From positions 1-64,000 of the IMG/VR virus record IMGVR_UViG_3300032236_000862: a DNA stretch of 64,000 nucleotides; one strand, written 5' to 3'. This DNA is from a virus. How positions within the stretch are numbered: position 1 is the stretch's first letter; each line of letters begins with the position of its first letter. Positions 1-64,000 of the stretch are shown one piece after another. The notes beneath the pieces were generated by a model. The model did not search any database. It saw only the letters and a list, made by a program, of their open reading frames with translations, and was not told the origin of the DNA. The position numbers and the translations under genes were made by a program.

Positions 1-1282
1 CCTTTTCAGCAGACTTTGCTGCAGATTTTGCTACGTCCTTTTCTAATACTTTAGCTTCCTTACCAAACATCTTTTCTATGGACTTCATAAGCAGCTTATT
101 ATTTACGGCATTTACGCCTCCACCCAAAAGACCGCCGCCAAGTTGTGAAAGAACACTTGCAGGTCCGCTTGCTTGTGGGAATGTCTCAAGTATTCCCTTA
201 AGCTTCATTAAGCCATGTGTAACACCTGGGAACTGTTCGGCCATCTTTGTAAGGCCTTCAGTAACGGCAGCAGAAGCGTTAGTTGCAGTATCGTATCCGG
301 CTACTAGTCCGCTTTGAGTAGCTCCAAGAAGTTTATTCTGAGCTGAGTTATTTCTAAAGTTAGCTGCAAAAGGATTGTCTTTGCCCATTCCACCCATAAT
401 ACCTAGGGTGGTATTAACATTGCTAAGATCTGATGCTGCTAAATTTGAACCCTTTTTAGCACGAAGAACCATAGCATCTTGCAACACTGACATGAGTTGC
501 TGATTGCCGCCTGCCAAAGCGCTTAAGCTTTGATAGCCGGTAGAGTTCTGGTTCATAAAGGTGCCCATAGCATCGCTGGCGTTCTTTACGTGCTTACCCA
601 AACGGTTATAGATAGCATTGATAATCGTTGTTGGGTTTTGCAAATCACCGTTAGCATCACGGATATCGCTACGCTTAATACCAGCACGAATCATATTCAT
701 ACCGTTAATGCCGGCAATAGCGCCAGCAGCTTGTTCGTTGCTCATTCCGGTCATGGCACTTAAGCCACCGACCTGACCCATAATTCTTTGAGAGGTTGCT
801 GTGTTGGCCGCATAACCTTGGGAGGCAAGGGCAGCTTGAGCCATAACTGGGCTCATAGCACTTGTGGCTCCGCCGCCTACCTGCTTGTTAGCCATAGCAA
901 TTGCTTGGTTAACACTCATGCCTGAGTAACCGGCATAGGTAGCTGCACCCATATACTGGGTGACAGCTGAGCCCACACTTGGTGCGGCCTGCATCAACGC
1001 AGCACCGCCTGTAACAACGCCCATACCTAACGCACTGGCTGCAGACTTAGCAAAAGATCCTAAGCCAAGTTTGCTACCGCCGCCGCCATTATCGTTAATG
1101 GAGTTGGCGACCTTCTTTGCGTCCTCGCCTGCTTTGCCCATGAGGGAAGCAATCTTTTCAGCAATAGTCTCTACTTTTTCAAATAGCTTTAGGAAAGAGT
1201 CTTCAAACTCCTCATATTGCTTTTCTTTAATAGCAAAGTCGCCAAGACCGCCCTCTTGATCTTCTGGGCTAAACAGGTTCAT
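1..1282 (-). CDS. Tail tape measure-like protein (N-terminal part, cut by window edge)
   Basis: The frame is open from an ATG at complement 1282-1280 through the left edge, so only about 427 N-terminal codons are seen. An AAGGCGG ribosome site precedes the start, which lies 3 nt after the stop of the 46-codon gene upstream. Residues about 10-60 are charged and coiled-coil-like, then comes a poly-Gly linker and long Ala/Gly/Met-rich helical and hydrophobic stretches. In contractile-tail phages the tape measure follows sheath, tube and the tail-assembly chaperones, exactly the order here. The call rests on composition and position; no catalytic motif is visible in the part present. Confidence 0.65.
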   Translation of the reverse strand, partial: MNLFSPEDQEGGLGDFAIKEKQYEEFEDSFLKLFEKVETIAEKIASLMGKAGEDAKKVANSINDNGGGGSKLGLGSFAKSAASALGMGVVTGGAALMQAAPSVGSAVTQYMGAATYAGYSGMSVNQAIAMANKQVGGGATSAMSPVMAQAALASQGYAANTATSQRIMGQVGGLSAMTGMSNEQAAGAIAGINGMNMIRAGIKRSDIRDANGDLQNPTTIINAIYNRLGKHVKNASDAMGTFMNQNSTGYQSLSALAGGNQQLMSVLQDAMVLRAKKGSNLAASDLSNVNTTLGIMGGMGKDNPFAANFRNNSAQNKLLGATQSGLVAGYDTATNASAAVTEGLTKMAEQFPGVTHGLMKLKGILETFPQASGPASVLSQLGGGLLGGGVNAVNNKLLMKSIEKMFGKEAKVLEKDVAKSAAKSAEK

Positions 1283-1285
1283 ACA

Positions 1286-1426
1286 TCACCGCCTTATACG
1301 ATCAATAGCTTTATTTATCCAGTTTATTCGTTCCCTAAAAGAAAGGGTACGAATCTCGTTGTAAGTCCATCCTGGATATTGAAGCGATAAAGCTTCATAG
1401 ACATCCATGAGGGACTCATAGTCCAT
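1286..1426 (-). CDS. Small tail-assembly chaperone-like protein (46 aa)
   Basis: A 46-codon frame starts (ATG at complement 1426) one base after the stop of the 274-codon gene and ends 3 nt before the tape measure. It is helical with a Trp/Tyr/Arg-rich core (PGWTYNEIRTLSFRERINW). A short protein between a chaperone-like gene and the tape measure matches the layout of T4 gp26/gp51-type or frameshifted tail-assembly chaperones. I see no X-XXY-YYZ slippery heptamer at the junction, so it is probably translated by reinitiation. Function is inferred from position. Confidence 0.6.
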   Translation of the reverse strand: MDYESLMDVYEALSLQYPGWTYNEIRTLSFRERINWINKAIDRIRR

Positions 1427-1427
1427 T

Positions 1428-2252
1428 TCACCGAAAGATATCCGCCAGGGTTAGTGGCAGCTTTACCTCCTGATTACAAGAGGTACATTCCTTAGTTAGT
1501 TTGTCGAGTTGTGGGCCTGGGTTGCGGTCTGATATCTGTTCTAAAATCTCTCTACGATCTTTTAGGCTAAGGTTCCTTACCTCATCTGTGGTAAGTACCG
1601 GCCTGCCATTAATAGAGATAATGCAATGCTTGAGGAGAATTGTATCCAACTCAGCACTAGTTTTTGTGGCTGAAGCCACAATGGCTTTTTGAGCAGAACC
1701 CTTAGGCAATGAGATAACTACTTCTCCGGCCTTACAAGTCATGCTGAATTCCAAAGGACTTTCAAGCTTCTTTAAAGGAACGTCTTGCTCGAGATCAACT
1801 TCAAAAACCTGCTCTTCACCACACTTTGGGCATGCGCCTGGCCCAAGCTTGATTACAGAACCGAAGGTCTTATTTCTAATCTCTAAAAGAATAAGCTCCC
1901 TATCAGCAGCGTAGAGCTGATCTAGCAAGCCAGGGGTGGCCGCTTCGTCACCGATCTTTACGGTAGCTCGTTCTAAAATTTCCATAAGAGACTTTCCAGG
2001 ATCTGAGATCCTAGCTAAAGCCTCTTCATCTGCCCCATTAAGTTCTCTAACCTCAACGGAGTCTATAGTCATTCCGGTGAACGGGTCTACTATTCCAATC
2101 ATGAGGTTAACTTTTGGGTTAGGAGGAGGGGCCATCTTAGTAGACGGCCTCTTCTCCTCAACCTGTTCCGATTGATTTAAAGCCTCCTGAACTAGCCTGT
2201 TAGCTAGCTCAGGATTGGCTTCCGCATTTATAGTCTTTGTATCTGTAGCCAT
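1428..2252 (-). CDS. T4 gp26-like baseplate/tail assembly protein with zinc-type Cys pairs
   Basis: The protein has 274 residues. The disordered acidic N-terminus is followed by a motif typical of this phage family (VNLMIGIVDPFTGMTI-type strand), a helical region, and two Cys pairs, CPKC (about residue 140) and CTSC near the C-terminus, which could bind one zinc ion. It lies directly downstream of the tail tube gene and upstream of a 46-codon gene and the tape measure. That is where T4-like phages place baseplate-hub or tail-assembly chaperone proteins. Assignment is by order and overall pattern; the zinc site is an inference. Confidence 0.6.
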   Translation of the reverse strand: MATDTKTINAEANPELANRLVQEALNQSEQVEEKRPSTKMAPPPNPKVNLMIGIVDPFTGMTIDSVEVRELNGADEEALARISDPGKSLMEILERATVKIGDEAATPGLLDQLYAADRELILLEIRNKTFGSVIKLGPGACPKCGEEQVFEVDLEQDVPLKKLESPLEFSMTCKAGEVVISLPKGSAQKAIVASATKTSAELDTILLKHCIISINGRPVLTTDEVRNLSLKDRREILEQISDRNPGPQLDKLTKECTSCNQEVKLPLTLADIFR

Positions 2253-2277
2253 TTTGTTTACCCTTTAGTTAGATTGT

Positions 2278-2910
2278 TTAGCGAGTGATTGCTGGAGCTG
2301 TGGTTGCCAAGCTTGGAGCATAAGATACTTCAAAGCCTTCATGAACCAAAGTCATCTCTTCCACCATAAGTGTGTTAGAGCCTGCATCAAGGTTGCTGTA
2401 AGCAAGTGATGTAATCCAGGCATTGTATACCTTGAAACGAAGTGAAGTGTGCTGGGTTGAGTCGCCAAGACCAGCTTGAGTTCCACCCTGGCCTGTTGAG
2501 GCTCCTACGTTAGGGTGTGATAGGACCTGAATGTCCAAATCAACACGGAACTCAGAACCAACATCGTTTGTTCCAGCTGCAAGGGTTGGGGTCAAGACTG
2601 AGAACAGACGTGACATCCAATCCCAGCTACCTGACTGACCGATCATTGAACCACGGGTAAGCGTGATTGGGGTAAATGCGGTCTGACCAGGAATCTGGTG
2701 AACGTTGGTGTTGAAGCCACCTTCACGGTATGCGATTGTTTCTGTGGCGATGCTTAGACCGGAAACAGAGACAAATCCCATAGTTCCAAAGATTCCGCCA
2801 CTTGATGAGCTTAGCTTGCCAGACTTATCGCCTGGTGAGCTAAATGTCACAAGAAACTTAAAATTACGGATTGGATCTGTCTGAACCGTAGATAGTGAGT
2901 ATGTTGCCAT
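2278..2910 (-). CDS. Tail tube protein (T4 gp19-like)
   Basis: This 210-residue protein forms the inner tube of a contractile tail. The N-terminus has the usual family pattern DPIRNFKFLV, then GFVSVSGLSIATETIAYREGG and the loop QIPGQTAFTPITLTRG before SWDWMSRLF. These match the gp19/Hcp-like tube fold. It follows the sheath gene by 14 nt with a GGAG-type ribosome site, so the two are co-transcribed as in other myoviruses. Length is slightly above the T4 protein's (about 163 residues), from a Ser/Gly-rich early loop and a longer tail. Confidence 0.9.
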   Translation of the reverse strand: MATYSLSTVQTDPIRNFKFLVTFSSPGDKSGKLSSSSGGIFGTMGFVSVSGLSIATETIAYREGGFNTNVHQIPGQTAFTPITLTRGSMIGQSGSWDWMSRLFSVLTPTLAAGTNDVGSEFRVDLDIQVLSHPNVGASTGQGGTQAGLGDSTQHTSLRFKVYNAWITSLAYSNLDAGSNTLMVEEMTLVHEGFEVSYAPSLATTAPAITR

Positions 2911-2924
2911 TTTCTATATTCTCC

Positions 2925-4685
2925 TTACGCTGTTGCGCTTCCGGTTAGTTGTGACAACTTGACCACAACAAACTCTGCTGGATATTCGAGTGCAACGCCT
3001 ACTTCAATATTCACATATCCATTTGAAATGGATGAGAATGGGTTGATAGTAGAGTCACAGATTACATAGTAAGCCTGCGAGGAATTTGTTCCACGCAAAC
3101 CACCTTGCTGCCAATAAGTAAGCAAGAAGCCACCGATAGCAGACTTGAGCTGAGTCCAAAGATTAGCATCGTTGTTCTCGAAGACGGCAAACTGTGAAAG
3201 CTGTGCGATCTGCTTTTCGATGTAAATCAATGAGCGGCGTAGGTTGATATAGCGGTTGCCTGGGTTATTAGTAAGAGTACGACCACCCATAATAACAATA
3301 CCTGCACCTGGGACGTTGCGGATAGTGTTGACAGGGTTGATAGATGAGTTGAGGCTGTTCAGGTCAGCATTTGTAAACTGGTACTCTGTAGAGAGTGCGT
3401 TTGCAAGCTGGTTCTGAAGACCTGCTGGAGTCTTCTGAGGTCCACGAAGGATATCGGTTGCAATGTATTGTCCTACAACCATTCCGCCTGGAGCCTGTAG
3501 AGAAGTAGTTCCCTGAGACTTAGTTGCATCTGGGACGTAAACCCATGGCCAGTATGCGGCTGCAAGGTTTCCGTAGTTACCGCCAATGTCAGCAACAGTG
3601 TTAACAATCTGGTTCTGAGCAGCTGTAGCTGAACCAAGTCCAGATGGAGTATCAACGACTGCAAATGCATCTGTGCGTGTAGATGCATAGCTGATTGCAT
3701 CAGCGTGCATTTGAGCAGCAGTTGCTGCTGTGCTTGCATATGAAGCATCTGGAGCATAAAGAACCAAAGAGCTTCCTACGCTGTCAAAGTTAGTCCATGC
3801 TGTCTTGTAAGCAGCGGTGTTAGGTGTTGAACCGTCTGTGCCGCCTGCAAGAGTAACTGCTGCGCCACCTGTGTATGGGAACTTAGCATTGTTAATGTTT
3901 GATACTACACCCAAGGTAGTAGAAGTAGCATTGACAATTGAAGCAATATAGTTAGGGTCTGAAGCATTCATGCTGAGATCAGTAAACTGCTCTACAACAG
4001 CGGTGCTTGTGTTTCCGTTAACTGTTACATTCTGAGTTACAGTGATACCAAAACGGGTTGAAGTTCCGCCAGGAACAATCTGAACCTGGTAGTTCTGTGA
4101 CCATGCGCCTGCATTATCAGCAGATAAAGTAAAGCAAACGCCTGGAGTTACAGTAGCTGTGGCAGAAGCGCCGGTTACTGCTGTACCTGTTGCAGCGTTT
4201 GTAACTGTGAAGCTAGTGGTTGTTGGAACTGTTCCAATTAGCACACCGCTCAAGTTAAACGCAGTGGTGCTAAGACCAGTGATGCTTACAGTCTGTCCCA
4301 CAGAGAATCCGTGAGCAGCTGAGGTTGTGTAGGATACTACGCCGCCTGAAGCAGATGCCGCAGTAACGGTTGCTGTAAGGGTTGTAGATCCGTCAGTAAA
4401 CGATGCAGAACCGGTTGTTGCGCCTGTTCCTAGAACACGGTTTACATAAAGGTTACGGCCACCATTTGAGAAGTAGTGATACGCAGCCCATGTTGTTGGG
4501 TAGGAGTTGTTTAATCCACCATAAATATTTTGGAAGTCACGCCAGGTTCCACAAAGTGTTGGAACAACTGGACCCTGTGGTAGGGTACCTGAGAAAGCAC
4601 CACACGCAGCACTGAAGTCTGTTGGTGTGATAGCTTGCTGTAATGCGACTTCTTGGATATACACTCCGGGACGTTGGTATGTCAT
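2925..4685 (-). CDS. Contractile tail sheath protein with inserted beta domain
   Basis: The N-terminus YQRPGVYIQEV is the hallmark of phage sheath proteins, and the C-terminal half (INLRRSLIYIEKQI, FENNDANLWTQLKSAIGGFLLTYWQQGGLRG) is the conserved sheath core. Between about residues 93 and 175 a Thr/Ser/Ala-rich beta segment is inserted (AAHGFSVGQTVSITGL, then TTTSFTV). Similar segments occur in the 1250-residue tail protein and in the decoration-like protein at 41.0-42.0 kb. The protein has 586 residues, against about 660 in T4. It heads the sheath-tube-chaperone-tape measure run. Confidence 0.93.
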   Translation of the reverse strand: MTYQRPGVYIQEVALQQAITPTDFSAACGAFSGTLPQGPVVPTLCGTWRDFQNIYGGLNNSYPTTWAAYHYFSNGGRNLYVNRVLGTGATTGSASFTDGSTTLTATVTAASASGGVVSYTTSAAHGFSVGQTVSITGLSTTAFNLSGVLIGTVPTTTSFTVTNAATGTAVTGASATATVTPGVCFTLSADNAGAWSQNYQVQIVPGGTSTRFGITVTQNVTVNGNTSTAVVEQFTDLSMNASDPNYIASIVNATSTTLGVVSNINNAKFPYTGGAAVTLAGGTDGSTPNTAAYKTAWTNFDSVGSSLVLYAPDASYASTAATAAQMHADAISYASTRTDAFAVVDTPSGLGSATAAQNQIVNTVADIGGNYGNLAAAYWPWVYVPDATKSQGTTSLQAPGGMVVGQYIATDILRGPQKTPAGLQNQLANALSTEYQFTNADLNSLNSSINPVNTIRNVPGAGIVIMGGRTLTNNPGNRYINLRRSLIYIEKQIAQLSQFAVFENNDANLWTQLKSAIGGFLLTYWQQGGLRGTNSSQAYYVICDSTINPFSSISNGYVNIEVGVALEYPAEFVVVKLSQLTGSATA

Positions 4686-4747
4686 TTGAGGTTTCTCCTT
4701 AAGAGATTAGGTTGTTAGAAAGGGTTAGGAATAGTAGGCTGGGTAGT

Positions 4748-5347
4748 TTACGAGGTAAAGGTTGATGTCTGAGTTGTGAACGTGATGTGTGGGTTGTGTA
4801 GTACTTCGTACATTTGGTCTAGCGAATTCTCAAAGATCTCTGCGCTAATGCGAAGATTAAAGACGTTACTAAACAGGCGCTTATCCTGCTCAGTGCTATC
4901 TCTCTTTGAGAACCCTAATACATCAAGACGACGAACAGTGTTGTCTTGAGGTACGTGTAGCTGGCCAAATCTAAGGGGTAGTCTACCAAAGGAAAGCAAA
5001 GATGCGATGATCTGGCGATCATGGCGGGGCTGACGAGCCCAGGTGCTTACCTGGTAGATGAGGTCTACTGGGATAGGGTATCCAGTATTGTATTGAGTGT
5101 TTGGGTCTAGGGTAACCCCAGTATCAGGCAGATAGCTGATTGGGATGTAACCACGGTGGGCACGAGAAGTATCTTCTCTGATCCCTACAAGATCCACAGT
5201 GATATATGGGTAAGACTGCTGACGGAGTTCCTTATCAGGTTGTCCATAGTAAACAGCTACAGGGCGTGAGCTATTGCCGCCATCTGAAACGGTAATCCCA
5301 GACAGTAGGCTCTTTAGAGCAGCGTCTTCATTTAAAATAAAAGGCAT
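4748..5347 (-). CDS. Neck/tail-terminator-like protein
   Basis: This 199-residue protein lies between an 88-codon gene and the sheath. It has a typical tail-terminator pattern: an N-terminal helix, AVYYGQPDKELRQQSYPYITVDLVGI, then IPVDLIYQVSTWARQPRHDRQIIASLL and a C-terminal strand-rich part with FNLRISAEIF. Proteins of this kind cap the tail tube or join it to the head. No enzyme motif is present. The exact neck role (terminator or completion protein) is inferred from its place upstream of the sheath. Confidence 0.6.
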   Translation of the reverse strand: MPFILNEDAALKSLLSGITVSDGGNSSRPVAVYYGQPDKELRQQSYPYITVDLVGIREDTSRAHRGYIPISYLPDTGVTLDPNTQYNTGYPIPVDLIYQVSTWARQPRHDRQIIASLLSFGRLPLRFGQLHVPQDNTVRRLDVLGFSKRDSTEQDKRLFSNVFNLRISAEIFENSLDQMYEVLHNPHITFTTQTSTFTS

Positions 5348-5348
5348 C

Positions 5349-5615
5349 TTAGCTCCCCATCATAAAAGTGCGCATGGCAGGATTTGGGGGAGTATCTTGA
5401 GTTCCATACTCCAGAGTAAGGATCTGATCCTCTAGGTGCTCTGGGTAGGTAATCTTATGTTGCTTACCGTCATGCTTGAGAGAAACCTGGGAGACGATGT
5501 GCGAAGGCCAACCATAGTCAGACAGATGGCTGCGAAGTTTATTGGTGTAAGCAGGAGTAACTGATTTCTCCACACGCCTAATTGAGTCTTTAAAGATAGA
5601 TGAGAATTTAGCCAC
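5349..5615 (-). CDS. Small neck/connector-associated protein
   Basis: This frame of 88 codons starts with GTG at complement 5615, overlaps the preceding 54-codon gene by 8 nt, and ends one base before the 199-residue protein. It has an N-terminal basic helix (FKDSIRRVEKSV), then WPSHIVSQVSLKHDGKQHKITYP. I do not recognise the family. Tight coupling to the neck and sheath genes suggests a head-tail joining or tail-completion role. Confidence 0.6.
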   Translation of the reverse strand: MAKFSSIFKDSIRRVEKSVTPAYTNKLRSHLSDYGWPSHIVSQVSLKHDGKQHKITYPEHLEDQILTLEYGTQDTPPNPAMRTFMMGS

Positions 5616-5772
5616 GATTGCTGAGTACCTTCGAAAGCAAGTAGCCTACCGCAACAGATGAGAGAACCTTTTTGGTTCCTGATCCCGGCAATAGTCCCGA
5701 TGCTCCACGAATGAACTCAATCTTATCGGCGTCTGTCTCTTGTTCGAGCAGGCGCTTAGCAAGGTAAATCAT
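5608..5772 (-). CDS. Small hydrophobic protein (54 aa)
   Basis: The ATG at complement 5772 has a perfect AGGAGG ribosome site 5 nt upstream, and the stop overlaps the next GTG start. The product is MIYLAKRLLEQE, an acidic stretch, then a hydrophobic helix (KKVLSSVAVGYLLSKVL). It is the first gene after the terminator at 5852-5870, so the neck-sheath unit must start from a promoter just upstream or by read-through. No family recognised. Confidence 0.6.
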   Translation of the reverse strand: MIYLAKRLLEQETDADKIEFIRGASGLLPGSGTKKVLSSVAVGYLLSKVLSNRG

Positions 5773-5843
5773 CAGATCCTCCTAAAGAGGCGTAGGGGTA
5801 CTTCTGCAGGGTTCCAGATCTCTCTGGCGTCAAGGCAATAATA

Positions 5844-5870
5844 AAGGAAAAAGCCCCCTCGTGGGGGGCT
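5844..5870 (-). terminator. Intrinsic terminator (minus strand)
   Basis: A 7-bp stem, AGCCCCC (5852-5858) with GGGGGCT (5864-5870), loop 5 nt, is followed on the minus strand by a T-tract (A-run 5847-5851 on the plus strand). It closes the transcript that carries the small Lys-rich genes. Confidence 0.85.
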
Positions 5871-5876
5871 AAATCT

Positions 5877-6056
5877 TTACTTCTTTTTCTTAACCTTCTT
5901 GGCCAAGGCCTTATCCATCTTTTCATCTTCTTTGCGAGAAGGCTTCTTCTTGTCCATCTTCTTGTCCGCAGCCTCGAACTTCTTCTTCTGAGCTGGGGTC
6001 ATGCCCTTTTCAAGCTTCTTGTCCTGCTCTTTATCGGACATCTTCTTTTTAGACAT
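5877..6056 (-). CDS. Lys-rich small protein (59 aa)
   Basis: The ATG at complement 6056 overlaps the stop of the Cys-rich 29-codon gene (TAATG). About 40 percent of residues are Lys, with Asp/Glu in between (MSKKKMSDKEQDKKLEK, PAQKKKFEAADKKMDKKK). It is last in a run of four tiny overlapping genes and ends just before a strong terminator. Basic, unstructured composition suggests nucleic-acid or virion-interior binding; family not recognised. Confidence 0.65.
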   Translation of the reverse strand: MSKKKMSDKEQDKKLEKGMTPAQKKKFEAADKKMDKKKPSRKEDEKMDKALAKKVKKKK

Positions 6057-6145
6057 TACTTGCCTTTCTTAGGTGTTGACTTGGTCTTCTTGCAAGCGCC
6101 CTTGCAGGCAGGCTTTGAACAGCCGCATCCACATGCTTTACACAT
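6056..6145 (-). CDS. Cys-rich metallothionein-like miniprotein (29 aa)
   Basis: The product MCKACGCGCSKPACKGACKK then TKSTPKKGK has six Cys (2, 5, 7, 9, 14, 18) spaced C-x2-C-x-C-x-C-x4-C-x3-C. This is close to metallothionein-style metal binding. The stop and the next start share the A of TAATG, and the start lies 2 nt after the upstream gene's stop, so it is translationally coupled in a four-gene run. The metal-binding role is inferred from spacing only. Confidence 0.6.
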   Translation of the reverse strand: MCKACGCGCSKPACKGACKKTKSTPKKGK

Positions 6146-6147
6146 AT

Positions 6148-6339
6148 CTACTTACCCTTCTTGTGAGCCTTGTGCCACTGACGGCCAGCGGCAATACCAT
6201 CTTTCACAGTCTTAATCTTAGCATCTTTTTTGGTCAAGTCCATAGTAGGACCTCCACCATCTGGATGGCTTACTATAACGTCACCTTTTTTGTTCTTAAC
6301 AAATTTATGGGTTTTTCCGGCAATCTTTACTTTTGCCAT
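6148..6339 (-). CDS. Basic small protein (63 aa)
   Basis: MAKVKIAGKTHKFVKNKKGDVIVSHPDGGG looks like a short beta-hairpin domain, followed by a Lys-rich helix and the end GRQWHKAHKKGK. The start overlaps the previous stop (TAATG). Strongly basic. Same translationally coupled run as its neighbours, and probably virion- or DNA-associated. Family not recognised. Confidence 0.65.
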   Translation of the reverse strand: MAKVKIAGKTHKFVKNKKGDVIVSHPDGGGPTMDLTKKDAKIKTVKDGIAAGRQWHKAHKKGK

Positions 6340-6506
6340 TATCCGACCTTCTTGAGCCTTGGGTTCTTCTTCTTGGCTCCCTTTGAAGCTCCTCGTGAAG
6401 ATGCTGCCAAAATTCGGTCTGCCGCCTTTTGGGAGACGCCTTCCTTCTTAGCAATCTTTGCAGAAGCTTTTTCAAAGCCGGGATGTTTCTTTGTACTTTT
6501 AGTCAT
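6339..6506 (-). CDS. Basic helix-rich small protein (55 aa)
   Basis: The product begins MTKSTKKHPGFEKASAKIAKKEG, then VSQKAADRILAASSRGASKGAKKKNPRLKKV. I recall this style of protein (an Ala-rich helix followed by KKKNPRLKKV) as a recurring hypothetical in phages with many tiny structural ORFs. It ends in TAATG overlap with the next gene. Function unknown; basic charge suggests nucleic-acid contact. Confidence 0.65.
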   Translation of the reverse strand: MTKSTKKHPGFEKASAKIAKKEGVSQKAADRILAASSRGASKGAKKKNPRLKKVG

Positions 6507-6511
6507 GGTAA

Positions 6512-7015
6512 TTACCCTACGTTATAGATTGTTAAGTTAGCTGACGGGGAAGCTGGACGGGTTGGGTTTGTACCCGCTGCTGTAGCAAGAAGGGACATTC
6601 CTGATGCGCCAGACCACCAGTGAAATTGAATGTAGTCATTTGGCAGCACAGAAATAGGAGCTTCAATGTTTGCTAAAACCTGTGAGCCCTGCGCACTAGC
6701 TGTGGTAAAAGTAAAAGCAGAGGATGGAACTTGAACGCCGTTTTTAGAGAACCAAGTTGTGATGTGATAATCACTTGTACCGCCAGTGAAGTTAAACTGA
6801 CCTAAAAAGTTAAGGTTGTATGTTCCTGGGTTTGTAAAAACAACCTTACTTTTATCCGATGGGTTGAGGGTCATACCCCTGCTGATATTGGTTGTGTCCC
6901 AAGTAATAAGGTTATCTGTGGTGGTTCCTCCGCTAGCTTGATTTGTGCTTAAAGCAAAGTTGCCATAGTAAAGAATGGCTGCGGGAATTACAGGGGTGTT
7001 TAGACGGATGCTCAC
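6512..7015 (-). CDS. C1q/TNF-like jelly-roll virion protein
   Basis: This 167-residue protein has a pattern of beta strands typical of C1q-like trimeric heads: GTYNLNFLGQFNF, DYHITTWFSKNGVQVPSS, NIEAPISVLPNDYIQFHWWSG. Such domains form knobs on tail fibres, baseplates or capsid decorations and bind receptors or sugars. It overlaps the 101-codon gene upstream by 4 nt. Assignment to the jelly-roll fold is by pattern; the attachment site on the virion is unknown. Confidence 0.6.
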   Translation of the reverse strand: MSIRLNTPVIPAAILYYGNFALSTNQASGGTTTDNLITWDTTNISRGMTLNPSDKSKVVFTNPGTYNLNFLGQFNFTGGTSDYHITTWFSKNGVQVPSSAFTFTTASAQGSQVLANIEAPISVLPNDYIQFHWWSGASGMSLLATAAGTNPTRPASPSANLTIYNVG

Positions 7016-7317
7016 TTTAATACCGCCAGTACAGATACGCTGGATGAGGCAGATGAGATTGCGTAAATTAACTCATTAGGTGCTAGGTTGTCAATTGATA
7101 CAGAAGTTCCTGGCAGCAAAGTAAGGCCATAGGATGATGAGGTTACTGAAGAAGAACCTACATATACTGTAGCGACAAGATCTACATTTTGAATAACAAT
7201 GCTCATGTTATTCCATGTTGGGTAGTTTTCCCCGTTAACAGTTAGGGTCGGATCTGCCGGGGTAAGAGATACTGGAGTTGAGCTGTTTAAAGCTACAACG
7301 TTATGTGATAGTGCCAT
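7012..7317 (-). CDS. Small beta-rich virion protein
   Basis: The 101 residues show IVIQNVDLVATVYVGSSSVTSSSYGLTLLPGTSVSIDNLAPNE-type strands and end in AISSASSSVSVLAVL. This is a beta-sandwich pattern common in short phage head-fibre or decoration proteins that carry one exposed domain. It is coupled to the jelly-roll gene downstream. No catalytic residues are seen. Confidence 0.55.
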   Translation of the reverse strand: MALSHNVVALNSSTPVSLTPADPTLTVNGENYPTWNNMSIVIQNVDLVATVYVGSSSVTSSSYGLTLLPGTSVSIDNLAPNELIYAISSASSSVSVLAVLK

Positions 7318-7326
7318 GGTATTTCC

Positions 7327-7902
7327 TTAGTAGGTCGTAGGGTCAAAAGCAGAGTAGTTTGCATAGTGCTGGAACTGTGGATCGTTTACCAACTCTTCTG
7401 CGTTCACCTGCTCACAGATAACTCTAAGCAAGGTGTAGTTAGCCCCGATTATACCTTCAGGCAGCACCCTAGTAGGGGTAAATACTTCATTACGGAATAT
7501 GATGCGGTCACGTAGATAGAAGTCAGGGTTAAGCTCTACGTTGGCTAGCTCTGGCACATTGTTTGCGTTGGCGCCGTAGAAGTTCAGGCTATTCTCAATA
7601 ACGTCTACGTTAACAATAAGGGTAAGGCGGTCGGTGTTATAGAAACCACGGTCTGACTGTACGGTAACGCCCTGCTCTAGTTGGGCGCTTACTACAGGAA
7701 TAGTTAGTGGGTTCTTCCAGACACGTCCGCCGCTTACTGCACCTGTGTCATAGACCGGGTCCACCACGGTATTGGCAGAGTCAAAAAGCCACCAAGCTAC
7801 GCTAGTGCCTACAGTCTTCTGAAGCTCTACGGTGGTTCCGGACACGAAAGAGGCACGTTCGGACAGAACGCTAAATCTACCTTGCCTATTTTCTCCACGC
7901 AT
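7327..7902 (-). CDS. Head-tail/neck-like structural protein
   Basis: The 191-residue protein is rich in strands and in Asn/Val, with an Arg-rich start (MRGENRQGRFSVLSERAS) and a C-terminus LLRVICEQVNAEELVNDPQF. It follows the glycosyltransferase gene and precedes two small virion proteins. No family recognised with confidence. Its length and position among structural genes suggest a neck or baseplate component. At 7559-7571 it contains a near copy (one mismatch) of the dispersed YCAACACAAACAM motif. Confidence 0.5.
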   Translation of the reverse strand: MRGENRQGRFSVLSERASFVSGTTVELQKTVGTSVAWWLFDSANTVVDPVYDTGAVSGGRVWKNPLTIPVVSAQLEQGVTVQSDRGFYNTDRLTLIVNVDVIENSLNFYGANANNVPELANVELNPDFYLRDRIIFRNEVFTPTRVLPEGIIGANYTLLRVICEQVNAEELVNDPQFQHYANYSAFDPTTY

Positions 7903-7931
7903 AGGAGTAGTCTACCTCTCGGTTAGGGGGA

Positions 7932-8921
7932 TCACCTATTAAACTCTTTAGGGATGTACCCCTCTTTAAATGGCCCGTACTTAAGGTTGATCTTTGTGTA
8001 CCTGCAGAACCGGTCAACCTTGGCCTTGTTAGCCGGGTTAGTTACGTACTTTACCCAGTTGTCCCTAATATTGTTGTAGTACTGCTCATTAGGAAGTATC
8101 TTAGGGTTGGCTCCACTTACCCTGTAGGTTGGGTGCAGTACTTGATCAAAGTCTGTATTATTTTGAAATAGATGAGATAAAGGAACGGTCATGTTTGGAA
8201 AGACTAAAGAAAAGCCAGCCTCTAGCAAACTCATGGTTTGAATGATCTCTTCTTCCCAGAAAATAGTGTCTATATCTAAGCCGGTATTACCAAAATAATG
8301 CTTGTTAGAGAAGACAAACTGAGCGTTAAACTTAACAGCAGGTACATATAGATCGTCTGACCTGTACATGTGCGAATCAGGACCGGCCAACGGTTCGTCT
8401 TTCCAAGCAGGAATTCCTGTATTTACCCATGTCCTAAACAACATGATGGGGTACTGGGCAAGCTTATCGTGCCTTAAAGGAACACGCTCACCGTTATCTA
8501 GATGTTTAAACCCAGGCAAATAAGCTGTCATAATTGTTTTTGGATTTTGAGTAGCTTCTAGGGCACCCTCGTACATCTTAATAAGCTTAGTATCCCAATT
8601 TCTTTCAAAGAGTGTATGGGAATCTACTTGAAGAATATAGTCTTCCCCGTCATACATAGATAGGGCTTGATCTCGACCAAAACCGATAGACGGTTCATAC
8701 TCCCCTACCTTAAACCTCTTAAACTTAACTTGGGAGAATTCAAGTAGCTTCTCAATCTTATCTTTATAGTAGAACTCATAGTCTACATTTGAATGGGCAG
8801 TCTCCATAAGAACAAGGCCTATAGTTAAGTCGTCTGGATTAGCGGCGCTTTGGATAGCCTCAAATACGGTAAAGGGAACCTGGTTATCATACATGGTTGG
8901 GATAGCAATATAAATAGACAT
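7932..8921 (-). CDS. GlcNAc-type glycosyltransferase (GT-A fold)
   Basis: This 329-residue protein begins with a Rossmann-like strand (IYIAIPTMYDNQVPFTV) and contains GFGRDQALSMYDGEDYILQVDSHTLF. Here the GR-x-A helix and the DSH (DxD-like) metal and sugar-nucleotide site match the GlcNAc-transferase family related to eukaryotic Skp1 GlcNAc transferase. The later segment with FWEEEIIQTMSLLEAGF fits the acceptor region. It would transfer a sugar to a virion protein or host glycan. It sits among structural genes, which favours virion glycosylation, but that is inference. Confidence 0.8.
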   Translation of the reverse strand: MSIYIAIPTMYDNQVPFTVFEAIQSAANPDDLTIGLVLMETAHSNVDYEFYYKDKIEKLLEFSQVKFKRFKVGEYEPSIGFGRDQALSMYDGEDYILQVDSHTLFERNWDTKLIKMYEGALEATQNPKTIMTAYLPGFKHLDNGERVPLRHDKLAQYPIMLFRTWVNTGIPAWKDEPLAGPDSHMYRSDDLYVPAVKFNAQFVFSNKHYFGNTGLDIDTIFWEEEIIQTMSLLEAGFSLVFPNMTVPLSHLFQNNTDFDQVLHPTYRVSGANPKILPNEQYYNNIRDNWVKYVTNPANKAKVDRFCRYTKINLKYGPFKEGYIPKEFNR

Positions 8922-8922
8922 A

Positions 8923-9087
8923 TTAATCCTCTAGGTCTACAAAGGTTGGGTTATTTAAAAACAGGGATGCCAATCTAGCACTGTTTACTGCGAAGACTTC
9001 TACAATCTCTCCGTCTATTACTATACCTAGACGTATAGACCTTACCTCAGCAACTGGCTCGGCTTCCTTTTTCTTTTTAAACATCAT
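8923..9087 (-). CDS. Small fibre-associated protein with NPTFV motif (54 aa)
   Basis: It starts at ATGATG (complement 9087) overlapping the stop of the 227-residue gene. The product is a Lys-rich head (MMFKKKKEAE), then IRLGIVIDGEIVEVFAVNSARLASLFLNNPTFVDLED. The pattern of two short strands, a helix and NPTFV recurs in the proteins at 16210-16452 and 15114-15500, so three genes in the fibre region share it. Function unknown; likely a small accessory to fibres or their chaperones. Confidence 0.65.
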   Translation of the reverse strand: MMFKKKKEAEPVAEVRSIRLGIVIDGEIVEVFAVNSARLASLFLNNPTFVDLED

Positions 9088-9767
9088 GAATACTCCTTTG
9101 GCTTACGCCATCGTCTTTTATAAACACCTGTTGTAGAGCGAAGAGTGCTGCTTCTTTCCACTTGATTATCTGTCTCAGTGTAGTCTTGGACGGATACCCA
9201 CTTATCCCTTTTAATGGGGATTAGCTGGGCAATCGGTGTTCCTGCAGGTATTGTACCTGTCCAACCCTCTCTTATGAAAAAGGGTACGTTACCCCAACCA
9301 GTAAACTCTTCGCTGTCAACAATCCCAGACATAGTAGTGAAAGGTAGGTCAAATCTATTTATTGGGTGCGTTAAAAGTGCGCTATATCCTGGAGGAACTT
9401 TCCAACCCCATTGACAGTTCCATGCAAGGTGGTTGTGGGCATGTCCAGCAGGACGTGGAATAGTATGGCCTGTCAAACCAAGTCGTTCGGTTAACACGGG
9501 GAAGCCTGTCTCTTCCCAGCTTAATCTAGATAGGCCCTCTTCGTCTAAAGTTACTTCTACATCAACGGGGGTAACCAACATATAACCAGAAATCATTGCG
9601 TCTAGAAAAGGTACACAGACTTTTAAGCCGTCGTATTTGACGCCATGCTTATCATAGTAATGACGCTCAGCATTTTTATACCAGTCTGGGACTTCGCTCT
9701 TTGCTGGTACTGGCGGTTTATGTTCTTTTTTTACACCAGGACTAGGTACAAACCTAAAGACCTTCAT
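9084..9767 (-). CDS. Conserved phage protein, paralogue of 15500-16192
   Basis: The 227 residues share about half their positions with the 230-residue protein at 15.5-16.2 kb. Common motifs are VPxWYxxxExH, GLKxCxPFxDxMIxGYxL, AGHxxNHLxW, WGWKxPxGxS, THPxNRxDLPFxTMS, EGWTGTIPAGTPxAQ and KRDxW. Conserved His, Trp and Asn suggest a compact beta-rich domain binding a small molecule or metal, but I do not know the function. Both copies begin MKVxRFVP and each is followed by a small NPTFV-type protein, so the pair of genes was duplicated together. Confidence 0.75.
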   Translation of the reverse strand: MKVFRFVPSPGVKKEHKPPVPAKSEVPDWYKNAERHYYDKHGVKYDGLKVCVPFLDAMISGYMLVTPVDVEVTLDEEGLSRLSWEETGFPVLTERLGLTGHTIPRPAGHAHNHLAWNCQWGWKVPPGYSALLTHPINRFDLPFTTMSGIVDSEEFTGWGNVPFFIREGWTGTIPAGTPIAQLIPIKRDKWVSVQDYTETDNQVERSSTLRSTTGVYKRRWRKPKEYS

Positions 9768-9786
9768 GCGCTCCTCCGTAAACTTT

Positions 9787-11052
9787 TTAACCTGTGATCG
9801 TGGCCGTAAAGTAACCTAAGGTACTTCCCTGAGCTTGATCCGACGTAGTCAAAATTATACCAGCTTTTGTTGCGGTAGGAGAACTGCCTAAAGTGGTTGT
9901 GGCGGTACCTACGCTAGTGGTTTGTGAATTATCGCTAAACGCTGTGGCGGTAACTGAAGTACCGTGAACTACAACCTTTAGAGAAGCTAAAATACCACTT
10001 AGGGTGGTGGTGGCAAGCGTGGAAACTGTTCCGGCCACTGATTGGTAAATTTTAAGCAAATACCGGATGTTCGTAGTTGTGGCAGACCCTGTTGCTGTAT
10101 AGGTAGATGAAACAGTATAACTACCGGTAGACGAGTAGGTTCCGGAATAGTATGGAGAGTAATTTGTGTAGGATCCTAGTGAACTATAAGAGGTGTAAGT
10201 TTGTGCTGTATATGGACTACTTACATCGCCAGTATTAGCTACAGCGTTGTTATATGAGGTGTAGGTTGGTTGAACATACGTGCTGTAGGTACCGTATTGA
10301 ACTACATACCGCTGTGAACCAACATATTGTCCGCCACCTATGTAAATATATGGTGCCTGGTATACACCAGGGTTTGCGGCGTAATACTGGTAGGTTCCGT
10401 GATCCCAATACCCTGCAGTAACATAGTTATACACGGTAGAGTATACGTATGCTCCGTCCCAAGAATAGTTGGTTCCTGAAACATAGTTTCCTGTACCTTG
10501 ATAAACAGTAGAGTAGTAGTAAGTGGTTCCGCTCGCATAATAACCTAGTGGCGTACCTGAGGTATATGGGGTGGCGTAGGTGTATGGGGCTGCATATGTG
10601 TACGGGGCAGTATAAGAATATGAGTACGTAAAGTAAGTATCGCTCTCAACACCCACAGCAGCAAGCCAGTTATTAGCATCAGTAACTAAAAAGGCAATAC
10701 CACTACCTAGGCTTACGTCGGCAGCAGTAGCGGTTATGTTTGGGTTACCCATATCTGTAGTAGATAGGGTGTTGTTTGAAGGAGAATCATAAGTTACTGC
10801 TTTTCCTGTAGCAGCAGCCCAGGTTCCCTTAAGAGAGGTCCAAAGACCTCCGCTTGAAGAGGTTCCTAGAAATGGCCCACCACGATTAAAAGTATCGGCA
10901 AATGATCCAGTAAACCACTGATGCCAAACGCCACCAATTTTAACCCAACCAGATGTTACAGAGTGCCAGCTTTGAATACCGCCGGTTGTCACCTTAGTTA
11001 GAATACTACCAGCTGTACGCCAAACCCCGCCTACTTTGACTTGACCACTCAT
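9787..11052 (-). CDS. Tail fibre protein: lectin-like domain split by Tyr-rich insert
   Basis: This protein has 421 residues. The N-terminus has a repeated VKVGGVWR/VKIGGVWHQW unit, then DTFNRGGPFLGTSSSGGLWTSLKGTW and FLVTDANNWLAAVG, the start of a concanavalin/laminin-G-like sandwich. Residues about 140-318 are a low-complexity insert with about 45 Tyr (YTYAAPYTYATPYTSG style). The sandwich resumes at IRYLLKIYQSVAG and ends ILTTSDQAQGSTLGYFTATI. The same split domain occurs at 16464-18215. Likely a host-surface adhesin; the Tyr-rich loop may be the variable binding surface. Confidence 0.7.
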   Translation of the reverse strand: MSGQVKVGGVWRTAGSILTKVTTGGIQSWHSVTSGWVKIGGVWHQWFTGSFADTFNRGGPFLGTSSSGGLWTSLKGTWAAATGKAVTYDSPSNNTLSTTDMGNPNITATAADVSLGSGIAFLVTDANNWLAAVGVESDTYFTYSYSYTAPYTYAAPYTYATPYTSGTPLGYYASGTTYYYSTVYQGTGNYVSGTNYSWDGAYVYSTVYNYVTAGYWDHGTYQYYAANPGVYQAPYIYIGGGQYVGSQRYVVQYGTYSTYVQPTYTSYNNAVANTGDVSSPYTAQTYTSYSSLGSYTNYSPYYSGTYSSTGSYTVSSTYTATGSATTTNIRYLLKIYQSVAGTVSTLATTTLSGILASLKVVVHGTSVTATAFSDNSQTTSVGTATTTLGSSPTATKAGIILTTSDQAQGSTLGYFTATITG

Positions 11053-11987
11053 TATACATACACCAACCAGACATCGCCTTCAATGCCTTGTCCAGAGGTT
11101 GGGGTAGAAGTGCTTACCCACGTATTGCGTACCACGTTAGAGGATGCTGTTACTGTAGATGCTGTTGTGACTGATCCGTTAGTCTGAGAGACGTATGAGG
11201 TTGTAGGTGTCTGCCAAGCAGGTAGGCCAGCAACCACTGTAAGAACTTGTCCGGTAGATCCGATACCCAAGCGTGTGTTTCCGCTGTTATAGATATGAAG
11301 GTCGCCGTTTGTTGTCAAAGTGCTTGTAGGAAGATATGAAGGTAGGGTAGACCAGGTTGGGATACCCCCAGAAACGGTCAGATACTGCCCTGTAGAGCCA
11401 ATACCTATGCGGCCTACAGTAGATGACCCAGTACCGTAGATAAGGTCTCCAGCGGTCGTTACAGTCGAAAGAGGGACCTTTGTAGCGATGGAGTTAGGCA
11501 GGGTTGTTGTAATAGATGTATTTAGGGAGTTGTAGTCAGTGCTGCCCACATAGAGAACGTTGCTTCCGCTTACCTGTGGAATACCCAAATAGCTTAAGGT
11601 AAACCCTGCTGTAGTAAGAAGGTTATTGGTTCCAGAACCAGTAGTTAGGGTGAGGCCCACACCGCCAGCAGAACTGGTAAGGATGGTGCTGCCGCCAGTT
11701 TTAGATACATACGGAGCGTTACCTACGCCATAGATCAGACCGTTTTCAATGTTTGCAAGACGCTGAGCTAGGGTAGTCCAGGATGTTGTACCTGTGCTAA
11801 AAGCTGTAGATGATGTGAAGTTAGATACAAGAACGCCGCCTGCAAAGCCGTCAGAAGGAACTCCGAGGCCTGTCTCAATAGCTCTGACTTCTTGCTGCAG
11901 AGAGTTTACGTCATTAGCTACAACAGTATCCTGAAGATCTACACGAGCTGTGTAGGGATAGACTGCACTAGGAAAACCGACTGTCAT
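11052..11987 (-). CDS. Tail fibre protein with repeated fibre motifs
   Basis: The 311 residues begin with a virion-attachment-like segment (YPYTARVDLQDTVVANDVNSLQQEVRAIETGLG), then carry repeats of TAGDLIYGTGSST...RIGIGSTGQYLTVSGGIPTW and TNGDLHIYNSGNTRLGIGSTGQVLTVVAGLPAW. These are common in triple-stranded beta fibres. The C-terminus (PTSGQGIEGDVWLVYV) is a short fibre tip. Start and stop overlap the neighbouring fibre gene. Role: part of a tail fibre or its shaft. Confidence 0.75.
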   Translation of the reverse strand: MTVGFPSAVYPYTARVDLQDTVVANDVNSLQQEVRAIETGLGVPSDGFAGGVLVSNFTSSTAFSTGTTSWTTLAQRLANIENGLIYGVGNAPYVSKTGGSTILTSSAGGVGLTLTTGSGTNNLLTTAGFTLSYLGIPQVSGSNVLYVGSTDYNSLNTSITTTLPNSIATKVPLSTVTTAGDLIYGTGSSTVGRIGIGSTGQYLTVSGGIPTWSTLPSYLPTSTLTTNGDLHIYNSGNTRLGIGSTGQVLTVVAGLPAWQTPTTSYVSQTNGSVTTASTVTASSNVVRNTWVSTSTPTSGQGIEGDVWLVYV

Positions 11988-12043
11988 ATAAACTCCTTCG
12001 CTTAATGCCCCCCACGATACCTGAAAACTACGGGATTGTCTGC

Positions 12044-12478
12044 CTAGCCAACTAGGTACTTGGTGCAGACCCCATAGATACCCTCAAAGATAGTTAAATC
12101 TTGGGGCTCTGTTAAGACCACGATTGACTTGTTGGTCAAGGTCTTGCCTGGGTAGGTCCAGATATATCCATTACTTGTCAGGGTGTGGTCGTCATTCTGG
12201 TGCCAGAAGAACCTGGCATCCGGGATGTTGTTAGAAAAATAGCCTAGGGCTTCTATGTTCTTGCAGTGGAACCAGGCTTTATCTTTAATAGAGTTGATAA
12301 ACTCCTCGTCAATCTGGTAGAAGGGTTCGTCATGTCCTAGGAACATACCCTCCGGATTCATCCAGACGTCCACTTCTACGTCATAGCCTTGAGCAATAGC
12401 AGAGATCACATCAACCGGGTTATTCTCCCCGTCTTTGTTCTCCCCACGGACCATACCCCTGTGGGCAATCTTAATCAT
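12044..12478 (-). CDS. Glycerophosphodiesterase-like protein
   Basis: The 144 residues carry the GDPD signatures: AHRG at the N-terminus (H6, R7), ENNP, VEVDVW (E35, D37) and GHDEP (H49). A full GDPD has about 240 residues, so this is a short version of the TIM barrel. It starts at ATG (complement 12478) after GAGGAG and overlaps the HAD-nucleotidyltransferase gene by 8 nt. It may hydrolyse a phosphodiester in a cell-surface polymer such as teichoic acid, or act on a glycan made by its neighbours. Confidence 0.7.
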   Translation of the reverse strand: MIKIAHRGMVRGENKDGENNPVDVISAIAQGYDVEVDVWMNPEGMFLGHDEPFYQIDEEFINSIKDKAWFHCKNIEALGYFSNNIPDARFFWHQNDDHTLTSNGYIWTYPGKTLTNKSIVVLTEPQDLTIFEGIYGVCTKYLVG

Positions 12479-13832
12479 TGTTGCTCCTCAAATAGTTGTT
12501 TAGATCCTCTGGAGTTCCAACTCCCCACATCTTATTAACATGCATAGCGTAGACACGCTTCCCGTCATTAATAGCTTCATTAAATACTGGGGCAGTGTAG
12601 AACTCTCCGTTGACAGTGATGTTCTTTTCAATCATCTGCTGAGCATACTTAACAAAGTCTGACCCATGCTTCCAATAGTAGATGCCCACTGTAGCGTGAT
12701 TACTAATAGGCTTCTTCTCAGCAACCTCTAAGACAAGGCCGGTATCGGAAGCGACTCTTGCATACGACCACTTAGGGTGGGTAGAGGTAAAGGTGGCAAT
12801 ACCTGCGTCAGCATTCTTGACATGCATGTGGTACATAAACTCTCTGCTATCCCAGTCAACTATCTGATCTGAGTTAGCTATGATGAGAGGGGCATCCATA
12901 TCAATGAAGTCTTTTGCCAATAAGCAGGTCTGTGCAGCCCCGCCTGTGAGATAAGGTGTTCCGACCAAGGTGCAGCCGGGGGTCATCCTATCTAACATGA
13001 ACATAAGGTTATACTTCTCAATGTGTTCTTGCAAAGACACATAAATATACTTAGCCTCTATACCAAGGCTTTCAACTACACGCTCAATCATAGGCTTGCC
13101 ATTTACCTCAATTAAGGGCTTGGGGAAGCTGTAACCAGCCTCAGCAAAACGACTACCTAACCCTGCCATAGGAATAAGGACGTTTAGTTTCTGGTCTTTA
13201 AAAGAAGAGGTCTTAGAAAGATGTTCAATAGCCATATCAATCTTTTCCTTTGTTAGGTCCGCCCTATTTTTGACCTCTATTAGATGGGCTCCGCTATCCC
13301 TAGCAGCAAGCTTACCTACAAAGCTATCTTCAAAAATAACTACCTTCTCTGGAATAGTCCTAAGGTGGCTCATCACAGCCCAGTACATCTCTGGATGGGG
13401 CTTGGGATTTTCAACGCTTTCATTTGATAAGGCAATATCAACATAGGAAAGTACCCCTAACTTAGTTAGGCAATCCCTTACTGTGTTGCCGATGCTATTG
13501 CTAGCAACACCTATCTTAATTCCTTTTGAGGCAATAAGCTCAAAGTATTCAATAAGGCCATTATCTTCTAAGACTTCAGCAAACATCTCAGTCGTGTACT
13601 GCTGCTTTAACTCCCAGATTAAAGGGTGAACTTCTTGAGATAACCCTTTATTTTCTGATAGTAAAAATAGCTTTTCTTTAGTAGGAAGGCCTTCGTATAT
13701 GTTAGTGTGCTCAAAGGGGCTAATCACACTTTCTGGGGATACATCTGCCAGCGCCTTGTTTAGGGCAAGAAAGTGAATATCCTTGCTGTCAATCAAGACA
13801 CCATCAAGATCAAAGATTATGACTTTATTCAT
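12471..13832 (-). CDS. HAD phosphatase - sugar nucleotidyltransferase fusion
   Basis: The start chosen is ATG at complement 13832 in ATGA overlap with the upstream stop; an alternative ATG lies 12 nt earlier. Residues 1-200 are a HAD enzyme like beta-phosphoglucomutase (FDLDGVL with D8 and D10, GVASNS, NPKPHPEMY, FEDS). Residues about 215-453 are an RfbA/GlmU-like nucleotidyltransferase (IPMAGLGSRF, FPKPLIEVNGKPMIE, ANSDQ). The fusion could dephosphorylate or isomerise a sugar phosphate and make an NDP-sugar, feeding the glycosyltransferases nearby. Both active sites look intact. Confidence 0.8.
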   Translation of the reverse strand: MNKVIIFDLDGVLIDSKDIHFLALNKALADVSPESVISPFEHTNIYEGLPTKEKLFLLSENKGLSQEVHPLIWELKQQYTTEMFAEVLEDNGLIEYFELIASKGIKIGVASNSIGNTVRDCLTKLGVLSYVDIALSNESVENPKPHPEMYWAVMSHLRTIPEKVVIFEDSFVGKLAARDSGAHLIEVKNRADLTKEKIDMAIEHLSKTSSFKDQKLNVLIPMAGLGSRFAEAGYSFPKPLIEVNGKPMIERVVESLGIEAKYIYVSLQEHIEKYNLMFMLDRMTPGCTLVGTPYLTGGAAQTCLLAKDFIDMDAPLIIANSDQIVDWDSREFMYHMHVKNADAGIATFTSTHPKWSYARVASDTGLVLEVAEKKPISNHATVGIYYWKHGSDFVKYAQQMIEKNITVNGEFYTAPVFNEAINDGKRVYAMHVNKMWGVGTPEDLNNYLRSNND

Positions 13833-14836
13833 GCGGATAACCATGCTTTCAAGAAGGAATCGTTTTCAATAGTACTTATGACTTCTTCAGAGCTTCTATT
13901 TAAGTTAGGAATTGATACATACCTATGCCCCAAACGAGCAGCCATTAGATGGTAGAAGTGATGCATCTCTTCCGTTCCTACAGAAGGAGGTTCAGTAACC
14001 CCATTGCCCACTTTAGTAAACGCAATTAATGGAGTGGTTAGCTCTAATACCGCAGACCCTGGAGGCATAAATGCTGCGTTGACAAGTCCAGAACTAGTGG
14101 TGGATGCAACCAGCTTAGCCTTACTAAAATAGCTGATCTGGGATTCAAAGGTTTTAAACTCATCTGGAGCCACAATCTCAAACCCCAAAGAAGCAAAGTA
14201 TTCCTCTACCTTGCCCTCATCGTCCATGCGATCATCGTCTTCATAGGGAAGTCGTCCCTTAATCAAAGCTTTTAATGACCTACCCTTATAATTTTTTCTT
14301 GATAGGTATACCTTTTTACCGTCTGCAATATTTACATCCGGGGTAACAAATTGTTTGGACATCTCATGAATTCTTGGCCACGGGTTGTTAACCTCATAGG
14401 ACTCAACATTAAGATCCCTGAAGTACAGGTTATTGACATTAAACTTGTTCATAACCCTAAGATCTACAGGGGCATAGTCTACGTTGTTCTTGTTAAGAAA
14501 CTTAAAGAAGTTCTGGATATAGGTAGGCAGTGGATCCCTATCTACAACTCCGGTGATGTCAATAACGAACAGAGCGTCAGGAGTTAAGGCGTACTGAGCT
14601 AAAAACTCTCCCAGGTCTTCATGCATGAAGTGGTAGAAAGATGCCCCAAGATATACAAACACCTTCATCTGATCTGAAACAAGGTCTTTTACATGCTTCT
14701 CTTTTTTACCAAACTTAGGGTGGACCTGAAAAATATTGATGTTATTGGCCGCAACTAACCCTACTTCTTCTGGGGCAAAGCGGTAAGACGTTTGATACGA
14801 CGTATGGTTTAGCGTAGTTGTGCTAGTAGACTTCAT
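13829..14836 (-). CDS. GT61-like glycosyltransferase (capsular polysaccharide type)
   Basis: The 335-residue protein resembles the DUF563/GT61 family. It has a central KKVYLSRKNYKGRS motif, then YFASLGFEIVAPDEFKTFESQISYFSKAKLVASTTSSGLVNAAFMPPGSAVLEL, the usual nucleotide-sugar binding C-lobe where a conserved segment tests for secreted or capsule chains. It overlaps the HAD-nucleotidyltransferase gene by 4 nt. Together they look like a unit that makes and transfers a sugar, either onto virion fibres or to alter host glycans. Confidence 0.75.
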   Translation of the reverse strand: MKSTSTTTLNHTSYQTSYRFAPEEVGLVAANNINIFQVHPKFGKKEKHVKDLVSDQMKVFVYLGASFYHFMHEDLGEFLAQYALTPDALFVIDITGVVDRDPLPTYIQNFFKFLNKNNVDYAPVDLRVMNKFNVNNLYFRDLNVESYEVNNPWPRIHEMSKQFVTPDVNIADGKKVYLSRKNYKGRSLKALIKGRLPYEDDDRMDDEGKVEEYFASLGFEIVAPDEFKTFESQISYFSKAKLVASTTSSGLVNAAFMPPGSAVLELTTPLIAFTKVGNGVTEPPSVGTEEMHHFYHLMAARLGHRYVSIPNLNRSSEEVISTIENDSFLKAWLSA

Positions 14837-14838
14837 TG

Positions 14839-15114
14839 TTATCCCTCTATTATTTTTGTCAAATCATCTTCTGTGAGTTCCCTATCAAAAGGGAGATCCG
14901 GAGTTACCCACTTGTTTAGTGGGCAGGTGGCGTCTTGGAGCTTAACTTTAGCATTCATTATGCATCCGCATTCACGGCACTGGTGGGTTAGCTTGATAAA
15001 CCGCTCACAGCCTTTGCAGGTATTAAGCCTGTTTTGGGCAATAGCCGGAAGTGCACGCTCCATGTTCTTGTTTAACATGTCCCATGGCTTTACTTCCCTT
15101 GGGGCATCAGACAT
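14839..15114 (-). CDS. Zinc-ribbon small protein
   Basis: The 91 residues include CKGCERFIKLTHQCRECGCIMNAK and CPLNKW. The pattern of two CxxC-type pairs plus a later Cys is one I recall from short phage zinc-ribbon proteins near tail fibre and sugar genes (possibly DUF6171; not certain). It overlaps the 128-residue gene by one base (TAATG). Role unknown; likely structural zinc and protein-protein contact. Confidence 0.7.
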   Translation of the reverse strand: MSDAPREVKPWDMLNKNMERALPAIAQNRLNTCKGCERFIKLTHQCRECGCIMNAKVKLQDATCPLNKWVTPDLPFDRELTEDDLTKIIEG

Positions 15115-15500
15115 TACTCTGCACCTCTTCGGGTCACCCCTTGTACATTAAACGGCTCAAACTTACCGTCTTTATACATAGATCCAATAGTTGGGCGTTC
15201 ATCACCCTCATTGACCGGTGCAAATACTGGGCCCTTTAAAAGAATATCCGCAAAACCCTTTTGAACATTCATGACATCTACAACCACATCATCTAAGACA
15301 ATGGCTAAAGAAACTACCTCTATACCGGTAGGCTGCTCATTTACTGCGCATTCGGGACCGTGCACGTGCTCCGCAGGGGCATGGTTGTGCTCATGGCTGT
15401 GCTTCTTTTCCCTACGCTTGTTCTTTAGGTACTTAGCAAACTCTTTAGTGCCCATAGGCTTAATCTCTGGAACGTCGTAGTTCCTAATGACTTTATCCAT
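15114..15500 (-). CDS. His-rich fibre-associated protein
   Basis: The ATG at complement 15500 overlaps the previous stop (TAATG) and is preferred to an earlier ATG at 15524 that would overlap the upstream gene by 25 nt. The 128 residues carry a basic region, a His cluster (KHSHEHNHAPAEHVHGPEC) able to bind metal, and then LAIVLDDVVVDVMNVQKGFADILLKGPVFAPV. That last segment matches the two-strand/helix/NPTFV module at 8923 and 16210. No known family. Confidence 0.65.
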   Translation of the reverse strand: MDKVIRNYDVPEIKPMGTKEFAKYLKNKRREKKHSHEHNHAPAEHVHGPECAVNEQPTGIEVVSLAIVLDDVVVDVMNVQKGFADILLKGPVFAPVNEGDERPTIGSMYKDGKFEPFNVQGVTRRGAE

Positions 15501-16192
15501 TATTCGTAATCCTTCTTGACCCACTCAACGTTTTTATACTTGTATTGTTCGACACGTACATTTGCAGACTTAATTTTTCCCAAAGCCGTAAGACCTACGT
15601 CTACGAATGACCTCCACGAGTCTCTCTTTACGGGAATAATTTGAGCAAATGGGGTACCGGCAGGAATAGTTCCAGTCCAACCTTCTTTTAGGTGGAATGG
15701 GATATTACCATTAGTAAAGAACTTATCACTGTCAATAGTAGCAGACATAGTTCTAAATGGAAGATCGCCCCTATTAAAAGGGTGAGTAACAATAGTACTC
15801 CAGCCCCTGGGGGTTTTCCAACCCCACTTAGATGACCATACTAAATGGTTCTTGCGGTGCCCGGCAGGAATTGGAATAGTTGCTCCAATAGCCCCAGGAC
15901 GTTCCCCCACAAATCCAGCCCATTCATCTGGGCCATCCCACTTCAAACCGATCTTTCCATTTTCATCTTCGGTCACGTGGATATCAAAGGGTATAAGGAG
16001 AAAATACCCTCCGATCATTACATCAATAAAGGGTTTACAGGTCTTAAGGCCGGCTTGGTTGTTGCCGTTTTCATCAACCCAATGGAACTCGCCGTCCCTA
16101 TACCACTGAGGTACATGCTTCTTGCATGCCGCAGGTTCGAGCAACATCTTTTCTTTGTCTTCAATTTCTGGAACAAATCGTATTACTTTCAT
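15500..16192 (-). CDS. Conserved phage protein, paralogue of 9084-9767
   Basis: The 230-residue protein shares the full set of motifs described for its paralogue: THPFNRGDLPFRTMS, EGWTGTIPAGTPFAQ, PFIDVMIGGYFL. It differs in the acidic middle loop (VTEDENGKIGLKW) and C-terminus. It precedes the His-rich protein with a one-base overlap. Catalytic residues cannot be assigned; the conserved HLVWSSKWGWK and TIPIPAGH suggest a shared binding pocket. Confidence 0.75.
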   Translation of the reverse strand: MKVIRFVPEIEDKEKMLLEPAACKKHVPQWYRDGEFHWVDENGNNQAGLKTCKPFIDVMIGGYFLLIPFDIHVTEDENGKIGLKWDGPDEWAGFVGERPGAIGATIPIPAGHRKNHLVWSSKWGWKTPRGWSTIVTHPFNRGDLPFRTMSATIDSDKFFTNGNIPFHLKEGWTGTIPAGTPFAQIIPVKRDSWRSFVDVGLTALGKIKSANVRVEQYKYKNVEWVKKDYE

Positions 16193-16209
16193 AGTCGCCC
16201 TCCCAAATA

Positions 16210-16452
16210 CTATGCCTGTGCTGGTGGTGGTGTAAAGGTATCGTTCTCGTAGAGGAACCCAGGGTCAACATATAGTGTCTTAGGGATCTGTACAAATGTA
16301 GGGTTAGAAAGGTAGCGAGCAGCATCTGTAGTGTCTAGATTAAACACTGTGTGCACAACGCCGCCAATTACCATGGCAACCCTATAACGACCTGTTGTTT
16401 CAGGCGCCGTTGGTGGTACTAGAGGTGGAACTGGTAGCAAATCGTCAGCCAT
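16210..16452 (-). CDS. Small protein with NPTFV module (80 aa)
   Basis: A Pro-rich N-terminus (LLPVPPLVPPTAPETTG) is followed by YRVAMVIGGVVHTVFNLDTTDAARYLSNPTFVQIP. This is the same module as in the 54-residue protein at 8923-9087 and the His-rich protein at 15.1-15.5 kb. It sits between the split-lectin fibre gene and the 230-residue paralogue. The C-terminus is Pro/Ala-rich. Function unknown; perhaps a fibre chaperone or small tip component. Confidence 0.65.
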   Translation of the reverse strand: MADDLLPVPPLVPPTAPETTGRYRVAMVIGGVVHTVFNLDTTDAARYLSNPTFVQIPKTLYVDPGFLYENDTFTPPPAQA

Positions 16453-16463
16453 GTATTATCTCC

Positions 16464-18215
16464 TTAGTTTGACTGGGAATTGAAGTCGTCTAGTTGATTA
16501 CCTTGAACGTAATCAGAAGGTCCTAGGACGATTCCAAACTTAGTGGCTATTGTAGCACCTGTTGCTGTATATGTGAGGTCGGAACCTACTTGGGTGGTCA
16601 AAGCGGTATTTGAGTATGGGCGGACAGTAATAACCTTAGTTACAGCATTGGTAATTACCTTAAAAGCTGCAGCAAGCTGGGATAGGCTCCAACGGGTAAT
16701 CTCAGATACAACGTTTCCTGAGGACTGGATAAGTCGGATATATCCTGGGAAGCAGGTCTGGCAGTTACAAGAGGTGTATCCGTATACTGGGCTGGAGCAA
16801 TATGGGGCATAGGTAGAGTAATAAACCGTACATACTGGGCCATAATAGTTGTTTGTGTAAGAGTTGCAGTTAGGTCCAGAGTAGCTTACTATGCCGTAGC
16901 CGGCTACGTTAGGTCCAGAATAACTGACAATTCCGTAGTTGGCTAATGGGCCAGAGTAGCTAGTAAGTCCGTAGTTAGCATTTGGGCCAGAATAGCTGCT
17001 GGCTCCATAACCGTTACAGGTTGGGCCATTATAGCTTGAGATGCTATAAGAAACGCAAGTGCTTCCCGCATACACAACGCAGCTATAGCTTGCTACGCCA
17101 TATGCAGCGCAGCTATAGTAGGTTGAGTACGCCAAACAACCCGATACATACGCAGTACAGCCGTAGTTGCCCGAGCTTCCCTTAATGTAATAGTTGCCGC
17201 CCTTGTAGTAAACGTTGCTATAGCTTGTTACTCCATAGGAGCCACAGGCACCAGAATAATAAGTGGAGCATGCCCCACCAGATGAGTAAGATGAACAGCC
17301 GTAGTTATTTTGATAAGCAACACATTGAGGGGAGTAAGCTCCACAGGAATAGTTGGCCGAATAGGAATACCCTCCGGTACAGCCGTATCCAGTAATAGCG
17401 TACGAATAGCTGCTTACCCCATAGTTTGCTGCGTATGAGTAAGAAGAGATGCCGTAGTTTGTAGCATAGGAATAGGATGTTGCACCATAGTTAGTGGCGT
17501 AGGAGTATCCTCCGGTACAGGATGCGCTTACATAGTAGGCATAGTTACCACAGTAGCTTCCGGTAACATAGTTGGTAAATCCTGCACAAGAGTATGTAGC
17601 ACAAGTAGAGCAGTTACATGAGGTGTTGGTTGAACGGCCATAGGTTACGCCCCACCAGTTACCTGAGTCAGTAACCCATAGGGCAACTCCCGCACCACCA
17701 TCATTATTGCGGGTGGCAACGTTAGTAATGGTTCCTGTGGTAGGGGCTATGGTGGCCTGTACTTCAAGGGTAATCTGGCTTGAGCTATCTACAGAAACGA
17801 TCTGAATATCGCTATCTGATCCCAATGATCCGGTACCAGCTGTGGCTGAGATCCATTGTCCAGGTGCAAGTCCTCCTGTAGAACTAAGACCTGTAATAAC
17901 AACCGTATACCCACTAGTTGTGGCCGTTACGGTGGAGATAGTTCCTGAGGCAGAGAAGACAAAGGTAGATCCAACAGAGATTGATGAGGTATTGTTGCTG
18001 GAGGTCATATTGATATCAGCAAGGGGGAATGAAGATGCTGCTGTGGCAGTAGTAGCAGAGTATCCGTTGGCGCTCCAAACGCCACGCTCTGCGTTCCAAG
18101 CACCGCCTGAGCTAGATGTTCCTAGCGAACCTGAGGTGGTTCTGTTAAAGTTATCCGAAAAGGTAGCAAACGCCGTTTGGATAAAGTTCATTAACCCTTG
18201 AAAAATACCAGACAT
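16464..18215 (-). CDS. Tail fibre protein: lectin-like domain split by Tyr/Cys-rich insert
   Basis: The 583-residue protein has a lectin-type start (DNFNRTTSGSLGTSSSGGAWNAERGVW), a Ser/Thr beta insert with GLAPGQWISA, then ALWVTDSGNWWGVTYGR. Residues about 197-491 are a Tyr/Ser/Gly/Cys-rich insert with roughly 24 Cys, repeats of SSYSYAxNYG and YSGPNxxGYGIV, and a CNCxTC motif at each end (about 200-205 and 483-488). The sandwich resumes at YIRLIQSSG and ends IVLGPSDYVQGNQLDDF. The flanking Cys motifs could lock the insert by disulfides or metal. Likely adhesin. Confidence 0.7.
   Translation of the reverse strand: MSGIFQGLMNFIQTAFATFSDNFNRTTSGSLGTSSSGGAWNAERGVWSANGYSATTATAASSFPLADINMTSSNNTSSISVGSTFVFSASGTISTVTATTSGYTVVITGLSSTGGLAPGQWISATAGTGSLGSDSDIQIVSVDSSSQITLEVQATIAPTTGTITNVATRNNDGGAGVALWVTDSGNWWGVTYGRSTNTSCNCSTCATYSCAGFTNYVTGSYCGNYAYYVSASCTGGYSYATNYGATSYSYATNYGISSYSYAANYGVSSYSYAITGYGCTGGYSYSANYSCGAYSPQCVAYQNNYGCSSYSSGGACSTYYSGACGSYGVTSYSNVYYKGGNYYIKGSSGNYGCTAYVSGCLAYSTYYSCAAYGVASYSCVVYAGSTCVSYSISSYNGPTCNGYGASSYSGPNANYGLTSYSGPLANYGIVSYSGPNVAGYGIVSYSGPNCNSYTNNYYGPVCTVYYSTYAPYCSSPVYGYTSCNCQTCFPGYIRLIQSSGNVVSEITRWSLSQLAAAFKVITNAVTKVITVRPYSNTALTTQVGSDLTYTATGATIATKFGIVLGPSDYVQGNQLDDFNSQSN
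16743..17627 (-). repeat. Tyr/Cys-rich low-complexity insert with short tandem units
   Basis: Within the split-lectin fibre gene, this stretch encodes short repeats (SYSYAxNYG units near 17400-17510; SYSGPN/NYGIV units near 16870-17000). Many 10-20 bp DNA repeats could recombine and change loop length. Boundaries were set by the flanking CNCxTC motifs. Confidence 0.7.
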
Positions 18216-18811
18216 TACGTAAGCCCATTTCCGCTAATCATCCAAATAGTTGAGGCAATCTTTAATAAGGTTGCTACACCATATGCTGCTAAAGTTCTGC
18301 TTCCTGTAGCACCGGTTCCTGCTTGAAGTAGCGTATCAGAGGTAATTGAAACTGTCATAGTTACTCCACTAGCTGCAACCAAGGCTACTGAAGTTCCTAC
18401 AGGAAAACTTACAGAAGTATTTGCTGGAATAGTAACTGTGCCGCTACCTGTGAAGTAGATGTGCTTTCCAGCATCGCTTGCAGATATTGAGTATGACCCA
18501 AGTTGTAAATTTTGTGGCATACCTGTATAGCCCAAACCAGCAGCTGCACTTGTTATGGTTGCAGACGTTGGGCTAATGCTTGCTGCTAGAGTACCTGCGG
18601 TTATGTTTGAGGCAGGAAAATAACCCGAGGTAATTGTACCTAGGGTAGTAATTGAAGAAGAACCTGAATAGCTGGATGGGGAAAACGATACGCCATTTAT
18701 AACTAAAGAGCCCAGGCTTCCAGACCCGCCAATGTTTAAAGCGCCATCTACGTTTAGAGATGAAACTTTAAGCGGGTCTATATACCTGTGTTCTAGCTTA
18801 TTTAAAGCCAT
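18215..18811 (-). CDS. Tail fibre/tip protein
   Basis: The 198-residue protein starts MALNKLEHRYIDPLKVSSLNVDG and continues with fibre-type beta repeats (SLGSLVINGVSFSPSSYSG, TITSGYFPASNITAGTL). Its C-terminal beta domain (LQLGSYSISASDAGKHIYFTGSGTVTIPANTSVSFPVGTSVALV) resembles receptor-binding tips. It overlaps the split-lectin gene (TAATG). Likely part of the same fibre complex. Confidence 0.7.
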   Translation of the reverse strand: MALNKLEHRYIDPLKVSSLNVDGALNIGGSGSLGSLVINGVSFSPSSYSGSSSITTLGTITSGYFPASNITAGTLAASISPTSATITSAAAGLGYTGMPQNLQLGSYSISASDAGKHIYFTGSGTVTIPANTSVSFPVGTSVALVAASGVTMTVSITSDTLLQAGTGATGSRTLAAYGVATLLKIASTIWMISGNGLT

Positions 18812-18829
18812 TGGTAATCCCCCTCTAGA

Positions 18830-21800
18830 TTAAGCCTGAGCTTCTGTCCAAGATACACGACCGTATACGGTCGCAGAAGATGATGGAGATAGGTTGGTAA
18901 CTACGATAGTAAGAACGTCTGGGCCATCTGGGTAGATACCTGTATTTGCCACGGTTGTTCCGCCACCGATAATAGAGTTACCTAGATCACGGATCTGAGA
19001 CAAGTCAGAGGTACCAGTACCTGATACGAAGAAACCACCGGTCTTTTCACCGCCTGAAAGGGTTACTGAAGCTCCAGCGTAGTCAGCAATCTGGGCAAGA
19101 GAAGAGTTAGGTACGTTTGCCGCACCTGACACTGCGTTTGTCCAAGTAGTTGCTGCAGAAGGCACACCGTTAAGATAAGCCAATACCAACAGGTTAGCTG
19201 TTGAGGTATTAAGAATTGAGATATCCAGTGTGGAGAGCGTCAGCTGCATTCTATTGATAAGTTCACGAGTACCAAAGGCTGCGGCAATACCGTTATCCAC
19301 AGATGGTGCGCAACGGATTGAGAACAATGCCTTAGTGTTAACTACGCTAAAGCTAAGTGTTGCTCCAACCAAAGTAGTAGCGATGTTCTGGTTAATAGTG
19401 AAAGTCGTGCTGCTATTAACTGTGGTGACCACTGAACCAGCAGTCAATGCTCCAGTACCGCCGGTAACAGTGACCGTCTGACCTACTACTACGTTAGCGG
19501 TAGAGGATACGGTAATTTGAGCTTGACCGCTATTGCCTGATGCGCCGGTAATCGAGAACACTGCTGAAGGTCCAAGACCGGTTGAGTTAGTCTGACCGTA
19601 AGTAAAGAGGAGGGACTTATCGCCGTCAAAGCGACCATCCATAATTACCGATGTTCCCCAGTGAGAAATAGCTGGGGCAAAGGTTGGATAGGCAAACTCT
19701 ACAGAGATAGGAGAGGTAGACGAGTAGGAGAACGCAGCTCCAGTAGAAGTTACAGCTCCACTTGAACCTGTAGTAAAGCCCATAGGAGGGACAACAACTG
19801 TGGATGTTGATGCAGTAGCTGCCTGGCTCAAAGTAAAGGTGTTTGCTCCGCTGTTGATTGAGCTGATATATGTTCCATCTGGGATGGTAGTAGCAATAAC
19901 TCTCTGACCAACTTGAAGTCCAGCAGTAGCACCTGAAGCAACTGTAGCAACGTTTGAACCAGAAGCAAGAGTTACAGAGAGGGAAGTATTTCCAGCCTGA
20001 CCACGAGTTAATCCTGTAAAGGTTGTAGATGTGGTTCCTGTGTAGTTTACAAACTCTGTAACAACAAGGTTAGCTGTTGCAGTAGATGTAGAGCCTGTTG
20101 CAGTGCTGGCTACAGTAAAGTTAGTGTTAGCTGTCACAGAAGCAATAGTATACAGGCCGTTAAAGGCAGTATTTGTTGCGCCTGAGATAGAAACTACGTT
20201 TCCAGCAACAATTCCAGTAGTATTGCTTGTTGCATAAGTTACTACTGATCCAGAAGCTGTGATTCCGCTAATTGCAATTGCTGTAGTTGTATTACCACGA
20301 ATTGACAGAGTTCCAGAAGTTGGGAACTTAGAGGTATCAGAAACTGTAAGAGTTGTATCTGATGCGGCTACGCCAGCAGTTAGGTTGGTAACTGAAGGGG
20401 TTGTTGAGGTTTCATAACGACCAGGTAGGTTACCTGAACGCATGTAAGCTTCTGTGTTTACGTTGTTGTTAGCCATCTTATGGACATAGGTAACGTCACC
20501 GCTAGGTCCACGAAGACCCCAGCGAACGAAGCCCGCACCATACCAGGTGTAGTCAACATAGAACATCTGCATCTTGGTAAGATCAAGAACATAACCTGAA
20601 GGTCCTGTTCCATCCATCTTGTCAAGATTCCACTGAGATTGTGGGATCTTAAAGTCAACGGTCTTTGATAGAACTACGCTTGAGGCAGTTGACCCACGAT
20701 ATGCAGGGCTGATAGTCAAGCTTGTATCAGACTGAATATCTGTTACACGGTACGACTGGCCACGAAGAACAATGTAGTCTCCAGGGATCAGCTGACGGGA
20801 GAAGTAAGTTGGGAAGGATGAGATAGTCTGCTGAACAGTATTTGAACCGTTAACTACAGATACCTTTCCTGAAATTTGGTAGGTTGAGTTACGACGTACC
20901 GCATAGATAGTGGTTCCGTCAAACTCAAAGAACAAACCGTTTTGCTGATCAAAGATTCCAAGGCGGCTAGCTGCACCAAACCACTGGCTTACTGAGAGCG
21001 TATAGTTACCTGAGGCTACAGTAGCTGAAGGTGTGGTTGCTGCAGTATATGTGAACTGATTCCAACCAGTTACAGAGGTTACGGTAAAGTTTCCGTTATA
21101 TGCGGCTTCATTAGCTCCGCTAACGTTGATAGCAACACCTGGGGTAATATTATGGCGTTCCTTTGTCTGTACGGTAACAGTTGTTCCTGAAGAGGTAATA
21201 GAGTCAAGGTTAGCATAAGGCTTCAAGATTGTTCCTGAAGACATCTGGATACCCTTACCAGACTGGTAGCGGAAGTAACGGCGGGTCTGACGAATAGCCT
21301 GCTCGTAGTTTGAACCACCATTGCTTGAGAACAGTACTCCACCGTCAAATGCTCGGTGAGCAAACTGGCCTTGAGGACGTACGTATACTGTAGCAGAGGT
21401 GGCAACAAGTGTTCCACCGGTAATTGAAGCTGCTGGGTAGACAATAAATGAGGTTGGGTTAAGCACAGTTGAGACGACAAATGAACCATTAGGGTTAGTT
21501 CCAGTAGCTCCAGTAATACCAATAATTGCTACTTCATTGCCAATAGCTAATCCGTGAGGGATAGTGGTTGTTACTGTAAGAGCGTTAGTTCCAGCAACAT
21601 ATGAAACAGTAGGTGCTCCACCAATTGCAGCATTTGAGTAGACGTTGCCTTGATATATGGCTGTCTTATTTGGGTCAAAAATCGAGGTAAAGGCTGTGTT
21701 ATTTGCAGCCCTAGCTGTGTAGGTAAAGTTTGTTCCCGCAGAAACAGTTTCTACAATAAAGTTACCGTTTGCAATTCCTAGGTATGTATCAAGAACAGAC

Positions 21801-22582
21801 ACAGGAGTACCGACTGTTGGAGGAGTAGCAGTAAGCACTGTAACTGTCCTAGAGCCTGAGGACATCTGAACATCAGTAACGTTTTGAATTGTGTACTGGT
21901 TCTGATATGCATATGGGCGGTTGTTAATCATGGCTAGATTTTCCCACTTAGAAACCTGTGTGCCATATTCAAAGTCAGTATCAATAAGCGCTTGCGGAGA
22001 AGATGTGCGCATCTTGTTTGTTGGATCTACTAGAGTCTGATCAGGAGTAATCTTTTCAGCATACTCATCAATAGTGATCTGAAGCTTATCTGTAGCAGAC
22101 ATAGCTGAAGTATTGTAGTTAAGTACGATTACTGTGTTTGCGGCAGCTGTAATAGTTCCGCCAGAAATCCAGGTAGTTCCAGAAGTCAAATAGTTGTTTG
22201 TTGCGGTCTGGGTTGCAATAGTAAAGCTTGAGGCGTTTGCTGTAGCGATTACGCCTGTGATATTGAAGGCGTTTGGAATTGCTCCAGTGATGGTAACAGT
22301 CTGACCTGCTAAGAATGAGTTAGGTGCTGTGACGGTAGTGATTGTTCCTACTGTGGCTGGGGTTACGGTCATGCCGCTTGCGTAGGCAACTAGCTGGCCG
22401 TCTGCGTAGCTTCCATATGTGGTAGCAAGTAGCGATGGATCAGAGAAGTTATAGATTACCTTGTTTTTAGTAACGTTTGTAATAAGGACCAGGCGTTCCT
22501 GCCCAACATACCTTGGAATTACGACTGTTTTTGTTGACGGTACGAAGGTATATCCCGTATCAAATAAGATCTTTCTTGCCAT
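18830..22582 (-). CDS. Large tail/baseplate protein with repeated beta domains (1250 aa)
   Basis: The N-terminus RKILFDTGYTFVPSTKTVVIPRY...ERLVLITNVTKNKVIYNFSDPSL resembles a large conserved structural protein of aquatic T4-like phages. Several copies of a module follow: HG(L/I)..G..V.I.G....AFNG.F.V..V....FT, at about residues 85-150, 320-390, 465-525 and 760-825. The centre (residues about 400-740) is more globular, with VDYTWYGAGFVRWGLRGPSGDVTYVH. The C-terminus ends SSSATVYGRVSWTEAQA. It is the largest virion gene here and probably a baseplate wedge or fibre hub. Confidence 0.75.
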   Translation of the reverse strand: MARKILFDTGYTFVPSTKTVVIPRYVGQERLVLITNVTKNKVIYNFSDPSLLATTYGSYADGQLVAYASGMTVTPATVGTITTVTAPNSFLAGQTVTITGAIPNAFNITGVIATANASSFTIATQTATNNYLTSGTTWISGGTITAAANTVIVLNYNTSAMSATDKLQITIDEYAEKITPDQTLVDPTNKMRTSSPQALIDTDFEYGTQVSKWENLAMINNRPYAYQNQYTIQNVTDVQMSSGSRTVTVLTATPPTVGTPVSVLDTYLGIANGNFIVETVSAGTNFTYTARAANNTAFTSIFDPNKTAIYQGNVYSNAAIGGAPTVSYVAGTNALTVTTTIPHGLAIGNEVAIIGITGATGTNPNGSFVVSTVLNPTSFIVYPAASITGGTLVATSATVYVRPQGQFAHRAFDGGVLFSSNGGSNYEQAIRQTRRYFRYQSGKGIQMSSGTILKPYANLDSITSSGTTVTVQTKERHNITPGVAINVSGANEAAYNGNFTVTSVTGWNQFTYTAATTPSATVASGNYTLSVSQWFGAASRLGIFDQQNGLFFEFDGTTIYAVRRNSTYQISGKVSVVNGSNTVQQTISSFPTYFSRQLIPGDYIVLRGQSYRVTDIQSDTSLTISPAYRGSTASSVVLSKTVDFKIPQSQWNLDKMDGTGPSGYVLDLTKMQMFYVDYTWYGAGFVRWGLRGPSGDVTYVHKMANNNVNTEAYMRSGNLPGRYETSTTPSVTNLTAGVAASDTTLTVSDTSKFPTSGTLSIRGNTTTAIAISGITASGSVVTYATSNTTGIVAGNVVSISGATNTAFNGLYTIASVTANTNFTVASTATGSTSTATANLVVTEFVNYTGTTSTTFTGLTRGQAGNTSLSVTLASGSNVATVASGATAGLQVGQRVIATTIPDGTYISSINSGANTFTLSQAATASTSTVVVPPMGFTTGSSGAVTSTGAAFSYSSTSPISVEFAYPTFAPAISHWGTSVIMDGRFDGDKSLLFTYGQTNSTGLGPSAVFSITGASGNSGQAQITVSSTANVVVGQTVTVTGGTGALTAGSVVTTVNSSTTFTINQNIATTLVGATLSFSVVNTKALFSIRCAPSVDNGIAAAFGTRELINRMQLTLSTLDISILNTSTANLLVLAYLNGVPSAATTWTNAVSGAANVPNSSLAQIADYAGASVTLSGGEKTGGFFVSGTGTSDLSQIRDLGNSIIGGGTTVANTGIYPDGPDVLTIVVTNLSPSSSATVYGRVSWTEAQA

Positions 22583-22585
22583 GTC

Positions 22586-23743
22586 TTAAAACGCTCCTAT
22601 TAGTAAATCCGCTGCCTTAAACGGATAGGTTGTGCTTACGGCTGTTACGCTGCTTCCGGGCATAAGTCTACCACTAAAAGAGGACCCTGCAGGAACAACT
22701 TCAGAAAATGCCAGATATCCGTCGTCATCTACCCTTAAGCCGTCCGGCTTTAGGGGAGAATCCCATACAACCACCGATTGATCTATTGACTGAACTATAC
22801 CATTAACAGTGATAAGAAGTCTCAGTGGATTGGTAATAGCTACCTGGGTTCCCTGGTAGGTGGGAACAAACCGGCTTTCAATTCCATCAAACTGGTACCT
22901 AAGGTCATCAAACGGGGTGATGTCTTGAATTGGGGCGTAGGTAGTGCTTGCCGCAGTTTGGGTAAGGTATGTAGAGCTAGCTGCAGTCTGGGCTAAATAC
23001 GTGGATGCAGCTGAGGTTTGACTCAAATAGGTTGAGGTAGCTGAAGTCTGACTTAAATAAGTTGAGGCAGCTGTTGTCTGGCTTAGGTAGGTAGAGGTTG
23101 CTGAAGATTGAGTTAGATAGGTGGACGCAGCGGCACCTGTGGTCAGATAGGTTCCTGAATCCAGGGTTCCATCGCCCTTAACAAATTGGCTAGACGTTCC
23201 ACCAGTAGTTATATGGGCGGGTGCTGTAATGTTTCCAGAAACGTCTACTTTAGAAAGAACCCCAGAGGTGCTATTTTGCCACTGTTGTAGGTCAGAAGTT
23301 TGTCCAGAGCTGAAAGGCTTAACAGCCAAAGCAACGTAGTTTGTATTAGCTGCATAGACGCCTAAAGAATAACTTGCGCTATTCAATTCAAGACGGGTAG
23401 CATTACCTGCATTTGAGGCTACAATTCCTAGCTTGACTGTGCCGGAAAATACGTTGGTGTTTGTAAAAGTATTAGTTCCAGCCAATTGAGGAACAACAGT
23501 GGTGTCAATCGCTAAAGTTCCTGAAGTGGTGATGGTTCCACCAGTTAAACCAGTTCCTGTAGCTACAGAGGTTACTGTTCCAGTTCCACTAATTGTTACC
23601 CACTGCATTCCTGTGCCAGTGGACTTTAGGAACTGACCTGAAGAACCTGTTGACCCACTGGCAGAGATTTGAGGTACCGTTAGTACGTCGGTAGCAGTAA
23701 GCGTGCCGGCTACACTAACCGGGGATAAAAAAGCCAGTGTCAC
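22586..23743 (-). CDS. Tail fibre protein with 10-residue tandem repeats
   Basis: The 385-residue protein has a fibre-type N-terminus (VAGTLTATDVLTVPQISASG), a central domain, then at residues 198-269 seven copies of a decapeptide of the form STYLSQTSAA, which would form a shaft. The C-terminal part (FDDLRYQFDGIESRFVPTYQGTQVAI) is a compact domain seen in other phage fibres. It lies next to two further fibre genes. Role: fibre shaft and adaptor. Confidence 0.75.
   Translation of the reverse strand: MTLAFLSPVSVAGTLTATDVLTVPQISASGSTGSSGQFLKSTGTGMQWVTISGTGTVTSVATGTGLTGGTITTSGTLAIDTTVVPQLAGTNTFTNTNVFSGTVKLGIVASNAGNATRLELNSASYSLGVYAANTNYVALAVKPFSSGQTSDLQQWQNSTSGVLSKVDVSGNITAPAHITTGGTSSQFVKGDGTLDSGTYLTTGAAASTYLTQSSATSTYLSQTTAASTYLSQTSATSTYLSQTSAASTYLAQTAASSTYLTQTAASTTYAPIQDITPFDDLRYQFDGIESRFVPTYQGTQVAITNPLRLLITVNGIVQSIDQSVVVWDSPLKPDGLRVDDDGYLAFSEVVPAGSSFSGRLMPGSSVTAVSTTYPFKAADLLIGAF
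22937..23152 (-). repeat. 30-bp tandem repeat coding for a decapeptide fibre shaft
   Basis: About seven 30-bp units encode the consensus STYLSQTSAA in the fibre gene at 22586-23743. The units differ mostly at third codon positions and in the last two residues. Coding, not CRISPR. Confidence 0.8.
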
Positions 23744-23755
23744 TTACTGGACCTC

Positions 23756-25381
23756 TTATCCGAAGACTACTACACGAATTTGGTTTGTTGTAGGTGCTGT
23801 TGAGAAGGCAACTGTAACGGTTGTAGTAGAGGTGTGGGTAACGTCCGCAAGGTATTCAGCGTTAGTTGTGGTATCGTAAAGTGTGACCTGAACGTCCTTT
23901 GTACCCAAGTTGTGAGTAACAACGTAAGAGAGGGTTGCTCCATCACCAATTGATGTAGCGTACTTTCTGACCACTACTGTGGTGTCAATAGCAACTGTGC
24001 CAGTGCTTACGACGATACCTGCACCAGCTCCGACAGCTAGGCCAGAAGAGGTAGTGCCGAGACCTGAGTTAGTAGCTAGGAGGATCGAAGCTCCTGAGGC
24101 ACCTGTCTGCAAACCACCGGTTGAGAGTGGGTTAAATGTAAAGTTAGATCCTGTGAGGGTTACGCCGTTTGAAGCAGTGTAGGTACCGGCACCAGAGAAC
24201 TGAGAGAACTCAATGTTATCTGTACCAATTTTAATTGCTTTTGCAGGAGTGGTAGCAGTACCTGTGTCAATCTGAGACCAGCCCTGTGCTGTCTGAGAAG
24301 TGGTTCCAGATACACCAGATACGAAGACAAAGTCACCGGCAGTTACCTGACCAGGGATATGGTTGTCTGCGTCGGTTGCACGAGTAAGAACTGTTGATAC
24401 ACCAGTAGTACCAGCTGTAGTAACTGTGTAAATACCGTTTTGAGTCTTGGTAGTCTGGTTCTTTACAAGCACACGGTCATTGAGCTGAAGTGTGTAGCTA
24501 TCAATTATTGATGTACCAGTTGTGCCGTTTGTAAGAGTTGCGCCAACACCGGTACCTTGTGAAGCATCTGCAGAACCGTTAGCGTAGGTCCAACCTGTAA
24601 GGTTTACTGTAGTAGCAACAAGTGCTGAGTCGTGGACGTTAAGTCCCTGAGCAACACCGTCTACGTAGTTCTTTGTTGCAGCATCTTGTGCGGCAGTTGG
24701 GTCAGCAAGACCTGTAATCTTTTGTGCGTTAAATGCTACTGCAGAGGTTGGAACGCCAAATGCAGATAGTGCAAAACCGCTAGGAGCAAAACCGTGGACG
24801 TGGTCATCCTTAGCTGGAGCAGTTCCAGAACCGTTGGCTGCAGTTGTTGTAGAGATATTTGTTGCAGCATTTGCTGAAAGAGAAGGCGTACCGTGAGTGT
24901 GGTCAGAGTGAGCAACTGTTGTGGCAGAACCTGTTGCTGATGCAATACCATAAGTGGTAGCGGCTGTTACTGCAGCAAAACCTGGGCCTGCGTGAGAGTG
25001 GTCTGCACGGGCATAGTTAGTGGATGTTCCGTCAGCTTGAACTTGAGCTACGGAAGCTGCGGTTGAAAGACCTGTACCAAAAGCGTGGGTCTGCTGCCAA
25101 GTGGTTCCGTTAGAGTAGTAAACTAAGAAGTTATCAGTAGCATAATAGAAGGTGCCTGATGCTACAGCAGTCGCAACTGGACGAGAAGCAAGTGCACCTG
25201 CGCTAATTCCGTCAGCAGAACCCCAAGCAGTACCATTCCAGATATACAAACCATTAAGAGCAGTGTCGTAGTAGATCTGACCTACTACTGGAGATGAAGG
25301 CGCCGTTGCAAGGTTTTGAATTCGAGCATTTTGAAGCTCAAGCTTGCCTAAATCAATTGGGGTTAAAAACTTACGTGCCAT
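23756..25381 (-). CDS. Tail fibre protein
   Basis: The 541-residue protein starts MARKFLTPIDLGKLELQNARIQNLATAPSSPVVGQIYYDT, a common attachment segment of phage fibres. Repeats of (A)TTYGIAS...HSDHTHGTP, rich in His, follow. Then comes AQDAATKNYVD, typical of short tail fibres, and a C-terminal sandwich (SYVVTHNLGTKDVQVTLYD). The HxHGxP motifs recall the metal-chelating needle regions of T4 gp12-type fibres. Likely host recognition. Confidence 0.8.
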   Translation of the reverse strand: MARKFLTPIDLGKLELQNARIQNLATAPSSPVVGQIYYDTALNGLYIWNGTAWGSADGISAGALASRPVATAVASGTFYYATDNFLVYYSNGTTWQQTHAFGTGLSTAASVAQVQADGTSTNYARADHSHAGPGFAAVTAATTYGIASATGSATTVAHSDHTHGTPSLSANAATNISTTTAANGSGTAPAKDDHVHGFAPSGFALSAFGVPTSAVAFNAQKITGLADPTAAQDAATKNYVDGVAQGLNVHDSALVATTVNLTGWTYANGSADASQGTGVGATLTNGTTGTSIIDSYTLQLNDRVLVKNQTTKTQNGIYTVTTAGTTGVSTVLTRATDADNHIPGQVTAGDFVFVSGVSGTTSQTAQGWSQIDTGTATTPAKAIKIGTDNIEFSQFSGAGTYTASNGVTLTGSNFTFNPLSTGGLQTGASGASILLATNSGLGTTSSGLAVGAGAGIVVSTGTVAIDTTVVVRKYATSIGDGATLSYVVTHNLGTKDVQVTLYDTTTNAEYLADVTHTSTTTVTVAFSTAPTTNQIRVVVFG

Positions 25382-25392
25382 TTACTATCTCC

Positions 25393-25746
25393 TTATGATA
25401 GGTAAGCGTGTCCACTGAAAGCCGAAGTAAATGTTAGCACAAGACTGTTGGGGTCTAGGTAGTTAACTTCGCCCTCTACTTGACTACCCCCAGAGTCTAC
25501 AACAGTTATGTTTGGATAAAAGTTCAAATTGTGAACAATCCTCCAGGAGGAGGCTGGGGAGTTCTGTACGTAGGTATAAGCTACAGCCTGTACAGGGTTT
25601 GACAGGTTGGTAAGGGTAATTGGGGCTGGTTCTATGATAGATATGGCAGCACAGTTACCGCAAGTACATGTGCTTGTACTGCTACATTGGTAGACTACGT
25701 TAGTTACCGCTGAGGATCCATTGGGACCCCATACTATTGGGCTCAT
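25393..25746 (-). CDS. Small fibre-tip-like protein with CTCGNC motif
   Basis: The 117 residues have an N-terminal CSSTSTCTCGNC cluster, then SWRIVHNLNFYPNITVVDSGG...EGEVNYLDPNSLVLTFTSAFSGHAYL. This last part is a domain common in phage fibres and similar to the C-terminus of the 541-residue fibre. The Cys cluster resembles the CNCxTC motifs of the split-lectin fibre. It overlaps the connector gene by 4 nt. Likely a baseplate or fibre component. Confidence 0.7.
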   Translation of the reverse strand: MSPIVWGPNGSSAVTNVVYQCSSTSTCTCGNCAAISIIEPAPITLTNLSNPVQAVAYTYVQNSPASSWRIVHNLNFYPNITVVDSGGSQVEGEVNYLDPNSLVLTFTSAFSGHAYLS

Positions 25747-26870
25747 ACGACACCATATCCTGACGAGTTAGTTACTGAAGGGAAGGTATAGACCTTTCCT
25801 CCAAAGTAGGTTTTAATCTTGCCGGAAGTATCCGTAAGACGCAAATCATAATAAGCGGTCTTTGGAAGGGTGCTAGTTACGCTTCCTGGAAGACTTAGGG
25901 CCAAGATAGTTGGGTAGCTCTGTCCCGCAGCGTTAACCTTACCTACTGTAAATGTACCCAAAATAACTGGGCCAACCTGAGAGAACTGACTGTTCTGGTA
26001 GAGAACAATCTCAGCCTTTGGAGTGAAGTTAGTGAGGTCAAAGCTAAAGCCGAAGTCTTGTACGAAGTCGTCTCCAGAGTACATTTCCAAATCCTGAACC
26101 AAGATAGGCTCTGGAGGAGTCTGATCCCCGTAGGTAGGTACTGGAAGCATAACTCTTTGTGGGAGAGACCAGTCATCAATTTCTTGTGGCTTGTAGATAG
26201 GGATGTAGCGGTTTGTAAGACGGCTGATACGTCGAAGACTTGATACCTCAATACGGTAAAGTCCAATACCTAGCATTGAGCATAGCTCACGGTATTGTTG
26301 CTGACGAGTAGTCATCATGCTCATAAGCTGGCTGTAACGTTCAGAACGTGGGATACTGACGCCATCTGGAGACATGATATTGATATCAAAAGCGGAGTCA
26401 TTGGCTAAAGTATAGAGGGCCAAGGTAGTGGCTAAAATAACCACTGGATATTCTTCTACAGCAGGTAGGAAAGCAAGCTGGGTTATTGAGCTGCCCAAGC
26501 TAGTTGTCTCTCCACGAGTATGCTGGGCAAAAGCTGTGTTGACATAGTAGGCAACTTCAGAGTCAGTAAAGTAACGATACGCCTGTCCAGCAACAGTGAC
26601 GATTGCATTGTTTGCTGGGGCTGCGGCCAGGGTTAATACGCCTGTGCCTTCTTCAATAATGGCCGTAGCCGATACGTCCGTAGAACCAACTTTAACTACG
26701 ATTGTAGATCCCTGGATAGGGGCTTGAGAAAGTTGGTAACGGATAGTAGAGCCGTCACCTGTGTAGGTATCCACAAAGGTTCGTGCTGTGTCGCCAAGTT
26801 CTGCCCGAAGTCGGTCAGAGAGTGCTTGTAATGTTGCCACAAATCCTCCATCAGATAGTGTGCTAATCAT
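25743..26870 (-). CDS. Connector/baseplate adaptor protein
   Basis: The 375-residue protein starts with a helical connector-like part (LSDRLRAELGDTARTF), then a small beta domain (GSTIRYQLSQAPIQGSTIVVKVG), and YFTDSEVAYYVNTAFAQHTRG. The C-terminal third (DLEMYSGDDFVQDFGFSFDLTNF...YYDLRLTDTSGKIKTYFGGKVYTFPSVT) matches baseplate-upper-protein-like N-terminal domains that bind fibres. It opens the fibre unit after a strong terminator, so a promoter should lie in or just before it. Connector or baseplate role is inferred. Confidence 0.6.
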   Translation of the reverse strand: MISTLSDGGFVATLQALSDRLRAELGDTARTFVDTYTGDGSTIRYQLSQAPIQGSTIVVKVGSTDVSATAIIEEGTGVLTLAAAPANNAIVTVAGQAYRYFTDSEVAYYVNTAFAQHTRGETTSLGSSITQLAFLPAVEEYPVVILATTLALYTLANDSAFDINIMSPDGVSIPRSERYSQLMSMMTTRQQQYRELCSMLGIGLYRIEVSSLRRISRLTNRYIPIYKPQEIDDWSLPQRVMLPVPTYGDQTPPEPILVQDLEMYSGDDFVQDFGFSFDLTNFTPKAEIVLYQNSQFSQVGPVILGTFTVGKVNAAGQSYPTILALSLPGSVTSTLPKTAYYDLRLTDTSGKIKTYFGGKVYTFPSVTNSSGYGVV

Positions 26871-26897
26871 CTAACAAATCTTAAGATTAGTCAGGGT

Positions 26898-26940
26898 AAA
26901 AAAGGCCCCCATAGACAGGAGGGCGGGTGTCTATGGGGGC
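26898..26940 (-). terminator. Strong intrinsic terminator after the capsid genes
   Basis: A perfect 13-bp stem (26905-26917 with 26928-26940, GCCCCCATAGACA/TGTCTATGGGGGC), loop 10 nt, is followed on the minus strand by a T6 tract (A-run 26898-26903). It separates the capsid unit from the connector and fibre unit. Confidence 0.92.
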
Positions 26941-26956
26941 GGCCTAGGGGTGCGAC

Positions 26957-27325
26957 TTAGAGGCGGTCGTACAAATAACCTTTTTCTTGTAAGTGAGTCG
27001 CTACATGCTTTGGAACTTTGTACTTTTTACCTGTTTGGAATGAATAATTGTTTCCAGCGCCAATAGTAACCATGTCTAGGTTCTCTGCTACTCGAATGAC
27101 AACCTGGTCGTCTGCAAGGCTTACGCCCACGCTTTCGATCTCGTCAATTACTGTTGGGTTTTCTGGGTTCTGAGTAAGGTCAACAACTTCAGTCTCATCT
27201 TTGTGAGCCTTTGTTTGTGTTGCCATTGAGATTTCATTAGCACGTTCTGCCAATGCCTCTGCGTTAGCTGCTAATAGAGCCTCACGCTGACGCCCTGTAA
27301 CGTCTGTAACTTTTGCTTTTGCCAC
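26957..27325 (-). CDS. Conserved capsid-adjacent small protein
   Basis: The 122 residues have a helical charged N-terminus (DVTGRQREALLAANAEALAER), an acidic linker and a beta-type end (NYSFQTGKKYKVPKHVATHLQEKGYLYDRL) that I recall from phage proteins encoded just after the major capsid protein. It is the last gene before the 26.9 kb terminator. It carries an exact copy of the dispersed CAACACAAACAA motif, the only exact one I found outside 47-58 kb. A head-associated function is inferred. Confidence 0.6.
   Translation of the reverse strand: MAKAKVTDVTGRQREALLAANAEALAERANEISMATQTKAHKDETEVVDLTQNPENPTVIDEIESVGVSLADDQVVIRVAENLDMVTIGAGNNYSFQTGKKYKVPKHVATHLQEKGYLYDRL
27211..27222 (-). repeat. Dispersed motif copy CAACACAAACAA (late region)
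   Basis: An exact 12-mer on the minus strand, sense to the capsid-adjacent gene (codons for TQT). It is the only exact copy I found outside 47.5-58.1 kb. Confidence 0.7.
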
Positions 27326-27357
27326 GATATTTATTCTCCTGTTAGATTAGTTGGGGT

Positions 27358-27383
27358 GGGGGAGGGTTTCAAGGCCCTCCCCC
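27358..27383 (-). other. Intergenic hairpin after the major capsid gene
   Basis: A 9-bp stem, GGGGGAGGG (27358-27366) with CCCTCCCCC (27375-27383), has an 8-nt loop and no T-tract on the minus strand. It may stabilise the capsid mRNA or act as a partial terminator; not a classic one. Confidence 0.6.
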
Positions 27384-27392
27384 GGTATTAAA

Positions 27393-28469
27393 TTAGTTGG
27401 TTTCTGCAATAACTACAGACTGATCGGTGATAAGACCGAGGCCGTAGATAGCGTACCATGCAAGAGCGTGCTCACGACCGAAGTCAAGAATACCGCCGTC
27501 ACGAAGCTCAACTGGAAGTGAGATAGCGTGACCGAATGCGTTGTCTCCAATGAAGATAGCTGAGTAGCGATCGTTTGAACCGTTACCTGTAGCTGTTACT
27601 GGAGTTGTGTAACCTCCGCCAGTTGGATAGGCGATTGATCCTGGAGCCACTGCTGTATCTGTGGTGTAGTTTGTACCAGCACCGTTGGTGACCTTTGAGA
27701 TCTGAGTTGTCTCAATGAAGACTGTGTCGTAGAGACGACCGATTTCACCGAGCATGAAGTTACCTGGAGCAGCGTACTTTGTTACTTCGATGAACTCTGG
27801 GAGGTCACGAAGACGACGGCTCTGGTGAGGGTGAACGAATGCGACGTAAGTCTCGCCCAACCTTGGGATGTTCTTGGTAGCCAAGGTCTCGACAGCGTCC
27901 TTAACGGTACGTGTTGAGAGGTATGAAGCACCGGTCATAGAAGCACGTGATGTAGCTGCTGTACCGTATGCATACCAGTTGTTGACTGCTGAGAGGTTTG
28001 AACGATCTTCACCGTAGATGACAGAAGATGCTGCCATGAGTGTGTCACGAGCCTGGCCATCAAGGTAGAGAGCCATGTTACGTCCAAGAAGACGTGAAGC
28101 TGATGCCATAACGTCATCGAATGATGCGTTGAGGAGAAGCTCGGATACTGCGATTGCGTAACCTTGCTCAGCAACAGTGATTGAGAACTGCTGTGCTGTC
28201 AATGCGTTTGTTGACATACGGACACCTTCAGTAAGTGTTGAAGCGAATCCGAGGTTGTTGTAACGCATGAAGTTGATCTGGAGACCAGGAGCTACGCCGA
28301 GTTCTGTCTTCTTGACTGCGAACTGCTCGAAGCGCAAGATAGGCATTGACTGGAATAGAATTTCCTTAGACCAGATGGTCTGAATTGCTTGTGTAAGCTG
28401 GCTGTTAGCGCCAGAATACGCTGTTGGGGCAGCGGCGAGATTACCGGTACCTGTTACGGCTGATGCCAT
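27393..28469 (-). CDS. Major capsid protein (N4-gp56 family type)
   Basis: The 358-residue protein resembles the N4-gp56 capsid family. It shows NSQLTQAIQTIWSKEILFQSMPILRFEQFAV at the N-terminus, GLQINFMRYNNLGFASTLTEGVRM, EQGYAIAVSELLLNASFDDVM and a C-terminal VELRDGGILDFGREHALAWYAIYGLGL. It adopts the HK97 fold. Its scaffold gene lies just upstream and the portal beyond that, the expected order. Codon usage looks tuned for high expression (mostly C-ending codons where choice exists). Confidence 0.9.
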   Translation of the reverse strand: MASAVTGTGNLAAAPTAYSGANSQLTQAIQTIWSKEILFQSMPILRFEQFAVKKTELGVAPGLQINFMRYNNLGFASTLTEGVRMSTNALTAQQFSITVAEQGYAIAVSELLLNASFDDVMASASRLLGRNMALYLDGQARDTLMAASSVIYGEDRSNLSAVNNWYAYGTAATSRASMTGASYLSTRTVKDAVETLATKNIPRLGETYVAFVHPHQSRRLRDLPEFIEVTKYAAPGNFMLGEIGRLYDTVFIETTQISKVTNGAGTNYTTDTAVAPGSIAYPTGGGYTTPVTATGNGSNDRYSAIFIGDNAFGHAISLPVELRDGGILDFGREHALAWYAIYGLGLITDQSVVIAETN

Positions 28470-28521
28470 TTTGGTGTTACTCCTTGTTCATATATGTTAG
28501 GTTAGTAAAAATGGGTAGGTA

Positions 28522-29298
28522 TTACCCGAAGATTCCCTTGTTACGATCATCGGCTGTTTTACCTAGCAGACGTGATCTATTTTTTGCGTAATCAGCTACC
28601 GACATTGAAGCAATCTGCTCCGGTGTAAACGATTGTGAGTCCGAATTGTTTTCGAGGGTTGGTGGCAAGGTTGTCCTTGTACCGGTCATATCACGACGCT
28701 GGGCCTGAATAGCCTGTTGCGCCGACTCCAAGAGCTTTGAGGTCTTATCCTTCAGCTTGGAAATACTCTTTTCGATTTCATCAACATTGTTGCCAGAAAT
28801 CATATCAATAAGTTCTGGGGCGATGTTGTCCTGCTCTTCGCTAATGCGGCGATTGAGATACTGTGTTAGTTCAGCATACTCACGTTCACGCTCTAGCAAA
28901 GCAAAAGCACGTTCACGCTCTAGGCGCTCAGATTCAATTTTAGCAGCCCATTCCTTTTCCTTCTGTTCAAGAAGGCTACGGACGTCCATCTCAGATTCGA
29001 GCTTCTTACGCTCTGCCTCTGCGGCGGCTTCTGCTGCTGAACGAGCCTCAGCTAGGCGTTCTTCACGATCCTTCTTAAGAAGATTTAGCTCTTCCTTAAG
29101 AGAATCAATCTGTGGATATAGTTTTGACTTTTCCTGCTCACGTACACGGTGCAAGTCTTGTTCCGTGTAGCCCTTAGCTTCAGAAAACTTACTCTCTGAA
29201 ACCGGTTCTTGCTGTGCAACTGGTGCTGTGCCGTTAACTTCTGAAGCAAAAGCTTCTTGAGCTACTGCACTTTCTACTGCTGTTGAGTTTTCTGACAT
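28522..29298 (-). CDS. Capsid scaffold protein
   Basis: The 258 residues are highly charged, with a predicted coiled coil at about 60-190 (LKEELNLLKKDREERLAEARSAAEAAAEAERKK) and a C-terminal region (SFTPEQIASMSVADYAKNRSRLLG) that may bind the capsid protein. Position between portal and major capsid protein is standard for scaffolds. No protease domain is visible within it. Confidence 0.85.
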   Translation of the reverse strand: MSENSTAVESAVAQEAFASEVNGTAPVAQQEPVSESKFSEAKGYTEQDLHRVREQEKSKLYPQIDSLKEELNLLKKDREERLAEARSAAEAAAEAERKKLESEMDVRSLLEQKEKEWAAKIESERLERERAFALLEREREYAELTQYLNRRISEEQDNIAPELIDMISGNNVDEIEKSISKLKDKTSKLLESAQQAIQAQRRDMTGTRTTLPPTLENNSDSQSFTPEQIASMSVADYAKNRSRLLGKTADDRNKGIFG

Positions 29299-29409
29299 GC
29301 TTATTCCTTTAGGTTAAGAGGTCGTTGTCCGATGTAGTGCCACGATGACCTGCGGGTTTGTTTAGGTGGTATATAGCCTCGCAAACTATTACTAGTTTGT
29401 CAGCCTAAA
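29299..29409 (-). other. Portal-scaffold spacer with small hairpin
   Basis: The spacer holds a 7-bp inverted repeat, CAAACTA (29382-29388) with TAGTTTG (29393-29399). It has no T-tract and no clear promoter. Confidence 0.45.
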
Positions 29410-31128
29410 TTACTTAGATTCCTCTTCTGAACTAGGGCTATCCTTTTGTCCAGGAGTTTGTCTTCCAGGTAATCTAGTTCCATATGCTTTAGTGACAAGG
29501 TCACTTTGCATCTGAGCTAAGGTTTGTTCCTCAAATGGGGTGATGACTCCAGGTTGTCCTAGAGGACCAGGTCCCATACCGTCTGCAGGTGCAGCGCCAG
29601 GAGGAAGGCTTCCATCCGGCATCATACCAGTTAGTGAGGTAATTGCTGAAGCGATCTGCTGCTTTACAAGAGCTAGGGCGCCATCGGCCTTAGCATCATT
29701 AATAAGCTCTGCTCTGATCTCTTCGAGCTTCTCGTCAGGGAATTCTTCGCCAAGCTGGCGTAGGGCGCCTTCACGAGATTCAAGGTTCATAGCCATCTTG
29801 GTCTGGATTTCCTGAAGTGTAATCAGCTTATCTAGAGGAAGTGGAGGTGGGAAGTGGACTACAGACTCGTATGTTAGAGAGTCTGAGATATCCAATAGAG
29901 GTAGTTGGCCATTCTTAATAGGGCCGTTAACATCAGGGTTGTAAGCAAAGACTTCTGGCTCTTTAAATGCCAGGGTAAGAAGAACTAGCTCATTGATCCT
30001 ACGAAGACCCTCAGAGTATTGAACAATCTTCTGGTGGTAGCGGTTCATCAAAGGCTGGTACTGAATAGCTAGTGCAACACCAGAGGTGTTAGAAATAGGC
30101 TGAACTTGTCCGAGAGCTGACTCTGGTACGCCAACCATTTCATGCATAGCAGTCTTAACGATCTTAAGGTACTCAAGAGCGCCTTGTAGGCCTGCTCCGC
30201 CGCCTTCTAGGTTCTCTACACGAGCATCCTTTGGAAGACCGCCCCAAACCTTCTTAGGGCCCTTTTCAAGCGCTGAAGCCTTAGCTCCGATAATAACTGT
30301 TACTGGGGCTGCGTGGTAGTTCACGATATCAGCGATATCTGTGGCTACTTCGTTATAGTTACGGTTTAGAACAATAAGGTCATGGCAATCAGAGAGCCCC
30401 CAAGGAGAACCCGAGACACGGACATTGGGGATGTGAATAATAGGCACAACCCCGATAGGATTAGGGCGAGAGTCAATGAGTTCATCATTAATGTACTCCT
30501 CAATACGGTCGTCAGTCAGAATTTCAGTATATGTGTAGACCTGACGAGTTCCCTCAATAGATGTACCCCAGAAACGATACTTAAGCTTGAAGCGAATCAA
30601 ACGTGAGCGATCGTGTGGGTGGAACTCTGGGAAGCAGAAAGATGAGTTAAGTGGAAGGATGCGAACCTTACCTGGATGAGGACGGCCAATAGAATCTTCA
30701 AAGCCTTCTTCATAAGCTACTTTAACAAAGCAATCTCCTGATACGCCGCCTTGCTGGCCCATCTCCCAAAGTGTTCCGTGCTTATCATTATCAATTTCCC
30801 ACACACGCTTTAAGACGTCAGGAATGATCGCCTCTGTTGCTTGAGGGCTTCGGAATGAAACGCCACGGCTAAAACAAAAGTTAACTATGTAGTCTGTGAA
30901 CGCACGGTAATAGTTGTATACCATCTGCGACTCACCAATTTCACGGCGATATGACCAGTGATGTCCGAGATACATTGCCCAGTTAAGAGAGTAACGGTTT
31001 AGACGTGGACCGTGTACTTCAAACTCTTCATCAGCAAGTTCTACAAGACCAAGAGGAGAAATCGAAATGGTTAAGTCTGACGACGCCGCCCTATAGGACG
31101 GAGGTGAAAAGTCAACACCACCACTCAT
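29410..31128 (-). CDS. Portal protein
   Basis: The 572 residues match the SPP1-gp6-like portal type. They show LNRYSLNWAMYLGHHWSYRREIGESQMVYNYYRAFTDYIVNFCFSRGV, GQQGGVSGDCFVKVAYEEGF, WGLSDCHDLIVLNRNYNEVATDIADIVNYHAAPV and VPESALGQVQPISNTSGVALAIQYQPLM. The stem and clip regions lie in the central beta-rich stretch. The C-terminal 60 residues are Pro/Gly-rich. It forms the dodecameric DNA gateway at the capsid vertex. The gene lies between the small 135-residue gene and the scaffold. Confidence 0.9.
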   Translation of the reverse strand: MSGGVDFSPPSYRAASSDLTISISPLGLVELADEEFEVHGPRLNRYSLNWAMYLGHHWSYRREIGESQMVYNYYRAFTDYIVNFCFSRGVSFRSPQATEAIIPDVLKRVWEIDNDKHGTLWEMGQQGGVSGDCFVKVAYEEGFEDSIGRPHPGKVRILPLNSSFCFPEFHPHDRSRLIRFKLKYRFWGTSIEGTRQVYTYTEILTDDRIEEYINDELIDSRPNPIGVVPIIHIPNVRVSGSPWGLSDCHDLIVLNRNYNEVATDIADIVNYHAAPVTVIIGAKASALEKGPKKVWGGLPKDARVENLEGGGAGLQGALEYLKIVKTAMHEMVGVPESALGQVQPISNTSGVALAIQYQPLMNRYHQKIVQYSEGLRRINELVLLTLAFKEPEVFAYNPDVNGPIKNGQLPLLDISDSLTYESVVHFPPPLPLDKLITLQEIQTKMAMNLESREGALRQLGEEFPDEKLEEIRAELINDAKADGALALVKQQIASAITSLTGMMPDGSLPPGAAPADGMGPGPLGQPGVITPFEEQTLAQMQSDLVTKAYGTRLPGRQTPGQKDSPSSEEESK

Positions 31129-31183
31129 TGATTAAGTCCTAACATTAGTGTGCCCCACAATACCTTCTCGAAAGTTAAGTCCA

Positions 31184-31212
31184 CCAGCCCCGGAGAAAGG
31201 GAACGGGGCTGG
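31184..31212 (-). other. Hairpin upstream of the portal gene
   Basis: A 9-bp stem, CCAGCCCCG (31184-31192) with CGGGGCTGG (31204-31212), lacks a T-tract on the minus strand. On the minus strand just upstream is GATACAATATACAGG, similar to the ACTATATACAG elements at 44.28 and 45.01 kb. Confidence 0.5.
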
Positions 31213-31236
31213 GGACCTGTATATTGTATCTTACTT

Positions 31237-31644
31237 TTAGTCGTTTACTGAAGCAGGGTTCATGCGCTCCTGGCGTGAGCCACTGCGGATGACCTCTTCG
31301 ATGACCACTGTTGAGTGATCTCCGAAGTTACCTTGTGCAAACTCACCAAGGAATGTTGGTGCTTCTACCCAAGCTGCTGAACCGACGTGAGCACGCTCAC
31401 GCATGGTCTCATCAGCATACTTCTCAAAAACGTTCTGGTTGTGGTTTGGACGGCCGTCTGGTGTTTCGTAGCCTTGATCCAAGCCAACCTGGAAATCATT
31501 TGGGACGTCAGTGTCTGATGCAAGACCTTCTTCAAAACGAAGTGGACCACGTAGGCCTGGTGTTGCTGGTGACATCTTGCGCTCGTATGAGTTGCCAGGG
31601 CGCTCAGGGTACTGAGGTGCTGGTGCGATATTTGGTGTTGCCAT
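31237..31644 (-). CDS. Conserved phage protein between terminase and portal
   Basis: The 135-residue protein is Pro/Gly-rich and probably extended: YPERPGNSYERKMSPATPGLRGPLRFEEGLASDTDVPNDFQVGLDQGY, NQNVFEKYADETMRERAHVGSAAWVEAPTFLGEF. I recall such proteins next to terminase genes but know no function. Good ribosome site (AGGAGATA) upstream. Perhaps a small virion protein. Confidence 0.6.
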   Translation of the reverse strand: MATPNIAPAPQYPERPGNSYERKMSPATPGLRGPLRFEEGLASDTDVPNDFQVGLDQGYETPDGRPNHNQNVFEKYADETMRERAHVGSAAWVEAPTFLGEFAQGNFGDHSTVVIEEVIRSGSRQERMNPASVND

Positions 31645-31724
31645 TGTTATATCTCCTATAGGATAAGGGATTGAGGTTCCTCAGGGTTAATTCTGTCTGG
31701 TAGAGGGGGTTTTGTCATGGTAAA

Positions 31725-33296
31725 TTAAAAGAAAGGACTGGAGCTTACTTCCACTGTAGGCATAACCATGTCCTGTGTTAAAGAGCATGCAAGGGCCAAA
31801 GAGTCCACAAAATCGTCGTGAGCATGCACTTCATCAGGTGCGGCCACTAAGAAGTTAGGTCCCTTGTACTGAACCTCGGCATCTGTCATTTGCTGGTAGA
31901 ACTTCTTCCAAATGCGAAGTCGTCTGGTTTTTGCATGTGAAGGCCACGAAACCATCTGACGCTGGATTAGCGCCTGTAGGTGCTTCCATCGCTTAGATTG
32001 CTCTGTAGGGCTGGAGGTAACCGGTACTACTTCAGCACGGGGCATTAAAATCTTTAGGCGTCCGGCCACTGCATCACCTACACCGTTGGCATCTACTCCG
32101 ATAGCAAGCACGTCATAGTTTCCTAAGAACTGCTGAATCTGGAAGTACTGTTCTTCCCAGTCATCTCCCTGTAGTTCCAACCAGTTAAGCACCCTATGAT
32201 CATAGTAACCGTACTCATCAGGACGATCCCAGTCTACCCAGACCACTGTGACCACTGTGCTGTCCATTTTACGAGCTGGGTCAATTCCAACCACAACAGG
32301 TGAACGGTGCCAAGATTTTACAATTTCTTGTGAGGTATCTCCAAGATCATCCATGATGCTAGATGTGACGAACATACCACGCTCAAGGAGCCACTTACAG
32401 TTGTAAGCCATCTGAAATTCATCAGAGTCTTCACCGATACGTAGCATCTCTTTTCTAATGTACTTATCATAGTTAGGTTGGATCTTAGCTACATCTTTCC
32501 AGTCCCACTGAAAATGGTTCTGCTTAGCATTACGGCCTTGAGTCTGACGGCGCTTGTTAAGCTGGATAGATCGGTAGAAGCCGTTCTTAGATGTTGTAGG
32601 AGTACCTGTCTTAACCATAGTTGCGTTGTAGTAAGCACCCATAGGCGCAATTGACTTAGATACTACAAAGTCATCTGCTTCTTGACACTCATCTACGATA
32701 ATAAGGTGGAATGACTTAGATTCGATCTTAGCTCTTGGGTTAGCAGTCATCATCATCAATGTACTGCCTGACTTCTTTAATTTTAGGTTTCTTACTACGC
32801 CCGGTGTCTTGGTAGGCATATCATCAATTTCCGGATCACCGAAGACTTCCATAGCTCTTTCAGAGGTAAGTCGGGACACTGTACGAGAATAAAGTGTTTC
32901 AACCTGGTTTTGAGTAGGGGCAAACATACCTACCCAGATACCATCGCCAAACTTTCCAAGCAGCTCGGGGTACATTCTGGCTAAACGAGGGAGGATAACC
33001 ATAAGTGTGGCCACTGTGTTGGCGATGGTTTCTGACTTTCCTGACTGACGTGAAGCCAGTGCAGTGATCTCTTCACCATCGTTGATGAGAACTGATTCAA
33101 TAACTCTGCGTGCCAGAGGCTCTTGATAAGGGTGTAGGTTATGTCCTACAAGCATTTCCATAAACTGCATGATCTTTTCGATGAGAACTTTAACAAATTC
33201 TTTAGACAGCTCATCAAGCGTGTCCACTTCCTCATCTTCTGGCAGAGGACTGTAATATTCGTCCTCCGGCAGATCTACCTCATCAAATTCACTCAC
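31725..33296 (-). CDS. terL: Terminase large subunit
   Basis: The 523-residue protein starts with GTG at complement 33296, within GTGA overlap with the preceding gene. The packaging ATPase has Walker A ASRQSGKSE (residues 81-89) and Walker B IIVDECQ (about 199-205). The nuclease domain keeps acidic residues at VGIDPARKMDST (D338), IGVDANGVGDA (D401) and HAHDDFVDSLA (D493, D494, D497). It cuts concatemers and pumps DNA through the portal. No separate small subunit gene is recognised; one of the short genes upstream could serve. Confidence 0.95.
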   Translation of the reverse strand: MSEFDEVDLPEDEYYSPLPEDEEVDTLDELSKEFVKVLIEKIMQFMEMLVGHNLHPYQEPLARRVIESVLINDGEEITALASRQSGKSETIANTVATLMVILPRLARMYPELLGKFGDGIWVGMFAPTQNQVETLYSRTVSRLTSERAMEVFGDPEIDDMPTKTPGVVRNLKLKKSGSTLMMMTANPRAKIESKSFHLIIVDECQEADDFVVSKSIAPMGAYYNATMVKTGTPTTSKNGFYRSIQLNKRRQTQGRNAKQNHFQWDWKDVAKIQPNYDKYIRKEMLRIGEDSDEFQMAYNCKWLLERGMFVTSSIMDDLGDTSQEIVKSWHRSPVVVGIDPARKMDSTVVTVVWVDWDRPDEYGYYDHRVLNWLELQGDDWEEQYFQIQQFLGNYDVLAIGVDANGVGDAVAGRLKILMPRAEVVPVTSSPTEQSKRWKHLQALIQRQMVSWPSHAKTRRLRIWKKFYQQMTDAEVQYKGPNFLVAAPDEVHAHDDFVDSLALACSLTQDMVMPTVEVSSSPFF

Positions 33297-33523
33297 TTAG
33301 GGAATCTCTCTGACAAAACATCTAAAATAGCGTGGATAGACTCTGCGGCTACTTTAGCCTCTTCTAAGTTGAACTGATCTTCTGTTTTCTGCCAAGTAGA
33401 TAGATTACGACCAATAGAGTAGATAACTTGGTCAGACCAAGCCAGCAACTCAGGCGTAGAGAGCTTTGCTACTCTTTTTTCTATGCGAGTCTTAGGACGC
33501 TCTTCTTTTTTCTTAAACATCAT
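33293..33523 (-). CDS. Small helical protein upstream of terminase (76 aa)
   Basis: The start chosen is ATGATG at complement 33523 with GGGGAAG before it; an earlier ATG at 33583 would overlap the upstream gene by 71 nt. A basic N-terminus (MMFKKKEERPKTRIEKRVAKL) precedes helices (PELLAWSDQVIYSIGRNL, VAAESIHAILDVLSERF). It could be a small terminase-type or regulatory protein, but it has no clear helix-turn-helix. Position directly before terL suggests a packaging role, unproven. Confidence 0.6.
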   Translation of the reverse strand: MMFKKKEERPKTRIEKRVAKLSTPELLAWSDQVIYSIGRNLSTWQKTEDQFNLEEAKVAAESIHAILDVLSERFPK

Positions 33524-33803
33524 ATTCTTCCCCTCGTACTGTATCCCAATCAAATTCGCCTTGGGCCACTGGTCTCCCAGCAATTGCGTTTGTTAACGCC
33601 TGGCTTTCCTCATATTGTGCAACCCATTTACCTATGACAATAGAAAGGCGGGTAAGTGGAAGTCTAAAGACTAGGCCACTGCCAAACCTAAAAGGGTGTT
33701 CGATTTCTTGAGTAGTTGACTTCTCTACTACAACTTTAGGTTTTAACGGATATACCATAAAGTGCCAGAAGTATTTACTTCCAACATCATGCGTCTTGGC
33801 CAC
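33513..33803 (-). CDS. Conserved hypothetical protein (96 aa)
   Basis: It starts with GTG at complement 33803, inside a GGCAGTGGCC sequence, and overlaps its neighbours on both sides. The product has YFWHFMVYPLKPKVVVEKSTTQEIEHPFRFGSGLVFRLPLTRLSIVIGKWV, a beta-rich core with a basic/aromatic face, and then an acidic end (FDWDTVRGEEYDV). Function unknown. Confidence 0.6.
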   Translation of the reverse strand: MAKTHDVGSKYFWHFMVYPLKPKVVVEKSTTQEIEHPFRFGSGLVFRLPLTRLSIVIGKWVAQYEESQALTNAIAGRPVAQGEFDWDTVRGEEYDV

Positions 33804-34062
33804 TGCCTTCTCCCTCTTGACATTCGTGGTCTGGAATTTCGTGCTCTAATACTAACATAGAACAGTCCCGACACTTGAACACCTTAGGAGGGCGGAAATT
33901 GTTTTGTGCGGTTGCACCCTCTAAAATTTCATCTCCAGGCCTGGCGTAGTTATTAATTACCTCAGGCCTAAAAAAGATTTCAGGAGGAAATGGTCCCCTA
34001 GCACCATGTGAAGATTTAGGTACAGGATGACCTTGTTTTGTTTCTACCCTCTCAATGGACAT
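33787..34062 (-). CDS. Small protein with CxxC...HxxxxHxC zinc motif
   Basis: The 91 residues have a Pro-rich N-terminus (PFPPEIFFRPEVINNYARPGDEIL) and a C-terminal CRDCSMLVLEHEIPDHEC. This zinc-finger-like motif could read CxxC-x7-H-x5-C or a similar set. It overlaps the next gene by 17 nt. Probably a small DNA- or protein-binding protein of the packaging block. Confidence 0.6.
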   Translation of the reverse strand: MSIERVETKQGHPVPKSSHGARGPFPPEIFFRPEVINNYARPGDEILEGATAQNNFRPPKVFKCRDCSMLVLEHEIPDHECQEGEGSGQDA

Positions 34063-34349
34063 TATTCAGCCGCTGGTGTTTCAGCCACTGCTTCAGCCAC
34101 TGCCTCATCGGCCACTGCCTCAGCTACTGGAGCTTCGGATGTTGTTGCCTTTTTAGGTGCAGCTTTCTTTGCTGAGGCCACTGCCTCTTCGGCCACTGTC
34201 TCGATCTCAGTTGTCAAACGTACAACGAAGTCAGGAAGAATTTCATTAAGATCATATGGTAGGTGCATGTTGCAGAACACTTGGTGAACAGCACCTGGGT
34301 ACTCAACTCGGAAGCCTGCTTCTGCTGTGCAATTTAGGCATTGTGCCAT
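34062..34349 (-). CDS. Short zinc-ribbon protein with Ala/Glu-rich tail
   Basis: The N-terminus CLNCTAEAGFRVEYPGAVHQVFCNMHLP has CxxC, a distant Cys and His, like half of the DUF7455-type ribbons. From residue about 50 the chain is a low-complexity EAVAEAVAE tail. The DNA of the tail repeats GCAGTGGCC. It is the first gene of the leftward unit after the divergent spacer at 34.35-34.58 kb. Confidence 0.6.
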   Translation of the reverse strand: MAQCLNCTAEAGFRVEYPGAVHQVFCNMHLPYDLNEILPDFVVRLTTEIETVAEEAVASAKKAAPKKATTSEAPVAEAVADEAVAEAVAETPAAE

Positions 34350-34576
34350 TTTATGGTCCTTTCGGGTATTTTTAAAGAATATCGGTATATCTTACACCAG
34401 GTTAGGCGTTTGCACACCCCTGTATTTACGGCTATACTATTACCAGGAGCTAAACCTCCAACACTAAAAACGAAACAAAAGAGTTACAACTAGCTTGGCA
34501 GACCGATGCCGGGCTATCTTTACCTAAGTGACAGTTACGTAAAGATTCGGGTTGGCTCTCTAGCCTAGGAGATAGT
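34350..34576 (+). promoter_or_regulatory. Divergent spacer: promoter and structured leader for the lysin gene
   Basis: A very good plus-strand promoter is present: TTGCAC (34410-34415), 17 bp spacer, TATACT (34433-34438). It gives a leader of about 130 nt. The leader holds small hairpins, including an 8-bp stem ATCTTTAC (34516-34523) with GTAAAGAT (34539-34546). A minus-strand promoter for the leftward unit must also lie here, but I see only a weak candidate. The lysin start is a GTG after TAGGAG. Confidence 0.75.
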
Positions 34577-35098
34577 GTGAATTTATATGACAAAAGGAAT
34601 TATCTAATCCTTGGGCTTGTAGCCCTCCTATCATTTGGGAACCTAATAGCTGCTCCAGCAAAGGCAGCAGCCCCCATTATAGAAAAATGCCTAACCCCAC
34701 TAGGCGAGTACAGACTAGCCAAAAAATTAAACCCAAAGCAGCTTTACCAGGTATTGCAGCTTGCGGGGTTTAAAGGTCATTCACTTAAGGTGGCCTGGGC
34801 TGTAGCCATGAAAGAAACTCATGGAAACCCTATGGCACACAATTACAACCCTCGCACAGGAGATAACTCCTATGGGGTCTTCCAGATTAACCTTTACGGG
34901 GCTTTAAAGGGCCGTGTGAAGGAGTTTGGGCTTAGGTCAGCCAATGACTTACATGATCCGGTTACAAACGCTCAGATCGCCTACAGGATGAGTTCTGGGG
35001 GTAAGAACTGGACCCCTTGGCATGCAGACCCGGGTGAGCGAGATCACTGGCTAGTTCAGCAGTGGATCAAGCTCTGCCCTCAATATCTAAAGGCTTAG
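34577..35098 (+). CDS. Secreted lytic transglycosylase/lysozyme-like cell-wall hydrolase
   Basis: The 173 residues begin at GTG (34577) and carry a Sec signal peptide: basic YDKRNY, hydrophobic LILGLVALLSFGNLIA, then an AKA-like cleavage site near residue 30. The domain is SLT/lysozyme-like: VAWAVAMKETHGNP (E80 as likely catalytic acid), then NPRTGDNSYGVFQINLYG and the end VTNAQIAYRMSSGGKNWTPWH. It cuts peptidoglycan from outside the membrane. It is the only plus-strand gene in the late block and has its own promoter, so expression may be timed separately. Lysis or cell-entry role. Confidence 0.85.
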   Translation: MNLYDKRNYLILGLVALLSFGNLIAAPAKAAAPIIEKCLTPLGEYRLAKKLNPKQLYQVLQLAGFKGHSLKVAWAVAMKETHGNPMAHNYNPRTGDNSYGVFQINLYGALKGRVKEFGLRSANDLHDPVTNAQIAYRMSSGGKNWTPWHADPGERDHWLVQQWIKLCPQYLKA

Positions 35099-35391
35099 GC
35101 CTTCTTACCAGCTCTGCGCTTGTTCTCCTTGGCAGTATTCTTGCCATGCTTGAGCGGGCGCAGATTGCTGGAGGAATCATTATCGTGGTTATTGTCTTTA
35201 TGGTCTACATCTGTACCACGAGGTAGCTTGCCGTGCTTCTTTTCATACTTTGCACGGGCAGCATTCTTAGAGGTAGTGTGCCACTTGCCGTTCTTATCTT
35301 TGTAGTGTTCAACGATAATCTTACGGCCACCGTTAGCAGCAGAGCCTTTATACTCTTTGCCGCCAGCTACCTCTTTTTTCTTAGCGGTCAC
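35095..35391 (-). CDS. HNH-type nuclease-like small protein
   Basis: The 98 residues contain RGTDVDHKDNNHDNDSSSNLRPLKHGKNTAKENKRR. This is the compact HNH motif (DH...N...SNLR...N) of phage HNH proteins. A basic N-terminus and an RKIIVEHYKDKNGKWH beta segment precede it. Such small HNH proteins act in packaging (with terminase) or as homing nucleases. The Lys-rich tail suggests DNA binding. The stop overlaps the lysin stop from the opposite strand by 4 nt. Confidence 0.75.
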   Translation of the reverse strand: MTAKKKEVAGGKEYKGSAANGGRKIIVEHYKDKNGKWHTTSKNAARAKYEKKHGKLPRGTDVDHKDNNHDNDSSSNLRPLKHGKNTAKENKRRAGKKA

Positions 35392-35556
35392 TTATTTCTT
35401 CTTCCCTTTAGATACAGCCATATTGTCAATTAGGTTTGGATAAGGACGCCCGGCAGCTTTAGCACGTGCTTTAGCGGCAGATTTCTTTTTAGCAGATAAC
35501 TTACTGTGTTTACCGCCATCAGGATCTTTTTTATCCCATACTTCTTTTTTAGCCAT
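35392..35556 (-). CDS. Basic small protein (54 aa)
   Basis: The start is ATG at complement 35556 in TAATG overlap, preferred to an upstream ATG at 35574 inside the neighbour. The product is MAKKEVWDKKDPDGGKHSKL, then SAKKKSAAKARAKAAGRPYPNLIDNMAVSKGKKK. I recall the ARAAGRPYPNLxDN pattern from short phage proteins, with no function known. One of several tiny basic proteins here. Confidence 0.65.
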   Translation of the reverse strand: MAKKEVWDKKDPDGGKHSKLSAKKKSAAKARAKAAGRPYPNLIDNMAVSKGKKK

Positions 35557-35831
35557 TAGCAACCGCAATTCCACGCACGAAGCGATTTATTGATGCGGCT
35601 GTTTGGATCATTTGCAGTTTTAGAGGATGTGTTGTGCTTCTTCATGCCCTGCATGCGAGCACAGAAAGACTTATGGCGCTTGTTCTTAGTATCCTTGCTA
35701 GGAGCCTTAAGATCATGGCCTTCTTTCTTAGCAGAGGCACGTCCCTTAGCGTTTAGACCGCCGTTAGGGTTCTGACCCTCTTTGCGAGTCCACGCAGCAG
35801 ACTTGTGATGTGTCTTTTTCTTAGTCGTCAT
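35556..35831 (-). CDS. Conserved basic phage protein (NPNGGLNAKGRASAKKEGH type)
   Basis: The 91 residues have WTRKEGQNPNGGLNAKGRASAKKEGHDLKAP and RHKSFCARMQGMK, then a Ser/Asn-rich end and WNCGC. I recall this family (possibly DUF6321) from T4-like and aquatic phages. It is basic and probably virion- or DNA-associated. It overlaps neighbours on both sides, in the tiny-gene nest. Confidence 0.7.
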   Translation of the reverse strand: MTTKKKTHHKSAAWTRKEGQNPNGGLNAKGRASAKKEGHDLKAPSKDTKNKRHKSFCARMQGMKKHNTSSKTANDPNSRINKSLRAWNCGC

Positions 35832-36099
35832 TCATATGCTCCTGATGATCTTTGTGTGTTTTAAATCTACCACATTCATTGCAAGTAAGCCTCTCATGCT
35901 CTTCTAAAGATCCCATGGACTCTAGTGCATTTTCGTGGGCTACGGCCTGAGTATGACTGTTAATAGCTGCACCATAACGCTGAGCCGCCTCAACTACCTC
36001 TGGATCGTTCCAGGGCCTAGCTGAAGGAGATTTACGGTTAGCAACAACCTGACGGTTGGAGTAGGTGCCATAAAAGATCTGTTTTCTTTTACCGGCCAC
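35821..36099 (-). CDS. Small protein with CxxC/His zinc-type end
   Basis: It starts with GTG at complement 36099, overlapping the previous TAG (TAGTG). The N-terminus is basic (KRKQIFYGTYSNRQVVANRKSPSARPWNDPEVVEAAQRYG). The C-terminus CNECGRFKTHKDHQEH could bind zinc (CxxC plus His). Unknown role, perhaps nucleic-acid binding. Confidence 0.6.
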   Translation of the reverse strand: MAGKRKQIFYGTYSNRQVVANRKSPSARPWNDPEVVEAAQRYGAAINSHTQAVAHENALESMGSLEEHERLTCNECGRFKTHKDHQEHMNDD

Positions 36100-36278
36100 T
36101 AGTTACTCGATTCGCCGCTTGCTCCACGCCCAGGACGTGCAACAAAAGTCTCCTTGTTAGGATCTTTTTGATAGCGAAGGCCTAGCGACCAGGTCCTAAA
36201 GGACCCAGCGCCATTCCTTAAATTTGGTGCCTGGCGCTGAGCTTTTGGTTGGTCCCTAAAATGATTTAGGCGTCCCAT
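36099..36278 (-). CDS. Small Arg/Gln-rich protein (59 aa)
   Basis: MGRLNHFRDQPKAQRQAPNL, then RNGAGSFRTWSLGLRYQKDPNKETFVARPGRGASGESSN. The frame is supported by start and stop overlaps of its neighbour (TAGTG) and by even codon use. It lies 5 nt after the 1123-residue protein. Unknown function; composition suggests a flexible RNA- or DNA-binding peptide. Confidence 0.55.
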   Translation of the reverse strand: MGRLNHFRDQPKAQRQAPNLRNGAGSFRTWSLGLRYQKDPNKETFVARPGRGASGESSN

Positions 36279-36283
36279 AAGGA

Positions 36284-39200
36284 TTAGTCCTCGTCTTTAA
36301 ACTGAGACTTATCACTAGGTAAAGATCCAGAACTTACCTTAAGTTCTAGAGCCTCAGACTTTGAGATATGTCCAGCAGCTCTTGCAGCATCAATATCAGT
36401 GTTTGCCGCAGGTCTTCCAGAAAATCCAGCATTTCCTAGGTTCTTACGAGCCTTTGTAGCACCTGCGGAAGTGCTCACATCAATGAACCTACCTTCAGAC
36501 CTGTCAGCCTTAGGAAGAACTTCTTGTCCTTCTTCATTTAGGTTCTTGATACCAGAGTCAACCTTTGGAACAATCTTTCCGTTAACCATGATAGCTGCAG
36601 ATTCAGCTGTAGGGGCACGTTCTGGACCCTCAGCTTCTCCAGCTCTAACAGCAAGGTTATGGGACATAATCTTGGCGTCAAGTGATTCAGGATCAAATGC
36701 ACTTGCAGCATCTCTTGAGTTAGCTCTAGAGTTTGCACTAGATGTCTTACTACATGCTGGGCAAGTAGGGCTGTTGATGCCGTTAGCAACGTGATTCTGG
36801 TGATCTGGTGATGGAGAGGTAAAGCTTTGTAGAGGCCCATCTTGTCCGGCTCTGTAAGTAATCTTAGAGCCTCGCTTGAGGGAACCAATCATCCTTCCAA
36901 ATGAGCGGCCCTTCTTGATAGCATCCTTGTATACATCTCCCATATGGGTGGCACCTGTTACGTCGTGCTTTTCAAATACACGGTGTCCTGCTTCATCAGT
37001 ATATGGGTGCCAGCCTTGATGCCAGTACTCTACTGATCCGCCTGCTGAACCCTTACCTACAACTCCATAACCTGTAGGACGAATTCCCTTAGGATCATTA
37101 GCATCTCCGTGGAATCCTTGGAACCTAGACTCAGAACCAGTTAATTCTTCTCCAGGATGTTCTGGGTGTGAGGTGTTAGCAAGGCTAACCTTTTCCCCAG
37201 ACTTTGTCCTAAAGTAATCTGTTGTAGGATTCAAAGTACCATTAGCAGCACTATAGGTAGTTTGTTTTCCACTCTTGAAGCGCTCTTGCTCATTAATGGT
37301 TTGATAAGCCTCATGTAGATTTGCGGCAAAGTTGGCTTCGTTTGTTCCTGTAAACTTTTTAAGGTGCTCATAATCAGAAGTACCCTCTTTATCCTCTGCA
37401 ATACCTGCATGGTGCATGACATATGCAGCCTTAGCATGAATGCCTGTTTCAAACATAGGATCGTTAACATCCACGTTTGGATCTAACTTCTTAGCAAGGC
37501 GCTTACCACGCTCGATGATTTCAGGGCTATTGCGGCTAACAAATGTACCAGTTGATACACCGGTATTGATTTGTCCTTGGAACTTACCTTTACGGATAAG
37601 CTCCTGCTCCTTGGATTCCCCTGGAGTAGCAGCACCTGGAAGCTTATTTTGGTCTAATTGGTGAACACCAGCAACATTTACTCTGCTTGCTCTACGAGCC
37701 TCATCTTCATTCTCGATGTCTTCGATAGACCTGTCCCTATCACCTTCAGTGGCTGTAGAGATATTAACAATGTTGCGGGCTGATCCTGCACGCTCTTCTT
37801 TAGGTTCGGCAGGAACAGAAAGAGGTGAAGCAACAGTCTTAGTATCCTTGTATGCCTTGGCACCTTCTTCGTTAAAGTACCCGCCTTCTGGCTCTTTATG
37901 CATCTCTTCTACGGCAGCACGCTCATTCATGTGCCTTATGCTAAGGCCACGAAGGTGCTGGGAAGAGGCATCCATAGGAACTGAGGCACGCTCTGCTTCA
38001 TGCTTTTCATTAAGGGATGCGAGAGCTTTGTTACGAGCCTTAAACATCTTCTCATGTGTTGGAGACTTAAATGTAGGGGTATATTCACTAATAGTAGTTG
38101 TAGCCAGTGGATTTGCACCAGGCTTAACAGGCTGACCCTTTTCATCAAAGTGGTCACTATTGATGTCGTATTCAGGCTTTACATTGCCTTCTTCATCCCA
38201 AAGATCTTGTTCACTCCAGTCTTTGGCTGGCTTAATAGCATTTGCATTGGCATCAAATTCACCCTTTTTATTGGAACCTGCAATTTGAGCAGAACGCCAA
38301 GCATCTTTTGCACCGTACGCAGTAAGTGCCTTATCAAGACGATCCTGACGCTCAGCACGTGTGAGCATGCGAGGAGTACCGTCTGGATTCTTTTCTTCTT
38401 CATGGTGTGTGGCGTAGGCCCAAGACATAGGTGGGGCATACGGTGCAGAGTTTTTAGCGGCAGAGTTGGTGAATCCAGCACCGGCCCAATTAGCACCCTT
38501 TTTATCTTTACCCTCATCATTTGAGTTTTCTTTATTGTCTTCTTCTCCACCCTCATGATCTTCAAGCCCAACAGTTTCAGGATTAACGGATGTGTCTACC
38601 TCTTCACCAGGACTTGCATCAGCTGAAGACTCTTTAGCTACTACATCTTTACCTGAACCAGAACGAATTTCATCATCTTCATTGCTTGAAGGTGCGCCGG
38701 ATTCTACTGCCTCGTTGTATCCACCACTGACCTTATCAAGTGTTGCACGCTCGCCTCTAACAGCGCCTGTGCTCTCACCTGGACGTTCAGGACGATCGCC
38801 AACAGGTGTACCCTTGTTTGCATTTCTACTTTCAGGTATAACTGACTCAATAGTTTCAACAGGTGCGTTTATTTCAGAAAACTTCTTATGTGGGTCAGTC
38901 TTCTTCTCCTTCTCAGGACTTGGCTTCCACTTCTGACTTGTAGCAGAGAGTACGTCTTTTCTTAGGTCAAGAAACTCTGATGTAGTTCCTGCTTCTGGGT
39001 GTTCATAGCTCATTCCGCCTTCAGAACGAAGGGTGCTACCCTCTGCCCGCATCTTCTGATTAAATTCACGTTCTCCGGCCAGAAGATCTTCACGATTTTC
39101 GTCGTATGCTCTATCCCTATATGCAGCTTCAGGGTCAACACCCATAGCAAATCCAGTTAGACGTGCTGAGTTTCCTGGTGCTCGAGTCTGTGCAATTCCA

Positions 39201-39655
39201 GTAGATTTTTCAATGGCTGTGCGTACAGAACGATCTGGTTCAGGAGCTGCAGGTCCAGTAGGGCGTAATGTCTCATCTGTATCAACAGCTTCGCCGTTAC
39301 GTTCACGCATAGATGTGGTCAACAAGTCTTGCTTCTGTTCATTTGCTACATCTTGCAAAGCTTCTTCATGAGCAACGTTTACAGCGTCTTTTCCACGATT
39401 ACGTGTTACTGCTTCACGTACTCTGTTCTTACTACGGTCAGACTTAATCTGTTGAACAATAAGACCGGAATCTCCACCAAAATCAGCAGTAGCGCCTCCG
39501 CCTGTGCGGTTAGCCTCTTCTTCTGGACTAACTTGTGCTCCTGACATAGGCAGAGCAAGTTGCGGTGTCTGACCCTTCTTAGTAACAGCTACTGGTAGCT
39601 CTAAAGCGTTGCGTCCTCCGGCAATGCGCTTCTTAAATGCATCAAATTGACCCAT
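36284..39655 (-). CDS. Very large disordered virion-type protein (1123 aa)
   Basis: The start chosen is ATG at complement 39655 (MGQFDAFKKRIAGG) after AAAGGAATAAT; an upstream ATG at 39712 would add 19 residues that overlap the previous gene. The protein is charged, Glu/Lys/Asn/Ser/Gly-rich and mostly disordered, with short helices. It has one CxxC near residue 960 (TCPACSK) and a C-terminal helix DAARAAGHISKSEALELKVSSG. The latter matches similar helices in the 359-residue protein upstream. It may be an internal head protein or scaffold-like DNA-condensing protein. No family recognised. Confidence 0.7.
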   Translation of the reverse strand: MGQFDAFKKRIAGGRNALELPVAVTKKGQTPQLALPMSGAQVSPEEEANRTGGGATADFGGDSGLIVQQIKSDRSKNRVREAVTRNRGKDAVNVAHEEALQDVANEQKQDLLTTSMRERNGEAVDTDETLRPTGPAAPEPDRSVRTAIEKSTGIAQTRAPGNSARLTGFAMGVDPEAAYRDRAYDENREDLLAGEREFNQKMRAEGSTLRSEGGMSYEHPEAGTTSEFLDLRKDVLSATSQKWKPSPEKEKKTDPHKKFSEINAPVETIESVIPESRNANKGTPVGDRPERPGESTGAVRGERATLDKVSGGYNEAVESGAPSSNEDDEIRSGSGKDVVAKESSADASPGEEVDTSVNPETVGLEDHEGGEEDNKENSNDEGKDKKGANWAGAGFTNSAAKNSAPYAPPMSWAYATHHEEEKNPDGTPRMLTRAERQDRLDKALTAYGAKDAWRSAQIAGSNKKGEFDANANAIKPAKDWSEQDLWDEEGNVKPEYDINSDHFDEKGQPVKPGANPLATTTISEYTPTFKSPTHEKMFKARNKALASLNEKHEAERASVPMDASSQHLRGLSIRHMNERAAVEEMHKEPEGGYFNEEGAKAYKDTKTVASPLSVPAEPKEERAGSARNIVNISTATEGDRDRSIEDIENEDEARRASRVNVAGVHQLDQNKLPGAATPGESKEQELIRKGKFQGQINTGVSTGTFVSRNSPEIIERGKRLAKKLDPNVDVNDPMFETGIHAKAAYVMHHAGIAEDKEGTSDYEHLKKFTGTNEANFAANLHEAYQTINEQERFKSGKQTTYSAANGTLNPTTDYFRTKSGEKVSLANTSHPEHPGEELTGSESRFQGFHGDANDPKGIRPTGYGVVGKGSAGGSVEYWHQGWHPYTDEAGHRVFEKHDVTGATHMGDVYKDAIKKGRSFGRMIGSLKRGSKITYRAGQDGPLQSFTSPSPDHQNHVANGINSPTCPACSKTSSANSRANSRDAASAFDPESLDAKIMSHNLAVRAGEAEGPERAPTAESAAIMVNGKIVPKVDSGIKNLNEEGQEVLPKADRSEGRFIDVSTSAGATKARKNLGNAGFSGRPAANTDIDAARAAGHISKSEALELKVSSGSLPSDKSQFKDED

Positions 39656-39659
39656 AGTA

Positions 39660-40739
39660 TTATTCCTTTTCCTGTCCTGCGCTGAACTCGCCAATGCGAG
39701 TAGAATCACCAAACGTATTTAGACCGGCTTTACGATGCACCTGCTCTGCAGACATGCTGTAATTTCCTGTGCCAGAACCAAATGAGTTGTCACCCATGTG
39801 ATCATTTGCTTCTTCATCTGTAATTAGGCCTGCGATATGTGCTTGAGCAACATCATACCTAGATGCTTTGTGTTCTGGTGCGTCAAATGGAGAAGGTGTG
39901 CGTGTAGGTGCGGGCTTAAATGCTTCACCAAGAGATGGAAGCGGTGAACCAAACACTGGCTTGGATGGCCCGTTATGAGCACGGTCTATCTCAGCATCAC
40001 TATCTGGGGAGTCTTTTAAAATAGGGTTAAAAATTCTTGCATGAGCAGGACTTAAATCGGCTGCTTCACCCATGGTGATGTGTCCACCGGCAAATGCTTC
40101 AGATACTTCATCTGGGTGTGGTGTTGATCCATCAACAGCAGCTGGGGCAGAAAATGCTTTAGCTCCTGATGCTGCGGGTGTTACCTCTTCAAATTGATTT
40201 GGTGTACGTGTTGGAGGAGTATTATCATCTTCTACATCAGTAACATTCTCAGTGCCTGTCTCTTTATCAGCACCCTTTGTAACTTTAGTAGAGTCGTACA
40301 TTTCCTTTTGAAGGTTAGCTCCAATAATACCGTTACCCAAGCTACCTTTATCTAAACCTGCTAGCTGTGCATGTTGCCAGTGTGCTTTAGCTCCTGCAAG
40401 TTTTGCTGCTTCAAATTCAGGAGTACCCTCTTTATGTCCAGAGGCACGAGCAGCGGCAAGGCCGTAGTGCTCACTATTTTGTTCAAAATTAATACCTGCA
40501 CCAGCTAATGGGGCGGCTACCTTGTAAACTTCTTTATTCTTGTTCTCAGTGTCCCTATGCTTATGAGCAAGTTCGTCACGTTCGATACGCTGTTGTTGGC
40601 CGTAGTCCATGACAAGCTTCTGTAGGGCAAACTTTTGCTTGACAGATCGGTTACTACCCCGAGCCCCTCTAAGCATACCTAGGTAGTTAATACCACCTGG
40701 TTGAACAATGTTCTGTCCGCCGGCGCTATTCAGGTTCAT
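39660..40739 (-). CDS. Disordered protein with repeated GHIT-type helices (359 aa)
   Basis: A basic N-terminal helical part (GARGSNRSVKQKFALQKLVMDYGQQQRIERDEL) is followed by Asp/Pro/Thr-rich linkers with three short helices: EAFAGGHITMGEAADL, AQAHIAGLITDEEAND and a related segment. The helices resemble the SHOCT-like pattern xxLxxxGxITxEEF. The next gene's large protein ends in a similar helix, so the two probably share a binding partner or assemble together. Virion-interior role is a guess. Confidence 0.65.
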   Translation of the reverse strand: MNLNSAGGQNIVQPGGINYLGMLRGARGSNRSVKQKFALQKLVMDYGQQQRIERDELAHKHRDTENKNKEVYKVAAPLAGAGINFEQNSEHYGLAAARASGHKEGTPEFEAAKLAGAKAHWQHAQLAGLDKGSLGNGIIGANLQKEMYDSTKVTKGADKETGTENVTDVEDDNTPPTRTPNQFEEVTPAASGAKAFSAPAAVDGSTPHPDEVSEAFAGGHITMGEAADLSPAHARIFNPILKDSPDSDAEIDRAHNGPSKPVFGSPLPSLGEAFKPAPTRTPSPFDAPEHKASRYDVAQAHIAGLITDEEANDHMGDNSFGSGTGNYSMSAEQVHRKAGLNTFGDSTRIGEFSAGQEKE

Positions 40740-40944
40740 CTGAGGTTCCTATCTGTTCCGAGAGCAAAAGTTTAGCAACTCCGCCTTGTTCTGTAAGGGC
40801 TTGAGTGTTTTTATTATAGTGGTGCAGGCAAAAGGCCAAATCCCCATATGGAAGGGATACTACAACCTGGGCCCTAGCAGAACAGCCGTCACACTGGATT
40901 CTGCCCTGAGAGGGGGTTTCAACTTCCAGAACGGTCTGAGTCAT
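40726..40944 (-). CDS. DUF7455-like zinc ribbon
   Basis: The 72 residues contain CDGCSARAQVVVSLPYGDLAFCLHHYNKN: CxxC, a strand pair, then CLHH. I recognise this as the short zinc ribbon common in Actinobacteria and their phages (DUF7455 type). It lies just downstream of the terminator at 40.97 kb and overlaps the 359-residue gene. It supports an actinobacterial host. Biochemical role unknown. Confidence 0.75.
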   Translation of the reverse strand: MTQTVLEVETPSQGRIQCDGCSARAQVVVSLPYGDLAFCLHHYNKNTQALTEQGGVAKLLLSEQIGTSDEPE

Positions 40945-40967
40945 GGGGCTATTCTACCCGTTAAAGC

Positions 40968-40994
40968 AAAAAGCCGGGAGCGTTAACTCCCGGC
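40968..40994 (-). terminator. Intrinsic terminator downstream of the decoration-like gene
   Basis: An 8-bp stem, GCCGGGAG (40973-40980) with CTCCCGGC (40987-40994), is followed on the minus strand by T5 (plus A-run 40968-40972). It ends the unit 43 to 41 kb. Confidence 0.88.
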
Positions 40995-41011
40995 CAATTG
41001 TTTTTAGGCTA

Positions 41012-41992
41012 TTAGGCCCAAGGTGTGATTGTAACTGCGGTACCTGCTGCAATTGAAGCTGCACCGGCTGCGACGCTCTGGGTCTTGATTGTTCCAGTTG
41101 TACCAGCGACTGTACCAGCAACCAAGCCTGTGAGGGCAAGAGCTGTTGTACCGCCAGATACGAATGAAACTGTGTTAGTTGCGTTAGCTGTTACTGTCCA
41201 AGTACCGTTAAGTTCAGTACCTGAGTTAGTAAGAGACGCAACTGTAATCTTTGTACCAACTGGGAATGCTGCACCAGCACCTGTAGCGGTGAGTGTTGCA
41301 GTTGCTGAGCCAGCAGTACGTGAAGCGGCTGTTACTGAGATTGGTGTGTTTGTAGCAGCTGTAGCTGTTGTTGGTGCCAACTCAATGTTGGTTAGCTCAG
41401 CTGTAGCATTAGCTGTTGTCTGTCCAAGAACTGATAGGACAGATACATAAGCAACGCCGCCAACGTATGAACCGTCTGAATCAGCAGCACCAGCACCAAG
41501 CTGTGCGATAGCTGTCTGACCTGTGATTGATACGCCTGAACCAGCTGCGTTAGTTACTGTGAACTGATAAGCAGTAGCTGTAGCGATTGTTGCGTTTGTT
41601 AGGTTAAATGCTGAGTTTGTGCAACCAGTGATGGTTACGTTCTGTCCTGGTGCAAACAAGAAGTTAGGGTTCTGAGCTGTGTAGGTTACGGTTGTTCCGT
41701 CGCCCTTAGCAGCTGTTACACGAAGAACAGGATCTGCAGCAATAAATCCTGGGTGACCTGAGTAGTCAGCTTCTACGATAGCGTGGCTATCATAAGCATA
41801 GTTAAGAAGGGCTGAGGCTACTGTTGAAGTATTTGTCCAACCAACGTTCTGTGAACCGCCAACGGTTACAGTTGCTGTTGGTGTACCGGCTGTACGCTGA
41901 TCATTTGGCTGGATAGGGAAGTTACCCCATACAAAGTCAACTGCTACGTTACCGGCATCGTCAAGGCGATTGCCTTCGAGGCTATTTGCCAT
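41012..41992 (-). CDS. Abundant structural (decoration-like) beta protein
   Basis: The 326-residue protein begins NRLDDAGNVAVDFVWGNFPIQPNDQRT, a segment I recall from virion proteins of actinophages, then carries Ala/Thr-rich beta modules. One of them (PNFLFAPGQNVTITGCTNSAFN...AYQFTV) matches the modules in the sheath and the 1250-residue tail protein. It has its own terminator and a hairpin upstream (42023-42042), typical of a highly expressed gene. Head decoration or fibre; not certain. Confidence 0.6.
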   Translation of the reverse strand: MANSLEGNRLDDAGNVAVDFVWGNFPIQPNDQRTAGTPTATVTVGGSQNVGWTNTSTVASALLNYAYDSHAIVEADYSGHPGFIAADPVLRVTAAKGDGTTVTYTAQNPNFLFAPGQNVTITGCTNSAFNLTNATIATATAYQFTVTNAAGSGVSITGQTAIAQLGAGAADSDGSYVGGVAYVSVLSVLGQTTANATAELTNIELAPTTATAATNTPISVTAASRTAGSATATLTATGAGAAFPVGTKITVASLTNSGTELNGTWTVTANATNTVSFVSGGTTALALTGLVAGTVAGTTGTIKTQSVAAGAASIAAGTAVTITPWA

Positions 41993-42022
41993 TATGTTAC
42001 CTTTTTCTCTAGAGAGGGTTAA

Positions 42023-42042
42023 AGTCCCATGCGCTTGGGACT
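42023..42042 (-). other. Hairpin between Ntn-hydrolase and decoration-like genes
   Basis: AGTCCCA (42023-42029) pairs with TGGGACT (42036-42042), loop 6 nt, followed on the minus strand by TTTAACC. A weak terminator or mRNA-stabilising hairpin. Confidence 0.5.
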
Positions 42043-42062
42043 AGAGAATAGTAACAGAGAGA

Positions 42063-42629
42063 CTAGCCTTCTTGTACGTAAGTGTGAATTTCTCCGCCCG
42101 AATAAATGTCATGTTTGATGGCAATTTCAATTGCTTTCTTTAAAATCTTCTCGGCAGCCTCAGGAGTTGTAGCTCTTGTATAGTTCAAAGCTTCCAAAGC
42201 ACCCAGTGCTAGGTCTCCGCCGCTACCTGAGTAGTATACGTTACGAGCTTCACGGTCCCAGCTGTAGTCATTGAAGATAGGGTAGATGACGCCACAGATG
42301 GATACGATTAACTGAGAGTCATGCTCTGCAGCCGCTCCATCATCTTTACCTTCATAGCCTGCATCCTGAAAAGCTTTGCGTAGTGAAGGTATGAACTTAT
42401 TTGTCATAAATAAGTCTAGGTTCTCATTGACACGGGGTTTTGGGGCTTTCCAACCGAATTGTGCAATGTTGCCACCACGAGATGCGCCGGATACTGCAAT
42501 AAGGGCACCGTTGTTCTCTACGATCTTATGAGTAGCAAGATCCATAAAACGTCCACCCTCATCGGATGCACGTGAGTCACAGCCTATAACGGACCAACCA
42601 TCACCTTGGATTGCGGCAAGCGTAGTCAT
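42063..42629 (-). CDS. Proteasome/HslV-like Ntn-hydrolase
   Basis: The 188 residues begin MTTLAAIQGDGWSVIGCDSRAS. After Met removal, Thr1, Asp17 (CDSRA) and Lys34 (THKIV) fall at the positions of the proteasome beta catalytic set (T1, D17, K33). A Ser-Gly motif, YYSGSGGDLALGALEALNY, matches the GSGxxxA segment of this fold. The protein could be a self-assembling protease that matures virion proteins or degrades host ones. It is upstream of the decoration-like gene in the late block. Catalysis is inferred. Confidence 0.8.
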   Translation of the reverse strand: MTTLAAIQGDGWSVIGCDSRASDEGGRFMDLATHKIVENNGALIAVSGASRGGNIAQFGWKAPKPRVNENLDLFMTNKFIPSLRKAFQDAGYEGKDDGAAAEHDSQLIVSICGVIYPIFNDYSWDREARNVYYSGSGGDLALGALEALNYTRATTPEAAEKILKKAIEIAIKHDIYSGGEIHTYVQEG

Positions 42630-42664
42630 AGTTCCCTCTCGTCGTGGTACCTAATGGTAGCAGG

Positions 42665-43057
42665 TTACTCTTCAAAACCCAACTCAAAGTTTTGGCTGCG
42701 GGTACGTGGGAGATTGCCGTAATTGACTACTTGCCATGGCCAATTAGCTAGAACTGTATCTACGTAGTCGTTGGTAGACACGGAGTTTACTAGGATTGAC
42801 CACATATCGGGGGTTACCTGGTCGTATTGGATCCAGGTGTAGTTATCCCGCATGATTATCACTAAAGTTTCGTTGTTTGGGTTATACCCAGCCTTCATAG
42901 CTCTAGGACGTGGGCCACCAGAGGTAGGGGCGTATATCTCCTCATAGCCGGGCCCAAAGACCCGACTACGATTCGCATCACGATCAATAGCGGATATAGT
43001 CGCAGCGTAGTCCTCATAGCTTGCTGGTTTATACCGGCTGCTTCTATATCTATCCAT
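42665..43057 (-). CDS. KTSC-like small protein
   Basis: The 130-residue protein has an Arg/Tyr-rich N-terminus, then RPRAMKAGYNPNNETLVIIMRDNYTWIQYDQVTPDMWSILVNSVSTNDYVDTVL. The strand-strand-YDxV-helix pattern matches the KTSC domain linked to nucleic-acid-associated proteins. A second copy of the family lies at 44306-44857. Position suggests a late small protein; role unknown. Confidence 0.7.
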   Translation of the reverse strand: MDRYRSSRYKPASYEDYAATISAIDRDANRSRVFGPGYEEIYAPTSGGPRPRAMKAGYNPNNETLVIIMRDNYTWIQYDQVTPDMWSILVNSVSTNDYVDTVLANWPWQVVNYGNLPRTRSQNFELGFEE

Positions 43058-43071
43058 AGGGACAGTTTACC

Positions 43072-43233
43072 TTACTGTCCACCCCAACCGCCGCCTTTAA
43101 AAACGGCGGGGGTCGCTTGAAAAATTTTACTCATAGATTGCTGGCAGCAGACAGGAACGGTGCTATCACCGAACTGTTGGTAGATTTCTTGTACGCCTCC
43201 ACAGACGTTGCACTTATAGTCGTAGTTTGGCAT
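43072..43233 (-). CDS. FmdB-type zinc-ribbon protein (53 aa)
   Basis: MPNYDYKCNVCGG...VPVCCQQSMSKIFQATPAVFKGGGWGG has all the features of the FmdB regulatory-like zinc ribbon: MPxYxYxCxxC, a second Cys pair, a late KGxGW. The start overlaps the stop of the membrane-ribbon gene (TAATG). Function in phages unknown. Confidence 0.8.
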   Translation of the reverse strand: MPNYDYKCNVCGGVQEIYQQFGDSTVPVCCQQSMSKIFQATPAVFKGGGWGGQ

Positions 43234-43445
43234 TAGCGGCACTTCATGCATTTCGTATCAACACGGACTTCTCCGTAGTTTACCCAACTCATCTGACCAC
43301 AATGGTTGCAGCGGACTTCTACAGTACCACGCTGTTCAACTTCTTCCTTGTAAGTCTTTCTTGCATGAGGCGAAGCAAACACAAGCCACCCCCAAGCCAA
43401 CAACATCCCACTAATCACACCCAATGTATACATGTAGTTCTCCAT
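43233..43445 (-). CDS. Membrane-anchored zinc-ribbon protein (70 aa)
   Basis: One N-terminal transmembrane helix (YTLGVISGMLLAWGWLVFA) is followed by a basic linker and CNHCGQMSWVNYGEVRVDTKCMKC, a classical two-CxxC zinc ribbon. It is coupled to the FmdB-type gene. It may sit at the inner membrane with the ribbon in the cytoplasm. Unknown function. Confidence 0.7.
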   Translation of the reverse strand: MENYMYTLGVISGMLLAWGWLVFASPHARKTYKEEVEQRGTVEVRCNHCGQMSWVNYGEVRVDTKCMKCR

Positions 43446-43474
43446 CTTTTTCGGACGCCGGACCGGTGTCAGTA

Positions 43475-43639
43475 CTAATCGTGTATCTGCTGATCCCAGT
43501 AAGGGATTCCATTCTCATCGTAGTCGCCTAGCTTCTCTAGGAGTTCTGCATGCTCTTCCATAGTTCTACGGATAGATTCTGCTAACTTCTTATCCCTACG
43601 TGCGTTATCAATAGCTTCTTTTGCTTCTTCGTTATCCAT
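43475..43639 (-). CDS. Small charged helical protein (54 aa)
   Basis: MDNEEAKEAIDNARRDKKLAES continues as a charged helix and ends EKLGDYDENGIPYWDQQIHD. The ATG at complement 43639 lies just after the terminator-like hairpin of the Hsp20 gene. Supported by frame and the even spacing of the block. Unknown function. Confidence 0.55.
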   Translation of the reverse strand: MDNEEAKEAIDNARRDKKLAESIRRTMEEHAELLEKLGDYDENGIPYWDQQIHD

Positions 43640-43661
43640 CGTTATCTTTCTAATATCAAGA

Positions 43662-43699
43662 AGCCCCTAGCCACGTATTCGCCGTAGAAACTAGGGGCT
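43662..43699 (-). terminator. Hairpin terminator after the Hsp20 gene
   Basis: A 9-bp stem, AGCCCCTAG (43662-43670) with CTAGGGGCT (43691-43699), has a 20-nt loop and is followed on the minus strand by TTCTTGATATT. Weaker T-tract than the others, so partial termination is likely. Confidence 0.6.
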
Positions 43700-43720
43700 C
43701 TGCTAATAGTATAGCGTATA

Positions 43721-44233
43721 TTACTTGATCTTGATTACCTTTGGTTGAAGAGCTTCGGGTAGCTCCTGCTCTAGGGTAATACGAAGCAGACCGTCCTTAA
43801 GCTCTGCTCCCTTGACTACGACGTACTCCGCCAGTACGAACTCTTGCTTGAAGTCACGGGTAGCGATTCCCTTATGGATCGGCTCCTTCTTAGATGCCTC
43901 TAATTGGCCTTCTACGGTCAGCTGGAGCTCTTTCACGCTAATGGTGATGTCATCCTTACTAAAACCGGCTACAGCCAGTTCTAGGACGTATGTGTCCTCA
44001 TCCTTGTAGATGTTGTATGGAGGATAGCTTGCTGCCTTAGCTTGGGCTGCGACATGCTTGAATGTATCCAATAGGGGATCAAATCCGATTGCCCATCGGT
44101 TGAACTGTGGGAATAGCGAAGTAATGGTTACTTCTGCTGGAGTTGATACCTTTGGATAGGACTTAGGTGCCCATGGATCTGGAAAACGATCGCTATGTGG
44201 GTCTTTGCCTGGGTTTTGATATGGGTGTGCCAT
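43721..44233 (-). CDS. Hsp20/alpha-crystallin small heat shock protein
   Basis: The 170-residue protein carries the alpha-crystallin domain at about 78-165: PPYNIYKDEDTYVLELAVAGFSKDDITISVKELQLTVEGQLE, IATRDFKQEFVLAEYV, GAELKDGLLRITLEQELP and PKVIKIK. It holds unfolded proteins, perhaps during virion assembly. Hsp20 genes also occur in T4-like cyanophages. A promoter-like TATACT with downstream ATATACAGG lies on the minus strand at 44283-44296, and a terminator follows the gene. Confidence 0.9.
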   Translation of the reverse strand: MAHPYQNPGKDPHSDRFPDPWAPKSYPKVSTPAEVTITSLFPQFNRWAIGFDPLLDTFKHVAAQAKAASYPPYNIYKDEDTYVLELAVAGFSKDDITISVKELQLTVEGQLEASKKEPIHKGIATRDFKQEFVLAEYVVVKGAELKDGLLRITLEQELPEALQPKVIKIK

Positions 44234-44282
44234 GATTAATTTCTCCTTAGACGAAATTAGTTAAGATAGGTAGCCATCCGGC

Positions 44283-44296
44283 CTACCTGTATATAG
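44283..44296 (-). promoter_or_regulatory. Promoter-like element TATACTATATACAG (minus strand)
   Basis: The minus-strand sequence GGCTATACTATATACAGG contains a -10 TATACT. The same TATACTATATACAG string follows the -35 of the plus-strand promoter at 56.89 kb. The -35 here is weak. It is placed to serve the Hsp20 gene. Confidence 0.5.
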
Positions 44297-44305
44297 TATA
44301 GCCGA

Positions 44306-44857
44306 TTATTCACCAAATTCGCTAACTAAAGCCTCAATACTGGTTCTATCGTTCTTGGTTGCCAGATCAGTGACACCAGAGTCAATGAGCCACCTACCGG
44401 TAGACTCAGCCACCTTTAGGTCCTCCCAATCATCCTTGCTCACCCCAGCATACCTAATGAATGGCGGCTCCCCGGCATTTGACGAAATTCTATTACCTAG
44501 CCCATCTTTGATGACTAGAGTAGGTGCTCTGAAGACTATGACTAGTAACTCCGCAGCTGCATTGTATGCACACTCGATAGCACGGTTTCTCTTATCAGCT
44601 TTCTTTGACTTATCGCTGGTAGGAGCATCAATTACCTCGAAGGAGGATGGCCAGAAGTATCTGCCTTGATAGGTGCTGTAGTTAGCGTTGTACCCACCTA
44701 GGACGTCAGAACTGTTATCAGCATCTGATTCAGCTGCTTGAGCTTCCCGTTCAGCACGCTCACGAGCTGTGCGATCTAGGAGTGACTCACGCTTAGCTGG
44801 ATAGAGCCTACCATTCTTACCTCGATAGTAACCCTCTGGAATGTTATCTTCTGCCAT
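44306..44857 (-). CDS. KTSC-like protein, paralogue of 42665-43057
   Basis: The 183 residues have a basic start (GYYRGKNGRLYPAKRESLLDRTARERAEREAQ), an Asp/Ser/Asn linker, then a KTSC-like core: RAIECAYNAAAELLVIVFRAP...PFIRYAGVSKDDWEDLKVAESTGRWLIDSGV. The core extends the shorter copy at 42.7 kb. It is the rightmost gene of the leftward late block. Unknown function. Confidence 0.65.
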   Translation of the reverse strand: MAEDNIPEGYYRGKNGRLYPAKRESLLDRTARERAEREAQAAESDADNSSDVLGGYNANYSTYQGRYFWPSSFEVIDAPTSDKSKKADKRNRAIECAYNAAAELLVIVFRAPTLVIKDGLGNRISSNAGEPPFIRYAGVSKDDWEDLKVAESTGRWLIDSGVTDLATKNDRTSIEALVSEFGE

Positions 44858-45210
44858 GGTGTAACTCTACCACAGGCCACTGCCTGAAGTTATAGTTTCC
44901 TGAGAATTATAAAACCTAGCACCTCTAAAACGTCTCCCTATGATCATAGGACGCTTGGAATCCCCCGCCAATTTTTTAAAATGTAACATGCGTCACTTCG
45001 GCCACTGCCCACCTGTATATAGTCTCAACCCTCCGTCTGGTCTGCCAAAAGCACTAGGCGACGAAGTTTAACCATAGGGGTATCCCATAAGGGGCAGAAG
45101 GAAAGGAAAGAGACTCTCTCGCTCCCTAGCATCAGGTGGTGTTAGCCGTTCGAATCGGTACTAGGGGCGGAATAAGGGAAGTGTAGTACCTTATCCAGAA
45201 AGGTAGACCT
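44858..45210. promoter_or_regulatory. Gene-free divergent spacer with repeats and RNA hairpins
   Basis: The spacer parts the leftward late block from the rightward operon. It holds GGCCACTGCC twice (44875-44884, 45000-45009), TCCCCCGCCAATTTTTT (44961-44977) and, on the minus strand, ACTATATACAGG (45012-45023). On the plus strand the leader has an imperfect stem 45120-45129/45161-45169 with a TTCGAAT loop region. I see no consensus plus-strand promoter, although one is expected. Confidence 0.6.
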
Positions 45211-45717
45211 ATGTCTACAATTCTAGAGGCGTTTCAGCCTATCGCCAAGATAGCCAACTCGTATGAGGAGACTATCGTGTCAATGTCCGCCAAGGCATTT
45301 GCGGATTACCCGCTTGCTAATGTCGGAGATGTTGCTGGTCTATTCAAGACCAAGTCAGCCGTTGACCTAGTCTGGGCAGGTTATATCTGCTCTAAGGCTA
45401 CCAATGCTCAGGGTACACACCTCTCATACGCAGAGGTTAAGCCGTATCTTGAGGCGATTCGGCAGTTCCGCTCGCAAATCACCATTCACGATTCAAGCGT
45501 GATGATGATTGCTGAACTCATCACTTGGGATGCCCAAGTGGTTGAGGCAGATGTAGTGCTTGACCGCCAGTTGAGCACTATCAAGAACGCTCTTGTCAAG
45601 GCTCTTGACGAGACCGTTACGAAAGACCCAGCGAAAGTGGCTCAACTCCGCCTTGACATCTTGGAATTGCTTCCAAAGGTGTTCGCTGTTGAGGCTGGCG
45701 TTCTTCAGAACGCTTAG
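45211..45717 (+). CDS. Hypothetical helical protein (168 aa), first gene of rightward operon
   Basis: The ATG follows AGAAAGGTAGACCT. The protein is helical (STILEAFQPIAKIANSYEETIVSMSAKAF, SYAEVKPYLEAIRQFRSQI, RQLSTIKNALVKALDETV) with no Cys motifs or signal peptide. It is placed first in the early-type operon, after a structured leader, and so could be an early takeover protein. I do not recognise the family. Confidence 0.65.
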   Translation: MSTILEAFQPIAKIANSYEETIVSMSAKAFADYPLANVGDVAGLFKTKSAVDLVWAGYICSKATNAQGTHLSYAEVKPYLEAIRQFRSQITIHDSSVMMIAELITWDAQVVEADVVLDRQLSTIKNALVKALDETVTKDPAKVAQLRLDILELLPKVFAVEAGVLQNA

Positions 45718-46021
45718 TCTCTAGGAGAGTATGGGGTGTAACGCCCCATACCCTTCCTATGTTCATAGGTAATTGCTATCTATGAGCATAGGTGGGGGAA
45801 TCAGATGGCTTTATGCCTATAACCTGGTGACGTATGTCTGCCACACAGTGCTATGGAACGTTAGCACGCCCCAGAGAGAGTCTCTAGTCCTTTATTCAAC
45901 GAATAGGCCACTGGCCGTATAGCCCTTCCGCTGTGTAGGCGTAAGACCAGGCTATACGGCTGGTGGCTTGTCTATTATCAGGTAGTTCCAAGAACCAACT
46001 ATCTACCTGAGGAGGTAAGAA
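45718..46021 (+). ncRNA. Gene-free spacer with long hairpin; candidate structured RNA
   Basis: Right after the first gene is a stem GTATGGGG (45729-45736)/CCCCATAC (45744-45751). Two palindromes of form CTATG-N2-CATAG follow (45757-45768 and 45780-45791). Then comes a 16-bp helix, 45907-45922 with 45952-45967, containing two G-U pairs and a 29-nt loop that includes GGCGTAAG. G-U pairs in a long stem point to RNA. The rest holds no ORF I can support. Confidence 0.5.
45907..45967 (+). ncRNA. 16-bp RNA hairpin with GGCGTAAG loop
   Basis: GCCACTGGCCGTATAG pairs along its whole length with CTATACGGCTGGTGGC if two G-U pairs are allowed. The loop motif GGCGTAAR is shared with the hairpin at 46992-47043. 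It is not a terminator, since no T-tract follows. Confidence 0.55.
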
Positions 46022-46144
46022 ATGGGTGATAACTGTTATCACTGTGGTGATGTATGTACCTGTTCGATTCGGGATTGGATGTGTGCTGATTGTCAGCGCA
46101 ACGCCTTCTCCTGTGAGTGCGGGTCATATGAAGATGAAGACTAA
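46022..46144 (+). CDS. Cys-rich zinc-binding miniprotein (40 aa)
   Basis: Starts at ATG 46022 after a perfect GAGGAGG. MGDNCYHCGDVCTCSIRDWM and CADCQRNAFSCECGSYEDED hold nine Cys in CxxC, CxC and CxC groups, enough for one or two zinc sites. The TAATG overlap couples it to the next frame. Typical of the many tiny ribbons in this operon; role unknown. Confidence 0.65.
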   Translation: MGDNCYHCGDVCTCSIRDWMCADCQRNAFSCECGSYEDED

Positions 46145-46164
46145 TGCTCAGAAAGGAGCAAACT

Positions 46165-46386
46165 ATGAAGATGATCTATCTCGCATATATCTATGGCTGG
46201 GCTAGTGGAGAGCCATACAACAAGATGCTTGGCGTTTATAGCACTCGTGAGAAGGCTGAGCGTGCCATTAAGCAGTATCTTGCTAAGTACCCTAAAGACT
46301 ACGATGGTGAAGCCTTCGAGTCAGATGTATTCCCTGAGGTGCTGGACTCTTATACAGCCAAGGTAACAAAGGATATGATGCTATGA
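46165..46386 (+). CDS. Small hypothetical protein (73 aa)
   Basis: The start chosen is ATG 46165 (MKMIYLAYIYGW) after GAAAGGAGC; an in-frame ATG at 46144 overlaps the previous stop. The pattern AYIYGWASGEPYNKMLGVYSTREKAERAIKQY is common in short phage proteins that resemble alpha/beta sandwich regulators with a strand and a helix of charged residues. Function unknown. Confidence 0.65.
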   Translation: MKMIYLAYIYGWASGEPYNKMLGVYSTREKAERAIKQYLAKYPKDYDGEAFESDVFPEVLDSYTAKVTKDMML

Positions 46387-46484
46387 GCCTCCTAGACCCT
46401 ATGCAATCAGGTCTGCCTATCACTATCTTGTGGTTGGGTAGTACCTCTTTCTTCCTCTATGCCTGGTTCACAAGGAATAAGTAG
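46383..46484 (+). CDS. Single-pass membrane miniprotein (33 aa)
   Basis: ATG 46383 overlaps the stop before it (ATGA). MSLLDPMQSGLPITILWLGS then TSFFLYAWFTRNK is one transmembrane helix with a short basic end. Similar tiny membrane proteins lie at 47068 and 43233. Possibly anti-superinfection or membrane-interfering; guess only. Confidence 0.5.
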   Translation: MSLLDPMQSGLPITILWLGSTSFFLYAWFTRNK

Positions 46485-46525
46485 GTTGGGAAGTCCCCGC
46501 CGATTTTTTCAGAAAGGATGCACCT

Positions 46526-46726
46526 ATGGAATGTACTGAGTGCGGTACACCTGTTGACCCTGAGAGATGGGCGATAGGTAAGGACACCTGTCCACCCTGT
46601 GGTAGTGCGCAAGCCAACCACCAGATTAGATCCAATTACAACCTTGTCCTTATGCCTAAGCAAGGCTTTGGCATAGTCACGGCAAATAGCCCTGACTTAC
46701 TCAATGGAAGGAGTTCCGGACGATGA
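46526..46726 (+). CDS. Zinc-ribbon small protein (66 aa)
   Basis: MECTECGTPVDPERWAIGKDTCPPCGSAQANHQIRS starts with two CxxC-type pairs (CTEC, CPPC), a classic ribbon, then a strand-rich tail (NYNLVLMPKQGFGIVT). Stop and next start overlap (ATGA at 46723). It follows TCCCCGCCGATTTTTT (46494-46509) and a good AAAGGA site. Confidence 0.7.
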   Translation: MECTECGTPVDPERWAIGKDTCPPCGSAQANHQIRSNYNLVLMPKQGFGIVTANSPDLLNGRSSGR

Positions 46727-46941
46727 GCACAGAGAACTGGATTGAACCATACGAATGTATGGAGGATTACCAAGGCCACAACTTCATTGAGTTGGATGGC
46801 AACACCGGCACTATGTTCTGTACCCGATGCCGGATGCGTACCTATGTAGATATCTGTATTGGTATCTGTGGTAAGTCTATTGACCCACGTGATACAGATA
46901 TTGAGCGTGACACTATCTATGTATGGCACACCGCTTGCTAG
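46723..46941 (+). CDS. Zinc-ribbon small protein (72 aa)
   Basis: WIEPYECMEDYQGHNFIELDGNTGTMFCTRCRMRTYVDICIGICGKSIDPRDTDIERDTIYVWHTAC has CxxC (CTRC) plus three more Cys and His, likely a split ribbon. Coupled to the ribbon gene before it. Unknown function. Confidence 0.65.
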   Translation: MSTENWIEPYECMEDYQGHNFIELDGNTGTMFCTRCRMRTYVDICIGICGKSIDPRDTDIERDTIYVWHTAC

Positions 46942-46991
46942 TGCTCCCAACATAAACATTCCCCGCCCATTTTTCCAGGCTGTAGTCTTTG

Positions 46992-47043
46992 AGAGATACA
47001 CAGGTCGCCACGTGCTGGCGTAAAGGTATTCCTGTGTGTCTCT
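46992..47043 (+). ncRNA. 13-bp RNA hairpin with inner stem and GGCGTAAA
   Basis: AGAGATACACAGG (46992-47004) pairs with CCTGTGTGTCTCT (47031-47043) with one G-U. The loop holds an inner stem CGCCA (47006-47010)/TGGCG (47016-47020), and GGCGTAAA follows. Shape and GGCGTAAR motif match the hairpin at 45907-45967. Confidence 0.5.
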
Positions 47044-47067
47044 TACCCTCTACAGAAAGGAAATACT

Positions 47068-47181
47068 ATGTTCGGCTGGCTTATCACCTTCCTGCTTGCA
47101 GGTTGGCTCGTAATGACCCTTATCAACAAGCAGTATGAAATTGACCAAGAAGACTACGATTTTAGAGAGGAAGGACGATGA
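47068..47181 (+). CDS. Single-pass membrane miniprotein (37 aa)
   Basis: MFGWLITFLLAGWLVMTLIN is a membrane helix, followed by an acidic cytoplasmic-type tail (KQYEIDQEDYDFREEGR). Ribosome site GAAAGG. The stop overlaps the WhiB start (ATGA). Could tether or modulate neighbours at the membrane; unknown. Confidence 0.6.
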   Translation: MFGWLITFLLAGWLVMTLINKQYEIDQEDYDFREEGR

Positions 47182-47492
47182 ATGGTAACAACATCGCAGT
47201 ACTCACAGAGCGGAACGACCTATCTTGGCACGATAGGGCTAGTTGCGTGGGAATGGACACGGAGTTATTCTACTTTGAGCCTAAACTCAAAGGGCAAGCG
47301 AAGCGAGATAAAGCACGTATCGCTAAGGCTATCTGCGCAGGTTGTCCGGTCAAACTCCAATGCCTCGTTGACGCTGTCACCAGAGATGATAGACACTCTA
47401 TTCAGGGAGGTACTACCCCAGAGGAGCGAGGTTCTCTCCACGAGAGCGTTGCCTGCTGGCCATTAGAAAAGGTGCTAGCGTGTATCAAGTAA
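47178..47492 (+). CDS. WhiB-family iron-sulfur transcriptional regulator
   Basis: The 104 residues have the four WhiB Cys (C23 in RASC; C53 and C56 in CAGC; C62 in QC) that hold a [4Fe-4S] cluster. SIQGGTTPEER (about 74-84) is the turn that contacts the sigma factor region 4. WhiB proteins are specific to Actinobacteria and their phages and tune host or phage promoters. The first residues differ from host WhiBs. It overlaps its neighbours at both ends and lies early in the rightward operon, fitting a regulator of phage or host genes. Confidence 0.9.
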   Translation: MNGNNIAVLTERNDLSWHDRASCVGMDTELFYFEPKLKGQAKRDKARIAKAICAGCPVKLQCLVDAVTRDDRHSIQGGTTPEERGSLHESVACWPLEKVLACIK

Positions 47493-47728
47493 TCACACAG
47501 ACCAGCACATATGAGGTCAACACAAACAACCGCACATTCCGCCGTATCCCAGACAAAGGCCCTGGCCTAGTTAGGGATTTAGAGTGGACACCATATATCA
47601 GCATTAAGCACCCATTCATTGGCCAACCTATGACCATAGAGTGGTCACTCAATGGCTCCCGCAAAATTCGTACCACAACACCCGTTGTGGACATAGACCT
47701 ACTGGAAGGAGGGGACGATGAAGGCTAG
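47480..47728 (+). CDS. Small hypothetical beta protein (82 aa)
   Basis: The GTG start at 47480 lies inside the end of the WhiB gene. VYQVITQTSTYEVNTNNRTFRRIPDKGPGLVRDLEWTPYISIKH shows strand-rich patterns and an acidic end. A copy of the dispersed CAACACAAACAAC motif encodes NTNN. Unknown function. Confidence 0.6.
   Translation: MYQVITQTSTYEVNTNNRTFRRIPDKGPGLVRDLEWTPYISIKHPFIGQPMTIEWSLNGSRKIRTTTPVVDIDLLEGGDDEG
47518..47530 (+). repeat. Dispersed motif copy 1 (CAACACAAACAAC)
   Basis: Inside the 82-codon gene, read as NTNN. Sense to transcription. The leftmost of the 11 copies clustered at 47.5-58.1 kb. Confidence 0.75.
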
Positions 47729-47861
47729 ACACAAGACTTGGCAGTTTAATAAGTTCTGGATATCTGTTGGTATGAGCAAGCAGTTTGCTATCAGTATCTA
47801 TATCAACGAGTTATTCGCAGGCATTGATATTGGATGCTTCTACTTCTCCATCGAATACTAA
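47718..47861 (+). CDS. Small hypothetical protein (47 aa)
   Basis: Starts at ATG 47718 inside the end of the preceding gene after AAGGAGGGG. MKARHKTWQFNKFWISVGMS, then KQFAISIYINELFAGIDIGCFYFSIEY, a compact beta-rich peptide of a type I recall from actinophage early regions. Followed at once by a strong terminator. Unknown role. Confidence 0.65.
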   Translation: MKARHKTWQFNKFWISVGMSKQFAISIYINELFAGIDIGCFYFSIEY

Positions 47862-47873
47862 TCTTATGTGAGG

Positions 47874-47917
47874 AGGCGGGGTTGAGCGTGTGAGGGTACG
47901 CTCCCCCGCCTGTTTTT
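47874..47917 (+). terminator. Strong intrinsic terminator
   Basis: Outer stem AGGCGGGG (47874-47881) with CCCCGCCT (47904-47911) encloses an inner GAGCGT/ACGCTC helix and is followed by GTTTTTC. It ends the first part of the rightward operon. Confidence 0.9.
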
Positions 47918-48217
47918 CTGTGTGATGCGATGCCTCCACAGCACACCCGATGAAAATCTCTGTGCTGTGCTGGCTTCGGATTACATAGGTAATCCAGGGT
48001 CATACACATCCGCACAAAAGAAAGAGCGTGGTAGGCGTTGAGCTAAGGCTCCGAACGAAATAGTTCCGGCTATCTCTAATAGGGCTGAACCCATCGGGCC
48101 GATCCCCTTGTCCTCGTAAGACTTCGTGGGCTTACACGGCATTGTGCTGCTATCGAGTACTGCGGAATAGTATGCAAATGAACTCACAACGCACGGAGAG
48201 TATAAACCGTGTATGCA

Positions 48218-48231
48218 CCAACACAAACAAC
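48218..48231 (+). repeat. Dispersed motif copy 2 (CCAACACAAACAAC)
   Basis: Non-coding, 20 nt upstream of the start codon of the 137-codon gene and just before its ribosome site. Confidence 0.75.
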
Positions 48232-48251
48232 TACACAAAGGAGGGCCAGTA

Positions 48252-48665
48252 ATGGCTAGAATCACCAACCTCATCAACAAGGCTGATGCTCTCAAGCAGT
48301 TAAACGCTGCACTGAAGAAGGCTAACGCTGAGTACGATAAGGACTCCAAAGCATATGTGGCCGCTAAAGCCATCTATGACAAAGAGATAGTTGCATACAA
48401 CAAAGCCGTTGTTGCAGCCGGTATCGCATACCTAAAGTCTGTTGATACCAACAAAGCAAATCAATTCAGTGCTAGGTACGGAAGTACCATAACACACGTT
48501 GACTTCAACATCAACATTGGATTGAAAGAACCAAGCCTAGACAAGGCACAGCCGTATAGAAATATGATTGAGCGTATTGAGAAGCAGATTCGTTCTGTTT
48601 CAATTATGTCCGGCGAAACCTTCAATGCCAGCATGTTGCATGACGATTTCTTCAACTGCTTGTAA
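48252..48665 (+). CDS. Hypothetical helical protein (137 aa)
   Basis: The start chosen is ATG 48252 (MARITNLINKADAL) after AAAGGAGGG; an earlier in-frame ATG at 48213 would cover the motif copy and lacks a site. The protein is mainly one long charged helix (LKQLNAALKKANAEYDKDSKAYVAAKAIYDKEIVAYNKAVVAAG) followed by a smaller domain. Possibly a coiled-coil dimer. Unknown function. Confidence 0.65.
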   Translation: MARITNLINKADALKQLNAALKKANAEYDKDSKAYVAAKAIYDKEIVAYNKAVVAAGIAYLKSVDTNKANQFSARYGSTITHVDFNINIGLKEPSLDKAQPYRNMIERIEKQIRSVSIMSGETFNASMLHDDFFNCL

Positions 48666-48749
48666 TACGGGTAACGCCGGTTGGTTTCTAAAGTTCTTCC
48701 TGAGGTAAAAGAACTCCTGTCCTAAGCATGACAAGGCTAAACTGCTTAC

Positions 48750-48822
48750 GCCCTCATAGTTCAATGGATAGAACATCATCGTCCTAAGGTGAGTGTTGCC
48801 AGTTCGATTCTGGCTGAGGGCA
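48750..48822 (+). tRNA. tRNA-Arg (anticodon CCU)
   Basis: A full cloverleaf. Acceptor GCCCTCA pairs with TGAGGGC, D stem GTTC/GAAC, anticodon stem TCATC/GGTGA with loop GTCCTAA (anticodon CCT at 48783-48785), T stem GCCAG/CTGGC with loop TTCGATT, discriminator A, no encoded CCA. It reads the AGG codon, often rare in hosts. It lies between two small genes. Confidence 0.95.
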
Positions 48823-48919
48823 CGGCACGGAGTGCGGGATGACTTGTAGTCAGAAAACCTCCCTCGCCAAGAGCTGAGCATCTCTATAAACTGCTCATTA
48901 CTAATAGAAAGGAGGAACT

Positions 48920-49186
48920 ATGGAACCGGAAGACTTGCACGGTAAGTTTGAGTATTCAGCCACACCAGAGCACAAGACCAACATCTTGCCACTCAGGTGG
49001 TTTGCCAATGCTTGCAATCATCTATCAAGTTTTGCGATAGAGCGAGCATTAGATCATGAAGACTTTGCCCATTACAACGGCACTGAACTATCACGAGCAG
49101 GATATAGATGGTGGAAGATTTGGGCCATCATCAACATTCCCTACGATAAGTGGGGCACAACCTATCTAGTAGATTGGCATAAATAA
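48920..49186 (+). CDS. DUF-like small protein with Trp/His-rich core (88 aa)
   Basis: Ribosome site GAAAGGAGGAA. The product has ILPLRWFANACNHLSSFAIERALDHEDF and ELSRAGYRWWKIWAIINIPYDKWG. Charged and aromatic; might bind nucleic acid or cofactor. The stop and the next start overlap (TAATG-type). Unknown function. Confidence 0.6.
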   Translation: MEPEDLHGKFEYSATPEHKTNILPLRWFANACNHLSSFAIERALDHEDFAHYNGTELSRAGYRWWKIWAIINIPYDKWGTTYLVDWHK

Positions 49187-49419
49187 TGCAACCAACACAA
49201 ACAACCCTCTCACAGATAAAAGCCGAAGCCGCAAGCCGAGGCAACGTCGTATTCATTGATGATTCCCTACTTGAATCGGCCAAACGATTAGAATTCATTG
49301 TAGATGCAGTTGCCCACAAGGGACTCACCTACAAGGAAGCGTCAGCCTTATGGGCTGATGGCATTGACACTCTGCACACAAGTGTAGAGACAATAACAAC
49401 CTCCGAAAGGGGCCTATAA
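49186..49419 (+). CDS. Small helical protein (77 aa)
   Basis: The N-terminus PTQTTLSQIKAEAASRGNVVFIDDSLLESAKRLEFIVDAVAHKGLTYKEASALWADGID is predicted helical. The first residues after Met are encoded by a copy of the dispersed motif. Overlaps its upstream gene by one base. Unknown function. Confidence 0.6.
   Translation: MQPTQTTLSQIKAEAASRGNVVFIDDSLLESAKRLEFIVDAVAHKGLTYKEASALWADGIDTLHTSVETITTSERGL
49192..49206 (+). repeat. Dispersed motif copy 3 (CCAACACAAACAACC)
   Basis: Just after the start codon of the 77-codon gene, encoding PTQTT. Sense strand. Confidence 0.75.
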
Positions 49420-49420
49420 A

Positions 49421-49693
49421 ATGGCAAAAGGTAAAGGCGGAGCACCAGCTCCTAAAGCAAACACAGCAGGCGAACGCCAGAATGGCAAAGCCCGCAAGAA
49501 AAACCCAGGACCAGCACAGCCAGAGAAGACCAACTTCACACACGTGAATGGTCGTTCGGCTGCTAGTCACGCCAAGCGTGAGGCTTGGAAGGCTGCCGGT
49601 GGTCGTGCAAACCACGAGTCAATCCCTCACTGGAAGACCGGCAAGGTGTACAAGGCACCGGTCTATTCAGTATTTGCTAAGGCACTAGTGTGA
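49421..49693 (+). CDS. Basic small protein (90 aa)
   Basis: The first part (GKGGAPAPKANTAGERQNGKARKKNPGPAQPEK) is basic and disordered. THVNGRSAASHAKREAWKAAGGRANHESIPHWKTGKVYKAPVYSVFAKALV follows. Basic throughout and likely nucleic-acid binding. Overlaps the next gene by 4 nt. Unknown family. Confidence 0.6.
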   Translation: MAKGKGGAPAPKANTAGERQNGKARKKNPGPAQPEKTNFTHVNGRSAASHAKREAWKAAGGRANHESIPHWKTGKVYKAPVYSVFAKALV

Positions 49694-50013
49694 GCAAGAA
49701 GATAAAGCGCAAGCACGTTGTTGCCACACTTGAGCAACAGATACTCGAGGAGCACGATGACCTGCATTGGGATGACCATCAGCATAGTCGTGCATATCAC
49801 AGCGGGCTTATGGATGGCTTGGGGTTTGCCCTCAAGTTACTCAAGCCTGATTCAACTGTGCTTCCCCTCACATCCGTGTGGTTCGATGAGGAACCAACAC
49901 AAACATCCGAGCGCCAGCGTGAACAACTCATCGAAATTCAGTATGTTGACATGGCCGATCCTATTCCTGTAGCCTGTTATGCAGGGTTGTTTGAAACAGT
50001 GGAGGCACCATGA
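49690..50013 (+). CDS. Small hypothetical protein (107 aa)
   Basis: Starts with GTG (49690). Basic N-terminus, then DDLHWDDHQHSRAYHSGLMDGLGFALKLLKPD, a His/Asp-rich segment that could bind metal, and a C-terminal IEIQYVDMADPIPVACYAGLF. The motif copy encodes EPTQTSE in the linker. Unknown function. Confidence 0.55.
   Translation: MSKKIKRKHVVATLEQQILEEHDDLHWDDHQHSRAYHSGLMDGLGFALKLLKPDSTVLPLTSVWFDEEPTQTSERQREQLIEIQYVDMADPIPVACYAGLFETVEAP
49894..49905 (+). repeat. Dispersed motif copy 4 (CCAACACAAACA)
   Basis: Inside the 107-codon gene, encoding PTQT in a likely linker. Confidence 0.7.
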
Positions 50014-50765
50014 GTTATAAGTTACGTTCATACCAATACTGGTGTGATTACTTAGAGGGCGGGCGTAAGAAATATATACGCCCACTCTATGAGTATGGCA
50101 TGACCATCGAGAAAGCTAGCAAGTTTCAGCTTCCCGGTGGTGACCTACACATTAAGGCTAATTGGGCCGGTAATTACCCATTCATCATTGTTCACAGTGA
50201 TGACTCATTCACCCTACAAGGTGGTGTCATTAACAGTTATTGGGGTGGGAGCTGGAACATACTGAAGTCACAGGGTGTTCGCTATCGCATCTGGAAGTAC
50301 ACAGGCGTAAACGTCTTTCAACGTAACTATGAAATCAAGGTTATAGATGAAAACGCAGGTCTTACCCCATCCAAGATACAAGGTTGTCGCCAATGTAAGC
50401 AAACAGGTAAACAAGACGGTTGGTGTAGTCCAACTACTTGTTTTGATGGCGACTTCTATGACACACCTAACGGAGATTCTGTGTATGCATGCCCTGAACA
50501 CCCTGATGCCCAATCACCACATGGATCGTGGCACAGGTTTCACCTTATAGCGTGCACCCACGGACAAATGAAAGGCCACACACTACCACGAAGCCAAGAG
50601 TGTTATTACTGTAAGGGTTCAGGCAAGCGTGACTATGGCAACAAACCGATTTCTTTACTCTGGGATGGTTCCCCACTTAGGGTAAAGGATAAAAAGATAG
50701 TAAAGAAACCACTAACCGAACTAGAAAGGATACTAGCCAATCATGTCCAATCGAGTAGCGTATGA
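50010..50765 (+). CDS. Protein with DnaJ-like zinc repeats (251 aa)
   Basis: After a beta-rich N-terminal half (LRSYQYWCDYLEGGRKKYIRPLY...GGVINSYWGGSWNILKSQGVRYRIWKYTG) come two CxxCxxTGK/CxxCxGSGK motifs (CRQCKQTGKQ; CYYCKGSGKR), as in the zinc module of DnaJ, with further Cys/His between. The C-terminus is basic. It overlaps the next gene. A single-domain zinc protein, possibly nucleic-acid binding; function unknown. Confidence 0.65.
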   Translation: MSYKLRSYQYWCDYLEGGRKKYIRPLYEYGMTIEKASKFQLPGGDLHIKANWAGNYPFIIVHSDDSFTLQGGVINSYWGGSWNILKSQGVRYRIWKYTGVNVFQRNYEIKVIDENAGLTPSKIQGCRQCKQTGKQDGWCSPTTCFDGDFYDTPNGDSVYACPEHPDAQSPHGSWHRFHLIACTHGQMKGHTLPRSQECYYCKGSGKRDYGNKPISLLWDGSPLRVKDKKIVKKPLTELERILANHVQSSSV

Positions 50766-51207
50766 CATGGCAGAACCAATCAACGGAATGATAAATCACT
50801 CTGTTGCTGGGAATATGCTAGACCACGTAATTGCTCTCAACAGCATGCAGTTACCGGGTAATTTTCTAAATTACACGAGTAACAACAGCAGTTATCGAGA
50901 TGCAATCCTCAATCGCTTGATTGAATCGCCTGTGTATGCATTGCAACTAATGCTTGCAGGTGTTAGGTCATCTAAAAACAATACAGACAACCTGCGTATC
51001 TTTAGCGAGTATGCAGCCGCTCTGTCCTATGTTGCAGGTGATACGGAACTAGCCGGAGAGATTATCCTCCGCAATGATCCATCAACAAATAGTCCTCTGC
51101 TCAGGAGCATTGCAGAGTCACTATCAGTAGGCGTCAGCTCTGACACCTTCAAAGAGTTACTACGTGCTAGCACAACACAGGCAGCCCAACTGCTTGCTAA
51201 TGCGTAG
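50743..51207 (+). CDS. Hypothetical helical protein (154 aa)
   Basis: MSNRVAYDMAEPINGMINHSVAGNMLDHVIALNSMQLPGNFL, then SPVYALQLMLAGVRSSKNNTDNLRIFSEYAAALSYVAGDTELAGEI, a mostly helical protein with no motif I recognise. The start lies within the end of the preceding gene. The stop is one base before a copy of the dispersed motif. Confidence 0.6.
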   Translation: MSNRVAYDMAEPINGMINHSVAGNMLDHVIALNSMQLPGNFLNYTSNNSSYRDAILNRLIESPVYALQLMLAGVRSSKNNTDNLRIFSEYAAALSYVAGDTELAGEIILRNDPSTNSPLLRSIAESLSVGVSSDTFKELLRASTTQAAQLLANA

Positions 51208-51220
51208 CCAACACAAACAA
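51208..51220 (+). repeat. Dispersed motif copy 5 (CCAACACAAACAA)
   Basis: Non-coding, immediately after the TAG at 51205-51207 and before the ribosome site of the next gene. Confidence 0.75.
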
Positions 51221-51249
51221 ACCAACAGCCTGAGAAAGGGAACCGTTCA

Positions 51250-51561
51250 ATGGCAATAGATGGACCAGTTAATCCTTGGTCAGACCAGATGCCCGCCCAA
51301 GACTATATAAGTTGTGATAGTTGCGGTCATGGTATCGGTAAGACTCAAGCATTCACACAAATCTACAACCTTAGATATCGTGCAAATCAGTATTTCCATG
51401 CCGACCATCTGGGTTGTTCTGCAGCTACTCAACTCAAGAATAGCCGCCCACGTATAGTGCTCAATCGTTACCGCAAAGGCATCATCAGCGAGCTGATGTA
51501 TGGCGGAGATGGTGGCGAGGGAGACAGCTATGCCGATAAGGTTGATGATCTTGTCGAATAA
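51250..51561 (+). CDS. Small Cys/His protein (103 aa)
   Basis: CDSCGHGIGKTQAF and FHADHLGCSAATQLKNS suggest a zinc knuckle (CxxC plus H and C). The strand IVLNRYRKGIISELMYGGDGG follows, then an acidic end. Ribosome site AGAAAGGGA. Role unknown. Confidence 0.6.
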   Translation: MAIDGPVNPWSDQMPAQDYISCDSCGHGIGKTQAFTQIYNLRYRANQYFHADHLGCSAATQLKNSRPRIVLNRYRKGIISELMYGGDGGEGDSYADKVDDLVE

Positions 51562-51755
51562 GTAACACCGTTGTTGGTTGGTCAAGCCTACTTCAAGCAT
51601 ACTTGATCGAACCTAGACCAGAGTAATTTAAAGGCTCACGCATTAGTAGTACGTGATAACTAATGTATGCGAGATGAGAAGATAATGTGCGGAGGCATCC
51701 AGTCCCTGTGAGCATCAGGGGTAGGCCAACCAACAACCCTTACTAAGGAGAGCAT
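51562..51755 (+). other. Short gene-free spacer with small hairpins
   Basis: Contains CATTAGT (51641-51647) with ACTAATG (51659-51665), and TCAAG (51593-51597) with CTTGA (51602-51606). No promoter consensus is apparent and no ORF is supported. A leader for the following gene set is possible. Confidence 0.45.
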
Positions 51756-51995
51756 ATGTGTCACGAATGTGGCGATGAAAACTACGGAGATATGAATCAG
51801 ATTCCACCTGAAGAGATGGAAGAGTTCATTGACTTCGCATGTCTGCAAGTATCTAAAGTAATAGATAAAGCAGAAGATAAAGGATTCCTTTACCAACTCA
51901 TTACTGAGTGGCCAAGGGAAAGGCAAGCGGCATTCGCTCTTGCTACGATACTAGAGGAACGATTAAACTCGTCCTGGCAAGAAGAAGGGGAATAA
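51756..51995 (+). CDS. Small zinc-type protein (79 aa)
   Basis: Starts MCHECGDENYGDMNQIPPEEMEEFIDFACLQVSKVIDKAED with CxxC (C2, C5), followed by helices (FALATILEERLNSSWQEEGE). Encoded directly upstream of the AAA+ gene and possibly an accessory to it. Stop and next start are adjacent (TAA then ATGG). Confidence 0.6.
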   Translation: MCHECGDENYGDMNQIPPEEMEEFIDFACLQVSKVIDKAEDKGFLYQLITEWPRERQAAFALATILEERLNSSWQEEGE

Positions 51996-53384
51996 ATGGA
52001 CATCTCAATGTTCGTTGAATCGTACGAGCCTACTATGGGCAACCACCGTCGTCAGATATTGGTGGTTCCATACAAGGACGGCATCAATCTCTACTCTCGT
52101 GTGACTGATGGTACTAAGGGCACTCACAATAAGTGGGAGCCAACAACCCTAGACACACTAACAAGTGAGGTTAAAGATAACGAGCAAACAACTCGTCGTC
52201 CTGTAGGTGTGTACGTAACATCTGCTGATGTGCGTGCCATTGATAGCAAGGGCTATTCTCCAGTCCTAACTACCAAGGCAGTAGGCGCACATAACAAGTC
52301 CATTGCAGAAGTTAAATCCGATGTGATGGATATCGTAACAGGCTTCTACTCTCAAATCGAGGTAGGAGATGACCAACTGGAGGAATACGTGATAGATAAC
52401 CGAGCAACAACTAGCCCGCTAGTCGTTCCCGTGCCAACACAAACACTCGATGCTCCGGCCCAACAAGCCGCTCCTGCATTCAATGTGTCGTTGGCCACAG
52501 TTCCACCATTGCATCTAGCACAACGCTATGTGCATCGCAAGGTCTACAACGTTGAAGACTTTGCTATCTTTGATACCGCTCGTGCTGATGGTATCAACGT
52601 GCTTATCTACGGCCCAACCGGCCCTGGTAAGACAACAGCTGTAGAAGCGTGGGCCGCTGATCGTGGCTTGCGTATGGCTACAGTATCTGGCAACGCATCT
52701 ATGGAGTCACGCCAGTTGTTCGGTGGCTTCATTCCTGACGGCAATGGTAGTTATGGCTGGATTGACGGTCCAGTAACTGACGTTGTCCGTAACGGTGGTG
52801 TTCTACTACTGGACGAGATGAACTTCATCAGTCCTAAAATCTACACCACACTCTATCCACTAACCGATGGTCGTCGTACTATCACTCTGCTCGACCATAT
52901 GGGCGAGACAATCACAGCGCATCCTGATCTTACGATCTTTGCGACTATGAATCCTGACTACGTAGGTACAACACCTCTCAACTATGCAATGCGTAACCGC
53001 TTTGATATCCAGTTGATGTGGGATTACGACGATGCTGTCGAGGAGAAGCTTGTTAGTAGCAAGGCTCTTCGTACACTAGTCAAGTCTCTTCGTACTGAAG
53101 CAGCTAAGGGTCAGTACGATACTCCAATCTCTACTAACATGCTGATCGAGTTCAGTGACTTTGTAACCAAGCTTGGTTATGACTTCGCAGTTGAGAACTT
53201 TATCGCTCACTTCGGCTCTGACGAGCAAGCGTCTGTACGTCTGGTCTTCCAGACACATCAGTACAACATCCAATCTGACTTCGGTATTGCACCGGAGATC
53301 AAGAACGATGAGTCAGAATCAACACAAACACAATCTGATCGTTTAAAAGCATGGGTCGCAACAGCCAATTCAATGACGGTCTAA
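51996..53384 (+). CDS. AAA+ ATPase of MoxR/CobS type
   Basis: The 462-residue protein has an N-terminal domain (1-150), a Pro/Ala linker that includes motif copy 6, and an AAA+ module at about 195-345: Walker A GPTGPGKT (206-213), Walker B LLLDE (270-274), sensor-1 MNPDY (N319) and the arginine pair AMRNRFD (R333, R335). The layout follows MoxR/CobS ATPases that load metal or remodel proteins together with VWA partners. The VWA gene follows 12 nt later. Role: remodelling ATPase acting on the adjacent protein. Confidence 0.85.
   Translation: MDISMFVESYEPTMGNHRRQILVVPYKDGINLYSRVTDGTKGTHNKWEPTTLDTLTSEVKDNEQTTRRPVGVYVTSADVRAIDSKGYSPVLTTKAVGAHNKSIAEVKSDVMDIVTGFYSQIEVGDDQLEEYVIDNRATTSPLVVPVPTQTLDAPAQQAAPAFNVSLATVPPLHLAQRYVHRKVYNVEDFAIFDTARADGINVLIYGPTGPGKTTAVEAWAADRGLRMATVSGNASMESRQLFGGFIPDGNGSYGWIDGPVTDVVRNGGVLLLDEMNFISPKIYTTLYPLTDGRRTITLLDHMGETITAHPDLTIFATMNPDYVGTTPLNYAMRNRFDIQLMWDYDDAVEEKLVSSKALRTLVKSLRTEAAKGQYDTPISTNMLIEFSDFVTKLGYDFAVENFIAHFGSDEQASVRLVFQTHQYNIQSDFGIAPEIKNDESESTQTQSDRLKAWVATANSMTV
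52434..52446 (+). repeat. Dispersed motif copy 6 (CCAACACAAACAC)
   Basis: In the linker of the AAA+ gene, encoding PTQTL. Same frame as copies 3 and 4. Confidence 0.75.
53320..53331 (+). repeat. Dispersed motif copy 7 (CAACACAAACAC)
   Basis: Near the C-terminus of the AAA+ gene, encoding STQTQ. Confidence 0.7.
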
Positions 53385-53395
53385 GGAGGTGGTAA

Positions 53396-55225
53396 ATGTT
53401 TGACGACAATCTAAATGAGCGTTATATGGAACAGCGTGATGAGGAATCTCAATTACGCTCTATCAGATTAAACGCTCTATGCCGTGTCTACGAACAAGCT
53501 GACAGGGTTATTACCGGTGATCCGGTTCTAGTCCACGTGGTGCCTGATGGTCCTGCGCCTGCTTGGTCTGATGGCCAGGCTATCTACATCAACGCTAGTG
53601 AGATCGAAGACATTGATCTTGAAGCGTTATCTCAGGTCAATGGCCTGAACTTCCACGAGCTAGCTCACCATCTGTATACTCCCCGCAAGGGAACAGTATT
53701 CATGAAGGAAGTTATCAATCGTGGACTAATGCAAGCGGCCAATATGCTGGAGGACCAGCGTATCGAGACGTTGCTTGTAGCCCGCTATCCATCAGTAGCG
53801 CCGTTCTTAACTGCAACGTGCGCTCGTTATCTAGGTAGTACCCCTGAGGAAGCGGAAGGTGCTTATATGCTCCTACGTGGTCGCAGGTATCTACCTATTC
53901 AGATACGTGAAGCATTCAGGGACTTGTTCTATGAGCCTAAGCTCATCCCTGTAATTGCTGACATCGTAGACCAGTATAGGTTGCTTGTATTCCCCCGTGA
54001 TTACGACAAAGCAATCGAACTCATCCAACGTTGGAACGATGAGGTAATCGGCCAGTTGCCTAACCCACAGAATCTTCCTAAGGGTATGACCGGCTGTACT
54101 GATCGTGATGCCGTAGGTAAAGGTCGTCCTGAACCTGGCAAAGCCCAGGAGAAAGACGCTGAACGTGCCAAGGGTATGGGTAAGGCGGAATCAACTACGC
54201 CCAACACAAACAAACCCACAGCACCTGCACCAACAACACAGCAAGAAGCACTTGATATGGCAAATGCTAAGCCAACAAATGGTGAAGCATCGCCCCCATC
54301 AATCACTCCTGGTACAGGCCATCATGAAAGCCTAGGTGGTATCCCAGACAGTGTGCACGACATGCTAACGGATGTTATTGACACCGTTATGTCTAGCAAG
54401 GAAGTGCTTCAAGATCTAAAAACCAAGCAAAAGGTAATTGTAGGTGGTGACGGTAAGCATACCGATACCATCAAGCGTGGTCGTTATGACACAGCGCCTG
54501 TTCCATCAGACGCAATGGTTACCTATCGTAAGTTCGCACGTGAACTAGAACGCTTACGTGATGAATGCGAGCCTGCTTGGCACAAGGAGGAGGCTAGTGG
54601 CAAGCTCAATGTCCAGCGTGTTATTCGTGGATGTGAGATTGATGAAGCCTTTGACCGCTGGGATGAAGGCACGGACGGCACTGATGTGGAGGCTGTGATC
54701 CTCGTGGATCGCTCAGGCTCTATGTCCGGTGGCAATGACCGTGGCGCATCCATTGCGTCTTGGACTATCAAGCGTGCACTAGAAGGCATCGGCGCTCCGG
54801 TGACCGTGTACTCGTTTGATGACGAGACGGAGTTGGCTTACAATCGAACAGAACTAGCCAACAAGACGCACTACAAGTTCATCTACGGCAGTGGTGGCAC
54901 AGAGCCTTATAGTGCCTTGCTTGCTGCAGAGCAAGTTCTTCTATCATCTCGTAAGAAGAACAAGATGTTGTTCATTGTTACTGATGGCGCCTTTGGTGAA
55001 AAAAGTGACGAGGTTATCGAACGTATGGGTAAGCGTGGCATTCTTACCGCTATGTCCTTAATCATGGGCGACAATGACATGAAGTTCTACCAAGAACGAT
55101 ATGGCTACAGTGACGATACGTTTAGACACGGTGTAGAAATCTATGCCCGTATCAATACGGCTCGTGACCTGCTGCCATTTGCTAGATCAGTAGTTACCGG
55201 AGCAATCAGAAAGCGAGGAAGATAA
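53396..55225 (+). CDS. VWA protein with HExxH metallopeptidase-like motif (CobT-like)
   Basis: The 609-residue protein has an N-terminal part with FHELAHHLY (HELAH at 87-91) and MLEDQRIE (E119, E124) as in zinc metallopeptidases. A disordered Lys/Pro/Asn linker (about 235-310) holds motif copy 8. The C-terminal VWA domain has the MIDAS DRSGS (438-442) and FIVTDGAFG. VWA proteins partner with MoxR-type ATPases; CobS/CobT is one such pair, in cobalt insertion. The HExxH suggests peptidase or metal chaperone activity. Fused architecture is unusual. Confidence 0.8.
   Translation: MFDDNLNERYMEQRDEESQLRSIRLNALCRVYEQADRVITGDPVLVHVVPDGPAPAWSDGQAIYINASEIEDIDLEALSQVNGLNFHELAHHLYTPRKGTVFMKEVINRGLMQAANMLEDQRIETLLVARYPSVAPFLTATCARYLGSTPEEAEGAYMLLRGRRYLPIQIREAFRDLFYEPKLIPVIADIVDQYRLLVFPRDYDKAIELIQRWNDEVIGQLPNPQNLPKGMTGCTDRDAVGKGRPEPGKAQEKDAERAKGMGKAESTTPNTNKPTAPAPTTQQEALDMANAKPTNGEASPPSITPGTGHHESLGGIPDSVHDMLTDVIDTVMSSKEVLQDLKTKQKVIVGGDGKHTDTIKRGRYDTAPVPSDAMVTYRKFARELERLRDECEPAWHKEEASGKLNVQRVIRGCEIDEAFDRWDEGTDGTDVEAVILVDRSGSMSGGNDRGASIASWTIKRALEGIGAPVTVYSFDDETELAYNRTELANKTHYKFIYGSGGTEPYSALLAAEQVLLSSRKKNKMLFIVTDGAFGEKSDEVIERMGKRGILTAMSLIMGDNDMKFYQERYGYSDDTFRHGVEIYARINTARDLLPFARSVVTGAIRKRGR
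54201..54213 (+). repeat. Dispersed motif copy 8 (CCAACACAAACAA)
   Basis: In the linker of the VWA gene, encoding PNTNK, a different frame from copy 6. Confidence 0.75.
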
Positions 55226-55416
55226 TGTACACAATCTATGACAGCCTAACGGAGACCTTGATAGAGGTATTCAATGACTATGAATCAGCCCAGATGTTCC
55301 TGCTTCATATATCAGATGAAATCAACGATGGTGGGGCTAACCTATCTATCGAAGCTATCACTCCAGCACACGAGTGGGCTCAAGATAATGGCATCATGTT
55401 GGCATCATTAGCATGA
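55225..55416 (+). CDS. Small hypothetical protein (63 aa)
   Basis: TAATG overlaps the VWA gene. MYTIYDSLTETLIEVFNDYESAQMFLLHISDEINDGG is a strand-helix pattern seen in short proteins of this operon. The end WAQDNGIMLASLA is hydrophobic. Unknown function. Confidence 0.6.
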   Translation: MYTIYDSLTETLIEVFNDYESAQMFLLHISDEINDGGANLSIEAITPAHEWAQDNGIMLASLA

Positions 55417-55565
55417 CCACTCGTCAAGAAGATCCGGCAGCATGGCTCAGTGAGATGTTGAGGCAGAGGGAACTTGACCTGCTCAACACAAACAAAGCTA
55501 TCGTACGCAACCTACTAGTCAAGCATGGGGCTGAAGATCTTATCCCTATGCTGTTGGAGGACTAA
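55413..55565 (+). CDS. Small helical protein (50 aa)
   Basis: ATG 55413 overlaps the preceding stop by 4 nt. MTTRQEDPAAWLSEMLRQRE, then LDLLNTNKAIVRNLLVKHGAEDLIPMLLED, helical, with the dispersed motif coding for NTNK. Stop and next start share TAATG. Unknown. Confidence 0.6.
   Translation: MTTRQEDPAAWLSEMLRQRELDLLNTNKAIVRNLLVKHGAEDLIPMLLED
55484..55495 (+). repeat. Dispersed motif copy 9 (CAACACAAACAA)
   Basis: In the 50-codon gene, encoding NTNK; same frame as copies 1 and 8. Confidence 0.75.
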
Positions 55566-55684
55566 TGATCAAATGCAATCTATGTAAGAACGTATTGGGC
55601 CAAGACGACTCGTACGTAGTTCACAGTCAAACAGCAACGTGCTGGGACTGTTACTTCGGAGAAGACACGGGAGAACGATGGTAA
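55565..55684 (+). CDS. Zinc-ribbon miniprotein (39 aa)
   Basis: MIKCNLCKNVLGQDDSYVVH, then SQTATCWDCYFGEDTGERW, two CxxC pairs (CNLC, CWDC), a complete small ribbon. Its end overlaps the endonuclease V-like gene by 7 nt. Unknown role. Confidence 0.65.
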   Translation: MIKCNLCKNVLGQDDSYVVHSQTATCWDCYFGEDTGERW

Positions 55685-56130
55685 ATACATTCCTGCCATA
55701 TGCAGACTTCAAGCAAGTGGCGCAATCCCTAGACGATAGGAGACTCGGCAAGCAACGTGTAGAGGCGTTGCAGATTCTGAGGGCCAACCTGGGTCTAACT
55801 GTGGGATGGCGCAATCATCCGGCTGCTGTAATGTGGCGGGGGCATGAAGGTCTACTAGCCAAATACACCATAACAATCTGTAATGAGTGGACTAAGCGTG
55901 GCTATGTAGACAATACCAAGCAGCAAGTGATCGAACTAATGAAGCAGTACAACCTAAAGCCAATCAAGAAGCCTTGGTGGCTTGGGGCAAGCACGTTTCA
56001 TGAGAGTCATCAGTCTAACCTCAAGCGTAAGCTTCCAGAGCATTACGACTTTGATGTAGCTGACGACATGCCATACCAATGGCCAACCCCTGAAGGTACG
56101 TTCCGAACAACTAAAAAGGAGAAAGAATGA
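55678..56130 (+). CDS. Pyrimidine dimer DNA glycosylase-like (T4 endonuclease V family)
   Basis: The start chosen is ATG 55678 (MVNTFLPYADFKQVAQSLDDRRLGKQRVEALQIL); an upstream ATG at 55639 is inside the ribbon gene. The N-terminus fits the T4 denV/MSMEG_6728-like family, which removes UV pyrimidine dimers by glycosylase/lyase action near the N-terminus; then WRNHPAAVMWRGHEGLLAKY and the basic YDNTKQQVIELMKQYNLKPIKKPWW, HxSHQSNLKRK. Suggests protection of phage DNA from UV. Catalytic residues not verified. Confidence 0.75.
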   Translation: MVNTFLPYADFKQVAQSLDDRRLGKQRVEALQILRANLGLTVGWRNHPAAVMWRGHEGLLAKYTITICNEWTKRGYVDNTKQQVIELMKQYNLKPIKKPWWLGASTFHESHQSNLKRKLPEHYDFDVADDMPYQWPTPEGTFRTTKKEKE

Positions 56131-56582
56131 TAACTACAACCCGCAAAGAAGCAATCACCTTGATTGAGGAAAGCATCAACAATGTTATTCCCCTGCAAGA
56201 TGACAGGCTTGAGAAGGTCATTTATGCAGTTAACAATGACCTCGCAGTCAGGGACTGGGTCTTGGGTATGCCTAATAGGTTTACCCTTGAAGAGTCTATT
56301 GACTTTGTACGTTATATGGCCGTGCACACCACAGCATTGGATAGTGTGCCGTTCATCACAATCAATGCCGTGTTTGAGTATGAGCGTGGCAATTCAGACA
56401 AGGCTCTGTTAATGATTGACTATGTCAATGCGGTTAATAATAACTACCCATTGGCTAAGCTAATCACCAGGACTTTTGATGCAGGTTGGGCACCAGAAAT
56501 GTTTGCTCAAATGCGTCAAGAGCTGGACGCCAAAGTAATGGCGGACTGCAATGAAGAACCAATCAGAGAGGAAGACAACTAA
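56127..56582 (+). CDS. Hypothetical helical protein (151 aa)
   Basis: MITTTRKEAITLIEESINNVIPLQDDRLEKVIYAVNNDLAVRDWVLG and the later helices (MRQELDAKVMADCNEEP) look like a folded helical protein without motifs I know. The start overlaps the repair gene stop (ATGA) and the stop overlaps the next gene (TAATG), so it is coupled in the operon. Confidence 0.6.
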   Translation: MITTTRKEAITLIEESINNVIPLQDDRLEKVIYAVNNDLAVRDWVLGMPNRFTLEESIDFVRYMAVHTTALDSVPFITINAVFEYERGNSDKALLMIDYVNAVNNNYPLAKLITRTFDAGWAPEMFAQMRQELDAKVMADCNEEPIREEDN

Positions 56583-56722
56583 TGTCAGACAAAATCATAT
56601 GGCAAGCAGCAATAACAGCAGATATGGTAGAAGACTGGACGGAAGATGAGATTGAAATGCTCATAGCTGACCTAGATGACGCAGTTAAATCAACCTATGA
56701 AGATTGGGAGCTACGTGACTAA
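56582..56722 (+). CDS. Small acidic helical protein (46 aa)
   Basis: MSDKIIWQAAITADMVEDWTEDEIEMLIADLDDAVKSTYEDWELRD has a strongly acidic helix. It overlaps the next GTG start by 8 nt. Typical of short operon proteins that may inhibit or bind a host enzyme; function unknown. Confidence 0.55.
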   Translation: MSDKIIWQAAITADMVEDWTEDEIEMLIADLDDAVKSTYEDWELRD

Positions 56723-56891
56723 ATACAGAGTAACTATCCATGAGCACATTATCAGTGATCTTTGGGTGGAAGCAGACAACCAAAGTGATGCCAGAGACAT
56801 AGCCGAGGAGCACATCAGCGAAGGCTTCAACGGATGGGTTGTGGATGAGATGGCCGGTTGGATCGAGACCGGTGACATCGAGGAGGTTTGA
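56715..56891 (+). CDS. Small AdxxdA-type protein (58 aa)
   Basis: The start chosen is GTG 56715 (VTKYRVTIHEHIISDLWVEADNQSDARDIAEEHI) with GGGAG before it; an in-frame ATG at 56676 lies further upstream. The strand-then-EADNxxDAxDIA helix recurs in the 69-codon gene at 57817. Unknown function. The stop lies right before motif copy 10. Confidence 0.55.
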   Translation: MTKYRVTIHEHIISDLWVEADNQSDARDIAEEHISEGFNGWVVDEMAGWIETGDIEEV

Positions 56892-56916
56892 CCAACACAA
56901 ACAACCGAGTTATACT
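56888..56916 (+). promoter_or_regulatory. Strong promoter with dispersed motif in its spacer
   Basis: TTGACC (56888-56893), spacer of 17 bp, TATACT (56911-56916), followed by ATATACAG. The spacer contains CCAACACAAACAACC (56892-56906), copy 10 of the dispersed motif. A protein bound there would block RNA polymerase. Confidence 0.8.
56892..56906 (+). repeat. Dispersed motif copy 10 (CCAACACAAACAACC)
   Basis: Lies between -35 and -10 of the promoter at 56.89-56.92 kb. Confidence 0.75.
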
Positions 56917-56935
56917 ATATACAGAAGGGAAGTAA

Positions 56936-57163
56936 ATGAGCGATGACAGTGACCTATATGACCTGCGCCTTACCTTTAGGGTTAAACTAAAGAAATGGCG
57001 TGTAGACGACCAGCATGATCGTAACAATCAAGAGTGGTCTCTAAGATTCTGGGATAGAAACCTAGAGGAGTGGAAGATCGCTAACGAGTCGGATCTAAAT
57101 AGGCCAGGTGAGCAGGGCTATATCGAAAGCATACAAATCATTACTAATAAAAAGGGAGGGTGA
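56936..57163 (+). CDS. Small beta-type protein (75 aa)
   Basis: First gene after the promoter, ribosome site AGAAGGGAAG. MSDDSDLYDLRLTFRVKLKKWRVDDQHDRNNQEWSLRFWDRNLEEWKI is charged and strand-rich; unknown family. It starts a short unit with the HicA-like gene. Confidence 0.6.
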   Translation: MSDDSDLYDLRLTFRVKLKKWRVDDQHDRNNQEWSLRFWDRNLEEWKIANESDLNRPGEQGYIESIQIITNKKGG

Positions 57164-57170
57164 GCATGTA

Positions 57171-57407
57171 ATGCAATTTGCACAGTTTACAATCAAAACC
57201 AAGGAGATAAAGAAACTGGTAGACGCCTTAGAGACAGCCGGATTAGAGGTCAGCATGACCAACGGCAAACACCATGTAAAGGTAGTCAATCCAGGGACTA
57301 AGAAAGTAGTCTTCTTTGGACCGCAATCTCTGGGCGACCCCAGAGCTGGTAAGAACATACTAAGGGACCTGAAGAAGGTCGGATTCAATCAACAAATAAA
57401 ACTATAA
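57171..57407 (+). CDS. HicA-like small protein
   Basis: The start chosen is ATG 57171 (MQFAQFTIKTKEIKKLVDALETAGLEVSMTNGKHH) after AAAGGGAGGG. The strand-turn GKHHVKVVNPGTKKVVFFGPQSLGDPRAGKNILRDLKKVGF is HicA-like: conserved His in the GSH-equivalent position, then a helix with basic residues. HicA proteins are mRNA interferases. I find no HicB-type antitoxin partner next to it, so it may be a stand-alone RNA-binding domain. Confidence 0.65.
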   Translation: MQFAQFTIKTKEIKKLVDALETAGLEVSMTNGKHHVKVVNPGTKKVVFFGPQSLGDPRAGKNILRDLKKVGFNQQIKL

Positions 57408-57417
57408 GGAGGGCCTC

Positions 57418-57693
57418 ATGGCCAAGGTAACTAAAACACTAAAGGCAACACTAACCAAGAACTTGTCAGTAGAAAAGGGTGGAGCATGGCTTCTCACCAT
57501 CACTGAGAGTCATCTATCTGATAGGCCTACACATTCTGCATGGGCCAACCCATCTGCTGCAAAGCGTTTCTTGAAGCAGTGGGTTATTGAGAACACACCA
57601 CGCAAGTCAATCAAGATGGTAGTTGGGGCCACAAATGACCTAGGTAAGCCAACCCATCTATCAGGTGAGCTAACATGGAAGGCTGATGCATGA
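57418..57693 (+). CDS. Small hypothetical protein (91 aa)
   Basis: MAKVTKTLKATLTKNLSVEKGGAWLLTITESHLSDRPTHSAWANPSAAKRFLKQWV shows two beta strands and a helix. It follows the HicA-like gene with an AGGAGG site. It could be a partner, but it lacks the HicB partial-RNase-H/ribbon pattern. Unknown. Confidence 0.6.
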   Translation: MAKVTKTLKATLTKNLSVEKGGAWLLTITESHLSDRPTHSAWANPSAAKRFLKQWVIENTPRKSIKMVVGATNDLGKPTHLSGELTWKADA

Positions 57694-57824
57694 TGGACAT
57701 GGAGACTGTACTACCCCGTACCTGCAATATGTGTCATGGTACGGGGGTCGTTTACTGGGAATCAGATGACGACTTTGATGTAGAACAATGCGAGTGCCAA
57801 TACAAAGGAGAAACAAGTGCCTAA
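57690..57824 (+). CDS. Small zinc-type protein (44 aa)
   Basis: ATGATGG overlaps the previous gene's stop. MMDMETVLPRTCNMCHGTGV, then VYWESDDDFDVEQCECQYKGETSA, with CxxCxGTG and CxC, as in half a DnaJ zinc module. Unknown function. Confidence 0.6.
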   Translation: MMDMETVLPRTCNMCHGTGVVYWESDDDFDVEQCECQYKGETSA

Positions 57825-58026
57825 GTTCCGTGTACAGTTTGATACAACCCGCCAAGGTACATTTATCTTTGATGCTGAAGATAAGGACCACGCAATAGAA
57901 ATATATACCGGCCTAGTCGAGGGTACGACATACCCCGATGAAATTGATGGCTATGAGGATACAGAGGTATCAGACAGCACATACTATGAGCTAACCGATA
58001 ACTCAGGTAAGCACATAGCTGACTAA
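57817..58026 (+). CDS. Small AEDxxHA-type protein (69 aa)
   Basis: Starts with GTG (57817). PKFRVQFDTTRQGTFIFDAEDKDHAIEIYTGLVEG resembles the 58-codon protein at 56715 (strand, then A-D/E-D-x-x-x-A helix). Last gene of the rightward operon before the bidirectional terminator. Unknown. Confidence 0.6.
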   Translation: MPKFRVQFDTTRQGTFIFDAEDKDHAIEIYTGLVEGTTYPDEIDGYEDTEVSDSTYYELTDNSGKHIAD

Positions 58027-58034
58027 TAGATAAC

Positions 58035-58072
58035 CAAAAAGCCCCCGGCTCTTAATTGAGTCGGGGGCTTTA
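58035..58072. terminator. Bidirectional intrinsic terminator
   Basis: AGCCCCCGGCTC (58040-58051) pairs with GAGTCGGGGGCT (58058-58069) with one G-T mismatch. There are T-tracts on both sides (TTTAT on plus; TTTTTGG on minus). It stops the rightward operon and the leftward RNR unit. Confidence 0.88.
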
Positions 58073-58084
58073 TGTTTGTGTTGG
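58073..58084 (-). repeat. Dispersed motif copy 11 (inverted, CCAACACAAACA)
   Basis: On the minus strand just before the bidirectional terminator, so it is sense in the leftward RNR transcript, as the other copies are in theirs. The flanking sequence contains GGCCTTTTTTGGCC. Confidence 0.75.
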
Positions 58085-58095
58085 CCTTTTTTGGC

Positions 58096-58230
58096 CTACT
58101 CGATAGGGTCAGTAATGTCGTTTTCTAATTCGTCAAGGTCATCCTCATCGAAGTCGAAGTCATCAAAACCATCTTCGAAGTCATCTTCGAAGTCTTCGTC
58201 GTATAGGTCTGGGTTAATCTCGTCTGACAT
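58096..58230 (-). CDS. Highly acidic Asp/Phe-rich miniprotein (44 aa)
   Basis: MSDEINPDLYDEDFEDDFED then GFDDFDFDEDDLDELENDITDPIE. About half of residues are Asp or Glu, with regularly spaced Phe. The density of negative charge suggests a nucleic-acid mimic or a partner of a basic protein. It follows the RNR gene by 8 nt on the same strand. Function unknown. Confidence 0.6.
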   Translation of the reverse strand: MSDEINPDLYDEDFEDDFEDGFDDFDFDEDDLDELENDITDPIE

Positions 58231-58238
58231 GTTTCTCC

Positions 58239-60269
58239 TTAGGCGTTATCTTTGATTAGTTTTACTTCACACGCATCTGTAGTGCAATAGGCCTCACCGA
58301 TTGCATCAAATGCCATGCCTGCATACACACCGCTCAAATCAATTGGGAAGTGGGTCATGCGGGCTTCTTCGTACTCTTCAGCATTACTCTGAGTGTAAGG
58401 CATCTGAGGATATAGCGTATCATCCATGGCTAGGAAGGATACGGTCTTTAGTTGACCATCATACATATGCAATACGGTTCCGATTGCATCAGACTCGGTC
58501 TTTGGGTCAAACGATACGGTAACAGAAACAGAGTTATCTGACCAGTACCTCTGAGCAGTGGCAGCGATTGCCATCTTCTCATAGATAGAGACTTCCTTCT
58601 CAGAACGCATAGCATCTGACTTCACTGGGAAGTATACAACAGATGTTCCGTCCGGATCTGAAGCTGACGGCTCAACCTTGTAGTTAGCCATCTTGAACAA
58701 TGGGAGCATAGGGTCGCTATTAGAGAACCTAATTGTGCGCATAAAGAACTTACCGCCTGGAGTCCAGTGAACTCCTGGGGATTCTCCCGCTAGGATTGAG
58801 ACTGTGCCGGATGGCTTTACTGTGGTCATCTTGATTGACTCACGGATACCAAGCCATTCGGAGTAACTCTTATCATAGCCTTGGATGACTGCATAGCCGT
58901 CGTCCATCCAGGTACGAAGCAAGGGAAGACCCTTCGTATCTGCAAAGTTTGCGATACCGGAGATTGAAGTACCGATGCGGCGGTTGCGCTGCATGATGGC
59001 GTTTGTCTCTTCCCAGTGGGTAGGGATGAGAGTTACAGTCTTGGCATAGAGATAGGCGAACTTGAGCGTGCGCTTAAAATCTTCCAGGCTGTCGTGGCGC
59101 CCAATGTAGGTCTCTACCAATGTACAGCACTCCATTGATTCCAATGATTGTTCAGCACATGGGTTGTACCCGGCCGCTCTCCAGTCCTTGTTGTTGATCG
59201 GATCAGCTAGACGCCCGTACTTACGGGTGGTGTCCATCCAGATCACGCCAGGCTCACCATTGCGGGCAATACCCTCAATGATCTTTGATAGGTCTTGGCC
59301 AACCTCTACCTCAACGGAGTTGTTGGACATCCAGCCCCAACCAGGATTGGCAGGATCATAGGAGTTACGCTCTGGGAACATCTCGGCGTTCTTAAGATTA
59401 ATAAACTCTTCGTCATCCAAACGGCCAATTAGGAGCTCGGCTGAGCGACGGACGTTACCGGAGACTACACACACGCCGATTAGGTTACCGATGTCTGCGA
59501 TGTCACGGCGAGTCAGCTTTTGGCCAGCTCTGTTATCAAAGATCTTAGCTAGTTGGTCGTGGAGTTTGATGAGCGGATCGGGTCCAGCCGCAGTACCTCC
59601 GAAGGTCTTGATTGGAGTTCCGTATGGTCGGATTGCCGAGTAGTCAAATGTAGGCTTCTTCGTATCTGGCTTAAGGTAGCTATTGATGACGGCAGCCGTA
59701 GATTCGTACCAGCCTTCTCTGGTGTCGGGGATGACATAGGTGTCTCCTTCTGTAGGTGCATAGATAGTGAAGTCCTTGTCTGCACCCTTGTCATCGAATC
59801 CTACGCCTACGCCCAGCATTGATGCCTCCATCAAGAAAGAGAAAGGCTTAGCCGGATCGTTCTTAGTCATAGCATTTGTAGATACAAAGCTGCAGTTCTG
59901 CAACGCTGCAGAGTTTTTCTGTTCATTAACCTGAGGAGTTCCCATCATCCATAGGCCTCGGCCAGGTGGGGTCCACTTCAGGTTAAATAGTCGGTCGAAA
60001 GCTTCTTTGGCTGAAGTAGCAGCCTTGATATCAGACCAAGGCAGGCGGTTCTGCTTGGCATGGTCTTTTTGGAGAGAGTACATGCCGTTGATGACACGCT
60101 CACATACATCTGTCCAAGTCTCTTTGGTACCGTCCTCTTTAAGACGAGAGTAGGTACGCAAGAAAGTAATTTCCCCAAGAGAGTTGCCAGCAGCATCCTG
60201 ATAACCCCACGGGACCTTCTTTGACCGGTACGGAGTTACAAAATCATCTGCGAGTTTAAACGAAAACAC
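58239..60269 (-). CDS. nrdJ: Class II (B12-dependent) ribonucleoside-triphosphate reductase
   Basis: The 676-residue protein is a monomeric adenosylcobalamin-dependent reductase. LQNCSF gives the first redox Cys (C126), NPCAEQ (369-374) the catalytic Cys and Glu, and YCTTDAC at the C-terminus the shuttling thiols (C662, C667). VVSGNVRRSAEL and MTTVKPSGTVS are family motifs. It makes dNTPs for phage replication and needs cobalamin, in contrast to class I enzymes of many phages. No thioredoxin or other reductase subunit lies next to it. Confidence 0.93.
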   Translation of the reverse strand: MFSFKLADDFVTPYRSKKVPWGYQDAAGNSLGEITFLRTYSRLKEDGTKETWTDVCERVINGMYSLQKDHAKQNRLPWSDIKAATSAKEAFDRLFNLKWTPPGRGLWMMGTPQVNEQKNSAALQNCSFVSTNAMTKNDPAKPFSFLMEASMLGVGVGFDDKGADKDFTIYAPTEGDTYVIPDTREGWYESTAAVINSYLKPDTKKPTFDYSAIRPYGTPIKTFGGTAAGPDPLIKLHDQLAKIFDNRAGQKLTRRDIADIGNLIGVCVVSGNVRRSAELLIGRLDDEEFINLKNAEMFPERNSYDPANPGWGWMSNNSVEVEVGQDLSKIIEGIARNGEPGVIWMDTTRKYGRLADPINNKDWRAAGYNPCAEQSLESMECCTLVETYIGRHDSLEDFKRTLKFAYLYAKTVTLIPTHWEETNAIMQRNRRIGTSISGIANFADTKGLPLLRTWMDDGYAVIQGYDKSYSEWLGIRESIKMTTVKPSGTVSILAGESPGVHWTPGGKFFMRTIRFSNSDPMLPLFKMANYKVEPSASDPDGTSVVYFPVKSDAMRSEKEVSIYEKMAIAATAQRYWSDNSVSVTVSFDPKTESDAIGTVLHMYDGQLKTVSFLAMDDTLYPQMPYTQSNAEEYEEARMTHFPIDLSGVYAGMAFDAIGEAYCTTDACEVKLIKDNA

Positions 60270-60309
60270 ACATCACCCATTTCTATAGTTTTTGGCTTGT
60301 TATCAGGTA

Positions 60310-61779
60310 TTACTTATTTAGATTGTCATCTATGATCTTGCTGACTTCACCCTCATTGAGCCCACCGTTGGGGATCTCCCGCAGTGTATTCGCCCGGTCT
60401 CCGAAGAGAGCGGAAAGCATACCACCTGAGGATTGCCGCTGAGCTGTGATCTGGATGAACTCCTTGTTTTCCTCTAACTTCTTGACTTCTCCTACCAATT
60501 TAAATAGGCGGTCAATTTCCTGACCGGTGTTAGGATCTGGGTACCCACCGTTCAATTCTTCAGCAAAACGTGCAAAAGCGACCCTAGCACCCTGCATTTC
60601 GATAACTGCGTTGAGCAAACCCTTCAGCTGTTCTTTAGTCTTTACTTCGACTGGGAGGTTAAACGCACAACTGTTGTTAGGTTTGAACGCCGGACAATTC
60701 GCCGCAACGAAGCAAGTATTGCATTGCCTGAACGATGAGGTCGTACTTTTAAGGACCGGTACATCACTGATTACATCCCTTCCTAGGTCATCTTTTTCCA
60801 TGATGGTCTTGTTTGAAACGCCAAAAACGGGCAGCGTCATGGTCTCATTTGGGTCTCTAGGCGTGAATTCTTTCCGCACCTCAACCCCCCTGTTATCAGG
60901 TTCCACACCCCTGGTTTCCGCTAAACCTGGATCATCCATTGCACCACTGTTATCAGATAACTTCTTACTATTCAAGGACTTCTCCAACTGCAGGTAGGAC
61001 CAAATAGCGAGGCGGGTTACCTCGTTACTATCATCATTCATAATCTTATCGAAGTCGAGTCCGGCCTTCTCGATGATCGCCTTGTAGCGAGGACGAGCTT
61101 GGTCTTTCTGCTTCTTCTGATACCGGACAAGTCTAGTGCCGTCCCAGACAATAGTCTCACCTCTCATCATTGGGCTAAGCCATGAGAGAGTGCTGGCGGT
61201 TGCCAACGGGACTTGTCGTAGATTATCTGGTTTAGCACAGGCAACCCCGTGAAACTCTAGATCTGGGAACTGAGCCAGAAATGCCCTAGAACGTGCTGAC
61301 AGGCTGGTGTCGTCCTCTAAGGACTCTCCAAGCAGTGCGACGTTGGGATACTGGGATGCCAAGGCGTAGAGACCATTGTGGCCCGTTTCCTGGTGCCATA
61401 CCACAGCATACTTGTCTAGCCCAAACTCCTCGCCAAAGGTTTTCCTCTGGTAGTTGATCCAGGTAGATCCAAGAGCTTTGGCATCCAACTCGGTAGCCAT
61501 AGTGATCCTATCGGCATTGATAGCCAGGAAGTCCTGGTAATCAGCCGCATAGTCCTCGAGCTCTCGCTCTGTCATGTTCAGGTCGTTGACGTTATGGCCG
61601 CCGCCATCCAGGTAGATCTTTACATCATCTGGGAAGCGATCGGCCAGAATATAGTCCTTGGTCTTTGGCAAGCCACGCTTGACTAGACGCCAGTAGTTGA
61701 TGCTTATGTGTTTAGCCCCTACAGAAGTAAGGAGAGTTCTATGACTGGGTACTTCTCCGCCCATGAAGACTATGTTCAT
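60310..61779 (-). CDS. TIM-barrel-like protein with Cys cluster (distant TGT/DpdA resemblance)
   Basis: The 489-residue protein has strands and motifs in the order of a transglycosylase TIM barrel: IYLDGGGHNV (Asp-Gly-Gly), ITMATELDAKALG, YAVVWHQETGHNG, NVALLGESLED, EFHGVACAKPDNLRQVPLATASTLSWLS. After that, C-terminal to a linker, is QCNTCFVAANCPAFKPNNSCAF, a four-Cys site. The order of DG, LD, HQ, and late W/S motifs recalls tRNA-guanine transglycosylases and DpdA, but this is a weak match by eye. No 7-deazaguanine synthesis genes are seen in the window. Confidence 0.5.
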   Translation of the reverse strand: MNIVFMGGEVPSHRTLLTSVGAKHISINYWRLVKRGLPKTKDYILADRFPDDVKIYLDGGGHNVNDLNMTERELEDYAADYQDFLAINADRITMATELDAKALGSTWINYQRKTFGEEFGLDKYAVVWHQETGHNGLYALASQYPNVALLGESLEDDTSLSARSRAFLAQFPDLEFHGVACAKPDNLRQVPLATASTLSWLSPMMRGETIVWDGTRLVRYQKKQKDQARPRYKAIIEKAGLDFDKIMNDDSNEVTRLAIWSYLQLEKSLNSKKLSDNSGAMDDPGLAETRGVEPDNRGVEVRKEFTPRDPNETMTLPVFGVSNKTIMEKDDLGRDVISDVPVLKSTTSSFRQCNTCFVAANCPAFKPNNSCAFNLPVEVKTKEQLKGLLNAVIEMQGARVAFARFAEELNGGYPDPNTGQEIDRLFKLVGEVKKLEENKEFIQITAQRQSSGGMLSALFGDRANTLREIPNGGLNEGEVSKIIDDNLNK

Positions 61780-62240
61780 TCGAACCTACTAGTCCTACTC
61801 CCGAGGTGGGCATCTAGCAACGCTAGTCTTTGCCGCTCTACCTCGTCACGAAGGGCATCCCATTGTTTTACTTGGCGCTTTGAGCGCACGAACTTGGGAG
61901 ATGCAAACATTATGGATGGGACGCCTTTAGCCAGAGCTTCAGCACAGTAGTCAGCATCCGCATCTACGAATAGCTCTACCCTGCCCTTGCTCATAGCATA
62001 ATCGAGCTGGCGCATCCTTAGTTCTTGGCCCTCAAAGAAGTACCTATCATCATAGACATCGCCGTAACCAAAGATCATATTACTACGAAGCCAGTGCTCA
62101 GTCTTTGCCTGTGTCATGTCAGAGGTAATGACAACACGGTAGTGCTCAGCTAAAACACGGAAGAGGCGTACGCCATCAGGGATTGGATCCCCTACTTCCG
62201 TCATTAGCACTCCCTCTAGGGAGACCAGTGCTGTTGCCAT
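61776..62240 (-). CDS. HAD-like protein with degenerate motif I
   Basis: The 154 residues follow the HAD layout, but motif I reads VSLEGVL instead of DxDGVL, so the catalytic nucleophile is absent. VITSDM stands for motif II and ELFVDADADYCAEALAKG for motif IV. It could be a substrate-binding or structural remnant, or a specialised enzyme. It overlaps the TIM-barrel-like gene by 4 nt and so is probably co-expressed with it. Confidence 0.65.
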   Translation of the reverse strand: MATALVSLEGVLMTEVGDPIPDGVRLFRVLAEHYRVVITSDMTQAKTEHWLRSNMIFGYGDVYDDRYFFEGQELRMRQLDYAMSKGRVELFVDADADYCAEALAKGVPSIMFASPKFVRSKRQVKQWDALRDEVERQRLALLDAHLGSRTSRFE

Positions 62241-62343
62241 TTATATCCTCATCTTCGTCCAAATGCTTCTGCTCGCAATGTCTTGCTAGAGAAGCGACCA
62301 CGTATACCTTGTCACACAGTGCGCATTGCCACGGATTAGCCAT
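62176..62343 (-). CDS. C2H2 zinc-finger miniprotein (55 aa)
   Basis: The frame from ATG (complement 62343) gives WQCALCDKVYVVASLARHCEQKH, a C-x2-C-x11-H-x4-H finger, followed by an acidic and Ser/Gly tail. Its last 65 bases overlap the HAD-like gene in another frame, and the ribosome site is weak. The finger is convincing, the extent less so. Single C2H2 fingers of this kind occur in other actinophages and bind DNA or proteins. Confidence 0.55.
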   Translation of the reverse strand: MANPWQCALCDKVYVVASLARHCEQKHLDEDEDINGNSTGLPRGSANDGSRGSNP

Positions 62344-62356
62344 GGCCTAAGTATAG

Positions 62357-62467
62357 TTACTTATACTTGTTTTCGCTCTTCAACTTCTTCTGCTCACGCT
62401 TCTCTTTAAGGCTCATCTTTGCCTCTTTTTTATCGTTTGCGTTACCTTTTTGTTCTTTATTGGCCAC
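62357..62467 (-). CDS. Lys-rich miniprotein (36 aa)
   Basis: It starts with GTG at complement 62467, overlapping the stop of the nucleotidyltransferase-like gene. The product is MANKEQKGNANDKKEAKMSL then KEKREQKKLKSENKYK, strongly basic and helical. Just downstream lies an inverted repeat AGTATA (62350-62355)/TATACT (62362-62367). Perhaps nucleic-acid binding; unknown. Confidence 0.55.
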   Translation of the reverse strand: MANKEQKGNANDKKEAKMSLKEKREQKKLKSENKYK

Positions 62468-63392
62468 GAAGTGCTCTCCTAACTAGTGTATTTGTATCGG
62501 GTAGCTCCATGCCATAGAGCTCTTTCTGTTTACCGGCATTAAATGCATTTTGGTTATCCTTGATGGAGCGTAACGCCTGGATAGCACCGGAGCGTTTGCC
62601 TGCCTGCCAACGATAGTTGTTGTAGTCGGCGTAACCTTCTCCAACCTTGCTAAAGGCAACATGCCTGCTCTTATGAATATCATCATAGAAGGCAATAGCC
62701 TGTTCCATAGCAAGCTTTAGCTTACGCTCTGCGTTAACTTTGTACGCAGGGTTAGTGGAGTTGCGAACCTCATTCAACGCATCAGTGTAACGCTTTACCA
62801 TTTCGGTAGCGTTATCGTGGTCACGCTGTGTTCGTTGTTCCCAAGCCCTGCTGTACGGAGGTTGTGGATTTAGATCTGGCTTTACAGTCCAAGTATCTGT
62901 GGTTAGGTCGTAGGCAGCATACGGGTTGATATCACGTATGTCTGACTGAGGATTAACATAATAGGTAAGCTCATAGCCTTCCCAATTAGAAGTCTTAGGC
63001 ATCAACTCTCTATTGAATCCCTCATTGAATTCTTTTGCAATCTCTTCATCAGAGAAGCCTGAGAACTCTGGATTACTTCTACGGAAGTTAACGTAGTTGA
63101 TGCCCACTAGACAATCTAAATCACCGGGTTGACGTGCAGCTTCCCATTGGTAAGATACGCCGGATCCGGCTAACCAGACATGTGTCCAAGAACCGGGAGC
63201 GTTGTACTGAGTGCCAAGGTAATCAAAGAGCATAGATAGGATACCCATACGGACCCAATGCTTTAGCTCTTCACCCTGAAATAGGTTGGGATCTAGCTCT
63301 CGAGAAGGAGCGCTGAAATAGGAAGTAGACCCCGGTGTAATCACCGGGGCTACATCTGAAAAGTCTCCATAATCCATAAGCGTATTCTCCAC
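62457..63392 (-). CDS. Nucleotidyltransferase-like protein
   Basis: The 311-residue protein has VWLAGSGVSYQWEAARQPGDLDCLVGINYVNFRR, the GS...DxD signature of the pol-beta-like nucleotidyltransferase fold with the catalytic Asp pair in GDLD. A helical and basic C-terminal half (NAERKLKLAMEQAIAFYDDIHKSRHVAFSKV) follows. It may transfer a nucleotide to a protein, RNA or small molecule. I recall such genes as common in actinophage genomes. Substrate unknown; catalysis plausible. Confidence 0.7.
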   Translation of the reverse strand: MENTLMDYGDFSDVAPVITPGSTSYFSAPSRELDPNLFQGEELKHWVRMGILSMLFDYLGTQYNAPGSWTHVWLAGSGVSYQWEAARQPGDLDCLVGINYVNFRRSNPEFSGFSDEEIAKEFNEGFNRELMPKTSNWEGYELTYYVNPQSDIRDINPYAAYDLTTDTWTVKPDLNPQPPYSRAWEQRTQRDHDNATEMVKRYTDALNEVRNSTNPAYKVNAERKLKLAMEQAIAFYDDIHKSRHVAFSKVGEGYADYNNYRWQAGKRSGAIQALRSIKDNQNAFNAGKQKELYGMELPDTNTLVRRALRGQ

Positions 63393-63425
63393 CCTAATCG
63401 TCGTTACGTCACGGCATAGAGCAGA

Positions 63426-63713
63426 TTACGCTGAAGGAGTTGCGTCCTCGACTGGTGGCTGCTGTGCTGCAGCAAGGCGTAGAGATACGTATTCTGCGGC
63501 TGACTGAGCCTGTAGATCCATAAGGATTTCTGATGTGTAACGGCGAACCTCGATAAGGCTTGCCTCACGCTGAACCGGAACTGTTATGATACCTGGGTTG
63601 CGCTCTACATATACATTACCGTCTTCGGTAACTAGTACTGCATAACCAAAGGCAATAGCTGGCCCTGTTGCTTCAGCAGTGTCGTGTGTGTGGTCTGCGG
63701 TCTCTTCTGACAT
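63426..63713 (-). CDS. Small conserved hypothetical protein (95 aa)
   Basis: A disordered His/Asp/Glu-rich start (SEETADHTHDTAEAT) is followed by AIAFGYAVLVTEDGNVYVERNPGIITVPVQREASLIEVRRYTSEILMDLQAQSAAEYVSLRL, a strand pair then a helix. It sits between the nucleotidyltransferase-like and zinc-ribbon genes. I recall similar proteins in actinophages; unknown function. Confidence 0.65.
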   Translation of the reverse strand: MSEETADHTHDTAEATGPAIAFGYAVLVTEDGNVYVERNPGIITVPVQREASLIEVRRYTSEILMDLQAQSAAEYVSLRLAAAQQPPVEDATPSA

Positions 63714-63721
63714 GTTATATC

Positions 63722-64000
63722 CTATTCGTATAGTCCGGCTTTTTTACGGTTTTGTTCAACTACAAAGGTCTTAGCAGGGCAGAAATCACACAAGTACACC
63801 GTTGTACTTGCAGATTTCGCTGCACTCTCAAGACCAAGATCTTTGCGAAGCTCGTCTGTACCCTTAGGAACTAGACGCTTGTTCTTATTCTTCCAGTCAT
63901 AACATCCCTCTACTGGACGCAAGTGAAGGTTAAAGCACTTCATGGCATCTTCATAGAAGGTTGCCTTAGTAGTATAGTAGTCAGGATCAATATCTGCAAG
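63722..64000 (-). CDS. Small zinc-type protein, cut by the right edge
   Basis: The frame is open from the right edge; an internal ATG at 63943 would give 73 residues. The upstream part (ADIDPDYYTTKATFYEDA) reads on in frame to the edge, so the true start is likely outside. VYLCDFCPAKTFVVEQNRKKAGLYE carries a CxxC, and further Cys (CFNLH, GCYDWK) could complete a zinc site. Unknown function; I recall similar proteins in actinophages. Confidence 0.7.
   Translation of the reverse strand, partial: LADIDPDYYTTKATFYEDAMKCFNLHLRPVEGCYDWKNKNKRLVPKGTDELRKDLGLESAAKSASTTVYLCDFCPAKTFVVEQNRKKAGLYE

Follow-up and report, generated by a model that had tools for sequence, protein, structure and literature searches.

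Fibre gene A lies on the minus strand of the 64,000-nt window, by which we mean the whole stretch of DNA analysed here, itself part of a 100,328-base virus record that may be incomplete. The gene raises the question of what a segment of 289 residues, counted from CNCSTC to CNCQTC inclusive, is doing between two halves of one lectin-like domain, and what kind of structure its many cysteines could build. The protein starts with a short helical stretch and the sandwich comes next; the N-terminal half ends with WVTDSGNWWGV and a short linker, after which the insert begins. Its features, in the order of the protein and followed by its paralogue, are:

16464..18215, minus strand: fibre gene A, 583 aa, from the list of open reading frames; relatives L002, L003 and L010 have the same plan
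17619..18164, minus strand: N-terminal half of the lectin-like sandwich, residues 18-199; AlphaFold2 pLDDT mostly 80-93, with family-wide conservation
17706..17999, minus strand: second beta domain inside the N-terminal half, ~98 aa (about residues 73-170), from the alignment; strands at pLDDT 77-93
17601..17618, minus strand: CNCSTC, residues 200-205, predicted first rungs of the N arm, from the motif and the rule that CxC faces CxxC
17244..17618, minus strand: predicted N arm of the insert, residues 200-324, 12 Cys, with gaps of 1, 2, 4, 11, 10, 45, 11, 6, 8, 8 and 7
17160..17243, minus strand: predicted tip between the arms, residues 325-352, placed on the central Cys-free gap of 28 residues
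16752..17159, minus strand: predicted C arm of the insert, residues 353-488, 12 Cys, a mirror of the N arm, with reversed gaps of 2, 1, 9, 10, 11, 49, 12, 7, 9, 8 and 6 (permutation p=0.0002)
16752..16769, minus strand: CNCQTC, residues 483-488, predicted last rungs of the C arm, from the motif
16467..16751, minus strand: C-terminal half of the sandwich, residues 489-583; AlphaFold2 pLDDT 79-95
9787..11052, minus strand: paralogous fibre B, 421 aa, with a Tyr-rich insert of 0 Cys at the site matching that of fibre A, from the list of open reading frames and the alignment

An earlier note on this DNA, made from the letters and their translations, had described a lectin-like fibre domain split by a Tyr/Cys-rich loop, and most of that description is borne out. 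A CNCxTC motif does stand at each boundary (residues 200-205 and 483-488), and the insert of the paralogue is indeed Tyr-rich and free of Cys at the same site. The count of about 24 cysteines inside the insert is correct as a number but slightly overstated as a location, as 24 is the total for the whole protein, 6 of them in the two C-x-C-x-x-C motifs and 18 between these. The protein also contains 67 Tyr and no His, and its insert is rich in Tyr, Ser, Gly, Asn and Cys and in NNY codons. Both flanks of the insert align to one unbroken domain in other proteins. Judged from these sequence comparisons, the combination of a split domain, a CNC frame and a Cys-rich insert is above chance and recurs in dozens of diverged proteins. 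By alignment, the ~98-aa beta domain in the N-terminal half occurs in the group of A-type proteins and in L010, and is missing from most relatives; it is unrelated to the sandwich that it interrupts.

The scaffold can be modelled with confidence. AlphaFold2 gave pLDDT values of 80-96 across the modelled scaffolds of fibre A and the relative L039, with values >90 over much of the L039 sandwich, and in both models strands lie directly before and after the insert. The insert itself had no usable model in either protein (pLDDT <50). Foldseek searches with the scaffold returned legume lectins, VIP36, Lactococcus YwfG and Douge gp20 at probabilities of 0.7-1.0, and further matches to the receptor-binding domain of TM4 gp23 (PDB 9N6A) and to rotavirus VP8*. 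E-values to L-type lectins ranged from 0.008 to 0.8 with TM-scores <0.5, and as all E-values exceed 0.001 we read these matches as fold resemblance only. With that reading, and with flanks that align to one continuous domain, the lectin-like split sandwich of the earlier note stands: the models point to a scaffold that resembles an L-type (concanavalin A-like) lectin beta-sandwich in its fold.

Relatives were collected from IMG/VR, where fibre A itself has three close relatives, about 25 proteins were recovered with the CNCxTC pattern and many more by profile. Later scans relied mainly on motifs of the scaffold (W[VI]TD[SA][GN]NW and similar), and consequently the set was not chosen for its cysteine pattern. 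Grouping by shared 4-mers gave 66 sequence clusters, of which 54 form a first set and 12, unlike them, a second set. Arms range from a few tens to >200 residues, and both their length and the number of cysteines vary among relatives, as expected of the expandable insert that had been proposed; the small relative L072, for example, has 18 Cys in 290 aa, and L065 has 32 Cys. Three proteins (L175, L176 and L178) have a continuous sandwich with a short hairpin at the insertion site. The earlier note had treated relatives of this kind, with an intact domain and no insert, as a point against its reading; such relatives are thus found, but they mark where the insert entered and are not evidence against it, and we take the insert to be an expansion of one hairpin. 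In these three proteins the C terminus is instead a Cys-rich tail that includes long runs of proline, and the cysteines of this tail show no mirror spacing. Another type of insert, with 6-10 Cys and CxxGxxLxGxxC-like modules, occupies the same site in L077-L085. Several members of the family have few cysteines or none, which means that some versions can do without disulfides. In L073 and L075, the gene is split by an identical frame break at the predicted tip (around 4480-4640) with both arms intact and mirrored, which could reflect decay, a shared sequence error or frameshifting.

Searches of the libraries agree with the statement in the earlier note that no described family has this plan. 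None of 20 members matched Pfam or PHROG at E<=0.01. Protein searches found no full-length relative in 50,697 phage records, where Burkholderia and Vibrio phages gave short matches only, at the N-terminal end of the queries, and no relative was found in 84,980 bacterial and archaeal genomes. A search across 5.39 million papers, few of them from subscription journals or preprint servers, found no description of such a family. By predicted structure, proteins of uncultured Caudovirales (A0A6J7WYT9, A0A6J5RDN1, A0A6J5KM36 and others) belong to the same family, with E-values down to 2e-23; they are unannotated, with neither a function nor the insert architecture described.

Comparison of these proteins reveals three regularities. 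The first is that cysteines come in pairs. The number of Cys in the insert is even in 64 of 64 cluster representatives from both sets, with totals from 0 to 46. Counted from the NWW motif onward, it is even in 53 of the 54 clusters of the first set (P=3e-15 on a coin-toss null), the exception being L194, with 6 Cys in the insert and one in the C-terminal half. The other 19 residues, used as a control, are even in roughly half of the 54 clusters, the lowest p being 0.02. In the second set, for which the statistics had been fixed beforehand, even counts were found in all 12 new clusters. Across 51 clusters the counts are multiples of four in 28 and leave a remainder of two in 22, which fits pairs and not metal sites of four cysteines.

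The second regularity is the order of the spacings, which reads as a mirror image from the centre of the insert outward. In fibre A the gaps between successive cysteines are 1, 2, 4, 11, 10, 45, 11, 6, 8, 8 and 7, then the central 28, and then 6, 8, 9, 7, 12, 49, 11, 10, 9, 1 and 2. When gaps were permuted within each protein, for the 47 clusters with at least 8 Cys, mirror symmetry reached p<0.05 in 34 (33 of 47 on a repeat run), and fibre A, at p=0.0002, lies at the permutation floor. Direct-repeat order reached p<0.05 in only 4 of the 47, and the same mirror test applied to Tyr, Asn, Ser, Gly, Thr and Ala gave 0-4 of up to 52 clusters. Most of the 13 clusters above the threshold have few or uniformly spaced cysteines. 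The Cys-rich tail of L175, which is not an insert, gave p=0.8, whereas the 36 Cys of the L260 insert are mirrored at p=0.0003. Over all gaps (n=304), N-arm lengths correlate with mirrored C-arm lengths with a Spearman coefficient of 0.68, against 0.20 without mirroring, and CxC lies opposite CxxC in 58 pairs, where the null mean is 10. Since the clusters share ancestry, pooled p-values overstate the evidence, and we place the weight on separate skeletons and on the second set, in which 7 of 11 clusters are mirrored at p<0.05 (Fisher 1.5e-8; direct order p=0.43). Gene duplication would yield direct repeats and not mirror spacing, and the symmetry therefore needs a structural cause. Two further comparisons do not distinguish the mirror register. 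Module similarity between the arms favoured it at first, but this was driven by segment length and the register was not singled out once length was controlled; the conservation profile along the arms gave mirror correlations of 0.73 and 0.85, with equal values in direct order.

The third regularity is that the two arms change together: when close relatives differ by a gained, lost or lengthened rung, the difference appears on both. Where fibre A has facing gaps of 45 and 49, L002 has 23, 21 and 24, 23, with one new Cys near the middle of each. L003 has 33 and 34 in their place, along with fused gaps of 17 and 17 where one rung is missing, and the long gaps of L010 are 40 and 41 and 15 and 15. 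A three-Cys module that is present once on each arm of L058 is present twice on each arm of L113, and in L051 a CNC newly gained on one arm is faced by an equally new CSC on the other. Between L045 and L047, the modules SPSYP and GGYYYA have swapped sides in two places that face each other. Most pairwise comparisons of relatives show lower conservation in the insert than in either half of the sandwich (75% against 88% and 97% for fibre A and L002), and the C-terminal half of fibre A is 97% and 83% identical in its two closest relatives. A time series from the same site was uninformative about change, as L002 and L004 show no difference across 11,701 bases.

At the DNA level, the short repeats mentioned in the earlier note exist in the fibre A insert but are weak: the longest exact direct repeat is 12 bp, and the gene holds a single tandem array (2.0 x 39 bp, 81%). 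The repeat units keep their residues mostly with different codons, and with at most 12 bp of exact match they look old, unlike the products of recent slippage. The proposal that such repeats allow length change by recombination is therefore not evident in fibre A. Elsewhere in the family, the insert modules of L047 and L235 differ little in DNA, which shows that duplication has happened recently in other members.

Given cysteines that are pairwise, mirror-spaced and co-varying, the simplest structure is a stalk of two arms in which cysteine i is joined to cysteine n+1-i. We consider it likely that the insert is such an antiparallel stalk, stapled by disulfides and grown from a hairpin of the lectin-like sandwich, with a putative role in receptor contact. 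In this model, the strands on either side of the insertion site would form a beta-hairpin of the sandwich that has been drawn out into an N arm of about 125 residues, a tip of about 28 and a C arm of about 136. The arms would run antiparallel and in register, with cysteines of equal rank from the base of each arm joined by a disulfide, giving 12 rungs in fibre A and 2 to 23 in relatives that have Cys. For fibre A, the predicted pairs, from base to tip, are 200-488, 202-485, 205-483, 210-473, 222-462, 233-450, 279-400, 291-387, 298-379, 307-369, 316-360 and 324-353. We infer both the disulfides and their pairing from the statistics of the sequences. Rungs and spacers would be added, lost or lengthened pairwise, so that the length and surface of the stalk may change while the scaffold is left undisturbed. 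The arms are probably extended, although Tyr lacks the lag-2 alternation typical of strands, which leaves an extended beta conformation without independent support from the sequence. A fully extended chain measures 3.3 A per residue, an upper bound at which the predicted fibre A stalk would be some 40 nm long. The faces and tip, rich in Tyr, Ser, Asn and Gly, would most likely touch the surface of the host cell, the protein being a putative tail-fibre receptor-binding protein. The insert is a putative binding loop, as had been suggested.

Other explanations account for parts of these data. The arms might be paired in register just as described, with the rung cysteines binding metal (a Zn, Fe or Cu thiolate), as a CxC and a CxxC together provide a four-Cys site. 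The basal CxC opposite CxxC is a plausible Cys4 site that occurs six times in L065, the 58 such pairs across the family are in keeping with it, and the needle of T4 gp37 contains seven coordinated iron atoms, held by histidine (PMC6957217). Yet most rungs consist of one Cys pair and are separated from one another by 4-50 residues, counts in the family go up in twos and not in fours, and fibre A contains no histidine at all. We therefore regard metal binding as unlikely. The earlier note had offered disulfide or metal staples: disulfides are favoured by the even counts and the mirror spacing, while metal as a general rule finds no support, given the 2 mod 4 counts and the lack of His in fibre A. 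An equally unlikely alternative sees the insert as one compact, disulfide-rich domain or as several small granulin-like or EGF-like knots stacked together, whose pseudo-twofold symmetry would generate mirror spacing without any ladder. Disulfide-rich folds such as granulins can show symmetric Cys spacing, and the CxxGxxLxGxxC-like modules of the L077-L085 inserts have the look of such units. A fixed fold, however, would forbid arms that vary in step from a few tens to >200 residues and Cys-free gaps of 40-50, and the number of rungs ranges from 2 to 23.

Low AlphaFold2 confidence, a composition dominated by Tyr, Ser, Gly and Asn and the existence of the Cys-free paralogue fibre B would also suit a disordered, sticky loop of low complexity, comparable to an adhesive linker, whose cysteines make unspecific cross-links between chains. 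Such a loop has no reason to show strict parity and mirror spacing for Cys and for no other residue, and we consider it very unlikely. The least probable reading, to which we give hardly any weight, attributes the variability to a diversity-generating retroelement or to slippage of DNA repeats and not to selection on a structured stalk. The Tyr/Ser/Gly/Asn/Cys-rich, NNY-codon-rich insert and the near-identical DNA modules of L047 and L235 speak for it. Against it, the fibre A repeats are encoded by different codons, their longest exact match being 12 bp, and neither process explains mirrored Cys spacing. A diversity-generating retroelement was in fact looked for and rejected: the 100,328-base record, possibly incomplete, contains no reverse transcriptase (RVT_1).

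The proposed antiparallel disulfide-laddered stalk can be set beside two known systems. In the needle of T4 gp37, domain D11 is inserted in the collar domain D10, with stem arms at 882-931 and 960-1009 and a tip at 932-959 that contacts the receptor (PMC6957217). Like it, the insert of fibre A interrupts a globular fibre domain and is predicted to be elongated, with a pair of equal arms, a tip between them and staples along its length. The T4 collar, however, is not a lectin-like sandwich, and its staples are His-iron sites in a trimer; the fibre A family has a predicted Cys ladder of 2-23 rungs with changing spacing, and no sequence relationship was seen. Neither the gp12/gp37 collar fold nor HxH iron sites were found, the scaffold matching lectins and fibre A having no His. 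In bovine antibodies, the ultralong CDR-H3 is a loop of 52-63 residues rich in Tyr, Gly, Ser and Cys (4-8 Cys) on a two-stranded stalk, and antibody BOV-4 pairs its cysteines 1-6, 2-5 and 3-4 (PMC6440498). The bovine loop is drawn from a hairpin of a beta-sandwich; the fibre insert, also Tyr/Cys-rich, may be drawn from one too, a hairpin judged only from the flanking strands of the models, and its even, mirror-spaced cysteines would likewise be paired. In the bovine loops the cysteines are concentrated in the knob, pairing patterns are many and the origin is somatic, whereas the fibre inserts have roughly 100-500 residues and a predicted regular ladder; there is no homology. The insert would work like both systems and is a member of neither.

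Among the best scaffold matches is the central fibre gp20 of Mycobacteriophage Douge (PDB 8ZDP; Foldseek probability 1.00, E 0.012), whose domains bind mycobacterial cell-wall glycans (PMC13033339). No sequence similarity to the family was detected in Douge gp20 or TM4 gp23, and no Cys-rich insert was seen in the match. The L-type lectins (legume lectins, VIP36 and YwfG) have the sandwich in common with the fibre scaffold and are set beside it by fold alone.

Fibre A may lie in a tail or fibre region of the genome. The gene upstream of it (18215-18811) matches tail PHROGs (E 6e-5 and 4e-4), and the 1250-aa gene preceding that one encodes a virion structural protein. A contractile-sheath gene is present in the window. 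The terminase has about 51% identity with its counterpart in Streptomyces phage BRock, while the large virion structural protein is closest to cyanophages (about 44%), and an actinobacterial host is no more than a guess. Both fibre genes have a gene of one family downstream:

15500..16192, minus strand: phrog_7084-family gene, 230 aa, downstream of fibre A, from a PHROG match
9084..9767, minus strand: paralogue of the phrog_7084-family gene, ~230 aa, downstream of fibre B, from a PHROG match

Of the 63 clusters with enough sequence, 44 have a phrog_7084 homologue downstream of the ladder fibre. Haloarchaeal tailed viruses such as HSTV-2 also carry a homologue, and the function of the family is unassigned. 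We considered it as a dedicated partner of the fibre and rejected the idea, as the HSTV-2 homologue sits near thymidylate synthase and DNA polymerase and the link is consequently not exclusive.

Around and between both fibre genes (7932-14836, minus strand) lie glycosyltransferases (GT61 and GlcNAc type) and a HAD/nucleotidyltransferase fusion, and sugar decoration of the fibres or virion by these enzymes is possible. At 58239-60269 (minus strand), there is a match to ribonucleotide reductase (alpha and class II insertion, with a portion of the barrel domain); the adjoining 489-aa ORF at 60310-61779 (minus strand) might carry the remainder of a split enzyme. DsbA, thioredoxin and Erv1/Alr were searched for in the virus record and none was found, so that oxidation of the cysteines would depend on the host or the outside medium.

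In sum, the fibre itself is of a known kind, and what appears new is the mirrored Cys ladder as an evolvable insert. We judge the chances somewhat better than even that this constitutes a new class of architecture, an evolvable antiparallel disulfide ladder whose rungs are changed in register and which gives a large number of uncultured phages a receptor probe that varies while its lectin-like scaffold stays constant. The analysis yields a disulfide map, predicted from sequence alone, for a family that has neither a usable insert model nor a name in the libraries searched. Mirrored gaps would reveal paired changes of strands in the way that paired changes reveal an RNA stem, and the mirror rule offers a way of recognising and parsing such proteins in metagenomic data. 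Stable, extensible binding rods zipped by disulfides might be derived from the modules of the insert. For the phages themselves, the combination of a constant scaffold and a predicted stalk whose strands change together suggests how environmental phages may diversify a fibre without a retroelement.
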